This document shows, piece after piece, positions 1 to 46,002 of a DNA stretch of 46,002 nucleotides. The stretch comes from Acidobacteriota bacterium (GTDB lineage Bacteria; Acidobacteriota; Terriglobia; Terriglobales; SCQP01): NCBI GenBank assembly GCA_021789895.1, contig JAJYIU010000010.1, positions 65,745 to 111,746 of the forward strand, written 5' to 3'. The translations under genes were made by a program, and so were the position numbers. Under the pieces are notes generated by a model. It worked only from the letters and a program-made list of their open reading frames with translations. It did not search any database and had not been told where the DNA came from. Within the stretch, counting starts at the first letter, position 1. Each line of letters starts with the position of its first letter.

Positions 1-129
1 TCCGATCTGCCATTTGTTGCCTGGTTTTTCTTTGCATGGCTTGGCCTCATGGTGCGCTGGCCATTCGCTTTCGAATTTTTCCGCTCCCGGCCTCTTTCCG
101 TGATGGCTGGAAGCCCGGCTGTGTGTTTT

Positions 130-369
130 ATGATTCAAATCCACGAACTCGCTCATCACTTCGACCGCAAAACCGGACGCGGCTTCTTCGAGCTTGTCGC
201 CGTCGAGCTCGATGCCGAGGGAAAATTTGTCTCCCTCGGCGCTCTTTCTCAATTTCATTACGGGCTCGACTCCGATTACCTCGCCCTCCGCCGCCAGGCC
301 GAAACCGATACCCGGCGCCATTACCAGCGCATCAAAACCTTCGCCGCCCAGCTCCCCGTCGCCCGCTGA
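130..369 (+). CDS. Small phage-region hypothetical protein
   Basis: A 79-residue protein of unknown function, starting at ATG 130 and lying first in a same-strand run of phage-like genes. It is mostly polar and charged, with an N-terminal stretch around HELAHHFDRKTGRGFF and no membrane segment or signal peptide. An upstream in-frame start at 49 would add a low-complexity leader that looks non-native. I do not recognise the family. Its assignment to the phage module rests only on its position next to the GNAT-like gene and TerL further downstream. Confidence 0.5.
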   Translation: MIQIHELAHHFDRKTGRGFFELVAVELDAEGKFVSLGALSQFHYGLDSDYLALRRQAETDTRRHYQRIKTFAAQLPVAR

Positions 370-427
370 TTGCGCCGGCTCTCCCGTATGTCTGCGGATC
401 GCGGATGGCTGATTGCTGATCTTTTTT

Positions 428-835
428 ATGGCATTCGATTTCACTCTCCGCCCCCTTCGTCCCGAAGACGAGCTTGAATTGCGCGCCATTCATGCCCGCC
501 AGGTGCGCCATACCGGCTTCGATTACGCCTGGCCCGATCTCTTCCACGATCCTGCCTACTATCGCGTCCTCGTGCTTGAAAATCACGGCGCCGTCGAAGG
601 CTGCCTCGTCGCCCACGCCACCACCGAAATGTTCCTCATCGCCGACCGCCCTCGCATCCTGCGCGTCCTGTTGCGCCGCCGCCAGTCCCTGCATGCCTTC
701 ATGCGCGCCGCCGGCGCGGACGAAATCCACGCCTTCGTTCCCCGCACCATGATCGCCCGTATGCGCCGCTGGCTCGCCCGCATGGGTTTTCGCCCCTCCA
801 CCCCGCGCTGCGTCGCCTATTACCTCGAACTCTGA
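428..835 (+). CDS. GNAT-like acetyltransferase-fold protein, phage module
   Basis: A 135-residue protein whose start (FTLRPLRPEDELELRAIH) and overall layout resemble the GNAT N-acetyltransferase fold. A clear acetyl-CoA loop (Q/RxxGxG/A) is not obvious, so it may not be catalytic. In T7-like podoviruses a GNAT-like internal virion protein lies in the late region shortly before the terminase genes, and the order here is similar; that link is inferred. ATG 428 is chosen over an in-frame start 15 nt upstream because it begins directly at the conserved-looking domain. The gene is preceded by a CTGAT-rich leader resembling the one before TerL. Confidence 0.5.
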   Translation: MAFDFTLRPLRPEDELELRAIHARQVRHTGFDYAWPDLFHDPAYYRVLVLENHGAVEGCLVAHATTEMFLIADRPRILRVLLRRRQSLHAFMRAAGADEIHAFVPRTMIARMRRWLARMGFRPSTPRCVAYYLEL

Positions 836-868
836 TCCCTGGCTTCTGCTTTTTTGGAGGAAATTCTT

Positions 869-1435
869 ATGGCCCGCGGAGATAAACAACGCTTTAATCA
901 GCAGCAATCCTCCCAGCTCGGCTGGAACTCCGGCTTGGCTAATCAAGCCCTGGGGGAAAATACCGCCGCCTACAATGCCCTCATGCCCGGCCTGCAGGCC
1001 GTGCTGGCCCATCCCGGCTACTCCGACGCGGAAAAACAGGCCATTCTCGGCTCCGCCACCGCCGCCCTCGGCGGCTCCTACGGCGATGCCCAACAACAGT
1101 TGGCCGCCCGCGCCGCCCGCACCGGCAACGCCGCCGGCCTGATCCCCGCCGAAGAGGAGTTGGCCCGCTCCAAAGCCCGCGACATGAGTTCGCTCGCCGG
1201 CTCCCTCACCCGCAACTTCGCCGATGCCGCCCTCAACCAGCGCAACTTCGCCCTGCAGTCGCTGGCTTCGCTCTACCGCAATTCCATCCCTTTGCTCGGC
1301 GCCGGCCTCGGCTCCTCCACCAGCTTGATTGGCGATCAGGCCCACCTCGCCGGCATCCCCGGCATCGGCTCCACCCTCGCCGGCGGCGGCATGAATGCCG
1401 GCCTCGGCCTGCTCCCTGCCTTCGGCCTCGGTTGA
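869..1435 (+). CDS. Gln/Ala-rich phage structural-like protein
   Basis: A 188-residue protein starting at ATG 869, with a strong ribosome binding site (GGAGG at 856-860). The first 120 residues are rich in Gln, Ala and Asn and predicted helical. The C-terminal third is Gly/Leu/Ala-rich (repeated GxG and GLG units) and could insert into or line a membrane or channel. This composition resembles small internal virion (ejection) proteins of podoviruses such as the T7 gp14 type, and the position before TerL fits. No motif proves it, so the product is best treated as a hypothetical virion protein. Confidence 0.5.
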   Translation: MARGDKQRFNQQQSSQLGWNSGLANQALGENTAAYNALMPGLQAVLAHPGYSDAEKQAILGSATAALGGSYGDAQQQLAARAARTGNAAGLIPAEEELARSKARDMSSLAGSLTRNFADAALNQRNFALQSLASLYRNSIPLLGAGLGSSTSLIGDQAHLAGIPGIGSTLAGGGMNAGLGLLPAFGLG

Positions 1436-1505
1436 TCGCCGGCCCCAGCGGCCTGCCCGCTGCTCACTCGCTTTTCTGAAGTCCAACCGGAAACAGGTAG
1501 CCGAT

Positions 1506-2000
1506 ATGCATTACCAGACTCTCGTCGATCTTGTCATCGCCTCTCCCTCGCAGCCGCAAATGGCCGCTAAAAGCGGCTTGCTGCTTTCCGCCGCCGCGCA
1601 AGCGCTCGGGCGCAAGCCGGCGCCCGAACTCGCCGGCATCGTCCCCACCGCCGTGCGTCCCAATGCCGAGCAAATGATGTCGGGCGAATATCACGCCGGC
1701 GGCCTCGCCGGCCGCGCCCAACCGCAGTTCCATCTCCTCGATCCCGTCGTCTCACGTTCCCTTCAAGCCGTGGCTCATGGCCTGGTGCCGGCCGTCGCCT
1801 GGCATGCCGCCAAGGCCGCTCGCCCGCCCGCCCGCCGCGCCGCGGCGTTCCCGCCCTCCATGCCGGCTGGCTTGCACCCCGCTCTGCTGGCCGCCCTGCG
1901 CCGCCGCTCCGCCCCCACGCCGGCCCGCGATCCCTTCTCCGCCGCCGCCCCCTCACCCGGTCTGGATGCGCTCGTTCCCGGCGCCATCGTCGCCGATTGA
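1506..2000 (+). CDS. Ala/Pro-rich hypothetical phage protein
   Basis: A 164-residue protein starting at ATG 1506 in the same co-directional run. The N-terminal half (MHYQTLVDLVIASPSQPQM and onward) looks folded. The second half is Ala/Pro/Arg-rich and low complexity, as expected of a flexible linker or DNA-contacting tail. An in-frame extension upstream to 1395 would overlap the preceding gene and is Arg/Ser-rich, so it is rejected. No known family is recognised. Confidence 0.45.
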   Translation: MHYQTLVDLVIASPSQPQMAAKSGLLLSAAAQALGRKPAPELAGIVPTAVRPNAEQMMSGEYHAGGLAGRAQPQFHLLDPVVSRSLQAVAHGLVPAVAWHAAKAARPPARRAAAFPPSMPAGLHPALLAALRRRSAPTPARDPFSAAAPSPGLDALVPGAIVAD

Positions 2001-2121
2001 CGCTGGCTCGCCTTGCCTTGCCTTTGACCGCCGTCCTGCGCCGTCCCCGGCGTGGCGATGGATGCTCGCTATGTCCGCCATCCTGGCGTTTGTCTGCTCC
2101 GCCATCCTGGGAGTGTTTCTT

Positions 2122-2478
2122 ATGTCGTTCGTCGCTGAAACTACCGATCTCGATTCCATGCTGCATGAGGCCTGCCGCCGGCTCTTGACCATGGTCGTTG
2201 CTCTGCTGCCTGCCGATTATTCCATCGCTCAGAAAGTCGCCGAAAGCAATATCGTCTCCGCTTCCCGCGCTTGCCATGCTTTTCGCGACCTTGTCGCTCG
2301 CACCGCCGGCCCGGCCGATCCCGCCGATACTCGCCAGCGCGTGGACGCCGCTAACCGGAAAACCGCCGCCATCGCCGCGAATTCCCGCATCACCCTCGAT
2401 TCTCCCGAGACCTTGTCGCTGGAGGAGTTTAAAAAGCAGGTCGCCGCCAGCCTCGATCCCAAAAAAGCGAAAAGCTGA
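2122..2478 (+). CDS. Possible small terminase subunit
   Basis: A 118-residue, mostly helical, charged protein ending in a Lys-rich tail (SLDPKKAKS). The ATG at 2122 has a GGGAG element about 8 nt upstream. Starts at 2062 or 2071 in the same frame would add a hydrophobic leader. It lies 99 nt before TerL, the usual place of TerS, and its size suits that role, but I see no clear helix-turn-helix, so the TerS reading is positional inference only. A small virion or regulatory protein is an alternative. Confidence 0.4.
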   Translation: MSFVAETTDLDSMLHEACRRLLTMVVALLPADYSIAQKVAESNIVSASRACHAFRDLVARTAGPADPADTRQRVDAANRKTAAIAANSRITLDSPETLSLEEFKKQVAASLDPKKAKS

Positions 2479-2577
2479 GCGCTCTTTTTTCCCTCGCCGC
2501 GGGCCGGCCCCTCAGGAAATCTGAAGCTATCCGCTGTCGGCTGATAGCTGATGATTGGTGGCTGACAGCTGTTTTTT

Positions 2578-4074
2578 ATGCAATGGACCCCACAATCCGC
2601 CGCCCAGCGCCTTGCCCTTCAGTCGCCCGCCGAAATCCTGCTCTTCGGCGGCGCTGCCGGCTCGCTCAAGTCCGAAACCATGCTGGTGGATGCGGTCAAG
2701 GAACGCGACAATCCCCGCCTCCGCGCCATCCTCTTCCGCCGCAGCTATCCCGAGCTTGAAAAAAGCCTCATCCGCCGCAGCCGCGAGCTCTACGCCGCCC
2801 TCGGCGCCCGCTATAACGAACAGAAAAAATGTTGGCGCTTCCCCTCCGGCGCGCTGGTCGAGTTCGGCTATTGCGAGTCCGACCACGATATTTACCGCTA
2901 CCAGGGCGCCGAATATTCCTTCATCGGCTTCGACGAATCTACCCACTTCTCTGAATTCCCCCTGCGCTACATGCTCTCCCGCCTGCGCTCCGTCGAGCCC
3001 TCGCTCCGCCTGCGCCTGCGCCTCGCCTCTAACCCCGGCAACGTCGGCCATAACGTTCACAAGGCCATCTTCCACGGCCCCGTCTGCACCCATTGCCGCA
3101 TCACCCCGGCCTCCCGCCTCCCCGGCGAAATCTACTCCGACGCCCTCTGGCCCAGCGACCGCCAGCCCATCCGCAAAACCACTTCCTTCATCCCCGGCCG
3201 CATTGTGGATCATTCCCTGCTCGGCGCCGATTACCGCGAATCCCTCGCCTCCCTCCCCGGCGCCTTCCGCCAAGCCTTGCTCGAAGGTTGTTGGGACGTG
3301 TACGAAGGCCAGTACTTCGACATCTGGGATCCGCGCCGCATGGTCCTCCCCCGCTTCAGCTTGCCGGTCGAGCCCTGGTGGCCGCACTGGATCGGCGCCG
3401 ACTATGGCTTCAATCTCAGCCAGGCCGCCGCCTATCTGCTTGCCAAATCCCCCGCCGACGACCGCTTTCCCCATGGACGCATCTTCGTCCTCGACGAATA
3501 CACCGCCCGCCATCAAAAAGCTTCCGACTTCGCCGTCTCGCTCAAAACCCGCTTTGATCCGCCGCCCGCAACCCCCGGCGCGCCCTCGTCTTCGCTTCCC
3601 CGCCCCGTCTGCTGGTATCTCTCCCCCGATGCCTGGAGCAATCGCGGCGACGATCACTCCCTCGCCGAGCAGATGCGCGAGGCCTCCGGCATCGTTTTCG
3701 AGCCCGCCAGCAACGACCGCATCGGCGGCGCCATGCTGCTCTACACCCAGCTCGACCGCGGCGAGCTCGTTATTGCCGATGCCTGCCGCCAGTTGATCGA
3801 AGCCCTGCCCAGCCGCATGCACGACCCCGGCCGCCCTGACGATGTGTTGAAGATTGCCGGCGATCCGCTCGATGACTGCTTCGACGCCCTGCGCTACGCC
3901 CTCTACAGCTATATCGCCCCGCCTCGCCCCTCCAGCCGGGAGCGCCTCGCGCTCGCCGCCGGCAGCCCCGACCCCACCATCGCCATGCTCCAGCGCCGCC
4001 TCGCCGAAGACCGCCTCCAGCGCGAATGCCGCCCCTTCGCCTACACCCGCCCCCGCCGCTTCCCCGGCTCTTGA
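2578..4074 (+). CDS. Phage terminase large subunit (TerL)
   Basis: A 498-residue DNA-packaging motor. It uses ATP to pump phage DNA into the prohead and cuts the concatemer with its nuclease domain. The N-terminal ATPase domain shows a Walker A-like loop (LLFGGAAGSLKSET, about residues 21-34), a Walker B with catalytic acid (SFIGFDEST, about residues 117-125) and a coupling motif (LASNPGNVGH, near 152). The C-terminal part carries the RNase H-like nuclease start (WIGADYGFN, with the metal-binding Asp) and a later acidic site (YLSPDAWSN). Length is normal for the family. It starts right after a CTGAT/CTGAC-rich leader, is intact, and is the most certain phage gene here. Confidence 0.93.
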   Translation: MQWTPQSAAQRLALQSPAEILLFGGAAGSLKSETMLVDAVKERDNPRLRAILFRRSYPELEKSLIRRSRELYAALGARYNEQKKCWRFPSGALVEFGYCESDHDIYRYQGAEYSFIGFDESTHFSEFPLRYMLSRLRSVEPSLRLRLRLASNPGNVGHNVHKAIFHGPVCTHCRITPASRLPGEIYSDALWPSDRQPIRKTTSFIPGRIVDHSLLGADYRESLASLPGAFRQALLEGCWDVYEGQYFDIWDPRRMVLPRFSLPVEPWWPHWIGADYGFNLSQAAAYLLAKSPADDRFPHGRIFVLDEYTARHQKASDFAVSLKTRFDPPPATPGAPSSSLPRPVCWYLSPDAWSNRGDDHSLAEQMREASGIVFEPASNDRIGGAMLLYTQLDRGELVIADACRQLIEALPSRMHDPGRPDDVLKIAGDPLDDCFDALRYALYSYIAPPRPSSRERLALAAGSPDPTIAMLQRRLAEDRLQRECRPFAYTRPRRFPGS

Positions 4075-4194
4075 GCGCTTTGTATTCTCCATCCCGATGG
4101 CTGCCCGGGATGAACCCAATAGCGGAACGGCGTGATTCGCCGTCGCTTCTTTGTTTCCTTGTCTTCCTATCCCAAATTTCCGGAGTTAACCGTC

Positions 4195-4419
4195 ATGCAA
4201 TTTCACGTCTCGTCCGCTCTCCGCCTCTGGTTGCATGGCCTCGCCGCCGCCGCCCTCGGAGGCGCCGTTACCACTCTCGGCCAGCTCCTAACCTCCCCGG
4301 CCTCTGTGCATTTCACCGCAGCCGCCTGGCGCCATTACGCCGCCGCTGCCGCCGCCGGCTCCCTCCTCGCCGTCCTCGCCTACTTCAAGCAAAGCCCGGT
4401 CAAAGTCACTTTTAAGTGA
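4195..4419 (+). CDS. Small two-helix membrane protein, holin-like
   Basis: A 74-residue protein with two predicted membrane helices (about residues 10-31 and 45-63), a short linker and a basic C-terminus (KQSPVKVTFK). The ATG at 4195 has CGGAG upstream at 4181-4185. Position just after TerL, size and topology fit a class II holin, which would permeabilise the inner membrane for lysis. No endolysin is seen next to it, so the role is inferred. It is the last phage-like gene; the next gene is the convergent hom. Confidence 0.5.
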   Translation: MQFHVSSALRLWLHGLAAAALGGAVTTLGQLLTSPASVHFTAAAWRHYAAAAAAGSLLAVLAYFKQSPVKVTFK

Positions 4420-4496
4420 TAGCGGGAATGAGCGCCGGACAATTGATGGAATTATTTTTATGTGCAAGTACGCAATGAACACACTTGATTTATAAC

Positions 4497-5795
4497 TTAT
4501 GATTCCATCCGCAGCATCAGCACCGGTGCCACCATGAACTCGCACGCCTCGATCGCTTTCACCGCCCGCAGCGCCGTTGCTTCCGCTACCGGCTCGATCG
4601 TGACCACGAACGAGAGCTTCTCCTTTGCCATCTGCGGCGCCTGCACCACCGAGTCAATGTTGATCCCTTCGCGCGCGATGATCTCCGCGATCCGCGCCAA
4701 AATCCCCGGCCGGTCGTCGCGAATCGTCAGCCGCAGGTACCACGGCGCCGGTCCGGCGCTGCCGCTCCAGGGCCCCTGATGGATTTCGGTAAACCCTGAA
4801 ACCGGCTTCGCCCCCAGCGTTCCCGCCGCCATCATCCCCGCAATCTCCATCACGTCCGAGACCACCGCTACCCCCGTCGCCCCTCCTCCCGCTCCCGGGC
4901 CATAAAACATCTGCGTGCCGATATGCTCGCCTTCCAGCAGCACCGCGTTGTTGACCCCTTCCACCTTGGCCAGCGGCGAATCCTGCTTCAACAGCCACGG
5001 ACGCACCGCTGCCTCCAGCGTTCCGCTGCGCATCTCCGCCGTCGCCAGCAGCCGGATTCGCCCGCCCAACTGGCGCGCATAATTCATGTCCACCGCCGAC
5101 ACCCGTTCGATTCCCTGTGCCGGTATCTTAGCCGCCGGCAGCGCCAGCCCGAATCCCAACCGTCCCAAAATCGCCAGTTTGTCGCGCGCATCCTTGCCGC
5201 TGATGTCCATCTCCGGATCGGCTTCCGCATAGCCCAGCCGCTGCGCCGCTTCCAGCGCCGGCGCCAGTTCCGTCTGCCGTTGCTCCATTTCCGTCAGGAT
5301 GTAATTCGCCGTGCCGTTCAAAATCCCCCGGATCGCCCGCAGTCGGTCCGCCGCCGTCCCCTCCGCGATCGCCCGCACCACCGGCACCCCGCCCGCCACC
5401 GAGGCCTCGAACCCCAGCGGCAGATGCTGCTTCTGCGCCAGTTTCAGCAGCGTTTCCCCATGCTCCGCCAGCAGGTTCTTGTTCGCCGTCACCACCGGTT
5501 TGCCCAGCTCCAGCGCCGCCGTCACCGCTTCCCGTGCCGTCCCCGTGCCGCCCATGCACTCGATCACTAAATCCACTTCCGCCGCATTCACCAGCTTGCG
5601 CCAGTCGGCCGTCGCTTGCGCCCCCACCGGAATCTCGCCCGCGTTCAGTTGCGAACGCCGGCAGATCATCCGCACCCGCACCTCCGCCCCGCTGCGCCGG
5701 CGTATCTCCGCCGCATGCTCGCGCAGGATTCGTGCGCTCGCCTGCCCGACCGTCCCGAATCCCAGGATTCCAACCCCGATCTGCTGGCTCTTCAA
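4497..5795 (-). CDS. hom: Homoserine dehydrogenase
   Basis: Converts aspartate semialdehyde to homoserine with NAD(P)H, the branch point to threonine and methionine. The N-terminal Rossmann motif GILGFGTVGQ is followed by VTANKNLLAEHG, the signature GYAEADPEMDISGKDARDKL containing the catalytic Lys, and a C-terminal ACT domain (YLRLTIRDDRPGILARIAEI) expected to sense threonine. Translation most likely begins at TTG 5795, which overlaps the thrB stop (TTGA) and gives 432 residues, the usual length. The open frame runs much further upstream inside thrB, but that part is a shadow of thrB. It is the last gene of nagB-thrC-thrB-hom. The start codon is the least certain point. Confidence 0.93.
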   Translation of the reverse strand: MKSQQIGVGILGFGTVGQASARILREHAAEIRRRSGAEVRVRMICRRSQLNAGEIPVGAQATADWRKLVNAAEVDLVIECMGGTGTAREAVTAALELGKPVVTANKNLLAEHGETLLKLAQKQHLPLGFEASVAGGVPVVRAIAEGTAADRLRAIRGILNGTANYILTEMEQRQTELAPALEAAQRLGYAEADPEMDISGKDARDKLAILGRLGFGLALPAAKIPAQGIERVSAVDMNYARQLGGRIRLLATAEMRSGTLEAAVRPWLLKQDSPLAKVEGVNNAVLLEGEHIGTQMFYGPGAGGGATGVAVVSDVMEIAGMMAAGTLGAKPVSGFTEIHQGPWSGSAGPAPWYLRLTIRDDRPGILARIAEIIAREGINIDSVVQAPQMAKEKLSFVVTIEPVAEATALRAVKAIEACEFMVAPVLMLRMES

Positions 5796-6862
5796 GCTTG
5801 CTTCTTCCTTCCCGGCCGGCGGCGCCGGCGCTGCCGTATCTTTTGCGGCCGCCCGTTGCGCCGCTGCCAAAAAAATGATGCCCCGTGCCCCTCGACCACG
5901 GTCGGTATCAGTTCCGCCCCGGTTTGCTGTTGTTTCAAATACTGCCGGATTCGCGCGATCACCTTCCAGCCCGCAGCCCGTGGATCGAGCACGATCAGCA
6001 CTCCCGGCCCCGCCCCGCTTAACGCTACCCCCGCAATCCCTTCTTCTTCGCGCAGTTCGCCAAAAAGCTTTAGCAGCGGGCACAACGGTTCGCGGTAGGG
6101 CTCGTGCATGCGGTCCCGCATCGCCTTCCGCACCAGATCCACCCGCATCGTTTGCAGCCCCAGCAGCAGCAGCATCGCATGCTGTACGTTGGCGACTGCA
6201 TCCTCGCGCTCATAGCTGGTCGGCAGCGCTTGTCGCGATTCTTCCGTCGCCAGCCCCCGCCGCGGCATCGCCAGCAGGATCGGCCAGGGTAAATGGCTCG
6301 GCAGCTTCCCGGCCGCAAAATTGCCGCCGCCCGCTTCACCCGCCAGCACGGCTAGCCCGCCCAGCCAGCAGGCCGCGGCATTGTCCCCATGCCCTTCCCG
6401 CTTCACCGCTTCGGCCAGCATCCGCTCGTCATTCCAGCGCAATTTGCCAAAATGCACCGCTAGCGCAATTCCCGCCAGCCGCGCTGCCGCCGAGGAGCCG
6501 CAGCCTTTGCCGATCGGAATCCGATTGTTGATCTTTAACTTTAAGGGAATGATCTTACGTCCATGCTCTTCCAGGATTTCCCGGTAAGTATCGAGAATCA
6601 GGTTGGGAGCCGCCTGGCCGCAGATATCCGCGTCCCGCCCGCGCGCCTTCAGCACGAAGGTTTTGGCCTTTTCGGCCGTGATCCGCAGGTGCAACTGCAG
6701 CGCCAGCGCCGCTGCATCGAATCCCGGTCCCAGGTTCGCGGACGTGGCGGGAAATTGCAGCCGCAGCGCGCGCGCCCGCCGCGCCGCCGCTGCCTTGCCT
6801 CGGCCTCGCGGCTTGCGTGCTCGGGCTGGCTTGATGGAAGCCTTCTTTTTCGCTTTCTTCAT
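5792..6862 (-). CDS. thrB: Homoserine kinase
   Basis: A GHMP-family kinase making O-phosphohomoserine, the substrate of threonine synthase and possibly of the SAM-regulated paralogue at 9387. Visible motifs are FPATSANLGPGFDAAALAL, the ATP loop PIGKGCGSSAAARLAGIAL (family usual: PxxxGLGSSAA) and a C-terminal SGAGPGVLIVL. At 356 residues it is longer than typical because of a Lys/Arg/Ala-rich N-terminal tail of about 33 residues before the fold starts. Start ATG 6862 overlaps the thrC stop by 4 nt (ATGA), indicating translational coupling. A later internal start is conceivable, but no better one is seen. Confidence 0.93.
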   Translation of the reverse strand: MKKAKKKASIKPARARKPRGRGKAAAARRARALRLQFPATSANLGPGFDAAALALQLHLRITAEKAKTFVLKARGRDADICGQAAPNLILDTYREILEEHGRKIIPLKLKINNRIPIGKGCGSSAAARLAGIALAVHFGKLRWNDERMLAEAVKREGHGDNAAACWLGGLAVLAGEAGGGNFAAGKLPSHLPWPILLAMPRRGLATEESRQALPTSYEREDAVANVQHAMLLLLGLQTMRVDLVRKAMRDRMHEPYREPLCPLLKLFGELREEEGIAGVALSGAGPGVLIVLDPRAAGWKVIARIRQYLKQQQTGAELIPTVVEGHGASFFWQRRNGRPQKIRQRRRRRPGRKKQA

Positions 6863-8211
6863 TGCGCTAGGGTATCGGCTGCGGCTTCATCCAGCGCCTG
6901 CTTTACCGCTTCCGCGCGCGCCGGCAAATGCCATAGCCGCCGCCGCTCCGCGGCCAGGGCTGTCTCCCAGCCCCGCGTTTCCGCGGCATCGAGCAGGCGG
7001 CCTTCATGAAATTGCATCACGTAATCCGCATCCTTCAAGGTATGTCCCGTCAGCACCAGGATCACGCTCTGTTGCTTGCCGATGAATCCTTCCTGCACCA
7101 GCCGCTTCATCCCCGCCCAGGTCGTGGCCGAGGCCGGCTCGCAGCCGATTCCCTCGGCTCCCAATTCCGCCTTGGCCAGGGCAATTTCCGCTTCGCTTAC
7201 TTCCCGGCAAACCCCGCCGGTCGCTTCCAGCACCCGCACCGCTTTCTTCCACGAAGCAGGTTTCCCAATCCGGATCGCCGTCGCCCGTGTCTCGGCTCGC
7301 ACTTCGATCAGCTTCCGCCCGCCCGCTTCGCGCATCGTCCGCGCCAGCGGATTGGCGCCCTCCGCCTGTATGATCGAAATCTGCGGCACCCGCCGGCACA
7401 GCCCCCACGCCTGCAGCTCCAGAAATCCTTTGCCCAACGCCGAGCTGTTGGCCAGGTTGCCTCCCGGCACGAGTACGTGATCGGGAACTTCCCAGTCCCG
7501 CTGTTCCAGCAGCTCCGCCGCCAGCGTCTTCTGTCCCTCCACGCGATACGGATTGATCGAGTTGACCACGTACACCGGCGCCAGCTCGAGCAGTTCCCGC
7601 AATACCCGCGTGCAGCCGTCAAAATCAGTGTCCAGTTGGCAGGTGATCGCCCCGTAATCCATGCTCTGCGCCAGCTTGTTTCCGGCTATCTTGCCCGAAG
7701 GAATCAAAACCAGGCTGCGCATCCCCGCCGCCGCCGCATACGCCGCCATCGAGGCCGCCGTGTTGCCGGTCGAAGCGCAGGCCACCGCCGTTGCGCCGCG
7801 CTCCCGCGCCCGCGAAACCGCCGCCGTCATCCCCAGGTCCTTGAACGAACCTGTCGGGTTCATGCCCTGATGCTTGGCCCACAAGCCGGCAATGCCGCTT
7901 TGCCGCCGGCAACGCGGCAACTCGTAGATCGGCGTGTTCCCTTCTTCCAGGCTGATGGCCTGGCTGCCTTCGTTCAGGATTGGCAGCAACTCGCGAAAAC
8001 GCCAGACTCCGCTGCGATCCTCGCGCCGGTCCGACTGCCGCCGCTCCCGCCAGCGCCGCTGCCACTCCGCCGCCCCCGCCGGCGTCAGGGTCGTTCCCCA
8101 CGCCAGCTCGTCATAAGCCGCTTCCAGCAGATCGCCGCATGCCTGACACTGCTGCCAGCCGCTGGGTTCGGCAGTGCGTTCCCCGCATCCAATGCAGCGC
8201 AAGTACGCCAT
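6859..8211 (-). CDS. thrC: Threonine synthase (canonical, operon copy)
   Basis: A PLP-dependent fold-type II enzyme converting O-phosphohomoserine to threonine; 450 residues. An N-terminal zinc-ribbon-like element has Cys at about residues 6, 9, 22 and 25. The PLP lysine is Lys124 in NPTGSFKDLGM, and the phosphate-binding region is ACASTGNTAASMAAYAAA. The NPTGSFKD form is the standard threonine synthase signature and contrasts with the paralogue at 9387, which reads FPTLSFKDRVV. It is coupled to thrB by a 4-nt overlap and follows nagB by 6 nt. No riboswitch lies before this operon, so its regulation differs from that of the second copy. Confidence 0.93.
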   Translation of the reverse strand: MAYLRCIGCGERTAEPSGWQQCQACGDLLEAAYDELAWGTTLTPAGAAEWQRRWRERRQSDRREDRSGVWRFRELLPILNEGSQAISLEEGNTPIYELPRCRRQSGIAGLWAKHQGMNPTGSFKDLGMTAAVSRARERGATAVACASTGNTAASMAAYAAAAGMRSLVLIPSGKIAGNKLAQSMDYGAITCQLDTDFDGCTRVLRELLELAPVYVVNSINPYRVEGQKTLAAELLEQRDWEVPDHVLVPGGNLANSSALGKGFLELQAWGLCRRVPQISIIQAEGANPLARTMREAGGRKLIEVRAETRATAIRIGKPASWKKAVRVLEATGGVCREVSEAEIALAKAELGAEGIGCEPASATTWAGMKRLVQEGFIGKQQSVILVLTGHTLKDADYVMQFHEGRLLDAAETRGWETALAAERRRLWHLPARAEAVKQALDEAAADTLAQ

Positions 8212-8217
8212 GCCGGC

Positions 8218-8946
8218 TTATCCCGCCTCCCGCCCCGCCGCGGCTTCATCCGCCAGCACCGTCGCCTGCGGAGCATCTTTCAGCCAGCTCGCCGGAATCT
8301 CCGCACCGGCTTCTGCGGCCATCATCCGGCGCAAAATGTCGCGTTTGCCTTCGCCCGCCACCAGCAGCACGATCCGCCGCGCTTCCAGAATCGTGGCTAT
8401 CCCCATCGTCACCCCCCGTTCCGGCACTGCGGCTTGCCTTCGCCAGTAGTCGGCATTCGCCAGGCGCGAACTGGCGCTCAGCGGAACCACGCGCGTGCGC
8501 GTCTCCCGCCTCGATCCGGGCTCGTTGAAACCGATATGCCCGTTGCGCCCCAGCCCCAGGAAAAGCAGATCGCAGCCGCCCCAGGCCTTGAGCTTGCGCT
8601 CGTAGGCATCGCAATCCTCCTCGATTGTCTCCGCCTGCGTCGGTATGGCCAGCGTGCGGCCGTCGCCGATTCCGGCAGCGCGCAAAAAATGTTCCTGCAG
8701 CCATTGATAAAAGCTGACCTCGTCTTCGTGCCGCGCGCCCAGATAATCGTCCAGCATCGCCACCCGCATGCGGCTCAAGTCCGCCTCTCCCGTTACCGCG
8801 CGCTGCAACAAGGTCTGATACAGCGAAATGGGCGTATGTCCCGTCGGCAGCCCGATGACCGCATCCGGCTTTCGGCGCAGCGTCTCGACGGCTTCGTCCG
8901 CCGCTTGCGCTCCGAAGGCCTCCGCCTTCACCACCTGCAGTTCCAT
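8218..8946 (-). CDS. nagB: Glucosamine-6-phosphate deaminase family protein
   Basis: A 242-residue isomerase/deaminase of the NagB/6-phosphogluconolactonase superfamily, expected to turn glucosamine-6-phosphate into fructose-6-phosphate and ammonia. Motifs include AVIGLPTGHTPISLYQ (phosphate loop), MLDDYLG (catalytic Asp) and LGLGRNGHIGFNEPG, the deaminase signature. ATG 8946 is chosen because it has AGGAG about 10 nt upstream; a longer frame to 9039 would add a non-conserved basic leader. It opens the threonine operon, a combination with no obvious metabolic logic. Confidence 0.88.
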   Translation of the reverse strand: MELQVVKAEAFGAQAADEAVETLRRKPDAVIGLPTGHTPISLYQTLLQRAVTGEADLSRMRVAMLDDYLGARHEDEVSFYQWLQEHFLRAAGIGDGRTLAIPTQAETIEEDCDAYERKLKAWGGCDLLFLGLGRNGHIGFNEPGSRRETRTRVVPLSASSRLANADYWRRQAAVPERGVTMGIATILEARRIVLLVAGEGKRDILRRMMAAEAGAEIPASWLKDAPQATVLADEAAAGREAG

Positions 8947-9064
8947 GCGTTTTGTCTCCTGATCAGTTTCATTGTAATGGCTATAATTTGCCCGCATCCG
9001 CCGGGTTGCCTGGATTTTGCGTTTTTCTGTTTTCTTCATCGCTCCCGCCGCGGCCTTTTCGCTC

Positions 9065-9094
9065 TTGACCGTGGGCGGTTTTTATGGCTACACT
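9065..9094 (+). promoter_or_regulatory. Sigma70-type promoter of the SAM riboswitch transcript
   Basis: A -35 TTGACC (9065-9070) and a -10 TACACT (9089-9094) are separated by 18 nt, placing transcription start near 9101. That is just before the GUAA-loop hairpin and the S-box aptamer. Consensus match only. Confidence 0.55.
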
Positions 9095-9114
9095 GCTAAT
9101 GACAATTTAAGCGT

Positions 9115-9130
9115 GTCTCTGTAAAGAGAC
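9115..9130 (+). other. 5' leader hairpin with GUAA loop
   Basis: A perfect 6-bp stem GTCTCT/AGAGAC closes a GTAA (GNRA-type) tetraloop, between the promoter and the SAM aptamer. It could protect the 5' end of the leader RNA or assist aptamer folding. It is not part of the standard S-box core. Confidence 0.5.
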
Positions 9131-9134
9131 CCTG

Positions 9135-9276
9135 ATCTTATCCAGAGTGGCTGAGGGACAGGCCCGACGAAGCCACGGCAACCGGCAAAGCGATCTTCGT
9201 ATCGCGGTGTGACAAGGTGCCAATTCCTGCCCGCTGGCGCATGCGGTATCCGCACCGCCAAAGGGGAAGATGAGAT
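9135..9276 (+). ncRNA. SAM-I (S-box) riboswitch aptamer
   Basis: Contains the S-box core: CTTATCCAGAGTGGCTGAGG, then GGGACAGGCCCGACGAAGCC, ACGGCAACC, GGTGCCAATTCCTGCC and the closing GGAAGATGAGA. The P1 helix pairs TCTTATC (9136-9142) with GATGAGA (9269-9275). It binds S-adenosylmethionine. The strand that closes P1 (GGGGAAGA, 9263-9270) can instead pair with TCTTCC (9303-9308) as an antiterminator, so high SAM should terminate transcription. It controls the ThrC-like and MoaD-like genes downstream, implying a methionine rather than threonine role. Confidence 0.95.
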
Positions 9277-9300
9277 GAGGCAATGGCTGCAGTTCAACCG

Positions 9301-9335
9301 CCTCTTCCGCCTTTCCCGGTGAAGAGGTTTTTTTA
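9301..9335 (+). terminator. Riboswitch-controlled intrinsic terminator
   Basis: Stem CCTCTTC (9301-9307) pairs with GAAGAGG (9321-9327) and is followed by a run of seven T. It lies between the SAM aptamer and the next gene and competes with an antiterminator formed by aptamer bases 9263-9270. Confidence 0.85.
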
Positions 9336-9386
9336 TTGCCCCTTCCCCGCGGCTGCCTTCTCTCACTCTGGCGATTTGGAGTGGCT

Positions 9387-10667
9387 ATGAGCTTCGCGCT
9401 CGGTTTGCGTTGTCGCGATTGTGGCGAAACCTATCCCTTGGCTCCTCAAGCCGGATGTGAGACCTGCTTTGCGCCGCTTGAGGTCGTCTACGACCTGGAG
9501 GCCCTCGGCCGCGCCCTCCATCCCGCGCGCATCGCCTCGCGCCCGGCTGACATGTGGCGTTATCGCGAATTGCTCCCCATCGAGCCGGAAGCCGCCTCGC
9601 CTCGTCCCCGCCCCACCGGCTTGAAAATTGGCTGGACTCCCCTCCAGCCTGCCCCGCGCCTGGCCCGTAGCCTGGGTGTGCGCGAACTTTACATCAAAAA
9701 CGACGCCGTCAATTTCCCGACGCTTTCGTTCAAAGACCGCGTCGTGGCTGTCGCCCTGGATTGTGCCGTGCGGTTCGGCTTTAACGTCGTCGCCTGCTCC
9801 TCCACCGGCAATCTTGCCAATGCCGTCGCCGCCCAGGCCGCCGCTCTGGGCCTGGAATCGTTCATTTTTACCCCCGCGGACCTGGAAACCGCCAAGATTC
9901 TGGCCACTCGCATCTATGGCGCCCGCCTGATTCAGATTGATGGCAACTACGATCAGGTCAACCGCCTCTGTGGCGAAATTGCGCAGAAGCTTCCCTGGGG
10001 CATTGTCAATGTCAACCTTCGCCCCTTCTATGCCGAAGGCTCCAAAACCGTTGCCTATGAAATTGCCGAGCAATTGGGCTGGCGGTTCCCCGATGCCCTC
10101 GTCTGCCCGATGGCCGGCGGCTCATTATTGACCAAAATCGGCCGCGGTTTCGACGAGTTGCGCGCCCTGGGCTGGGCGAGCGGCGATTCGCGCATCTGCG
10201 GCGCCCAGGCCGCAGGCTGCTCGCCCATCAGTACCGCCGTAAAAAATGGCTCGCGCGAAATCGTGCCGCAAAAGCCGCGCACCATTGCCCGTTCGCTGGC
10301 CATTGGCGATCCCGCCGACGGCTTCTATGCCGCTGAAACCATCCGCCGTACGGGTGGCTGGGCTGAAGATGCCACGGATGAGGAAATCGTCGCCGGCATC
10401 CGCGTTTTAGCGGAAACGGAAGGAATTTTTGCCGAAACCGCCGGCGGCGTTACCGTTGCCGGCGCCCGCAAGCTGCTGGCCTCCGGACGCATTGATCCCA
10501 ATGGCTCGCTCGTCCTGGTCATCTCCGGCAATGGCTTGAAAACTCTGGATGCCGTCGCCGATCAATTCGACCAGCAGGTGGTTTTACCGCCGCGGCTGGC
10601 CGACTTTGAAGCCTATTTGTCTTCCCGCCAGCCTGCCGCCCCGGCCCTGGAAACGGTCCTGGCTTGA
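9387..10667 (+). CDS. Threonine synthase-like PLP enzyme under SAM riboswitch; candidate O-phosphohomoserine-dependent homocysteine synthase
   Basis: A 426-residue fold-type II PLP enzyme of the threonine synthase family. A Cys-pair zinc-ribbon-like N-terminus (C9, C12, C24, C27) precedes the PLP lysine Lys116 in FPTLSFKDRVV, a phosphate loop CSSTGNLANAVAAQAA and a C-terminal VISGNGLKTLD. ATG 9387 follows TTGGAGTGG; an in-frame start at 9336 lies in the terminator tail and is rejected. It is transcribed from a SAM-I riboswitch and followed 21 nt later by a MoaD/ThiS-like gene. Automated annotation would say threonine synthase. The regulation and partner suggest it makes homocysteine from O-phosphohomoserine with carrier-bound sulfur, analogous to CysM-CysO in cysteine synthesis. 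That function is inference. Confidence 0.85.
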   Translation: MSFALGLRCRDCGETYPLAPQAGCETCFAPLEVVYDLEALGRALHPARIASRPADMWRYRELLPIEPEAASPRPRPTGLKIGWTPLQPAPRLARSLGVRELYIKNDAVNFPTLSFKDRVVAVALDCAVRFGFNVVACSSTGNLANAVAAQAAALGLESFIFTPADLETAKILATRIYGARLIQIDGNYDQVNRLCGEIAQKLPWGIVNVNLRPFYAEGSKTVAYEIAEQLGWRFPDALVCPMAGGSLLTKIGRGFDELRALGWASGDSRICGAQAAGCSPISTAVKNGSREIVPQKPRTIARSLAIGDPADGFYAAETIRRTGGWAEDATDEEIVAGIRVLAETEGIFAETAGGVTVAGARKLLASGRIDPNGSLVLVISGNGLKTLDAVADQFDQQVVLPPRLADFEAYLSSRQPAAPALETVLA

Positions 10668-10688
10668 ACCCAGTCATTGGAGCTCTGC

Positions 10689-10967
10689 ATGCCTTATAAC
10701 GTTCGCATTCCCGCTCCGTTGCGCAAATTCACCGCCGGTGTCGAAACCGTCAGTTGCCAGGCCCCCGACCTTGGCGGGATGTTAGCCGAACTCTCCCTGC
10801 GCTACCCCGAGCTGAAGGAACGGCTATGCGAGCCCGACGGCCGCCCTCGCCGCTTTTTCAATGTCTATGTCAATGAAGAGGACATTCGCTTCCTGGGCGG
10901 CGCCCAATATCGCTTTCGCGATGCTGACGAAGTGCTGATCCTGCCCTCGATCGCCGGGGGCCGGTGA
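10689..10967 (+). CDS. MoaD/ThiS-like sulfur-carrier protein with masked di-glycine tail
   Basis: A 92-residue ubiquitin-like beta-grasp protein: MPYNVRIPAPLRKFTAGVET at the start, RRFFNVYVNEEDIRFLGG in the middle, DADEVLILPSIAGGR at the end. Such proteins are adenylated and thiocarboxylated on a C-terminal Gly-Gly and hand sulfur to a partner enzyme. Here one Arg follows Gly-Gly before the TGA, so a peptidase must expose the diglycine, as known for QbsE- and HcyS-type carriers. It is co-transcribed with the ThrC-like enzyme and hence SAM-regulated, which argues against a molybdopterin role. No E1-like activator or JAMM protease is in the window. Confidence 0.88.
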   Translation: MPYNVRIPAPLRKFTAGVETVSCQAPDLGGMLAELSLRYPELKERLCEPDGRPRRFFNVYVNEEDIRFLGGAQYRFRDADEVLILPSIAGGR

Positions 10968-11031
10968 ACCGGTTCCGATCGCTTTACCCTCCAGCGGCTG
11001 GCTCGGATGACTGGGCCGCCCTATATCTGCA

Positions 11032-11060
11032 TTGACCCGGTTCGGCATTTTTGTTAACTT
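11032..11060 (+). promoter_or_regulatory. Predicted promoter before the arginine decarboxylase
   Basis: TTGACC (11032-11037), a 17-nt spacer and TAACTT (11055-11060) match a sigma70 promoter. The start near 11067 would leave a leader of about 105 nt containing a small perfect hairpin (CGGCA-TCG-TGCCG). Confidence 0.45.
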
Positions 11061-11174
11061 GAGCATTTCTCGCATCATCCCGGCATCGTGCCGTTTTGAT
11101 GGGCGGCCGCCGCAGCGGGAACGACAGTATTCGAATGCTTCCCTACGCGGCCTCGTGGGAATTGTGCTTTTGCC

Positions 11175-11720
11175 ATGATTGCTAAGAAAATATTTCTGAC
11201 CAAGGGCGTCGGCAAGCATCGTGAACGCCTTACCAGCTTTGAGCTCGCTTTGCGTGATGCCGGCATCGCCGCCTGCAATCTGGTGCGCGTCTCCAGCATC
11301 TTTCCTCCCCGCTGCCGCTTGACACCTCGGGCCCAGGGACTGCGCCTGCTGCAGCCCGGCGAAGTCGTCTTCGCCGTCATTAGCGAAAATTCGACCCGCG
11401 AACCTCACCGCCTGATTGCCGCTTCGATCGGAGTCGCGCTCCCCGCCGACCGCAATACCTATGGCTACCTCTCCGAGCACCACTCCTTTGGCCAGACCGA
11501 ACAGCAGGCGGGAGAGTATGCCGAAGAGCTGGCGGCGGAAATGCTTGCCACTACACTCAACGTGGATTTCGATCCTGATCGCTCCTGGGATGAAAAGAAG
11601 GAAATCTACCGTATTTCTAATAAAATCGTCCGCACGCTCAATATCACTCAATCCGCAATTGGCGATAAACGTGGCTTCTGGACCACAGTATTAAGCTGCG
11701 CCATCCTGATCGGAGAATGA
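11175..11720 (+). CDS. Pyruvoyl-dependent arginine decarboxylase
   Basis: A 181-residue PvlArgDC-family protein that decarboxylates arginine to agmatine, the first step of polyamine synthesis or acid resistance. The proenzyme cleaves itself between Ser40 and Ser41 in [11 protein letters not shown], converting the second Ser to the pyruvoyl cofactor. Other conserved parts are [14 protein letters not shown] and [13 protein letters not shown]. Full length and intact, starting at ATG 11175. It has its own likely promoter. The next two genes are co-directional, but a functional link is not evident. Confidence 0.92.
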
Positions 11721-11765
11721 TCCGCTTCTCGTGCGGGCGGAGCATCCATCAAAAGAGGAGATAGC

Positions 11766-12038
11766 TTGCCGCCGCTGGAGCGCGAAATTCTGCTACTTTT
11801 AACTCAGCAGGCGCAATCCGTGCAGATGGATTACGTTGCCATCTACACGCTCCTGAATACGGTCTCGGGAGGTCACTATCAGGAACGATATACCGAACCC
11901 GACCTGCAGTCTGCATTACAACGTTTGGCTGACGTTTATGCCATTCGTCCATCGCATCCTTCCTTGCCGTCCGGTCAGTGGGATCCGCAAACCGTTTTTG
12001 TCGTTACCGATTCTGGTCGAGCCGCGTTGCTGGGCTGA
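11766..12038 (+). CDS. Small winged-helix-like hypothetical protein
   Basis: A 90-residue protein starting at TTG 11766, with a strong AAAAGAGGAG ribosome binding site at 11750-11759 that decides this start. It is helical, then ends in a beta-like segment (TVFVVTDSGRAALLG) as in winged-helix proteins of the PadR/MarR type, so it may bind DNA. No specific family is recognised. It lies 45 nt after the arginine decarboxylase and may be co-transcribed with it. Confidence 0.6.
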   Translation: MPPLEREILLLLTQQAQSVQMDYVAIYTLLNTVSGGHYQERYTEPDLQSALQRLADVYAIRPSHPSLPSGQWDPQTVFVVTDSGRAALLG

Positions 12039-12113
12039 TCTGCTCCTCTACCTCCGGCCGAATCTCCGCTCCCCGTCCGGTTGCCCCCGTCTATGTGCGC
12101 AGGTTCAGGCATC

Positions 12114-13148
12114 ATGCTGATTCAATCTGATTCTCGTCTCGCCTCTCCCCAGTTCGCCTTTTTGCCGCCCTCTCAAGAACGGTTCCGCATCCTGGTCGTG
12201 GATGACGACGACATCAATCGCATGCTGACGCGCGACCTGCTGCTGACGCGTGGATATGAAGTCGAATGTGCATCGAATGCCGGTGAAGCTCGCGAACTGG
12301 TTTTCGCCCGCCCGCCCGATCTGGTGCTGCTCGATATCATGATGCCGGGTAAAAGCGGAATCGAGTTCTGCCGTAATCTGAAAGAGAATCCCGCTACCCG
12401 GCTGATCCCCCTGATTCTCCTGACCGGCCTGACTGAACCTGAATTTAAGCTGCGCGGCATCAATGCCGGTGCTGACGATTTCCTGAATAAGCCGGTCAAT
12501 ACGCAAGAGCTCTTCGCCCGGGTTCGCAGCCTGCTTCGCCTCAAGCAATTCACCGATGAGTTGGAGCACGCCGAGTCGGTCTTAAATGCTCTCGCCTTCT
12601 CGGTCGAAGCCCGCGATCCCTATACCCAGGGTCATTGTGACCGTTTATCACACGGCGCGGTCATTATGGGCAAGCATTTACAGCTGCCGGAAAGCGATCT
12701 GGTCGCCCTCCGCCGCGCGGGCGTACTCCACGATATCGGAAAAATCACCATTTCCGACTCCATTTTGAAAAAACAAGATACCTTGTCCCCGCAAGAATGG
12801 GACATTATGTGCTCCCATCCTGCGGCGGGCGAACGCATTTGCCAGCCCATGCGCTCCAGTCTCGGCCGCGTCTTGCCCATCATCCGCCATCATCATGAGC
12901 ATTGGAATGGGACCGGCTACCCGGACCGCCTGGCGAAAGACGACATTCCGCAGTTGGCCCGCATCCTGCAAATTGTCGATTGCTATGACGCCCTCACCAC
13001 TGCGCGGCCCTATAAACCCGCCTTGACTCCCGATAGCGCGGAAGCCATTATGCGCGAGGAAACGCAACTGGGCCGCTGGGACCCGGACCTGGTGCCCATC
13101 TTCTTCGATATCCTGCACCAGGGACTTCTGCCTGATTTCCCCGCCTGA
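12114..13148 (+). CDS. Response regulator with HD-GYP cyclic-di-GMP phosphodiesterase domain
   Basis: A 344-residue two-domain signalling protein. The receiver domain (about residues 25-145) has the acidic pocket VVDDDD, phospho-acceptor Asp74 in VLLDIMMPGKSG and the conserved Lys in FLNKPVNTQEL. The HD-GYP domain (about 155-340) shows VLHDIGKITI, HHHEHWNGTGYPDRLA and DCYDALTTARPYKP, so it should hydrolyse cyclic di-GMP. ATG 12114 and ATG 12093 are both possible starts, neither with a strong ribosome binding site. No histidine kinase is adjacent. Confidence 0.9.
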   Translation: MLIQSDSRLASPQFAFLPPSQERFRILVVDDDDINRMLTRDLLLTRGYEVECASNAGEARELVFARPPDLVLLDIMMPGKSGIEFCRNLKENPATRLIPLILLTGLTEPEFKLRGINAGADDFLNKPVNTQELFARVRSLLRLKQFTDELEHAESVLNALAFSVEARDPYTQGHCDRLSHGAVIMGKHLQLPESDLVALRRAGVLHDIGKITISDSILKKQDTLSPQEWDIMCSHPAAGERICQPMRSSLGRVLPIIRHHHEHWNGTGYPDRLAKDDIPQLARILQIVDCYDALTTARPYKPALTPDSAEAIMREETQLGRWDPDLVPIFFDILHQGLLPDFPA

Positions 13149-13170
13149 CGCCTATGGCATCCTGGATGTC

Positions 13171-13998
13171 ATGCAGCCTTCGTCCAACTTAAGCCCGGAC
13201 GGCAATCCGGAACTGAGTATTGTCATCCCCGCATGGAACGAGGCGCAGCGCTTGCCGCGAACCCTGGAGCGGATTGCAGCTTACCTCCGCCGGACTGGGT
13301 TGCACGCGGAAATAATCATCGTCAACGACGGCTCTACCGACGCCACGTCTTTCATTGCGCGCAATATTGGCCACGAGATGCGATTGCAAGTGCTGGAAAA
13401 TCCCGGCAATCGCGGCAAAGGTTATAGCGTGCGCAGCGGTATGCGCGCCGCCCGCGGCCGGTATTGGTTGTTTACTGACGCCGATCTTTCGGCGCCGATT
13501 GAGGAATTGGAAAAATTAATGGCGGCGCTGCATTCCGGCGCCGACGTCGCCATCGGCAGCCGCAGCCGCCGGGAATTGATCTTGTCGCATCAGAGCCGCT
13601 GGCGTGAATTTGCCGGCCGTACCTTTAATCGGCTCGTTTTTTTGATCCTGGGTCTCCGTTTCCGCGATACCCAATGCGGCTTCAAACTCTTCCGTGCGGA
13701 ATCCGCTGACTGGATTTTTGCCCGCCAACGCATTACCCGCTGGGGCTTCGATCCCGAACTGCTTTTCCTGGCCCGCCTGCGCGGCTTGCGCGTGGATGAA
13801 ATTCCAGTCACCTGGTCCCATGCCGAAGGGGCCAAGATTCACATGATTCGCGACAGCGCCCGCATGTTTGCCGAAATCCTGGCGATTCGCTGGCACGCCC
13901 TCCGCGGCCATTATTGCGACTCGGCCCTTTCCGCCGATCGCCGCAATACTGACCTGCCTTCGAACTCCGCCGCTTCGATTCCCCCGCCCCGGGGCTAA
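13171..13998 (+). CDS. Family 2 glycosyltransferase, dolichyl/polyprenyl-phosphate sugar synthase type
   Basis: A 275-residue GT-A enzyme with SIVIPAWNEAQRLPRTL, IIIVNDGSTDATS and TDADLSAPIEELEKL, which carries the metal-binding DxD-like site. The later GFKLFRAESADWIF and RWGFDPELLFLARLRG regions match the ALG5/DPM1-like branch, which moves glucose or mannose from a nucleotide sugar to a polyprenyl phosphate. No C-terminal membrane anchor is visible; the tail is Ser/Pro-rich. It starts 22 nt after the HD-GYP gene, suggesting co-transcription. Confidence 0.87.
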   Translation: MQPSSNLSPDGNPELSIVIPAWNEAQRLPRTLERIAAYLRRTGLHAEIIIVNDGSTDATSFIARNIGHEMRLQVLENPGNRGKGYSVRSGMRAARGRYWLFTDADLSAPIEELEKLMAALHSGADVAIGSRSRRELILSHQSRWREFAGRTFNRLVFLILGLRFRDTQCGFKLFRAESADWIFARQRITRWGFDPELLFLARLRGLRVDEIPVTWSHAEGAKIHMIRDSARMFAEILAIRWHALRGHYCDSALSADRRNTDLPSNSAASIPPPRG

Positions 13999-14010
13999 AA
14001 TGACGGGGTG

Positions 14011-15672
14011 ATGCCTTCTCTGCCGATGCAGCATCCGGTACGTGCGCCTCGCGGCACCCGGTTGCACGCCCGCAACTGGCCGCAAGAAGCCGCGTTGCGC
14101 ATGTTGATGAACAATCTGGATCCGGAGGTGGCGGAGCGGCCGCAGGATTTGGTGGTTTACGGCGGCGCCGGTCGCGCCGCCCGCAATTGGGATTGCTATC
14201 GCGCCCTGGTCGCTTCCCTGCTCGACCTTAAGCAGGATGAAACTTTGCTGGTGCAATCCGGAAAGCCGGTGGGCGTTTTCCGCACCCATCCGGAATCGCC
14301 GCGCGTCCTGATTGCCAACAGTAACCTCGTCGGCCACTGGTCGAATTGGGAGGTGTTCCGGCAGTTGGATCGGCTGGGGTTGATCATGTATGGCCAGATG
14401 ACCGCCGGTAGTTGGATATACATCGGTTCGCAGGGCATCATCCAGGGCACCTATGAAACCTTTGGCGCCGCCGCTCGCCGGCATTTCCAGGGCTCGCTGG
14501 CCGGCAAACTGGTGGTGAGCGGCGGTCTCGGCGGCATGGGCGGAGCCCAGCCCCTGGCGGCCAGTTTGTTGGGCGCCGCCTTTTTGGGCATCGAAATCGA
14601 TCCGGAACGCATTAAACGCCGCCTGCGCTCCGGGTTTTGCGATATCCAGGTCAACGACCTGGATGAGGCCTTGCGAATTCTTAAAAATGCCGTCCGCCGC
14701 CGCGAAGCAGTCTCGGTGGGCCTGGTCGGTAACTGCGCCGAGGTCGTTCCGGAACTGGCCCGCCGGGGCGTCGTGCCCGACCTGCTGACGGACCAGACCA
14801 GCGCTCATGACCCGCTGCAAGGCTATATTCCGCTTGGGCTGGATGTGAGCGCTGCCGCCGCCTTGCGGCAATCCCACCCGGATGAATACCGGCGGCGGGC
14901 GCTCGATTCGATCGTGCTGCACGTTCAAGGCATGCTGGCGCTGCAAAAACTCGGCGCGATTACCTTCGATTATGGCAACAATATTCGCGCCATGGCTTTC
15001 GAGCACGGGTTGAAGGAAGCCTTCGATTTTCCGGGCTTCGTCCCCGCCTATATTCGTCCCCTTTTCTGTGAAGGCAGGGGGCCCTTTCGCTGGGTGGCGC
15101 TGAGCGGGGAGCCGGCGGATATCGCGCGCCTGGATGAACTGGCTTTGCAATTATTCCCTGAAGACGAACATCTGGCGCGCTGGATCCAACTCGCCCGGAA
15201 ACGCATACCGTTTCAGGGCCTGCCCGCTCGCGTCTGCTGGTTGGGCTTCGGACAGCGGGCCCGGTTTGCCCTGGCGCTGAATGCGCTGGTACGGCGGGGT
15301 GAAATCCAAGCCCCCATCGTGATTGGACGCGATCATCTCGATACCGGTTCGGTAGCTTCGCCTTATCGCGAAACGGAGTCCATGCGCGATGGCAGCGATG
15401 CGGTCGCCGATTGGCCCATGCTGAATGCTTTGTTGAATACCGCCTCGGGCGCGACCTGGGTTTCCATACATAATGGCGGCGGGGTCGGGATCGGCTACGC
15501 CCAGCATGCCGGCCAAGTGACCGTCGCCGATGGAACTGCCGAAATGGATGTCCGTCTCGAACGTGTCATGACAAACGACCCGGGCATCGGCATTGCCCGG
15601 CATGTGGATGCCGGCTATCCCGAGGCGCTGGAATGTGCGCGCCGCCATCAACTTCGTCTGCCGTTGTTCTAA
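14011..15672 (+). CDS. hutU: Urocanate hydratase
   Basis: Adds water to urocanate to give imidazolonepropionate, the second step of histidine breakdown, with NAD as an electrophile. About 553 residues, normal for the family. Conserved blocks are [59 protein letters not shown] and [19 protein letters not shown], with the active-site Cys near residue 409, then [23 protein letters not shown] 14011 is preferred; a GTG at 14008 is directly adjacent in frame. First of a hutU-hutI-FTCD run. The first enzyme, histidine ammonia-lyase, is not in the window. Confidence 0.95.
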
Positions 15673-15676
15673 TCCG

Positions 15677-17023
15677 GTGAATGCCGCTCCACCAACGGAA
15701 TGGCTCTTGCTGTCACATGCCGCGCAATTGATGACTTTGCGTGGCCCCGATCGCGCCCGGCGCGGAACCGAACTGGGGCATTTGGGAATCGTGCGCGATG
15801 GCGCCGTTCTTGCGCGCGACGGGCGCATCGTCGCCGTCGGAACTACGGATGCGGTCGCGCGCCAATTGCGGCGCCGCCATATACGTCTTTCGCAATTGCA
15901 CGAGATCGACTGCCGGGGCAGGCTGGTTGCCCCAGGCTTGGTCGATTCGCATACGCACCTCGTTTTTGCCGCTCCCCGGCTCGAAGATTTCGAGCGGCGC
16001 ATCGCCGGCATGAGCGATGCCCGAATTGCCCGGGCCGGCGGCGGCATTCTTGCATCGGTGCGCACACTGCGCGCCGCCAGCGATGACCGCTTATTGCAGG
16101 CTGCCCGCTCGCGCTTGCGATGCATGCGCTCCCACGGCGTGACTACGGTCGAAATCAAATCGGGGTATGGCTTGACGCCCGATGATGAATTTCGCATGTT
16201 GCGGCTGGCGCGCCTGGCCGCAGCTTCGGAAGGGCTGGATGCCGCCCTTACCTTTTTGGGCGCCCATGCCCTGCCCGCCGAATATGCCGGCCGCCGCCGG
16301 GAGTACCTACGGCTCGTGCGTGACCATATGCTGCCCGCGCTGGGCGTTTTGCGCGCCTTCGCTCGCGCCGGTCAGCGCCGGCGGCCCCATTCGCGCTGGC
16401 ATCAGCTTCCGCCGGCGGCGGAATTCTTCGATGTTTTTTGCGATCCGCTTGCCTTTACCCTGCAGGAATCCCGCATGCTGCTGCTTGCCGCTCGAACGCG
16501 CGGCTTCAAGCTCAAGCTGCATGCCGATCAAAATGCCGATTCGGGAGGCGCGGGCCTGGCTGTGCGCTGCGCCGCGGTCTCAGCCGATCATCTCGATTGC
16601 ACGCCTCCTGCCGCGCGCCGCCGCCTGGCCCGATCGGAAACCGTGGCCACGTTTTTGCCCGGCGTCAGCCTGTTTCTCAACCGCCGCTTTCCGGCGGCCC
16701 GCGACTGGATCGCCGACGGTGCCGCCGTCTGCCTGGCCAGCGATTGCAATCCTGGCACTTCGCCGCTGCTAAGCTTGCCGATGGCGATGGCGCTGGCCTG
16801 CAATGGCATGCGTCTGACCCCGGCCGAAGTCTGGCAGGCGGTCACGATCAATGCCGCCTCTGCTCTTAACCGCGCGCGCCTGTGCGGCTCGCTGCAGCGG
16901 GGCAAACGCGCTGATCTGGCGATATTCGGCGTGGATGATTACCGCGCCATTCCCTACTTCCTCGGCGGCAATTTCTGCGCCGGAGTGCTGCTTTCCGGAC
17001 GCTGGGTTCCCGCCGGAGTTTGA
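15677..17023 (+). CDS. hutI: Imidazolonepropionase
   Basis: An amidohydrolase opening the imidazolone ring to formimidoylglutamate. The metal site is visible as LVDSHTHLVFAAPR, with later LKLHADQNADSGG, AVSADHLDC and LASDCNPGTSP; substrate-binding EIKSGYGLTPDDE is present. At 448 residues from GTG 15677 it is about 40 longer than usual. Part of the excess is an Arg-rich insert near the middle (AFARAGQRRRPHSRWHQLPP) just before the conserved FFDVFCD segment. The start is 4 nt after the hutU stop; the insert looks in frame and the enzyme intact. Confidence 0.93.
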   Translation: MNAAPPTEWLLLSHAAQLMTLRGPDRARRGTELGHLGIVRDGAVLARDGRIVAVGTTDAVARQLRRRHIRLSQLHEIDCRGRLVAPGLVDSHTHLVFAAPRLEDFERRIAGMSDARIARAGGGILASVRTLRAASDDRLLQAARSRLRCMRSHGVTTVEIKSGYGLTPDDEFRMLRLARLAAASEGLDAALTFLGAHALPAEYAGRRREYLRLVRDHMLPALGVLRAFARAGQRRRPHSRWHQLPPAAEFFDVFCDPLAFTLQESRMLLLAARTRGFKLKLHADQNADSGGAGLAVRCAAVSADHLDCTPPAARRRLARSETVATFLPGVSLFLNRRFPAARDWIADGAAVCLASDCNPGTSPLLSLPMAMALACNGMRLTPAEVWQAVTINAASALNRARLCGSLQRGKRADLAIFGVDDYRAIPYFLGGNFCAGVLLSGRWVPAGV

Positions 17024-17030
17024 GGTCCTC

Positions 17031-18548
17031 ATGCCTTGGATGGAAGCTGTTCCCAATTTCAGTGAAGGCCGCGACCCTGCGCGCGTCGAGGCGCTCCTCT
17101 CCGCTTTGCTGTCGGTGCCCGAGGTGTACCTGCTCGACCAGGAAATGGATGCCGATCATAATCGCTCGGTCATTACCCTGGCTGGCGAGCCTGCGGCAGT
17201 CGCGGAAGCGGCGGTGCGCGGCGCCGGCAAAGCGGCGGAATTGATTGATCTCAATCTTCATCGCGGCGCCCACCCCCGCATTGGCGCCTGTGACGTAATC
17301 CCGTTCGTTCCGTTGGAATCCATGTCCCTGGAAGACTGTGTTCATTGGGCGCAATGGGCGGGAGAGCAGATCTGGCGGCGATTCCAGATTCCGGTTTACT
17401 TGTATGAAGCTGCCGCGCGCCGCCCCGAGCGGCAGCGCCTGGAAAATATCCGCCAGGGGCAGTTTGAGGGCCTGCGTGAGGCGATTGTCTGCAATCCCGA
17501 CCGCCGCCCCGATTTCGGCCCGCCCGAAGGCCAGCCCTTGAATTTACACCCGACCGCCGGAGCCACCGCGGTGGGCGCCCGTAAATTCCTGATTGCCTAT
17601 AACGTTAATCTCGATTCTCCCGATGCCGCAGTGGCGCGCGCCATTGCCCGGAAAATCCGTAGTTCGGGCGGCGGATTGCCGGCATTGAAGGCGATGGGGG
17701 TGCAGCTTTCTTCACCGCCTCGCGCCCAGGTTTCGATGAACCTGACCGATTTTGAGCAGACTTCGCTGGCTGCCGCTTGGAATGCCGTCGCGCAGGAAGC
17801 AGGACAGGCGGGCGTGAGTGCCTTGGAGAGCGAGCTGGTCGGACTGGTTCCCCGCCAGGCATTGATCGAAGCTGCGGTGGAGGCGCTGCATATCCGCGCC
17901 TTCGATCACTCCAGCCTTATCGAGCACCGGCTGGCGACGGTGCGCCAGTCCTTGCCTGCGCGCTGGGAAGCGCAGCTTCAACCCTTCGTGGCCGCGCTGT
18001 CGGCAGCTACGCCGGCGCCCGGAGGCGGCTCGGCCGCTGCTGCAGCCGGCGCTCTGGCTGCGGCGCTGGGAACCATGTTGATTGCGTATGTGGAGAAAAA
18101 GCGGCTGCCGGCGCCCCAGGGATGGACTTGGCCTGCGCTCATGGACGATTTTGCGCGGGCGTGCCGGGAGCTGCTTCGCTCTACCGATCTGGATTGCGAC
18201 GCTTATTTGGCGGTGGTGGCGGCACGCAAGCTACCGCGCGATACCGGCGAAAAATCGCGCCAGAGAGATTCAGCCATCGAACAGGCAATCCGGCGCGCCG
18301 CCGAAGTCCCGCTCGCCGTCGCCGTGCTCAGCCGGGGGCTGCGCGGCCTGTTCCGGCTGCTTTCGCCGTCGATCCCGGCGGGCATGCGCTCCGACCTGAT
18401 TACTGCCCAGGCCTTGAACGAAGCCTGTTTTCAGGGAGCAAGCGCGAATGTGGATATCAACATGCACGACTTAGACGAACATTCGCCGGGTTATCGCCGC
18501 CTTCATCTTGAATTGGAGCGCTTGCGGGCATTGGATGAAGCGGGATGA
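17031..18548 (+). CDS. ftcD: Bifunctional glutamate formimidoyltransferase / formimidoyltetrahydrofolate cyclodeaminase
   Basis: A 505-residue fusion that moves the formimino group of formimidoylglutamate to tetrahydrofolate, then releases ammonia to give methenyl-THF, ending histidine breakdown at glutamate. The N-terminal transferase (about 1-300) has EAVPNFSEGRDPARV, LDQEMDADHNRSVITL and LHRGAHPRIGACDVIPF. The C-terminal cyclodeaminase (about 325-505) has AATPAPGGGSAAAAAGALAA and ASANVDINM. ATG 17031 is 7 nt after hutI. This is the domain order of the animal enzyme; many bacteria keep the two activities separate or use other hut branches. Confidence 0.94.
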   Translation: MPWMEAVPNFSEGRDPARVEALLSALLSVPEVYLLDQEMDADHNRSVITLAGEPAAVAEAAVRGAGKAAELIDLNLHRGAHPRIGACDVIPFVPLESMSLEDCVHWAQWAGEQIWRRFQIPVYLYEAAARRPERQRLENIRQGQFEGLREAIVCNPDRRPDFGPPEGQPLNLHPTAGATAVGARKFLIAYNVNLDSPDAAVARAIARKIRSSGGGLPALKAMGVQLSSPPRAQVSMNLTDFEQTSLAAAWNAVAQEAGQAGVSALESELVGLVPRQALIEAAVEALHIRAFDHSSLIEHRLATVRQSLPARWEAQLQPFVAALSAATPAPGGGSAAAAAGALAAALGTMLIAYVEKKRLPAPQGWTWPALMDDFARACRELLRSTDLDCDAYLAVVAARKLPRDTGEKSRQRDSAIEQAIRRAAEVPLAVAVLSRGLRGLFRLLSPSIPAGMRSDLITAQALNEACFQGASANVDINMHDLDEHSPGYRRLHLELERLRALDEAG

Positions 18549-18614
18549 TCCCAGCGGCAGAAGCTCTGCTTTGTTAAACTGGAGTGAATGTTTCTTAACC
18601 ACCGAGGTATAAAC

Positions 18615-19553
18615 ATGAAATTGCGCAATACCCTGCTGCTTTTAGCTTTGCTGCTATGGCTGCCATCCGGCCGGCTGGCGGCGGCTGAAATAAGTTCGGA
18701 AGCCCGCATCGTCGTGCCGGCCCAGGTTCAACAGATTTTATCGGTCAGCTACAGCCGGCTGCACGATCCCGCCCTGCAGCCGTTGTTGGCCCAGGTGCTG
18801 CCGCCGGAATTTCAGAACGTAAGCACGATCTTCAAGCAAGGCGGCATACAACCCCAAACCGATGTGCGCCGCCTCGAGTTCATCATCTTTTCCGGCGCCA
18901 AAGGCCCCGGCTTGCTGCTGGTGGCCGAAGGCAACTTCGAAAACTTTCAGCCGGACCGCTTTTTTCATAAAACCAAGCGCCGCCCTCAGCCGCCGCAATA
19001 TCATGGCATCCGCTATGACTCCGCCAATGGCTTGGATTTTTTCCTGCCCGACAACGGTACGCTGGTATTGGGCTCGTACGCGAACATTCGCCGCGCCATC
19101 GACGCGGAACAAGGCGTTATTCCCAATCTGGACTCCAATAGTTCCATGAGCGATCTGATTTCCGGAACCCAGGATACGGACGTATGGAGCGTCTTGAATG
19201 CCGCCGGCACGCGCAACGTGCTCACCTCTCTGGTCGGCGCCGGCGGGAAAATGGGCAACGTGTTGAGCCGGCAATTTAACGGCTGCCGCTATACGCTGGA
19301 CTTCACGAGCGGCGTGCAGTTGAATTTGGAGCTGATCGCCGGCGACGACCTGACCGCCGCCAGCCTCAGCACCGGCTTGCGCGCGGCGCTGCTCTATCGC
19401 GAGGCGCAAGAACCCAATCCGGTGGTTAAGCAGTTGCTCAACGCAGTGGAGGTTGATTCCGCAGGAAGCCATGTTTTTCTGCAGGTTTCCTCGACGGAAA
19501 ATCAGTTGGCGCAATTGACCAGCAGCCCGCTGTTTAAAAGCATCATCCGTTGA
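18615..19553 (+). CDS. Exported hypothetical protein
   Basis: A 312-residue protein with a clear Sec signal peptide (MKLRNTLLLLALLLWLPSGR, then LAAAE, with probable cleavage after the Ala run). The mature part is soluble and mixed alpha/beta, with segments such as LEFIIFSGAKGPGLLLVAEG and NGTLVLGSYANIRRAIDAEQ that suggest a periplasmic domain. No catalytic motif is recognised. ATG 18615 fits the signal peptide better than the upstream in-frame ATG at 18588. It stands alone between the hut genes and galT. Confidence 0.75.
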   Translation: MKLRNTLLLLALLLWLPSGRLAAAEISSEARIVVPAQVQQILSVSYSRLHDPALQPLLAQVLPPEFQNVSTIFKQGGIQPQTDVRRLEFIIFSGAKGPGLLLVAEGNFENFQPDRFFHKTKRRPQPPQYHGIRYDSANGLDFFLPDNGTLVLGSYANIRRAIDAEQGVIPNLDSNSSMSDLISGTQDTDVWSVLNAAGTRNVLTSLVGAGGKMGNVLSRQFNGCRYTLDFTSGVQLNLELIAGDDLTAASLSTGLRAALLYREAQEPNPVVKQLLNAVEVDSAGSHVFLQVSSTENQLAQLTSSPLFKSIIR

Positions 19554-19631
19554 CGCCGAAGCCCTGTTCGGCGTGGGGCAGCGCGCGGCCGGCCGCGCCG
19601 CCGCCGAATTGTGCTATTTTTTGACTTCAAT

Positions 19632-19802
19632 ATGCAATTCACCCGCTTGCGCAAATCGGATGGGCGCAACCTGCTTTTATACACCTTTGATCAGGGCGCG
19701 CCCGGCGAACCCATACCGCCGCGGCGTCGGCCGGCCAGCCTGCGCCGCGCGCAATCTCCGGCATCGCATCCCTCCGGAAAGAAGAACCGTCCGCGCCGCT
19801 AA
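19632..19802 (+). CDS. Small basic protein upstream of galT
   Basis: A possible 56-residue protein beginning MQFTRLRKSDGRNLLLYTFD, followed by a Pro/Arg-rich tail. It ends 11 nt before galT, which suggests a short upstream gene translated with it. The N-terminal half looks protein-like; the basic tail could simply reflect GC-rich sequence. No family is recognised. Confidence 0.45.
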   Translation: MQFTRLRKSDGRNLLLYTFDQGAPGEPIPPRRRPASLRRAQSPASHPSGKKNRPRR

Positions 19803-19813
19803 ACCTGCTGACC

Positions 19814-20803
19814 ATGTCTGAACTGCGATGGAACCCGATGCTGGGCGAATGGGTGATTACGGCAACCCACCGCCAGGATCGCACCTATCATCCTCCCGCT
19901 GATTACTGTCCCCTGTGCCCGACTCAGCCGGGAAGCATGGAAACCGAAATTCCACTGCCCACCTACGATATTGCGGTTTTCGAAAATAAGTTCCCCTCAC
20001 TGCAGCGCCGTCCCCCCCGGCCCGCCGTTCGCGGAACTGTATGGGCGAAAGTAAAACCCGCACTGGGCAGTTGTGAGGTAGTCGTCTATACGCCCCAGCA
20101 CGACGCCACCCTGGCGGAATTGTCCGAAACGCGCATCCACCACCTGCTGCAAGTCTGGCAGCACCGTTTTCATGAGTTGGGAAGCCGGCCGGAAGTGAAA
20201 TACGTATTGATCTTTGAAAACAAAGGCGAGGTCATCGGGGTCACGCTTTCCCATCCGCATGGGCAAATCTACGCATTTCCGTTCATTCCCCCGTTGCCCG
20301 CGCGCGAGCTGGCAGCCTTTCGCCATTATTGGCGTGAACGGAAGCAATGCCTGCTATGCCGGATGCTGGCCGATGAGCGCCGCCGCCGCTCCCACATCGT
20401 GCTCGACAACGCGGCCTTCACCGCCTATATTCCATTTGCCGCCCGTTACCCTTACGAGGTGCATCTGCTGCCCCGGCGGCACGTGTCCGATATTCTCGAA
20501 TTCACCGATATCGAATTGCGCGCCTGGGCGCAGGGTTTGAAGCGTCTGTTGACCGGCTACGATCGTTTGTTCGGCTTTTCCTTTCCCTATATGATGCTGC
20601 TCCATCAGCAGCCGACCGACGGCCGGGCCCATCCGTACTTTCATTTTCATATGGAGTTTTTGCCGCCTTTTCGCACTGCAACCAAACTGAAATACCTGGC
20701 CGGATGCGAATCCGGCGCAGGAACGTTCATTAACGATACCCTGGCCGAAGAAAAAGCCGAAGAACTGCGCCGGGCGATTTCAGCCGGTATGGAACATGAC
20801 TGA
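19814..20803 (+). CDS. galT: Galactose-1-phosphate uridylyltransferase
   Basis: Exchanges UMP between UDP-glucose and galactose-1-phosphate in the Leloir pathway. 329 residues of the HIT superfamily, with the nucleophile in GVTLSHPHGQIYAFPF, zinc-site-like Cys pairs (YCPLCPTQ, CLLCRML), RYPYEVHLLPRRHV and a C-terminal HPYFHFHMEFLPP. It overlaps galK by 8 nt, implying translational coupling. No galE or sugar transporter is adjacent. Confidence 0.95.
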   Translation: MSELRWNPMLGEWVITATHRQDRTYHPPADYCPLCPTQPGSMETEIPLPTYDIAVFENKFPSLQRRPPRPAVRGTVWAKVKPALGSCEVVVYTPQHDATLAELSETRIHHLLQVWQHRFHELGSRPEVKYVLIFENKGEVIGVTLSHPHGQIYAFPFIPPLPARELAAFRHYWRERKQCLLCRMLADERRRRSHIVLDNAAFTAYIPFAARYPYEVHLLPRRHVSDILEFTDIELRAWAQGLKRLLTGYDRLFGFSFPYMMLLHQQPTDGRAHPYFHFHMEFLPPFRTATKLKYLAGCESGAGTFINDTLAEEKAEELRRAISAGMEHD

Positions 20804-22016
20804 ATCGCAACCCCTCGCTACGGTCATGAAAGCTGAAGCGTTGCTTCAACAGGTACGGGGGAAATTAGGGCCCGATTGCCGGTTGTATCGCGCTCCCGGC
20901 CGGGTAAACCTGATCGGCGAGCACACGGATTATAACCAGGGGCTGGTCATGCCGACAGCGATCAACCGGTTTACCTATGCGGCGGCCGTCCCGCTTTCCC
21001 GCAAGGAGCTTCGCCTTGAGAGCCGCGAATTCGAGCAATCCTATACCGCCAGCCTGGACGCTATTCGGCCGGCGCAGGGTTGGGGAAATTACGTCTTGGG
21101 AATGGCGGCCGGCTTGATGCAGCGCGGTTACGAACTGCGCGGATCCCGTTTGCAGATTCAAAGCGAAATTCCGTTTGGCGCCGGCCTGAGTTCCTCGGCC
21201 GCGCTGGAAATTTCCACCGGGTTAGCCATGCTGGGTACGTCGCAAACCTGGCCGCGCGAAGGGATGGATCTGGTCTGGGCAGCACATTTTTCCGATCACC
21301 ATTTTGTCGGCGTTCTCTCCGGCATTATGGACCAGTTCGTTTCCACCTATGGCCGGCGCGGCTGCGCGCTCCTATTGGATTGCCGATCGCTCGAATGGGA
21401 ACCGGTTCCGTTGCCGCCGGATTGCGATCTGGTCATCTGCAATACAGGGGTCAGGCATGCTCTGGCCGGCTCCGAATACAACCAGCGACGCCAGGAGTGC
21501 CAAGCGGGGGTGGAGTGCTTCCAGCGCCGGCGGCCGCAGGTGCGCAGCCTGCGGGATGTCCATGAAGACGATTTGCAGCGCTGGCAAGCAGATCTGCCCG
21601 AAGTGGTATTCCGCCGCTGCCGGCATATCATTACCGAGAATCAGCGCGTGATCGAGGCCCGCCAGGCATTTCGAGACGGCAATCTGTATCGTTTGGGCGA
21701 ACTTTTTGCCGCTTCGCATCGCAGTCTGCGCGACGATTATGAAGTCTCCTGCGCAGAACTGGATGCCATGGTCGAGGCCGCCGAGGCGGCGCCGGGATTT
21801 GTGGCCGGACGCATGACCGGTGGCGGTTTCGGCGGCTGTACGGTCAATCTGGTGCATCAGCCGTACACAGCGGAGTTCATCGCCTCGGTGGCTGCCACCT
21901 ATGCCCGCCTAATGGGGAAAAAGCCGGATATCTGGGCCGTGGAAAGCGCCAATGGCGGCGGAGAATTGACGGCTCAACCCGGGAGTCAGGAATTATTGAT
22001 CAGGGCCGCTACATAG
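20796..22016 (+). CDS. galK: Galactokinase
   Basis: A GHMP kinase phosphorylating galactose with ATP. 406 residues with the galactokinase signature RAPGRVNLIGEHTDYNQGLV, the ATP loop IPFGAGLSSSAALEISTGLA and the C-terminal GRMTGGGFGGCTVNLVH. ATG 20796 lies inside the end of galT. Its last 31 nt overlap the 3' end of the convergent larB. Confidence 0.95.
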   Translation: MTESQPLATVMKAEALLQQVRGKLGPDCRLYRAPGRVNLIGEHTDYNQGLVMPTAINRFTYAAAVPLSRKELRLESREFEQSYTASLDAIRPAQGWGNYVLGMAAGLMQRGYELRGSRLQIQSEIPFGAGLSSSAALEISTGLAMLGTSQTWPREGMDLVWAAHFSDHHFVGVLSGIMDQFVSTYGRRGCALLLDCRSLEWEPVPLPPDCDLVICNTGVRHALAGSEYNQRRQECQAGVECFQRRRPQVRSLRDVHEDDLQRWQADLPEVVFRRCRHIITENQRVIEARQAFRDGNLYRLGELFAASHRSLRDDYEVSCAELDAMVEAAEAAPGFVAGRMTGGGFGGCTVNLVHQPYTAEFIASVAATYARLMGKKPDIWAVESANGGGELTAQPGSQELLIRAAT

Positions 22017-22732
22017 CCCGCGCCAAAGCCATTGTCAATATTGACGGTTACGACATTCGAAGCGCAGGCGTTCAGCATGCCCATCAGCGCTCCGACCCCG
22101 CCCAGGCCGGCGCCGTACCCGATGCTGGTAGGAACGGCGATGACCGGAACCCCAATCATGCCGCCCACCACGCTCGGCAAGGCGCCCTCCATGCCGGCCA
22201 CTACGATCACGACCCGCGCCGCCGTCAACTGATCCCAATGCCCCAGCAGGCGATGCAACCCCGCCACCCCGACGTCCTGGATGATTTCAACCCTGTGGCC
22301 GAGCGTTTCAGCCGTTCGCCAAGCTTCTTCCGCTACGCGGTAATCGCTGGTGCCGGCCGAGACGACGACAATCGTCCCCTTGCCGATCCGGTGGCGGTCG
22401 CGCCATCGCCGCAAGATGCCCGAAGCGGGAAAGTATTCAAAACCGGGCAGGCGCCGCCGGAGTTTCTGTGCCAATGCCGCATCGGCGCGCGTGATTAACA
22501 CATTGGGATGTTCGCGTCCTACTGTCCGTGCGATCGCAATCACCTGCGAAGCGCTCTTTCCCGCAGCGAGAATGACTTCGGCGCGGCCGATGCGCAGCAC
22601 CCGGTGATGGTCCACATGCGCAAAACCCAAATCTTCAAAAGGCAGCTTGCGCAGTTTCGTTAAGGCCGTAGCGGGCCGTATCCGGCCCTCTGCCACGTCC
22701 GCTAGCAACTTTTTCAGCCGTGTTTCGTTCAC
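21986..22732 (-). CDS. larB: LarB, pyridinium-3,5-biscarboxylic acid mononucleotide synthase
   Basis: Makes the first intermediate of the nickel-pincer (NPN) cofactor by carboxylating nicotinic acid adenine dinucleotide and cleaving its phosphoanhydride. 248 residues from GTG 22732, the usual LarB length. A helical N-terminus (LKKLLADVAEGRIRPATALTK, one residue over the shortest form) leads into the AIR-carboxylase-like domain with VVSAGTSDYRVAEEA, VVIVVAGMEGALPSVVGG and VIAVPTSIGYGAG. The open frame extends to 22855, but the added part is non-conserved. LarC, LarE and any LarA-type client are not in the window. Confidence 0.9.
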   Translation of the reverse strand: MNETRLKKLLADVAEGRIRPATALTKLRKLPFEDLGFAHVDHHRVLRIGRAEVILAAGKSASQVIAIARTVGREHPNVLITRADAALAQKLRRRLPGFEYFPASGILRRWRDRHRIGKGTIVVVSAGTSDYRVAEEAWRTAETLGHRVEIIQDVGVAGLHRLLGHWDQLTAARVVIVVAGMEGALPSVVGGMIGVPVIAVPTSIGYGAGLGGVGALMGMLNACASNVVTVNIDNGFGAGYVAALINNS

Positions 22733-22854
22733 CTTCGCATTCTGAAGCAAAAGCGGCCGGCGGCGCCACTTCGAGGCTTGGAAACGGCAAAAATAGTATT
22801 GCCGTGCGCGCCACTCGTTCAAAATAGTGTTATTGCCTTCTATGGCCGACCCCA

Positions 22855-23604
22855 ATGAGCGATCCCGCCAGCAAACCCGCGCGTAGAAACAAACCGCTCA
22901 TGACGCTCGACCGGCTGCTTTCCCGCAGCGGCACAATGTCACGTTCTCAGGCGGTTGAAGCCCTGGCTTCCGGACGCATCACGGTCGATGGACGCCGCAT
23001 CGTGGATCCGGGATATTGGGTCGAACCGGCACGCCAGGTGGTGCGGCTGGACGGCCGCCGGATTCGAGCCGTCGCGAAAGTTTATTGGGCTTTATATAAG
23101 CCGAAGGGCTATCTCACCAGCCATGGCGATAACCGCGGCCGTCCTACCGTGTACGATCTGCTGCCGCCGGAATTGAAACGGGAAGGCAAATGGATATTCC
23201 CTGTGGGCCGGCTTGATTTGGACACCAGCGGATTGCTGCTTTTAACCAACGATACCGTCTTTGCCGAACGCATTACGCATCCCGACACCAAAGTTCCCAA
23301 AACTTATCTGGTCAAGATTAACGGCCTGCTTTCGGCCGAGGATCTGCAACGGCTTCGCCAGGGGCTGGATATCGGCCGCAATGAACGGACGCAAGCCGCC
23401 GAAGTCGGGTATTTGGGCGATAACGGGCGGTTTTGCAGGCTGGAAATTACCCTGCGCGAAGGAAAAAATCGCCAGATCCGGCGAATGATCGAAGCCGTCG
23501 GCTTCAAAGTGCTCAAACTGGTGCGCACGCGCATCGGAAATCTGACCCTGGACGGGCTTCAGCCAGGCAAAATACGCCGCATTGAGCCAAGCGAGGTGGT
23601 CTAG
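22855..23604 (+). CDS. RsuA/RluB/RluE/RluF-type pseudouridine synthase
   Basis: Isomerises uridine to pseudouridine in rRNA. 249 residues: an N-terminal S4 RNA-binding domain (LDRLLSRSGTMSRSQAVEAL, about residues 18-75), then the catalytic domain with the signature GRLDLDTSGLLLLTND carrying the nucleophilic Asp, and EGKNRQIRRMIEAVGFKVLK. The S4 domain and length fit RluB or RluE/RsuA; which rRNA site cannot be told. It starts divergently from larB, 122 nt from the larB start used here, and ends at a strong inverted repeat shared with atpE. Confidence 0.92.
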   Translation: MSDPASKPARRNKPLMTLDRLLSRSGTMSRSQAVEALASGRITVDGRRIVDPGYWVEPARQVVRLDGRRIRAVAKVYWALYKPKGYLTSHGDNRGRPTVYDLLPPELKREGKWIFPVGRLDLDTSGLLLLTNDTVFAERITHPDTKVPKTYLVKINGLLSAEDLQRLRQGLDIGRNERTQAAEVGYLGDNGRFCRLEITLREGKNRQIRRMIEAVGFKVLKLVRTRIGNLTLDGLQPGKIRRIEPSEVV

Positions 23605-23622
23605 CGTATAGATTTCAGCATG

Positions 23623-23661
23623 AACTCCGCAAGGGCGGAGATGCGCTCCGCCCTTGGAGTT
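23623..23661. terminator. Bidirectional terminator between rluB-like gene and atpE
   Basis: AACTCC-GC-AAGGGCGGAG (23623-23640) pairs with CTCCGCCCTTGGAGTT (23646-23661) around a 5-nt loop. The result is a 16-bp GC-rich stem with a 2-nt bulge between convergent genes. T tracts are weak on both sides, so efficiency is uncertain. Confidence 0.6.
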
Positions 23662-23676
23662 TCAAGCAGCGATGAT

Positions 23677-23991
23677 CTAAACCTTCAGCAAAACGATCGC
23701 GAAGGTATATAGCGCCAGCGATTCGATCAGCACAACGCCCAGGATGAACACGAAGCGAATGCCGGCAGCCGCCCCAGGATTGCGGGCCAGACCTTCGGCG
23801 GCTGAAGCGGCAGCCCGGCCCTGGCCGATACCGCAAAGGCCGGAGGCAATGCCCATGCCGATGCCGGCGCCGATCGGAGCCCAACTTGCCGCGGAACTGG
23901 CGGCGGCGCCGGCTGGGGTTTGGCCGAACAGTGGGGTGGCTGCGAGTAAAATCGCCGCCAACGTTAAAAACGATTTCCAGTAACGACGCAT
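23677..23991 (-). CDS. atpE: ATP synthase F0 subunit c
   Basis: A rotor-ring subunit of the F0 proton channel. 104 residues with two membrane hairpin helices; [20 protein letters not shown] is the glycine-rich first helix and [20 protein letters not shown] carries the ion-binding Glu. An N-terminal hydrophobic leader of about 25 residues ([18 protein letters not shown]) looks like a cleavable signal peptide, so the mature subunit would be of normal size. ATG 23991 has AAGGAG 10 nt upstream; a TTG at 23997 is too close to that site. Last gene of the atpI-B-E group. Confidence 0.95.
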
Positions 23992-24095
23992 ATTCAATTC
24001 GCTCCTTGTCCGGCCACGCGGGCCAGATTGTGAAATTCCGTCAGGAGGTGGTTCCGGTCTGCTGTGGGGCAGCAGGGGCTCACACTGGCGGAGGA

Positions 24096-24881
24096 CTATG
24101 CAATATTCTCCGCTACGCCTTCATTGCCGCCATGATGTTCGGCCACCGCACCGGACAGGTACACCATGGTCAACAAGACAAAAATATAAGCCTGCAATAT
24201 TGCCACAAAAAAATGCAGGCCCATGAATAGCACTCCCAATACCGGCAATAGCGCCATGAAAATGGAAATCAGCAGATCGCCGGCATACATGTTGGCCCAC
24301 AAGCGGACCGTCAGGGAGAGTATGCGCGCAAAATGACTGATGGTCTCGATGATGAGCATCAACGGAGCGATAAAAATCGCCATGACCAGGGGCATTTCGC
24401 TGATCGGCCCGAAAAAGCTGAGGGCATATTTCACCGCGCCCTGTCTCCGGATGCCCGCCGCATGATAATAAAAAAATGCGACTACGGCCAAGGCCAGCGG
24501 CACGGTGCTATCCGCTGTCGGCGATGACAAAGTTGGCACTAAACCGATCAGGTTGGCGATCAGTATAAAAACAGTCAAAGTGAATAAAAAATTAAGGAAG
24601 CGGCGAGCATCGTGTCCAATGACTTCGTCGGCTTGGTCCTTCAGCGCGGTCCATAGCGACTCCACCAGGTGCTGCCAAACGCCGGGATTTTCGACCGAGA
24701 GCCGGAACCGCAGCCAGGTGGCAAAAGGCGCCACGATCAAGACCAGCAGAATCTCCATCGCCACATGGTTCGGAATCGGCGCCCGCGGATTTTGCGGTGT
24801 CACATGCAGCAGACGCAACGCCTCCGCCGTGGGACGCGCAAGGATATCGTTCACCCAACGAGTAAACCAGAGTTCTTTCAT
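24096..24881 (-). CDS. atpB: ATP synthase F0 subunit a
   Basis: A stator membrane subunit forming the proton half-channels. 261 residues with five to six membrane helices; the essential Arg is in [20 protein letters not shown], and the C-terminal helix is [24 protein letters not shown] 24881 overlaps the stop of the AtpI-like gene by 4 nt (ATGA), so translation is coupled. F0 subunit b and the F1 genes are not here, so the ATP synthase genes are split into at least two loci. Confidence 0.95.
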
Positions 24882-25315
24882 GGAGTGCCGCGGGGCGGGC
24901 TGCTTGCGCCCAGGCTGAATGCCTGGCGTAAATACCCCCCCAGTTGCCAGATACCTTCGATGCAGATCGCCGCCGCCGGCGTGAATAATCCCGCGAGCAC
25001 CGCGCCTAGCGGCAGCCAATGAAGTTTGAATATAGCATAAATAACCGCGGCCAGAAGCAGCAGGCGCCAAAGAAAATGGCCGCGCGCCGTGCCCGTCTGC
25101 CGGTGGAATAAGCGGCGGTCAACCTCCCGTTCAATCCAGCGCAGATGGAACAGCGACAATATGCCGCCCGCAAGCACCGCCAGCGCGGCCCGAATGCCGA
25201 AATATCCGCCCAGCGCGGCTATCGTACAAAGCAGATACCCGATCCGCCAGCGCTGGAGCCGGGCTTCAATTGCCGTCAGATCCGGATCGGACTGGTAACT
25301 CTCGGGTGCCATCAT
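24878..25315 (-). CDS. AtpI-like membrane protein
   Basis: A 145-residue protein with four predicted membrane helices (for example IGYLLCTIAALGGYFGIRAA and AVLAGGILSLFHL; LWRLLLLAAVIYAIFKL further on). Position directly before atpB matches AtpI, which helps assemble the c-ring, but sequence similarity is not clear by eye. Starts at ATG 25315 or 25312, or GTG 25324, all lie within 13 nt of the nrnA stop; ATG 25315 is chosen. This gene physically joins the rimP-infB-nrnA block to the ATP synthase genes. Confidence 0.75.
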   Translation of the reverse strand: MMAPESYQSDPDLTAIEARLQRWRIGYLLCTIAALGGYFGIRAALAVLAGGILSLFHLRWIEREVDRRLFHRQTGTARGHFLWRLLLLAAVIYAIFKLHWLPLGAVLAGLFTPAAAICIEGIWQLGGYLRQAFSLGASSPPRGTP

Positions 25316-25324
25316 GGTCCGCAC

Positions 25325-26335
25325 TCATTGGCTGGCCGCGACCAATGCCTTAGCCGATAATTTGCGCGCCACGCATGCCCTTAATTGAGCCAGTACGCGC
25401 TGCATCACTTCGCTCTGGCTACCCGGCTGGCTGAAGCCGCTGGCATGGTAGTGCCCGCCGCCGCCGAAGTTTTCAGCGACTTCGGCGACATTGATCAATC
25501 CTTTCGAGCGCAGGCTGATGCGTTGCGTATCGGCGTTCACCGGCCGGAAAAAGGCCGCAACTTCGATCCCTTCGATGCCCAGCGCATAATTGACCAGGCC
25601 CTCGGCATCCTCGTCCCGCATGCCCAGGCGTTGCGCTTCTTCTTCGGAGACATATATCCACGCCAGTGGGCGAACCACATGCAGATGCTGCAAAGCGGCG
25701 GCCAGCAGGCGCATCTTGGCTTCCGAATAACTGAGGTACATGCTTTCGGCGATCAAGTGCGGATTGGCGCCGCAATGAATCAGAGCCGCGCCCATTTCCA
25801 AGGTCGCCGCAGTAGTATTGGGAAAAATAAAACTGCCCGTATCGGCCAACAAGCCGGTATACAAGCAAGTTGCCATTTCCCTATCGGGTACGACTTCCAA
25901 TGCCAGGCTGAGCTGGTAAATCATGACCGCCAATGCGGGAGAAACCGGATCCACCCAGTTCAGGTCGGCAAACGCGCTGGCACTGGCGTGATGGTCAATA
26001 TTGACGGTATAAAAGCCTTCCCAATCGCGTATGTGCGTTCTGGCAAAGCCAGGGCACTCGAGAAAGATGGCGATTTCATCCGGCAAAGGGCGGGGCGCCT
26101 TTTCCAGCGTCTGCACGGATGCGGCTCCGGTGAGACGATGATAAATGTGCGGCACGGGCTGGGCGAGCACGACCCTGGTCTGGCGGCCCAGGTGGCGTAA
26201 AAGCAGTTGGCAGGCCAGGAGCGATCCGATCGCGTCTCCATCCGGGCGGGCATGGCTCGTCAACAGAAACCGGGGGCGTTGGCGAAACAACCCGGCCACC
26301 GCGGCCATGGGCGAACTGGAAGGGGAGAAATTCAT
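25325..26335 (-). CDS. nrnA: DHH/DHHA1 phosphoesterase, NrnA-type oligoribonuclease/pAp phosphatase
   Basis: Degrades nanoRNA and/or dephosphorylates 3'-phosphoadenosine 5'-phosphate. 336 residues. The DHH domain has LTSHARPDGDAIGSLLACQL, NIDHHASASAFADLNWVDP and TGLLADTGSFIFPNTTAATL (manganese ligands); the C-terminal DHHA1 domain ends in ENFGGGGHYHASGFSQPG. ATG 26335 overlaps the rbfA stop by 4 nt. Placement after rbfA is common in many bacteria, which supports NrnA over other DHH proteins. Confidence 0.9.
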   Translation of the reverse strand: MNFSPSSSPMAAVAGLFRQRPRFLLTSHARPDGDAIGSLLACQLLLRHLGRQTRVVLAQPVPHIYHRLTGAASVQTLEKAPRPLPDEIAIFLECPGFARTHIRDWEGFYTVNIDHHASASAFADLNWVDPVSPALAVMIYQLSLALEVVPDREMATCLYTGLLADTGSFIFPNTTAATLEMGAALIHCGANPHLIAESMYLSYSEAKMRLLAAALQHLHVVRPLAWIYVSEEEAQRLGMRDEDAEGLVNYALGIEGIEVAAFFRPVNADTQRISLRSKGLINVAEVAENFGGGGHYHASGFSQPGSQSEVMQRVLAQLRACVARKLSAKALVAASQ

Positions 26336-26685
26336 AAATCGGAATGCCGCTTTCGGTCGCGTTGCAGCAACTGGTCCAATCGCGCGGCCAGTTCCTCCGA
26401 ACGGTCCAGTTCGAAGCGCAACTCCGGCACCTGGCGTAGCTGCAGGCGCGGTGCCAAAGCGGCGCGCAGGAAACCGCGAGCGGCGATCAGGCCTTCCAGG
26501 GTTGCCTTCGCTTCGCGCTGATCCCCCATTACGCTGACAAATACATGCGCCATATGCAGATCGGGCGCCAGCTTGACCTCGGTCACCTGCGCCAGGCCGA
26601 CGCGCGGATCGCGCAGTTCGCCGGCGATTAGATCCATCAGCTCTTCGCGAATCATTTCCGCCAATCGTTCAGGCCGGTGCGTCAT
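26332..26685 (-). CDS. rbfA: 30S ribosome-binding factor RbfA
   Basis: A small KH-like factor needed for late 30S maturation and 16S 5'-end processing. 117 residues: RPERLAEMIREELMDLIAGE, DPRVGLAQVTEVKLAPDLHM and a C-terminal PELRFELDRSEELAARLDQLL segment are typical. It overlaps the DUF503 gene upstream by 17 nt and nrnA downstream by 4 nt, so all three are likely translationally coupled. Confidence 0.93.
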   Translation of the reverse strand: MTHRPERLAEMIREELMDLIAGELRDPRVGLAQVTEVKLAPDLHMAHVFVSVMGDQREAKATLEGLIAARGFLRAALAPRLQLRQVPELRFELDRSEELAARLDQLLQRDRKRHSDL

Positions 26686-26971
26686 AATCCAGAATTTCTA
26701 TTTTGCCCAGGATGACATCCTCGCCGCTGAGCACGTGCAGCGACTCTTCTCCGGCCCGGTCCAACAGTCCGCGCAGGTACACAGCGTCCCTTCCGATCGC
26801 AGCGATGCCGATTTCCGCATATTGCCATCGCGCTTCCTCGTTCATTTCGGCGATGGCGACATTATATTTACTGCGCAGCCGGTCTTTCAGGCGGCGCAGC
26901 GCGTTTCGGCGGTCTTTCAATGAATGCGAGTCGGGCAGATGAATCTGCAGCACCAGCACGCCGATCGGCAC
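26669..26971 (-). CDS. DUF503 (YlxP-like) protein
   Basis: About 100 residues from GTG 26971 (VPIGVLVLQIHLPDSHSLKD), a family of unknown function that sits between infB and rbfA in many bacteria, as here. It shows SLKDRRNALRRLKDRLRSKY and a central alternation of strands and helices. The open frame continues upstream into the end of infB, but that is shadow sequence. The gene starts 19 nt after the infB stop; translation initiation factor context suggests a ribosome-related role. Confidence 0.8.
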   Translation of the reverse strand: MPIGVLVLQIHLPDSHSLKDRRNALRRLKDRLRSKYNVAIAEMNEEARWQYAEIGIAAIGRDAVYLRGLLDRAGEESLHVLSGEDVILGKIEILDYDAPA

Positions 26972-26990
26972 GGAAACTTTCCATTCAGGC

Positions 26991-29759
26991 TCAGGCCTGG
27001 ACCGGAGCCGTAATTTTTTCCACCATAAAGCTTTCCAGTACGTCGCCGGCTTTGACATCGCTGAAGTTGGCGATGCTGACCCCGCATTCCATATTGCTGC
27101 GTATTTCGGTCACGTCCTGCTTGAAATGCCGCAAAGAGGCAATCTTGCTGGTGTATATGACCACATGATCGCGCAAGATGCGAACTTGGGCGTCGCGTGT
27201 CAGTTTGCCCTCGCGCACATAACAACCGGCGATAGCGCCCACTTTGGGAATGCGGAAAGTCTCGCGCACTTCGGCGCGGCCCAGGACCGTCTCTTTGAAG
27301 ATCGGCTCCAGCAGACCGGCCATGGCCTTGTTCATTTCTTCGGTGACTTCGTAAATGATCGAATGCAGCCGGATATCCACCTTTTCCTGCTCGGCCAGTT
27401 CCGTGGCCTTGCGTTCAGGGCGCACGTTGAATCCGATGATGATGGCATTCGAGGCCGAAGCCAACAATACGTCGGATTCCGTGATTGCCCCCACTCCTGA
27501 GTGGATGATGACCGGCTTGACTTTGGCCGTGGCCAGGCGGTTCAAGGTATCCACCAGCACCTCGACGGATCCTTGGACGTCGGCCTTGATGACGAGCGGC
27601 AGCTCTTTGACTTCACCTTCCGCCATTTGCTGGCTGAGGTTTTCCAGGTTCAGCCGGGGCGTGTGCGCCAAGGCATGTTCCCGGGCTTTTTGCCCGCGAT
27701 ACAAAACGATCTGTTTCGCCTTGAAGCGGTCTTGCACCATCACGATCCGGTCGCCGGCATCGGGCAGTCCTTCCAGTCCGAGAATTTCCACCGGCATTGA
27801 GGGTCCCGCCGCCGCAACCGGACGCCCCCGGTCGTCGAACAAGGCGCGAATTTTACCCATCACCGCGCCGGCAATGATGGTGTCGCCGACTTTCAGCGTG
27901 CCGCTTTGTAAAAGCGCATGCGCGACCGGGCCGCGGCCTCGATCCAATTCCGCTTCGAGCACCGTTCCCTGCCCCGGCTGCTCCGGATCGGCTCTCAGGT
28001 TTTGCATATCCGAAACCAGCAGGATCATTTCCAGCAGTAGTTTCAAATTCGCTTTGGTCTTGGCGGAGACATCCACCATGACCGTCTGTCCGCCCCAGGC
28101 TTCGGGCATCAAGCCTCGATCGCTCAACTGTTTTTTGACCCGGTCGGGTTGCGCTCCCGGCTTATCGATTTTGTTAACGGCGACCAGGATGGGAACCTTG
28201 GCCGCCTGCGCGTGGTCGATCGCTTCCAGCGTTTGGGGCATCACGCCATCATCCGCCGCCACCACCAGCACGACCAGATCGGTAACTTTGGCCCCGCGGG
28301 CGCGCATGCGGGTAAACGCCTCGTGCCCCGGCGTATCGATAAAGACAATCCGGCGTCCAAACGCAGGAGATTCGCGATCATTGATCTCGACCGAATATGC
28401 GCCGATATGTTGGGTAATTCCTCCCGCCTCGCCTGCGGCCACGTTGGTCTCGCGGATGGCATCGAGTAACGACGTCTTCCCGTGGTCCACATGCCCCATG
28501 ATGGTGACCACCGGAGGACGCGGCTGCAGCTTTGCCGATTCCTGTTGCACGATCGCCGGTTCGAGTTCCTTCAGCGCTTCTTCCTCGAATGACACGACTT
28601 TGGCCTCAGCGCCAAACTCGCGGGCAATCTGGGTGGCGATTTCGGTGTCCAGCGACTGGTTGACCGTGGACATCAAGCCGCGATCCAACAGCTTGCGAAT
28701 CACATCTTTGGCGCGGACCTGCAGCCGCTCGGACAAGTCTTTGACGCTGATGCCTTCGCTGATTGTAATTTCGCGGTCGATTGGCAGCGGTCCGCTTGGG
28801 GTTTCTGTGAGCTTGGGCTGATACTTGAGCGGCCCTTCCTTGACCCGGGGTTCATGCCGGCGCGCGGGCCCCGAGGGGCGGCCGGCGCCCGGACGGGTCG
28901 GATGCGGCGGACGTCGTCCCTCCGGCGTAAACGCCCGGCCCGGCACAGGTGGACGGGCGCCGGTGGGACTAGGCCGCTGGTAAATCGGTTTGCCTGGAAC
29001 CGGCGTGGTTCCACGCCGCAGAATCGGCTTGCCTGCAGCCGGATGCAGCGGCTGTTCGGGCGCTTTATACACCGGCCGCTGCGGCGCTACGGGAACGATG
29101 ACCCGTCGCCCGGGAATGGCTGGGGCGGGCGTGGCGGAACCCGAAGCAGCCGGCCGCAAGGCGGGCGGAGCCAATGTCCGTGGCGGCGGCGGCGCGCTGG
29201 GCGCAACTTGCGGCCCAGTTGATGCTGCCGGAGTGGGCGGGGGGGAGGCGATCTGCGCTGCCGGTGGCGGAGCTGTTCCGTCCTGAGCGGTTTTCGCCGA
29301 TTCGACAGGCACTTCCTTCGGCGTGGGAGCGGCAACAGAAGGCTTTTGCACTGCCGGCGGAGCGATATGCTGCCGCCTGGCGACCGGTGCAGTCATCGGA
29401 ATCCCGGTCTTCGGCATCCCGGTTCGCGGCGCCAGCGGAGGTTTGACCACGGCTGCGGAGGCAGCCGGCGCACTGGGAGGCGCAGCGGGCGGCGGCGGCG
29501 CAACCGGTTCCGGCTTGGTTAGCGTCGGTTCGGCTGCAGGGCTCGGCTCTGCTTTCGCTTCCACCGGAGCGCTTTTGGCAGCGGCTTCGGACTTAACCCG
29601 CGCAAAATAACGCCGGATAATATCGGCAGTTTCTTCGTCAATGTTACTGGAATGGGTTTTCTTCCCTTCAATGCCAAGCGCCGGCAAAGCCTCCAGGATT
29701 ACCCGGTTGACCTCTTCCAGTTCTCGCGCCAGTTCGCTAATTCTGATTTGCTTAGCCAT
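26991..29759 (-). CDS. infB: Translation initiation factor IF-2
   Basis: A GTPase that places initiator tRNA on the 30S subunit and drives subunit joining. 922 residues: the IF2_N domain ([20 protein letters not shown]), a long Pro/Ala-rich linker (about residues 55-310), a second IF2_N-like segment ([20 protein letters not shown]), then the G domain near residue 420 ([35 protein letters not shown]) and the C-terminal beta-barrel domains. The linker is unusually rich in PAPP-type repeats but in frame. It starts 36 nt after nusA. Confidence 0.96.
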
Positions 29760-29795
29760 TCTCTCTGCTATCCCGCCTGAATGACGGTGAAAGTT

Positions 29796-31301
29796 TTACA
29801 ACGTGGGTCCGGGTTTCTGAGAATCCGGACCTGTCTTCTCTTCCGGATCAGGCACTTCGTGATCCTCACTGGCGCTGGGCGTATTTTGCACCGCCTGCAA
29901 CTCTTCCGCTTCCAGCGTCTGCCCACTGGAGGCGAGATCGCCCCCGGCCTGCTCCGCTGCAAGTTCTCCTTCATGCCCAAAAGAACCTGGCGCGGCCGGC
30001 TCGGTCTCTTCCTCTCCCGGCATTTCTTCAATCGCAGCACCGAAGAACCGATTGACGGCCACGAAGATCTTATCCACGGTCTTCGGACCGATGCCGGGAA
30101 TTTCCTGCAACTGTTCCGGCGTCATTCCCCCAAGTTGTTCGATGGTTTGAATGCCGGCAGCCTGCAGGCTTTCGCGCACCTTCTCGGACAAGCCTGCGAG
30201 TTCCGTCAAAGCGGTCTCGGTCGCCGGTGGGCCGACCAGCGCAGCCATCTGCTCTTCGACTTCCCGCCGCTTCTCCTCTTCGCTCTTGATATCCACTTTC
30301 CAGCCCAGAAGCTTGGACGCCAGGCGCACGTTCTGGCCTTTTTTGCCGATGGCGAGTGATAGCTGGGTGTCATCCACCACTACTTCCAGATGGTGTTGCT
30401 CGGGATCGAGGATGGTTACCCGGCTGATTTTCGCCGGACTCAAGGCATTCGCTGCAAATTGCGCCGGATCTTCGTGGTATTCGATGATGTCGATTTTTTC
30501 ACCGCGCAGTTCGCGGATCACGCTCTGCACACGCATGCCTTTCATGCCAACGCAGGCTCCCACGCAGTCAACCTCGCGGTCGCGGGAATAAACCGCAATC
30601 TTCGTGCGCTCGCCCGGTTCCCGGGCCACCGATTTGATCACAATCGTATTGTCATAAATCTCGGGCACTTCGGATTCGAACAAGCGCTGCACCAACAGCG
30701 GTTCGGCGCGCGAAACCACCACTTGCGGTCCTTTAGCCGATTTTTCCACTTTCTGGATGACGGCGCGAATCCGCTCGCCCGGAGCGAACGCTTCCAGCCG
30801 GGATTGTTCCCGCTTGGGCAGCCGGGCTTCGGTTTTGCCGATATCCACGATGGTATCGTACCCTTCCGTGCGCTTGACCGTGGCGTTCACTACCTCGCCG
30901 ATGCGATGGATGTATTCGTTATAGATCGTGTCGCGCTCGGCTTCGCGAACTTTCTGGAAAATCACCTGCTTGGCCGTTTGCGCTGCAATCCGGCCGAGCA
31001 CGTCGGTAGGTTTCTTTTGTTGTACTTGTCCGCCCAGCTCAGCCTTGGGATCCAGCTTGCGCGCCTGCTCGAGCGTGATTTCTTTTTCCGGATCCTGCAC
31101 TTTCTCTACTATATTGCGCACCGCATAGACGTTGATTTCACCGGTTTCCTTGTTCAATTCCGAGCGAAGCTCTTCCTGGCTTTTGTAGTATTTCCGCGTA
31201 GCCAGCAGGATTGCGTCTTCGATCGCGCTGACGACGATCTGAGGGTCGATCCCCTTATCGCGGCTCAACTGTTCGACTTGCTGATATAGTGCACTGGCCA
31301 T
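29796..31301 (-). CDS. nusA: Transcription termination/antitermination factor NusA
   Basis: Binds RNA polymerase and modulates pausing, termination and antitermination. 501 residues: an N-terminal RNAP-binding domain (LYQQVEQLSRDKGIDPQIVV), an S1 domain (GEVVNATVKRTEGYDTIVDI), KH1/KH2 (CVGACVGMKGMRVQSVIREL, SLAIGKKGQNVRLASKLLGW), then a helix-hairpin-helix repeat (LQEIPGIGPKTVDKIFVAV) and an acidic C-terminal tail. It begins 2 nt after rimP. The YlxR/L7Ae genes often found between nusA and infB are absent. Confidence 0.96.
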   Translation of the reverse strand: MASALYQQVEQLSRDKGIDPQIVVSAIEDAILLATRKYYKSQEELRSELNKETGEINVYAVRNIVEKVQDPEKEITLEQARKLDPKAELGGQVQQKKPTDVLGRIAAQTAKQVIFQKVREAERDTIYNEYIHRIGEVVNATVKRTEGYDTIVDIGKTEARLPKREQSRLEAFAPGERIRAVIQKVEKSAKGPQVVVSRAEPLLVQRLFESEVPEIYDNTIVIKSVAREPGERTKIAVYSRDREVDCVGACVGMKGMRVQSVIRELRGEKIDIIEYHEDPAQFAANALSPAKISRVTILDPEQHHLEVVVDDTQLSLAIGKKGQNVRLASKLLGWKVDIKSEEEKRREVEEQMAALVGPPATETALTELAGLSEKVRESLQAAGIQTIEQLGGMTPEQLQEIPGIGPKTVDKIFVAVNRFFGAAIEEMPGEEETEPAAPGSFGHEGELAAEQAGGDLASSGQTLEAEELQAVQNTPSASEDHEVPDPEEKTGPDSQKPGPTL

Positions 31302-31303
31302 GG

Positions 31304-31843
31304 CTACACCTCATTCCCTTCGCGAGCGCCTGCTGCCGCTTCCGGAGTGCTCGGCGCCGAGGGTGTTCCCTGGGGCGCCAAATGAGCCCGCACGAGGTCG
31401 GCATATTGGAAACTCAAAACTTCCTGGCTCTCGGGAACTCGCACGCGGATCCCAGCTTCGTCGGCAGCTTCCAACCATCCGGTCAGATGCCGCTGGCGAT
31501 TCGCCAACGGCTGCGCTAAAGTCAGCCGCACACGCTGCCCTCGGCAGCGCAGAAAATGGTCCCGCGTCGAGAGCACGCGCTCCCAACCGGGAGACGAGAC
31601 TTCAAGCGTGTAGCGGCCGCCCGGAATCAGATCCTCGACATCCAGCATCGGGCTGATCTGGCGGCTATACTGCTCGCAGTCTGCGAGGTTCACACCCTCT
31701 TTTTTGTCAATGAAGATGCGCAGGCGGCGTTGGCTGCCGCTGCCGCGCAACTCCAACTCCCACAATTCGACTCCGGTTTGACCGGCCACACGTCGGGCCA
31801 AATCACGCAATAATTCCAAATTGTTCGTTGTCTCCGCTGCCAT
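31304..31843 (-). CDS. rimP: Ribosome maturation factor RimP
   Basis: Assists 30S assembly, notably S19 and the 3' domain. 179 residues from ATG 31843 (MAAETTNNLELLRDLARRVA). The N-terminal domain includes LRIFIDKKEGVNLADCEQYS and LEVSSPGWERVLSTRDHF, the RimP signature; the C-terminal Sm-like domain follows, then an Ala/Pro-rich tail. The open frame continues upstream through the leader hairpin, which is why the longer form is rejected. First gene of the operon. Confidence 0.93.
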   Translation of the reverse strand: MAAETTNNLELLRDLARRVAGQTGVELWELELRGSGSQRRLRIFIDKKEGVNLADCEQYSRQISPMLDVEDLIPGGRYTLEVSSPGWERVLSTRDHFLRCRGQRVRLTLAQPLANRQRHLTGWLEAADEAGIRVRVPESQEVLSFQYADLVRAHLAPQGTPSAPSTPEAAAGAREGNEV

Positions 31844-31860
31844 GCTTCGAACAACAAAAA

Positions 31861-31878
31861 AGTGGGCTCTCGCCCACT
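31861..31878 (-). terminator. Terminator-like hairpin in the rimP leader
   Basis: On the minus strand AGTGGGC-GAGA-GCCCACT is a perfect 7-bp stem followed at once by six T (31855-31860) and then the rimP start 12 nt later. It has the form of an intrinsic terminator inside the leader, which would attenuate the operon and could let NusA regulate its own synthesis. Confidence 0.75.
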
Positions 31879-31909
31879 GGGTTCTAGCGCCAGTCACGAC
31901 TACAGGATT

Positions 31910-31938
31910 AGAATAACGCAAAAATGATGGCCATGCAA
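31910..31938 (-). promoter_or_regulatory. Predicted rimP operon promoter
   Basis: On the minus strand a -35 TTGCAT (31938-31933), an exact 17-nt spacer and a -10 TATTCT (31915-31910) precede the leader hairpin. The predicted start near 31903 gives a leader of about 60 nt. Confidence 0.5.
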
Positions 31939-32033
31939 ATCTCTGCCAGCCGGTTCCCTACACCTGAAAACACGGGTTCTAACCCGCTTTTGCTTCCTTC
32001 TACCCCTGCGTGCCACCCCGGTTCCATCCTCCC

Positions 32034-33350
32034 ATGAAAAATGCTTTCAAGCTGTTGCTGGATAGGCGTTTTCTGCTTCTTGCAGGATTGCTTCTGCTTC
32101 TGTTCGGCTGGCTTGGTTCACGCGGTAGCGTGGATTTCCCGGTCTACTATCGCAGCGCCCAGAATTTCTTTTTCCACCACGGGCCCGTTTACGGTCCTCA
32201 CAGCGGCTTGGGGTGGCCAATGTATTATCGCTACCCGCCGCTATTTTTATTCCTGTTCTACCCCCTGCTCAAATTGCCTTTGACTTGGGCGGCCGGACTA
32301 TGGGGTGCGGGCAAAGCCTTCGTTTTGTTCTGGATTGTACGGCAACTCTGCTACGTCTGGGGGGCGCGCTGTCAGCACCTGAACGGCTTGGCTCAAGCTA
32401 GTAGCTGGCTGCGGCAGCACTGGCGGAGGCTGCTGATTCCGCTGCTGATTTCGGGAACCTACATCCTGGTGGAATTACGCTATGGCAATGTACAGTTTTA
32501 TATCTTTGGCTTGACCGCGGCTGGGCTTTTCTGGATGCGCCGCCATCCCTTGCGCGCTTCAATAGCCCTCGGATTGGCCATCAGTCTTAAAGTCTGGCCG
32601 CTGTTTTTTGTTCCATTTTTTTGGGTACGCGATGCCCGTAAGCAGGCCGCGGGCGCATTGCTGGCCGCCGCCGGCCTGACTCTGCTTCCTGGAGTGTTTT
32701 GGAATTGGCATGGCAATCTGGCCCTGTTGGCGGAATGGGGTCGGCAAGAATGGACGACTGCGGTGCAGGTTGCCAAAATCTGGTATCCCAGCCAGTCATT
32801 GCGGGGAATCATGACCCGCTATCTGACGGCAGCGGCCATCCCTGGTTACCCTCGGGTCGCGATCGCGCACTGGCCGGCGGCACGCGTGAGGGCGGCGTGG
32901 ATCGCACTGGAATGCCTGGGGTATGCCGCCTGGTTAAAGCTTGCAATTCGACCGTCCGTGCCGGCCATGGGACCTGATGGCGAAAGTGAAGAACGATGGC
33001 AAGACATTCTTCTGGCTGCCGTCGGCTGGGGATGGCTGGCGCTGTTGGCGCCGTTTACGCATATCGAAGATCTATGCATTCTTCTGTGGCCGGCTTGCGT
33101 GGCCGGCGAACTCTTGCAAAGGCGCTTCGCGCCCGGATCCTCCGGCCGGCTGATCTGGGCGGCGGCATTGCTCGCCGGCATCATTCCGCTGATCCCCGGG
33201 CGCATGGCTCAACGCTGGTTGCAGGCTGCCGGCGCGGATTTTCTGGTGGTAGTGTTGCTGACGCTGGCTTTGAGTTCTATCGCGTGGCGCGCTCAGGCGC
33301 GGGCTGCCGCCGTTCGCAAAAATTCGATGATGACTTCGATCCCGCGGTAA
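32034..33350 (+). CDS. GT87-family (DUF2029) membrane glycosyltransferase
   Basis: A 438-residue polytopic membrane protein with about ten hydrophobic helices. The N-terminal block GSVDFPVYYRSAQNFFFHHG and PMYYRYPPLFLFLFYPLLKL after the first helix match GT87 polyprenol-phosphate-mannose-dependent mannosyltransferases, where the acidic residue in the first loop (VDFPVYY) is thought catalytic. It may use the lipid-linked sugar made by a GT2 enzyme such as the one at 13171, though that is not shown. The start is ATG 32034 rather than GTG 32010. Its 3' end overlaps the convergent M20 peptidase by 58 nt. Confidence 0.82.
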   Translation: MKNAFKLLLDRRFLLLAGLLLLLFGWLGSRGSVDFPVYYRSAQNFFFHHGPVYGPHSGLGWPMYYRYPPLFLFLFYPLLKLPLTWAAGLWGAGKAFVLFWIVRQLCYVWGARCQHLNGLAQASSWLRQHWRRLLIPLLISGTYILVELRYGNVQFYIFGLTAAGLFWMRRHPLRASIALGLAISLKVWPLFFVPFFWVRDARKQAAGALLAAAGLTLLPGVFWNWHGNLALLAEWGRQEWTTAVQVAKIWYPSQSLRGIMTRYLTAAAIPGYPRVAIAHWPAARVRAAWIALECLGYAAWLKLAIRPSVPAMGPDGESEERWQDILLAAVGWGWLALLAPFTHIEDLCILLWPACVAGELLQRRFAPGSSGRLIWAAALLAGIIPLIPGRMAQRWLQAAGADFLVVVLLTLALSSIAWRAQARAAAVRKNSMMTSIPR

Positions 33351-34678
33351 AAATTCATCAGGGAAAATTTTTCGTTCGGGCCATGCAGTCCGTCATCCGG
33401 CAATCCCAGGCCGATCATCACTACCGGGGCGTTCAGGTGACTGGCGAACAGGGGCACGATCGGAATACTGCCGCCGCAGCGCACAAAAGCGGGTAACCGG
33501 CCAAAAATTTTATCAATCGCCGCCGCGCCGGCGCGATTAAAGCGGTCGCTGGGCGGAAACACAACCGGCTCGGCCGTGCTGAGCAGGCGAAAAGTGAATT
33601 TATACTGCGGCGGCGCCAATGCACGCATATAGGTTTCCACTTGCCTGGCAATCCGTGCCGGCGATTGGTCCGGGACCAGGCGCATGCTGAGCTTGGCGGA
33701 TGCGCGCGCGGGAATGACGGTTTTGGCGCCGGGCCCGGTAAACCCGCCCGGCAGGCCGTGGATTTCCAGCGTCGGACGAGTCCAAATCCGCTCCAAAACG
33801 CTGAATTCCGGCTCCCCGGTCAGCGCGAGCGCCTTCACATTTTGCTCGCGCCATTCGTTTTCGTTGAACGGCAACCGGCGCCAACTAGCCAACTCGTCGT
33901 CATCGGGAGGCCGTACCGCATCATAGATGCCGGGAATGAGAATATGTCCCTGTTCATCCTTCAATTTCGACAACAGCCGTACCAGGGCCTCGAACGGATT
34001 CGGCGCTGCACCGCCAAAAAGCCCGGAATGCAGATCGTTTTCGGAGCCTTCCAGCTCGATTTCCATATAAATCAAGCCGCGTACTCCAATATCCATGGTC
34101 GGCACTCCGGGCGCAAACATGCTGGAATCGCTGACCAAGACTGCATCACTGCGCAATTCGCCGGCATGTTCGGCCAGATACTGAATGATCGCCGTGCTGC
34201 CGACTTCTTCTTCGCCTTCAATTAAAAATCTCAGGTTGACGGGCAGTTGTCCCTGGGTGCGCAACAGGCATTCCGCCGCTTTGATATGGGTGAAGATTTG
34301 CCCTTTATTGTCGGTGGCGCCGCGCGCGTAAATTTTCTCATCCCGTACTTCAGGCTCAAAAGGCGGGCTGATCCAGGCTGCCAAAGGATCGGCCGGCTGC
34401 ACATCATAGTGGCCGTAGCTCAAAATTGTCGGCGAGCCCGGAGCGTGCATCCACTCGCCATAAACCAGCGGGTTTCCGGAAGTCGGAATCAGGTGAACTT
34501 TTTCCAGACCGGCCGCTTTCAGGCTTTCCGCAGTCCACTCTGCCGCATGCTGCATGTCGGGCCGATGTTCAGGCAGCGTGCTGATGCTGGGAATTCGCAG
34601 GAACTCAATCAGCTCTTGTAGGAAAAGGGGCCGCTGCTGTTTTAAATAGGCGGCTGAGGAGGTTGGCATAATTTCCAT
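33293..34678 (-). CDS. M20 family metallopeptidase (dipeptidase)
   Basis: A zinc-dependent exopeptidase of about 461 residues. Metal-binding and catalytic residues are in TILSYGHYDVQPADPLAAW (His, Asp), IYARGATDNKGQIFTHIKAA (Asp) and FLIEGEEEVGSTAI (Glu pair). The lid domain follows, and a late VRCGGSIPIVPLFA carries the last region of the active site. Features match the cytosolic dipeptidase/carnosinase-like branch; the actual substrate is unknown. ATG 34678 is used; ATG 34669 is also possible, neither with a strong ribosome binding site. Confidence 0.9.
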   Translation of the reverse strand: MEIMPTSSAAYLKQQRPLFLQELIEFLRIPSISTLPEHRPDMQHAAEWTAESLKAAGLEKVHLIPTSGNPLVYGEWMHAPGSPTILSYGHYDVQPADPLAAWISPPFEPEVRDEKIYARGATDNKGQIFTHIKAAECLLRTQGQLPVNLRFLIEGEEEVGSTAIIQYLAEHAGELRSDAVLVSDSSMFAPGVPTMDIGVRGLIYMEIELEGSENDLHSGLFGGAAPNPFEALVRLLSKLKDEQGHILIPGIYDAVRPPDDDELASWRRLPFNENEWREQNVKALALTGEPEFSVLERIWTRPTLEIHGLPGGFTGPGAKTVIPARASAKLSMRLVPDQSPARIARQVETYMRALAPPQYKFTFRLLSTAEPVVFPPSDRFNRAGAAAIDKIFGRLPAFVRCGGSIPIVPLFASHLNAPVVMIGLGLPDDGLHGPNEKFSLMNFYRGIEVIIEFLRTAAARA

Positions 34679-34815
34679 TACGCCTGCATTCCAATTTGAT
34701 ACCAATTTCTACGATTCGTCAAAGCATACTCCGGCCGGAACTTACGGGGAGAGCCTCGAATGCCAATAGCCTTTCGCGCCGCGAAACCACATGTACGGCC
34801 AGATCGGAATCTTAT

Positions 34816-35607
34816 ATGGGTATGCGGTGCGAAGCAGGGCCAGCGCGCGCGCCTCTGGCTTGCCGTTTGGTGTTAGCGGCGCATATGGATGACGAAACTC
34901 TGGGGCTAGGTGCTCAAATCGCGGCCTGGACCGCAACGGGCGCGAGCGTACATGTGGCTTTTTTGACGCAGGGCGAGCCGCAGGACCGGCGTTTTTATGC
35001 CGCCGGAGCAGATATCCATTCATACGCCGCGCGCCGGCGCACGGAAGCCCTGCTAGCGGCGCACGCCTTGGGCTTGCCCTCCCGGAATCTGCATTTTGCT
35101 GATTTTCCTGACCTGGAATTGAGCTTGCATCTTGATGCCGCCTGGGAATGGCTGCATCGCCTGTCAGGACGGCTGCGGCCGCGCTTCATTTACGCTCCTG
35201 CCTATGAAGGCGGCCATCCCGATCACGATGCGCTGAATTTACTTGCCTCGCATCTGCAGGCCAGCTCTACGAAGATCAGCGCTTGGGAGTATCCGCTTTA
35301 TACCCAATGCCGTGGTCGGGTCCTATATAGCTCCTTCCCAAATCGGCTTGGGCCCGTCCGGATTCTGAGGCCGGAAGCCAGTTTTCGCCGCCGCAAGTGC
35401 CGTGCGCTAAGTTGTTACATTTCCCAGCGATCCACATTGCAGTATTTTCCCATGACGGAAGAAAAAATCCGGCGCCTGCCCCGCCACGATTTCAAACGGC
35501 CTGCGGTCGAGCCAACCGTATACGAGCTTTGGGGCTGGCCTTGGCGGGGCAGCGAATTTTGTGCGATTTGGAGCCGCTTCCAGCCGGCCGATGGACAACT
35601 TCCATAA
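34816..35607 (+). CDS. PIG-L/LmbE family deacetylase
   Basis: A 263-residue zinc hydrolase that removes N-acetyl groups from amino sugars or related glycoconjugates. The metal site AAHMDDETLGLGAQ (family usual: AHPDDE) and GGHPDHDALNLLASH are present, so it looks active. It is followed 2 nt later by a GT4 transferase, so the two are probably one operon making or modifying a glycoconjugate. Pairing of a GT4 and an LmbE enzyme recalls mycothiol/bacillithiol synthesis, but the GT4 does not look like BshA/MshA. ATG 34816 or 34822 are the possible starts. Confidence 0.85.
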   Translation: MGMRCEAGPARAPLACRLVLAAHMDDETLGLGAQIAAWTATGASVHVAFLTQGEPQDRRFYAAGADIHSYAARRRTEALLAAHALGLPSRNLHFADFPDLELSLHLDAAWEWLHRLSGRLRPRFIYAPAYEGGHPDHDALNLLASHLQASSTKISAWEYPLYTQCRGRVLYSSFPNRLGPVRILRPEASFRRRKCRALSCYISQRSTLQYFPMTEEKIRRLPRHDFKRPAVEPTVYELWGWPWRGSEFCAIWSRFQPADGQLP

Positions 35608-35609
35608 GC

Positions 35610-36704
35610 ATGCCCCTGCAAATCCTCACTCTTACCTATCCATTAATGCCGCTCACCCGGGATGCTTGTGGTGGAGTGGAGCAGGTCGCCTTTACACTGC
35701 TGCATCGCCTGGCGGCACGTCAGCAGCCACTACAACTGATCACGATTGCCGATGCCGGCAGCCGGGTTCCTGGAAAACTTATCCCGAACGATTACAAAAA
35801 TGAATGCGGCTTGGCGGAGATCCGCCTGCGGCGCCGGACGGAGCGTATGCTCGAGCTGGCGGAACCCCTGGCGCGCGCTTCCGATTTGATTCATCTACAA
35901 GGCTTTAATGAATGGCGGCCGGTCGCGGCATGGGGGAAACCCACATTTTGGACGCTGCACATGGCGTTCAGTCTTTACCCGCCGGGCTGGCTGGACGGCA
36001 TTCCGCCTAATCTCAAGCCGATCTGTATCAGCTCAACTCAGGCACGATTGCTGGCATTACGGCTTCCCCCAGCCGAAACGGCGCGATCGGGAGGCGAGCC
36101 TGACTGGATTGGAAACGGTATCGAGCTGGATCGCTTTGACTGGCGGCAGCCGCGCAGCGATTACTGGCTATATTTGGGCCGCATCTGCCCGGAAAAGGGC
36201 GTGCATAACGCGATTGAACTGGCTCAACGCAGCCAACGACACCTGATTTTGGCGGGCGGGGTTTATCCATTTCCCAGCCACCAGGAATACTTCCGGCAAA
36301 AAATCGCGCCGCGGCTGGGCCCGGACGTGCTTTGGGTCGAAACGCCGCCCTTCGAGCAAAAGCTTGAACTATTGGCGCGCGCGGCCGCGGTAGTGATCTG
36401 CACCGAAGTCGAAGAACCCAGTTCTCTAACCGCCATGGAGGCGGCCGCCAGCGGCGCCCCCGTTCTGGCCCTGCGCCGGGGAGCGCTGGCGGAAATCATT
36501 CGCCACGGGGAGAGTGGAATTTTAGCCAGCGATCTGGAAGAACTGGCGGCAGGCGCAAAGCAGCTCGCCGGCATCTCCGCATTCTCCTGCCGGCGACAAG
36601 CCGAGCAGAATTTTTCCGCGGCGGCGATGGCGGAAAACTACTGGCAGCTTTTCCAGCAGGCGACGGCGGCGGCCAAATGCGGCGAACTGAGCCGGGCAGC
36701 TTAA
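35610..36704 (+). CDS. Family 4 glycosyltransferase
   Basis: A 364-residue GT-B enzyme. The N-terminal ILTLTYPLMPLTRDACGGVE contains the GGVE acceptor-side loop, and the C-terminal half carries YLGRICPEKGVHNAIELAQR and the nucleotide-sugar site EVEEPSSLTAMEAAASGAPV, in which Glu residues bind the donor ribose. It most likely adds a sugar to a small or lipid-linked acceptor. Translation from ATG 35610 starts 2 nt after the LmbE stop; the longer frame to 35397 is a shadow of that gene. Donor and acceptor are unknown. Confidence 0.87.
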   Translation: MPLQILTLTYPLMPLTRDACGGVEQVAFTLLHRLAARQQPLQLITIADAGSRVPGKLIPNDYKNECGLAEIRLRRRTERMLELAEPLARASDLIHLQGFNEWRPVAAWGKPTFWTLHMAFSLYPPGWLDGIPPNLKPICISSTQARLLALRLPPAETARSGGEPDWIGNGIELDRFDWRQPRSDYWLYLGRICPEKGVHNAIELAQRSQRHLILAGGVYPFPSHQEYFRQKIAPRLGPDVLWVETPPFEQKLELLARAAAVVICTEVEEPSSLTAMEAAASGAPVLALRRGALAEIIRHGESGILASDLEELAAGAKQLAGISAFSCRRQAEQNFSAAAMAENYWQLFQQATAAAKCGELSRAA

Positions 36705-36717
36705 AAACTGCTTAAAA

Positions 36718-36792
36718 AACGATGCGAGTGGAGCATTCCCGGTAAAATTTTTTATTGCATCCACTCGTAACAATCTGCGGCGCGGCATCGTT
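36718..36792 (+). repeat. Nested inverted repeats before the Oar-like receptor gene
   Basis: An outer pair AACGATGC (36718-36725) / GCATCGTT (36785-36792) encloses an inner pair CGAGTGGA (36725-36732) / TCCACTCG (36760-36767), with a T-rich loop between. Both stems are perfect 8-bp matches. It may be a structured leader, an operator or a terminator for the GT4 gene. Confidence 0.6.
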
Positions 36793-36830
36793 AAAAGAGA
36801 TTTAAGACATCAAGCCGGGCACAACCGCAT

Positions 36831-39755
36831 ATGCAGACACGTTCGTTTTCATTTCTATACGGCTTCGGCAAGGCAGTCGCTCTGGTTCTGATCTGTGCCT
36901 GGACTGCGGCAGGAATGCAATCGCGATCAAGCCGGCCTGCATTCAGCCAGCTCCGGGGAACGGTTAAGGATCCATCCGGCGCGATGGTTTCCGGGGCGCA
37001 GGTCAGCGTGTGGAGCGCGGCCGGCGTGGTTGCCAATGGCAAGACCAATCAGCGCGGCGAATTTGACCTGCCGCATCTGGCGCCGGGCTACTACCGGGTG
37101 GTGGTTTCTGCCCCGGGCTTCAGCCCCTGGGAAACCCCGCATATCAGGATCGCCGCCGGGCAAACCGCCAACCTGAGTATCAGCCTGCGCTTGGCCCTGC
37201 AGCGCCAAAATATCGTTGTCCGGCGGCCTTCGATCACGAAGTTGAGCCTGTCACCGGCGCAGAATGCGGGCGCAGTGGTGATTCAGGGTCAGGCGATGCA
37301 GGATTTTTCCAATGATCCCGATGAATTGCTGGCGCAATTGCAGGAGTTGGCGGGCCCGGCAGTGGGACCTAACGGCGGCACAATCTATATTGACGGCTTC
37401 TCTGGCGGCGACCTGCCTCCGAAATCCGCCATCCTGGCCGTGCGTGTCAATCGCGACCCCTTCACCGCATCAGAATCGCATCTCGGCTACGGTCGCATCG
37501 AAATTATCACCAAGCCGGGCCAGCAGCACTTGCATGGCGGCGCCTCCATCGAAGCCAACGCCAACCCATGGAATGCGCGCAGCCCATTTTTGGCCGGTGC
37601 CGCGCTGCCGGCGTATCACACGCTGCTCTATGGCGCGCATGCCGGCGGCTCGTTGGGGCGCCATACTTCCTGGTTCTTTTCGTTGCAGCGGCGCAACATC
37701 AACCACGACGAGCTGATCCATACCGATACCCTCGATCCGGCCACGCTGGCAATCGAAAACTATACTGCCGCGCTGACCGCGCCCCGGCTCTTGAACGACG
37801 ACAGCCTGCGCCTGGACCGCCAACTGACCTCCAGCAACACCCTCATGGCGCGCTATAACTATTTCGGCATCAGCATGCAAAACAACGGTGTGGGCGGCCA
37901 GTCGCTGGCCTCCCAGGCCAACGACTTCGTCCGCCATCATCACCTGTTTCAGTTCGCAGACACCCAGGTCCTGAGCCCGAACGGCTACAACCAGTTTCGG
38001 CTGCAGGTGCTGCATTTCAACAACCTGCAGCAGCCGGTTTCAACCCAACCCACGCTGGAAGTTTTAGGGGCCTTCACCGGCGGCGGCTTTAGCGGCGGCT
38101 ACTACCATCGCAGCGAAAGCCACTATCAGGTGCGCAATGTCACGGCATTTACCTGGGGATCGCATCAAGCGCAGTTTGGCGAGTACCTGCGCAATATTCG
38201 CCGCAGCGAAGATAATACCGACAATTTCAACGGCACTTTTATTTTCAATTCCCTCAACGATTACCAACAGACCGAAATGGACCTGCGCCAGGGCATGAGC
38301 ATGCAGCAAATCCGGGCAGCGGGATACGGCCCCAACCAGTTCAACCTGACGATGGGAAATCCGCTGGCCGCGGTCAGCCGCTGGGATGGCGCCCTGTTCG
38401 CGGAAGACAACTGGAAGCTGCGCCCCAATCTGAATTTCAGCTATGGACTCAGGCTGGAATCGGAAAACAAAATCCACGACCACGACGACTGGGCGCCGCG
38501 CCTGGGCCTGGCTTGGGGGCTGGATAAAAATACGGTGATCCGCGCCGGAGCGGGCATATTTTACGATCGCCTGGATGACGACCAGATGATTCAGGTCGAG
38601 CGGCTGAATGGAATCAACCAGGTTACCTACCAGGTCACCGACCCGAATTTCTATCCGAATGTGCCGTCGGCGGCAACGCTCAAAACCAGCGCCGCCGCGC
38701 CGACAACCTACATCATCGGGCCCGATCTCAAATCCCCGTATTTGACCGCCCTGGCGGCGAGCATCGAGCGCCAGCTTGGGCGTCATGCCACGCTGTCGTT
38801 GACCTATCTCAACTCCCATGGCGAGCGGCAGTTTTTAACCAACGACATCAATGCCCCGCTGCCGGGTACCTACAATCCCAGCCAGCCTGGCAGCGGCACG
38901 CGGCCCCTGGGGCAAGCCGCGGGCAATATTTACGCCTACGAATCTCAAGGGCTCTATCGCCAAAATCAATTCATCGCCAACTTTCGCGTGCAGGAAAATG
39001 CATTTTCCGTTTTTGGGTATTACACTTTCAACGATGCGCATGCCGATGCCAACGGAATCGACAGTTTTGCCACGAATCCCTGGAACCTGATGGCGGATTA
39101 CGGCCGCGCGGCCTTCAGCATCCGTCACCGGATCTTCGCCGGCGGCAATCTTGCCCTGCCCTGGGGCGTTCAATTATTCCCCATGGTGATCGCGCGTTCC
39201 GGCATTCCCTTCAGCATTACTTTAGGGGAAGACCTTTACGGCACCGGCATACACAATGGCCGTCCGGCCCCGGCCACCGCAACGACTCCGCCGGCGGATC
39301 TGAGGGTCACCCCTTATGGCAGCTTCAATATTGCTCCCGCGCCGGGAGAAAACTTGATTGCGCCTCAGAGCGCCACCGGGCCCGCGGCCGTTACCTTCAA
39401 CCTCCGGTTGATGAAGTCCTTCGGGATCGGGCCCGTGATCGGCGCCGGTCATGGCCATTCCGGCGGCGGGCCGGATGAGCATCATCATTATCACGATCAC
39501 CGCCGCGGGCTCGGGCCGGGCGGCTTAGGCGGCAGCGGGGGGCACGGCGCCGGCGGCGGCGGTTCGGATCACCGCTATAACCTGGCCGTCAACATCTCCG
39601 TGCGCAACCTGTTCAATGACACCAATCTTGGCATCCCGGTCGGCAATCTGAATTCGCCCTTGTTCGGGCAGTCCATCAATCTGGCCGGTGGGCCTTTCGG
39701 CTACGAAAACATCGCCACCCGATTTGTCATGCTGGGGCTGGATTTCAGCTTTTAA
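36831..39755 (+). CDS. Oar-like TonB-dependent receptor with carboxypeptidase-regulatory-like domain
   Basis: A 974-residue outer-membrane protein of the type expanded in Acidobacteria. A signal-peptide-like start (KAVALVLICAWTAAGMQ) is followed by a CarboxypepD_reg-like domain (about residues 40-115: LRGTVKDPSGAMVSGAQVSV, FDLPHLAPGYYRVVVSAPGF), a plug-like domain (TIYIDGFSGGDLPPK, GYGRIEIITKPG) and a long beta-barrel ending in a terminal Phe (MLGLDFSF). Near residues 870-915 it carries a Gly/His-rich insert (AGHGHSGGGPDEHHHYHDHR and more), likely a metal-binding loop. The substrate is unknown; similar proteins are thought to import oligosaccharides or peptides. Confidence 0.9.
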   Translation: MQTRSFSFLYGFGKAVALVLICAWTAAGMQSRSSRPAFSQLRGTVKDPSGAMVSGAQVSVWSAAGVVANGKTNQRGEFDLPHLAPGYYRVVVSAPGFSPWETPHIRIAAGQTANLSISLRLALQRQNIVVRRPSITKLSLSPAQNAGAVVIQGQAMQDFSNDPDELLAQLQELAGPAVGPNGGTIYIDGFSGGDLPPKSAILAVRVNRDPFTASESHLGYGRIEIITKPGQQHLHGGASIEANANPWNARSPFLAGAALPAYHTLLYGAHAGGSLGRHTSWFFSLQRRNINHDELIHTDTLDPATLAIENYTAALTAPRLLNDDSLRLDRQLTSSNTLMARYNYFGISMQNNGVGGQSLASQANDFVRHHHLFQFADTQVLSPNGYNQFRLQVLHFNNLQQPVSTQPTLEVLGAFTGGGFSGGYYHRSESHYQVRNVTAFTWGSHQAQFGEYLRNIRRSEDNTDNFNGTFIFNSLNDYQQTEMDLRQGMSMQQIRAAGYGPNQFNLTMGNPLAAVSRWDGALFAEDNWKLRPNLNFSYGLRLESENKIHDHDDWAPRLGLAWGLDKNTVIRAGAGIFYDRLDDDQMIQVERLNGINQVTYQVTDPNFYPNVPSAATLKTSAAAPTTYIIGPDLKSPYLTALAASIERQLGRHATLSLTYLNSHGERQFLTNDINAPLPGTYNPSQPGSGTRPLGQAAGNIYAYESQGLYRQNQFIANFRVQENAFSVFGYYTFNDAHADANGIDSFATNPWNLMADYGRAAFSIRHRIFAGGNLALPWGVQLFPMVIARSGIPFSITLGEDLYGTGIHNGRPAPATATTPPADLRVTPYGSFNIAPAPGENLIAPQSATGPAAVTFNLRLMKSFGIGPVIGAGHGHSGGGPDEHHHYHDHRRGLGPGGLGGSGGHGAGGGGSDHRYNLAVNISVRNLFNDTNLGIPVGNLNSPLFGQSINLAGGPFGYENIATRFVMLGLDFSF

Positions 39756-39773
39756 TTGTCCCCGGGCACGCAC

Positions 39774-40280
39774 TCAAGCCGCTCGTTCCTGTTGTTCTTC
39801 GGGGTGGGACTCGCCTTGCAAGCCGGGCATGTGCTCGGGCGTTGCATGAGCTTCGACGCGCAGCTCGTAGCTCTTAACCCCGCGAATTTTGCGCATTCGC
39901 CCGGCAATCCGGCTCGGCTCGCCTTGCAACACCGGCCCGGATACAGTGACGACGCCTCCCTGCGCGCTGACGTCCAGCAAACCGGGATGCGCCACGACAT
40001 GTCCCAAATGCGAACGTACCCGGTCAGCCAGAGCGGCGTCATTCACGCTGCGGGAATGTAGGCGCAAGTAGGAACGAATTTCCGCCGTCATCCCGGCGGC
40101 GCGATTGAATGAATTTCGCACCTTGCGATTGGACCATCTCCCCGCCAGCTTCAAGCCGTGCACGGCTTTGTCGCGCGCGAGAGCGCGCCGCCGCGCACCC
40201 GTGCGTGGATCCAGCATGTACATGACCGCCGCTCCCAAGCCTGCGCCCACCAGGAGCGTAAACGCACTCCGAGCTTTCAT
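39774..40280 (-). CDS. BON-domain protein with N-terminal membrane anchor
   Basis: A 168-residue protein: an N-terminal hydrophobic segment (SAFTLLVGAGLGAAVMYML, YtxH-like, followed by DPRTGARRR), a basic helix and a BON domain (about residues 80-145: ALADRVRSHLGHVVAHPGLL, GGVVTVSGPVLQGEPSRIAG, VKSYELRVEAH). BON domains bind phospholipid or the envelope in stress-related proteins. ATG 40280 has a GGGAGA ribosome binding site upstream; the frame continues to 40388 without good signals. A role in envelope stability is inferred only. Confidence 0.82.
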   Translation of the reverse strand: MKARSAFTLLVGAGLGAAVMYMLDPRTGARRRALARDKAVHGLKLAGRWSNRKVRNSFNRAAGMTAEIRSYLRLHSRSVNDAALADRVRSHLGHVVAHPGLLDVSAQGGVVTVSGPVLQGEPSRIAGRMRKIRGVKSYELRVEAHATPEHMPGLQGESHPEEQQERAA

Positions 40281-40530
40281 GGTTGATTTCTCCCGATGGT
40301 TTAGATTTTGAAACGCTCTCGTATGTTTGGTTTTCCGCGCCGGAATTTGAACTATTTTTGTCAACCGTCCAAGTACGGGCGATTCCACTCACCTTTTGGA
40401 AGCAGAATCTTTGGCCGGTAGGAACGGCCCGCATTGCACGATACCAGGCACTTGGTTTTAGAATTGATAATTTCATGACGCTAATGAGCTTCGAAGCGCC
40501 GGCCCAGCGCGGCCAAAAAGCTTACCGACT

Positions 40531-41409
40531 ATGAATTGGATCCAGATTGTCATTCTTGCCGCTGTCCAGGGATTGACCGAGTTGCTGCCGGTATCGAGTT
40601 CGGCCCACGTAATCGTGACGGCCGAGCTGATGCACGAAAACATGTCCACGCCGGCCAATGCCCTGCTGCTGGTGCTGCTGCACACGGGCACGATGTTTGC
40701 CGTAGTTGCCTATTTTTGGCGGCGCTGGATGAATGAGTTTTTTTCGTCCTGGGACCGGTTCTGGAGTTTTTTCCGGCTGGTCTTCCTGGCCTCGCTGCTA
40801 TCGGGCGTGGTGGGGTATCCGGTCATCCTGCTGGTTGAACACATCTTGAGCCGCGGCGGCCATCCGGCCCAGATTGAAGCGCTGTTTCACAAGCTTAACT
40901 GGATCGCTCCGGCGCTGGCGGCGGCCGGCCTGCTGATTCTCTGGGCGGGGCTGCACGAAGCGCGGAGGCCGGAAAGCCAGGACCCGCCGGCGAACGGCAG
41001 CCATATAAGTGGACGGCAGGCCGGCATCATGGGTATTTTGCAGGGCTTCGCCATTCCTTTCCGCGGCTTTTCACGCTCGGGCGCGACCATTTCGGGGGGG
41101 CTGCTCGGCGGCGGACAGCGTGCGGCCATCGAATCGTTCAGTTTTGCCATGGTCGTGGCGATCACGCCGCTGGCCATCGCGCGCGAGCTGTGGCGGGTGC
41201 ATAAAGCCGCGCATGTCGCCCAGATGCCCATCCATTGGACGGCAGTGTTGGCGCCAGGCATCCTCGGCATGGGCTGCGCTTTTTTCGCCGGATTAATTGC
41301 GCTGCGCTGGCTTTCGAGCTGGCTGGAATCGGGCCGCTGGTACTGGTTCGGAGTCTATTGCCTGGCCGCGGCCGCAACGACCCAGTGGCTGTATCTTCGC
41401 GGATGGTAG
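40531..41409 (+). CDS. uppP: Undecaprenyl-diphosphatase UppP/BacA
   Basis: An integral membrane phosphatase that recycles undecaprenyl diphosphate to the monophosphate carrier of peptidoglycan synthesis. 292 residues, about eight helices. The two signature regions are VQGLTELLPVSSSAH (with the catalytic Glu and Ser) and GFSRSGATISGGLLGG (with the essential Arg). Start ATG 40531. It is followed by tRNA-Val with an 80-nt gap. Known to give bacitracin resistance when abundant. Confidence 0.93.
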   Translation: MNWIQIVILAAVQGLTELLPVSSSAHVIVTAELMHENMSTPANALLLVLLHTGTMFAVVAYFWRRWMNEFFSSWDRFWSFFRLVFLASLLSGVVGYPVILLVEHILSRGGHPAQIEALFHKLNWIAPALAAAGLLILWAGLHEARRPESQDPPANGSHISGRQAGIMGILQGFAIPFRGFSRSGATISGGLLGGGQRAAIESFSFAMVVAITPLAIARELWRVHKAAHVAQMPIHWTAVLAPGILGMGCAFFAGLIALRWLSSWLESGRWYWFGVYCLAAAATTQWLYLRGW

Positions 41410-41454
41410 CTCCCCGCCCGGCAGCCTGCCCCACGAGCCGCGTATATGTGAATT

Positions 41455-41463
41455 TGCTAGACT
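41455..41463 (+). promoter_or_regulatory. Predicted extended -10 element of tRNA-Val
   Basis: TGCTAGACT fits an extended -10 (TGN-TANACT) and would start transcription near 41470, 18 nt before the mature tRNA. No convincing -35 is seen. Confidence 0.35.
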
Positions 41464-41487
41464 AGAGAAGTACGCTAGCCATTCCGT

Positions 41488-41564
<77 letters not shown>

Positions 41565-41603
41565 TAGTTTTCAATAACTTGCAGGTTTCGAAAAAATTTG
41601 CAT

Positions 41604-41629
41604 GGGTGCAAAAGGGTGCAAAATGCACC
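41604..41629. repeat. GGGTGCAAAA tandem repeat and GGTGCA/TGCACC palindrome
   Basis: Two adjacent copies of GGGTGCAAAA (41604-41613, 41614-41623) are followed by TGCACC (41624-41629), which forms an inverted repeat with the second copy (GGTGCA-AAA-TGCACC). The array sits between the tRNA and the integrase gene, the position of recombinase or excisionase arm sites. Confidence 0.6.
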
Positions 41630-41686
41630 AATACCCTCCCTTCTCAGCTGGGCTGACGCGGTGGCCGCAGGCAAACAGCGGCAAAA

Positions 41687-42919
41687 TCACCCACCCCCCG
41701 CGGCCCCGCTCCGCTCGGCGTCGATCGCTTTCGGCTCGGGCAAAATCAACCGCGAGACCCGCTGCTGCGCTTCCCGCTTGGCCGGCGTGAGCGCCTGGGT
41801 GTAGATGTCGAGCGTGATTTTGGCGTTGGCATGCCGCAGCAGCTCCTGTACCACCTTCAGGTCCTCGCCATTGGCCTTTAACAGCGTGGCGTAGGTGTGG
41901 CGGAACATGTGCCAGCCGATCGTGCGCTCAATCCCGGCCCGCTTCGCCGCCGGCCGCACCGCGCGCCGCAGGACCATGTCCGGGTAGAGCGGCCGGCGGC
42001 CCATGGCCCGAATGCTGGCAAAAATCCAGTCCTCGAGCCGGTTATAGGGCGTCGTTTGCCGCCAGCGCCAGAGGTCCTCGGCTACGCTTGCCACCAGCGG
42101 CACCGGCTTGCGCGAGGCCTCCGTCTTACAGCGGCCGACAACGCCGTTCACAATCGAGCGCGTGACGCTCAGCGACAGCGTCTCGAAATCGACGTCCTGC
42201 CACTGCAAGGCGAAAAGCTCGCTGCGGCGCAGGCCGGTCGTGGCCGCCAAGAGTACCACCACCCGGTCCCGCAGCGAGAGCTCAGCCAGCAGGGCCCGAT
42301 ACTCTTCGACGGCGAGAATCACCGGCATGGACTCCCGCTTGGCGCTTTGCCGAACATGCGTAATCGGGTTGGCGTTTTGCGGCAGCCAGTCGTAGCGGAT
42401 GGCGTGATTGAACAGGGCATGCATGATGTTTCGGATCCGCGATTTCGTGCCCCGGGCCATATGCGCGCCATCGCGCAAGGCCAGCTTGCGCAGCCAGGCT
42501 TCCACCGCCACCGTACGGACCTCCTTGACCTTATAGCCGCCCCAGGCGGGGCCGACGTAGCGGTCGAGAACAATCCGGTAGGCTTTTTTGGTGGAGCAGG
42601 CCTTGGCGTGGTCGGGATCGTCATCGACGGCGTTGAAGTTGAGTTCCACCTCCTTGTAATGCGCAATCAGATCGCGCACGCATACGGGCTGCAGCGCTGC
42701 TCGCGGCGAGGATTCGTTAATCTTCATCTGCAGCGGCGCTACCGCCACCTTGGCCGCAGCGAGCGTGGGAAATTCCCGGACGGTGCCGATGACCTGCTTG
42801 CGGTAATGCCGCCTGCCGTCCAAATCGAGTTCCCACCAGCGAAATTCCCAGCGGTCGGGACCGTTGCTGCGCTTGGCTCGCATGAGACTGCCTTGCTGAA
42901 AACGTGCTCTCCCTGCCAT
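41687..42919 (-). CDS. Phage-type tyrosine integrase
   Basis: A 410-residue site-specific recombinase. An N-terminal arm-binding region and SAM-like core-binding domain precede the catalytic domain with the Arg in ATTGLRRSELFALQW (near 230), HMFRHTYATLL (His and second Arg, near 337) and the nucleophile Tyr in ITLDIYTQAL (near 371). All catalytic residues are present. ATG 42919 has AAAGGAGAT upstream. It points toward the tRNA-Val gene, the classic layout for an element integrated in a tRNA 3' end. The island therefore extends rightward and probably past the window. Confidence 0.93.
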   Translation of the reverse strand: MAGRARFQQGSLMRAKRSNGPDRWEFRWWELDLDGRRHYRKQVIGTVREFPTLAAAKVAVAPLQMKINESSPRAALQPVCVRDLIAHYKEVELNFNAVDDDPDHAKACSTKKAYRIVLDRYVGPAWGGYKVKEVRTVAVEAWLRKLALRDGAHMARGTKSRIRNIMHALFNHAIRYDWLPQNANPITHVRQSAKRESMPVILAVEEYRALLAELSLRDRVVVLLAATTGLRRSELFALQWQDVDFETLSLSVTRSIVNGVVGRCKTEASRKPVPLVASVAEDLWRWRQTTPYNRLEDWIFASIRAMGRRPLYPDMVLRRAVRPAAKRAGIERTIGWHMFRHTYATLLKANGEDLKVVQELLRHANAKITLDIYTQALTPAKREAQQRVSRLILPEPKAIDAERSGAAGGG

Positions 42920-43038
42920 CGAACATCTCCTTTTTTGGCAAGGGCACGGATGACATGTTCAGACTAGCTGAGCCCTCATCCGGCGTCCAGAAAAAGCGAG
43001 CGGGAATAGCGTTTTTTAGGCAGTATGATTCCACTACG

Positions 43039-43260
43039 TTAGGCGGCTTCGGTTCGCCGCTTCAGCCAGGCATCGATCTGGGAGGCGCGAAAGCGCCAGA
43101 GCCGGCCGATTTGGGCGGCTTGAATTTGGCCGGCGCGCGCCATGCGTTGCAGCGTTTTAGGATGAATTTTTAACAAGGCGGCGGCTTGTTCCGAGTCGAG
43201 CAGTTCCTCAAAATCCAACTTGACCGGGATCACAGGAAATGCAGTTTGCGAGAAAGCCAT
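43039..43260 (-). CDS. Excisionase-like helix-turn-helix protein
   Basis: A 73-residue MerR-like/HTH_17 protein: ELLDSEQAAALLKIHPKTLQ is the recognition part and GQIQAAQIGRLWRFRASQID the wing, ending AWLKRRTEAA. Such proteins act as excisionase/recombination directionality factors or regulators beside integrases. Strong AAGGAG ribosome binding site upstream of ATG 43260. It lies 119 nt upstream of the integrase on the same strand, so the two may be co-expressed. Confidence 0.85.
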   Translation of the reverse strand: MAFSQTAFPVIPVKLDFEELLDSEQAAALLKIHPKTLQRMARAGQIQAAQIGRLWRFRASQIDAWLKRRTEAA

Positions 43261-43584
43261 TGCAGTACTCCTTGAGGGATTTCGGTTGCGAAGCGGCGTT
43301 ACGTATCACAAACGGTAAGAATCCGAAGCCGATCGCGTCAAAGACTTTTCTGGAATGGGGGTATAAGCGGTTTTTATAGTGCCGGCCCGATTCGAAAACC
43401 GCCTGGAACTCCAGGAAACTTCAGGCCTTTTGCGAGAGCAGTGAGTTCTTTAGCGTGCGACCATCGTGGATGAAAGTTTTTAATCCCCAAAATTTTCCGC
43501 AACATACCTTGGAAAGCCCAGCATATTGGGGTTGGCATTGTAGTTGCTGCTTATTAGTTTCACAGTGGGGGTTCCGGAACCAGC
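43261..43584. other. 324-nt region without a gene in the island
   Basis: Divergent upstream region between the excisionase-like gene and the LysR gene, more AT-rich than its surroundings. It should hold the promoters of both, but no convincing -35/-10 pair is fixed by eye. A short minus-strand frame at 43421-43621 is not supported as a gene. Confidence 0.5.
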
Positions 43585-44601
43585 TTGGGTTCAGCATCCA
43601 ATTCCCTTCCACTACGGCCACAGCATACCGGTGCGGGAATAACGCTCGACTACCTCATCTCCCGCAATCTCAAGTATGTCCTCGCGGTGGATGAAAAAGG
43701 CTCGTTCACGGCGGCGGCCAAGACCTGTTATGTCAGCCAGCCGGCACTGAGCAAAAGCGTCCAGGAATTCGAAAAGGTGCTCGGTTTCCCGATTTTTATG
43801 CGCACCCCTCAGGGCATCATCAAAACGGCGCAAGGTAGCGCCTTCCTGCAGCGGGTCCGTAAAGGATTTCACCAGTTGCTGGCGGCGGTTGAATGGGTCG
43901 AGACGGCCCGGGAAAATCGAGATTTCCTCCTGGGCACCACACCCCATGTCAATCCCCGATTGATTTCCACGGCACGGTCAGTTTTTGATGAGATGGCGGC
44001 CAAAGTGAAAGGCAAATTGGAGATTTACACGGCACCCTCGCAGGAACTCTTGGCCAAGGTCGAAGCCTGCCGGCTCGATGCCGCCTTTATTCACCTCCCA
44101 CCGGCCGATCAGCCCTACTTTCATAAGCCGCAGCTGCAATTCGTAACGGTCGCCACCGAGCGGCTTGCGGTTGCGCTGCCGCCGTCGCATGCGCTGGCAC
44201 AGCGGCACGGACCCGTCAACTGGCAGGAGCTGCGCAGGCAGCCCATGGTGATCATTTCCAAAAACTACGCTTATCTGCACAATTTTATTGTGTCCGTATG
44301 CCGGCGACATGGTATTGAGCCTGAATTGCAAAGCGATGCCATGCACATGCCCCAGGCAATCGACCTAGTTGGGGCTGGAATCGGCTTCGCACTCATCCGC
44401 GAATGCGACCGGCGCGGCATTGGCGCGCGCCGAATCCGTTTCCGCCAGCTAGCCGGCGATCCGGTCCAGTTGGAAACGCTCATGGCCTACCATCGCGAAA
44501 ATCGAGCGCCGTTTCTATTTGCTCTCATCGCCGCCTTGAGTCCAGGCAAGCATCCGTCGTTGTTTTCAAGTCGAAATCGATGCCTGAATTTGTCCGCCTG
44601 A
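43585..44601 (+). CDS. LysR-family transcriptional regulator
   Basis: A 338-residue LTTR: an N-terminal winged HTH (LKYVLAVDEKGSFTAAAKTC, YVSQPALSKSVQEFEKVLGF) and a C-terminal effector domain (RLDAAFIHLPPADQ, AIDLVGAGIGFALIRE). The first ~20 residues before the HTH are unusual, and the only in-frame start is TTG 43585; a non-standard start closer to the HTH is possible. The protein lies in the genomic island and is not next to an obvious target operon. Effector unknown. Confidence 0.85.
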   Translation: MGSASNSLPLRPQHTGAGITLDYLISRNLKYVLAVDEKGSFTAAAKTCYVSQPALSKSVQEFEKVLGFPIFMRTPQGIIKTAQGSAFLQRVRKGFHQLLAAVEWVETARENRDFLLGTTPHVNPRLISTARSVFDEMAAKVKGKLEIYTAPSQELLAKVEACRLDAAFIHLPPADQPYFHKPQLQFVTVATERLAVALPPSHALAQRHGPVNWQELRRQPMVIISKNYAYLHNFIVSVCRRHGIEPELQSDAMHMPQAIDLVGAGIGFALIRECDRRGIGARRIRFRQLAGDPVQLETLMAYHRENRAPFLFALIAALSPGKHPSLFSSRNRCLNLSA

Positions 44602-44779
44602 GGCGGACGCATTAAATGCCCATACCGGTCTTGTTTGCTTTTAAGATGGCTGGCCGCCCGACTCGCGCAGTTCGGGAATGGCTGGGCGGACCGGTGCGGG
44701 TATCTCCTCGTTCCCCGCGCCAAAGTCGGTGATCACACCGCCTGGATCGAATATGCATTTAGGCGACGGCAGCGTCGGC

Positions 44780-45343
44780 TCAGTCCTTCTGAAGGATCCC
44801 ATGTTCATCATTATCCTGGCTTTTGATGTAGCCGATGGGACAATGGGAGATCACTTCACCGCGACGCGCCTTCTGAACCCGGGCCTCGCTCGCCCGCTGA
44901 CGGAGCAAGTCCAGTTCGTACTCATTGAGCGATCCTTTCAGCCCAAGTAGCAACCGGTCATTGCTTATACGCGGCGAGTAGACCGTTTCCTGATCGACCA
45001 GCAAAGTGTCCACTACACGGCATACTTCCACCAACTGCTGCCACTCGTGACTGTTCCGTGCGAAGCGGGAAACCTCGCGGGCGCGAACCGCGCCGACTTC
45101 TCCCAGGCAAACCTGAGCCACCATGCGCTCGAACCCGGAGCGCGTGACATTGCCTCCCGCGGATCGCCCGAGATCTTCGTCGATGACCTCCACCTCGCTC
45201 CAGCCCAGTGATATCAGTCGAGCCTCCATCGCATATTGCAGCTTCTGACTCTCAAGGCTGTTCAGTACCTGGTACGGCGAGGACTGCCGCACGTACAAGA
45301 TGGACTTGCGCGAAAGATGTTGTGGTTTGATCTTTTCACTCAT
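44780..45343 (-). pseudogene. Truncated large serine recombinase
   Basis: 187 residues covering the resolvase N-terminal domain: ILYVRQSSPYQV contains the catalytic Ser, with EDLGRSAGGNVTRSGFERM and EVSRFARNSHEW following. A full recombinase of this type is usually over 500 residues, and here the protein ends just after the catalytic domain (GYIKSQDNDEHGILQKD), losing the zinc-ribbon and coiled-coil DNA-binding parts. It is therefore probably inactive. Its start overlaps the small gene upstream by 8 nt. Confidence 0.85.
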
Positions 45344-45524
45344 CGCGCCCTCCCCTCTTTCGAAGAACGTGAACTGGATCGCTTGTCCGGATGCCGAAGA
45401 GCAGTTGCGCCAGAAGTCTGATCACCTCGATTCGCGTCATCTCCGGCAGGTCGTTCCAGCGTGGCAGGGAAAGTCCTTCTGAGAAAAACTCCAGCTGTTG
45501 ATTTGTCTTTCGAATCGCTTTCAT
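45336..45524 (-). CDS. Small recombinase-associated protein
   Basis: A 62-residue protein from ATG 45524 (MKAIRKTNQQLEFFSEGLSL), with GGAG about 9 nt upstream, which decides the start over ATGs at 45536 and 45545. Its last 8 nt overlap the recombinase start. Short proteins of this kind precede serine recombinases in some mobile cassettes of other bacteria; the function is unknown. Confidence 0.6.
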   Translation of the reverse strand: MKAIRKTNQQLEFFSEGLSLPRWNDLPEMTRIEVIRLLAQLLFGIRTSDPVHVLRKRGGRDE

Positions 45525-45891
45525 CCGTGTCTCCATTACCGGCATGCCGGCTTACCTGCGGTTGTAGCACCGCCGGGTTCCAGGAGACACGTTGTTCGGC
45601 TATCGTACGGCTGAGGTTGCGCAACGACTCGCAATCAACATGAGGAGTGCCCGCGACACGCATGGGTGCGCACTCGGCCGCATCAAACATCCATTTCGGG
45701 ATTTGAACGAGCAGCGAATGGGGTGCCGCTTCGGGAAGCTTGCAAAAATACGCCGATTCGGAGTGAGCGCCGCTTGCCCTGCGCGTCAGCACATCTCGAC
45801 CATGCCAGGGGTGCCACGGATAACAGATCCGTCTCGACTCAAAATGGATTTTGTGGGTTTTCTGCAGAGGGTTTGCAGAGCCCGTCGCCAT
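45340..45891 (-). CDS. Hypothetical protein of the recombinase cassette (DUF5372-like), uncertain start
   Basis: The open frame has a recognisable segment YPWHPWHGRDVLTRR and later PKWMFDAAECAPMRV, typical of small proteins linked to serine recombinase cassettes (DUF5372-like; from memory). The only Met start (45891) lies in the adjoining IS66 fragment, so the true start is unclear. The frame continues through the whole small gene at 45336-45524 in another reading frame, so the last ~60 residues may be spurious. Confidence 0.4.
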   Translation of the reverse strand: MATGSANPLQKTHKIHFESRRICYPWHPWHGRDVLTRRASGAHSESAYFCKLPEAAPHSLLVQIPKWMFDAAECAPMRVAGTPHVDCESLRNLSRTIAEQRVSWNPAVLQPQVSRHAGNGDTDESDSKDKSTAGVFLRRTFPATLERPAGDDANRGDQTSGATALRHPDKRSSSRSSKEGRAR

Positions 45892-46002
45892 CCCACCAGA
45901 GCAGCTTCACCAGATCGCCGCGCTTGCCGCGGAAGATGAAAACGTGGCCGCTGAACGGATCCTGCTCCAGCGCCGTCTGCACCTGGGCGCTCAAGCCGGT
46001 AA
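45839..46002 (-). pseudogene. IS66-family TnpB (Orf2) fragment, interrupted
   Basis: Runs into the window edge. The peptide GLSAQVQTALEQDPFSGHVF then IFRGKRGDLVKLLWWDGDGLC is the conserved IS66 Orf2/TnpB core. After the Cys codon at 45875-45877 the sequence departs from the family and stops at 45839, so the recombinase cassette appears to have inserted there. The upstream part lies outside the window. Confidence 0.85.

Follow-up and report, generated by a model that had tools for sequence, protein, structure and literature searches.

A metM–metO unit behind a SAM-I riboswitch as a probable homocysteine route in Acidobacteriota

In Streptomyces, a thiocarboxylated carrier protein, MetO, is reportedly the sulfur donor for homocysteine; its gene is said to lie downstream of metM and the pathway to be widely distributed. 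The homocysteine synthase MetM was described by Hasebe et al. 2024 (doi 10.1128/aem.01247-24), as cited in PMC12172450. According to the account given there, S. albulus has a SAM riboswitch 5′ of metM and the sulfur-carrier gene metO, and homologues occur in cyanobacteria. A homologue from Microcystis, with a carrier adjacent, was active as a threonine synthase in vitro and showed no clear part in homocysteine synthesis (PMC12172450).

The thiocarboxylate chemistry is also known from two other systems. In Mycobacterium, MoeZ thiocarboxylates CysO, CysM forms a CysO–cysteine adduct and Mec cleaves the adduct (PMC3227635). Operons of the cysM-mec-cysO-moeZ type are known in other bacteria, including an acidobacterium (PMC1779556). 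Wolinella succinogenes has an HcyS–MetY thiocarboxylate pathway to methionine (Krishnamoorthy and Begley 2011, as cited in PMC5764234). A 2018 survey of gaps in amino acid biosynthesis left at least one further homocysteine pathway still to be found (PMC5764234).

Here, we analysed a window of 46,002 nucleotides from the genome of a soil-type acidobacterium, in which a threonine-synthase-like gene and a small carrier gene follow a SAM-I riboswitch. This metM–metO pair is very probably a transcription unit for homocysteine synthesis under the control of that riboswitch. The pathway itself is known already (Streptomyces, 2024) and the unit is a further instance in Acidobacteriota. What is new is the mutual exclusion with MetX, the single SAM-I riboswitch that genomes of the order carry, the neighbourhoods in many phyla, the capping of carriers and the finding that the active-site motif is not diagnostic.

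The riboswitch, the enzyme and the carrier

The complete SAM-I aptamer that the earlier note had read in the leader scores above the RF00162 gathering score of 44.4 (Table 1). Folded in full, the 271-nt leader shows no exceptional stability (z −1.1), so the riboswitch assignment depends on the covariance model. The overlapping antiterminator and terminator were likewise recovered by folding, as competing pairings that make up the expression platform. By this anatomy and the known behaviour of SAM-I riboswitches, low SAM would let the antiterminator form and metM and metO be transcribed, and high SAM would let the terminator form. The earlier note began the unit at 9065 because a −35/−10-like pair lies there.

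Table 1. Features of the metM–metO unit and of the neighbouring threonine operon, in window coordinates
Feature	Position	Strand	Evidence
Homoserine dehydrogenase, hom	4497..6083	−	NF004976, 435 bits over residues 100–527
Homoserine kinase, thrB; makes O-phosphohomoserine	5792..6862	−	TIGR00191, 213 bits (cut-off 168)
Canonical threonine synthase, thrC; uses the same substrate	6859..8211	−	TIGR00260, 261 bits
Promoter-like pair TTGACC-18-TACACT, 5′ of the riboswitch	9065..9094	+	Consensus scan, 9/12 matches; weak
SAM-I riboswitch aptamer	9135..9276	+	Rfam RF00162, 81.5 bits, whole model 1–108
Candidate antiterminator, P1 3′ strand with terminator 5′ arm	9262..9312	+	Segment folded alone, −15.7 kcal/mol; inferred
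Intrinsic terminator, hairpin GCCUCUUC...GAAGAGGU (9300–9328) and seven U (T run, 9328–9334)	9300..9334	+	Folding, −15.2 kcal/mol
metM-type gene, threonine synthase family PLP enzyme (fold type II), 426 aa	9387..10667	+	TIGR00260, 245.5 bits (cut-off 167.1)
metO-type gene, CysO/ThiS/MoaD-like carrier, 92 aa	10689..10967	+	PF02597 (ThiS), 49 bits

As had been claimed, the product of the first gene is a fold-type II PLP enzyme and belongs to the threonine synthase family; it also matches PF00291 with 241 bits. Its PLP lysine is K116 by alignment. Among PDB sequences its relatives are threonine synthases (1uim, E 4.7e-54), and its predicted structure (mean pLDDT 86.6) is nearest to threonine synthases as well (Z 39–45).

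The second gene starts 21 nt after metM, and the beta-grasp carrier proposed for it is borne out by its ThiS-family match. Its best solved relative in the PDB is the CysO of M. tuberculosis (3dwg_C, 70.8 bits). The encoded C-terminus is ...PSIAGG-R, so MetO probably needs trimming to expose the GG end. Compared with a relative of the same genus, dN/dS is about 0.08 for metM and about 0.06 for metO; both genes are under purifying selection.

The source genome has 3.75 Mb and is 95.5% complete. Divergent from the metM–metO unit, on the minus strand, lie a nagB-like gene and hom-thrB-thrC (4497–8211); the canonical thrC stands where the earlier note had placed it. The listed hom frame probably begins too far upstream, because it overlaps thrB. 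The genome has a third paralogue of the threonine synthase family, a metH of 1218 aa and, elsewhere (G000:C76), a cysM-mec-cysO-moeZ operon, and its CysO-like carrier likewise ends with GGR.

Neither metX nor metA/HTS was found in this 95.5% complete genome. The one MetX-like gene (C17:97423, 90 bits) was rejected as MetX, having an N-terminal signal peptide and fitting another hydrolase family, PRK07581, better. The earlier note had named the absence of metX/metA, metY/metZ and metB/metC as supporting evidence; this holds for metX and metA, but two PF01053 genes of the metB/metC/metY type are present. These two do not make a canonical route since no acyl-homoserine supply accompanies them. 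With no homoserine acyltransferase found in the genome, the metM–metO unit is probably its main de novo route to homocysteine.

Family tree, active-site motif and neighbourhoods

In the family tree, a long branch with 100% support divides the MetM-type enzymes from the canonical ThrC of these genomes. This tree was built without the third ThrC paralogue, which formed an extreme branch in a first tree. About 30 positions distinguish the two types, including the PLP-lysine loops, N-x-N-L-R-P, A/G-x-G-S, L143 and D311-G312. The closest actinobacterial relatives used are those of Nonomuraea (54% identity, with SAM-I and MetO) and Egibacter.

The difference at the PLP site noted earlier, FPTLSFKDRVV versus NPTGSFKDLGM, is real and PTLSFKDR separates the paralogue from the canonical ThrC, but it is common to relatives that resemble plain threonine synthases. 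In eight genomes (G042, G055, G065, G075, G093, G123, G130 and G158) a nearly identical motif, mostly PTLSYKDR, occurs in family members that lie beside hom and/or thrB without metO. Such hom-thrB-linked members are nested within the MetM-type tree and do not form a single clade (AU test, p 0.029); a genome with SAM-I and metO (G101) falls inside the group. Hence, the motif marks a different subfamily, not a different product, and was discarded as proof of homocysteine synthesis. Neither the blast score nor the PLP motif alone is sufficient for assignment.

These relatives raise the reading that the enzyme is bifunctional and can turn O-phosphohomoserine into either threonine or homocysteine, depending on the carrier or sulfide. 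They belong to the same clade and have the same active-site motif, yet their operons contain hom-thrB and no metO, and the in vitro threonine synthase activity of the Microcystis homologue (PMC12172450) makes bifunctional or reverted members possible. For the present enzyme we consider it unlikely, as the hom-thrB operon of the genome already includes a canonical thrC and a third paralogue is present, and as a threonine synthase induced when SAM is scarce would use up the precursor of methionine.

The neighbourhoods were compared at 81 loci, of which one is from Nonomuraea and the other 80 come from the genome collection. They represent Acidobacteriota, Planctomycetota, Verrucomicrobiota, Elusimicrobia, Omnitrophota, Actinomycetota, Myxococcota/Binatota, Neomarinimicrobiota, Thermodesulfobacteriota, Armatimonadota, Poribacteria and Cyanobacteria. 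A carrier gene lies 3′ of the enzyme gene, within about 330 nt, at 73 of the loci, and a SAM-I riboswitch lies upstream in the same direction at 31 of the 51 loci scanned with Rfam. Other neighbours of metM are moeB/moeZ, mec and cysM, as well as thrB and lysC in Neomarinimicrobiota. All of them are partners expected of a thiocarboxylate route.

This linkage bears on a second reading, that MetM forms homocysteine from O-phosphohomoserine and free sulfide, the carrier having only an accessory role or working with a different enzyme. PLP sulfhydrylases often accept sulfide, and metO was not found in the sequence covered around metM at L113, L119, L120, L126, L168, L172 and L178. The carrier nevertheless adjoins the enzyme across phyla in the 73 loci above, often together with an E1 and a protease. 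CysO, a relative of the carrier, gives its sulfur as a thiocarboxylate (PMC3227635), and a methionine pathway by protein thiocarboxylate is recorded for Wolinella (as cited in PMC5764234). We therefore take the free-sulfide route to be very unlikely and retain the thiocarboxylated carrier as the probable donor.

The ends of the carriers vary. Among 98 carriers, 62 are capped by residues beyond the GG and 36 end at GG, with six switches between the two states on the enzyme tree. A few relatives have GG followed by a long Cys-rich tail. Within the order, all 23 carriers examined have residues beyond GG.

Distribution of metM and metX

Among 29 genomes of the order (Terriglobales), 24 have a complete metM orthologue and another (G023) has one truncated by the end of a contig, with identities of 59–100%. 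The same 24 genomes each have one SAM-I riboswitch, always directly 5′ of metM. True MetX (376–397 bits) is found only in G014, G019, G024 and G030, the four genomes without metM, and there it adjoins a metY-like gene. The metM–metO arrangement is kept across the order, and Edaphobacter and Terriglobus roseus (L133, L140), more distant relatives, also have it, with SAM-I riboswitch, enzyme gene and carrier gene all present.

Redundancy does occur: within the same family, G002, G006, G007 and G010 have metM together with an HTS/MetA-family gene, and the latter lies beside a gene of the sulfhydrylase family.

Across 149 genomes of Acidobacteriota, metM was defined by a blast match to the enzyme at E < 1e-90. 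By this definition 39 genomes have metM and 38 have MetX, with 2 having both versus 9.9 expected (p 2.6e-4, ignoring phylogeny). Both overlaps, G093 and G130, have hom adjacent and no metO. In all, 9 of the 39 enzyme genomes lack both an adjacent metO and an adjacent SAM-I riboswitch; in most of them the enzyme gene adjoins hom and/or thrB.

A refined set, defined after seeing the data, leaves out these 9 genomes and gives 30 with metM, 38 with metX and none with both versus 7.7 expected (Fisher p 4.5e-5, with no phylogenetic correction). Thus, metM and metX are mutually exclusive within the order; at the level of the phylum they are so by the refined definition. MetM-type, MetX and HTS all gave no match in 64 of the 149 genomes, which leaves the phylum with other routes, gaps or auxotrophy to account for.

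The exclusion speaks against a third reading, in which the enzyme is a second threonine synthase under SAM control and the adjacent MoaD-like gene is unrelated. Comparisons with NCBIfam and PDB do give it that name. In the order and the phylum, however, the gene replaces metX and not thrC, its protein falls outside the branch of canonical ThrC, and its genomic partners are a CysO-like carrier, MoeB/MoeZ, Mec and CysM. Control by SAM-I would also act in the wrong direction for supplying threonine: plant threonine synthase is activated by SAM, and the structure comparison includes that enzyme with SAM (2c2b). A mere second threonine synthase is thus extremely unlikely.

That the two PF01053 enzymes of the genome act on O-phosphohomoserine as a cystathionine gamma-synthase and beta-lyase of the plant type, whose gamma-synthase does take this substrate (PMC13257386), leaving MetM another job, is barely credible, as three genomes of 96–99% completeness (G003, G025 and G026) have metM, no metX or HTS and one PF01053 gene each, and as the only SAM-I riboswitch found in the present genome precedes metM.

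Homocysteine synthesis by metM–metO thus remains the preferred reading, and throughout the order this unit seems to be the principal way of making homocysteine. With no MetX or MetA found in its own genome and MetX excluded in the order and the phylum, it has the distribution of a stand-in for the homoserine acyltransferase routes.

Proposed pathway and comparison with known systems

The earlier proposal, that O-phosphohomoserine and a carrier thiocarboxylate give homocysteine, is supported by comparative genomics and by published precedent; the related Streptomyces report that it mentioned exists and is that of Hasebe et al. 2024 on MetM and MetO, as cited in PMC12172450. In the proposed scheme, MetO would probably lose its last residue, Arg, to the JAMM protease of the cysM-mec-cysO-moeZ operon, and the trimmed MetO would be adenylated and thiocarboxylated by MoeZ. 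ThrB would supply O-phosphohomoserine to MetM. By analogy with Hasebe et al. 2024 and CysM–CysO–Mec, MetM would expel the phosphate on PLP and add the carrier sulfur at C-gamma, and the product would be either free homocysteine or a MetO adduct cleaved by Mec. Homocysteine would then be converted to methionine by MetH, while threonine would come from the separate ThrC.

Capped carriers require trimming ahead of adenylation, a step that MetO would presumably share, and the CysO-pathway machinery of the genome could also serve MetO. JAMM proteases such as QbsD and HcyD trim other carriers. Tentatively, and with the balance slightly against it, the carrier in the order may be a capped inactive precursor that is cut by a JAMM protease before sulfur loading. 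SAM would then gate the RNA and proteolysis the protein, and the protease, probably with MoeZ, would be shared with the CysO pathway.

Beyond Streptomyces, the metM/metX exclusion and the SAM-I pattern support the pathway with independent evidence from genomes. The general family models name metM 'threonine synthase', so the route is missed. When it is overlooked, many Acidobacteriota, Planctomycetota, Verrucomicrobiota and candidate phyla can seem methionine auxotrophs. As an annotation rule, we suggest an adjacent metO and/or an upstream SAM-I riboswitch.

The unit shares features with each of the known systems. It resembles Wolinella HcyS–MetY in the proposed use of a sulfur carrier for homocysteine, and the Wolinella carrier precursor requires C-terminal trimming, as MetO probably does. 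Wolinella MetY is a PF01053 enzyme that uses O-acetylhomoserine; the enzyme here belongs instead to PF00291, and no MetX or other acyltransferase was found in its genome for an O-acetylhomoserine supply.

With the canonical ThrC it has the fold, the PLP lysine and the substrate family in common. It differs in many clade-specific residues and in having a separate thrC in the same genome, from which the long, fully supported branch sets it apart.

With CysM–CysO–Mec–MoeZ the unit shares a carrier nearest to CysO, a fold-type II PLP enzyme and, as proposed, the thiocarboxylate logic. Unlike CysM, the enzyme beside this carrier is of the threonine synthase family rather than the CysK/CysM family; its expected substrate is one carbon longer and its control is presumably by SAM.

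The closest match is with MetM and MetO of S. albulus, as described in PMC12172450: a threonine-synthase-like enzyme, an adjacent carrier, a SAM riboswitch and O-phosphohomoserine as the proposed substrate. The carrier ends with GG-R here versus a bare GG in Nonomuraea. Relative to the published description of S. albulus, the present unit differs in its phylum, Acidobacteriota, and in the separate cysM-mec-cysO-moeZ operon that accompanies it.

MetM-type enzymes and carrier tails

Some MetM-type enzymes are encoded with hom and/or thrB as neighbours and without metO or SAM-I, namely L196 (genome G093), L197 (G130), L199 (G065), L200 (G075), L201 (G055), L207 (G042), L210 (G123) and L211 (G158). 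All of them are nested within the MetM-type tree, and it is possible that they replaced the canonical ThrC or are bifunctional enzymes.

Among the acidobacterial MetO carriers, some (L086 of genome G026, L128 and L129) extend beyond the GG motif into a Cys-rich tail with a common CCSYCGQE(E/D)C pattern. These tails are perhaps metal-binding or regulatory.

Genes around metM-metO and hom-thrB-thrC

The arginine decarboxylase gene following metO probably forms its own transcription unit, separate from metM-metO. The terminase and holin-like pair is a possible prophage remnant adjoining the hom-thrB-thrC operon; at the cut-offs applied, the terminase gene product matched nothing in Pfam or NCBIfam.

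Additional features in the window, its own genome (G000) and an acidobacterial locus (L155)
Feature	Location	Strand	Match or remark
Phage terminase large subunit	window 2578-4074	+	phrog_979, E 4.5e-47
Holin-like gene	window 4132-4419	+	by eye only; adjoins terminase gene
Pyruvoyl-dependent arginine decarboxylase	window 11175-11720	+	next gene 3′ of metO, gap about 200 nt
Third threonine-synthase paralogue (L084)	G000:C76:161165-162295		NF006050, 502 bits
Group II intron domain	L155 485-712	-	RF02005; near metM

Other paralogues and routes

The genes next to the third paralogue resemble, by eye, one for a dicarboxylate transporter and a pair for a 2-oxoacid:ferredoxin oxidoreductase.

In four genomes with metM, an HTS/MetA-family gene adjoins a sulfhydrylase-family gene (G002:C3, G006:C29, G007:C175 and G010:C111). 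We read this pair as a second homocysteine route, possibly an acquired one.
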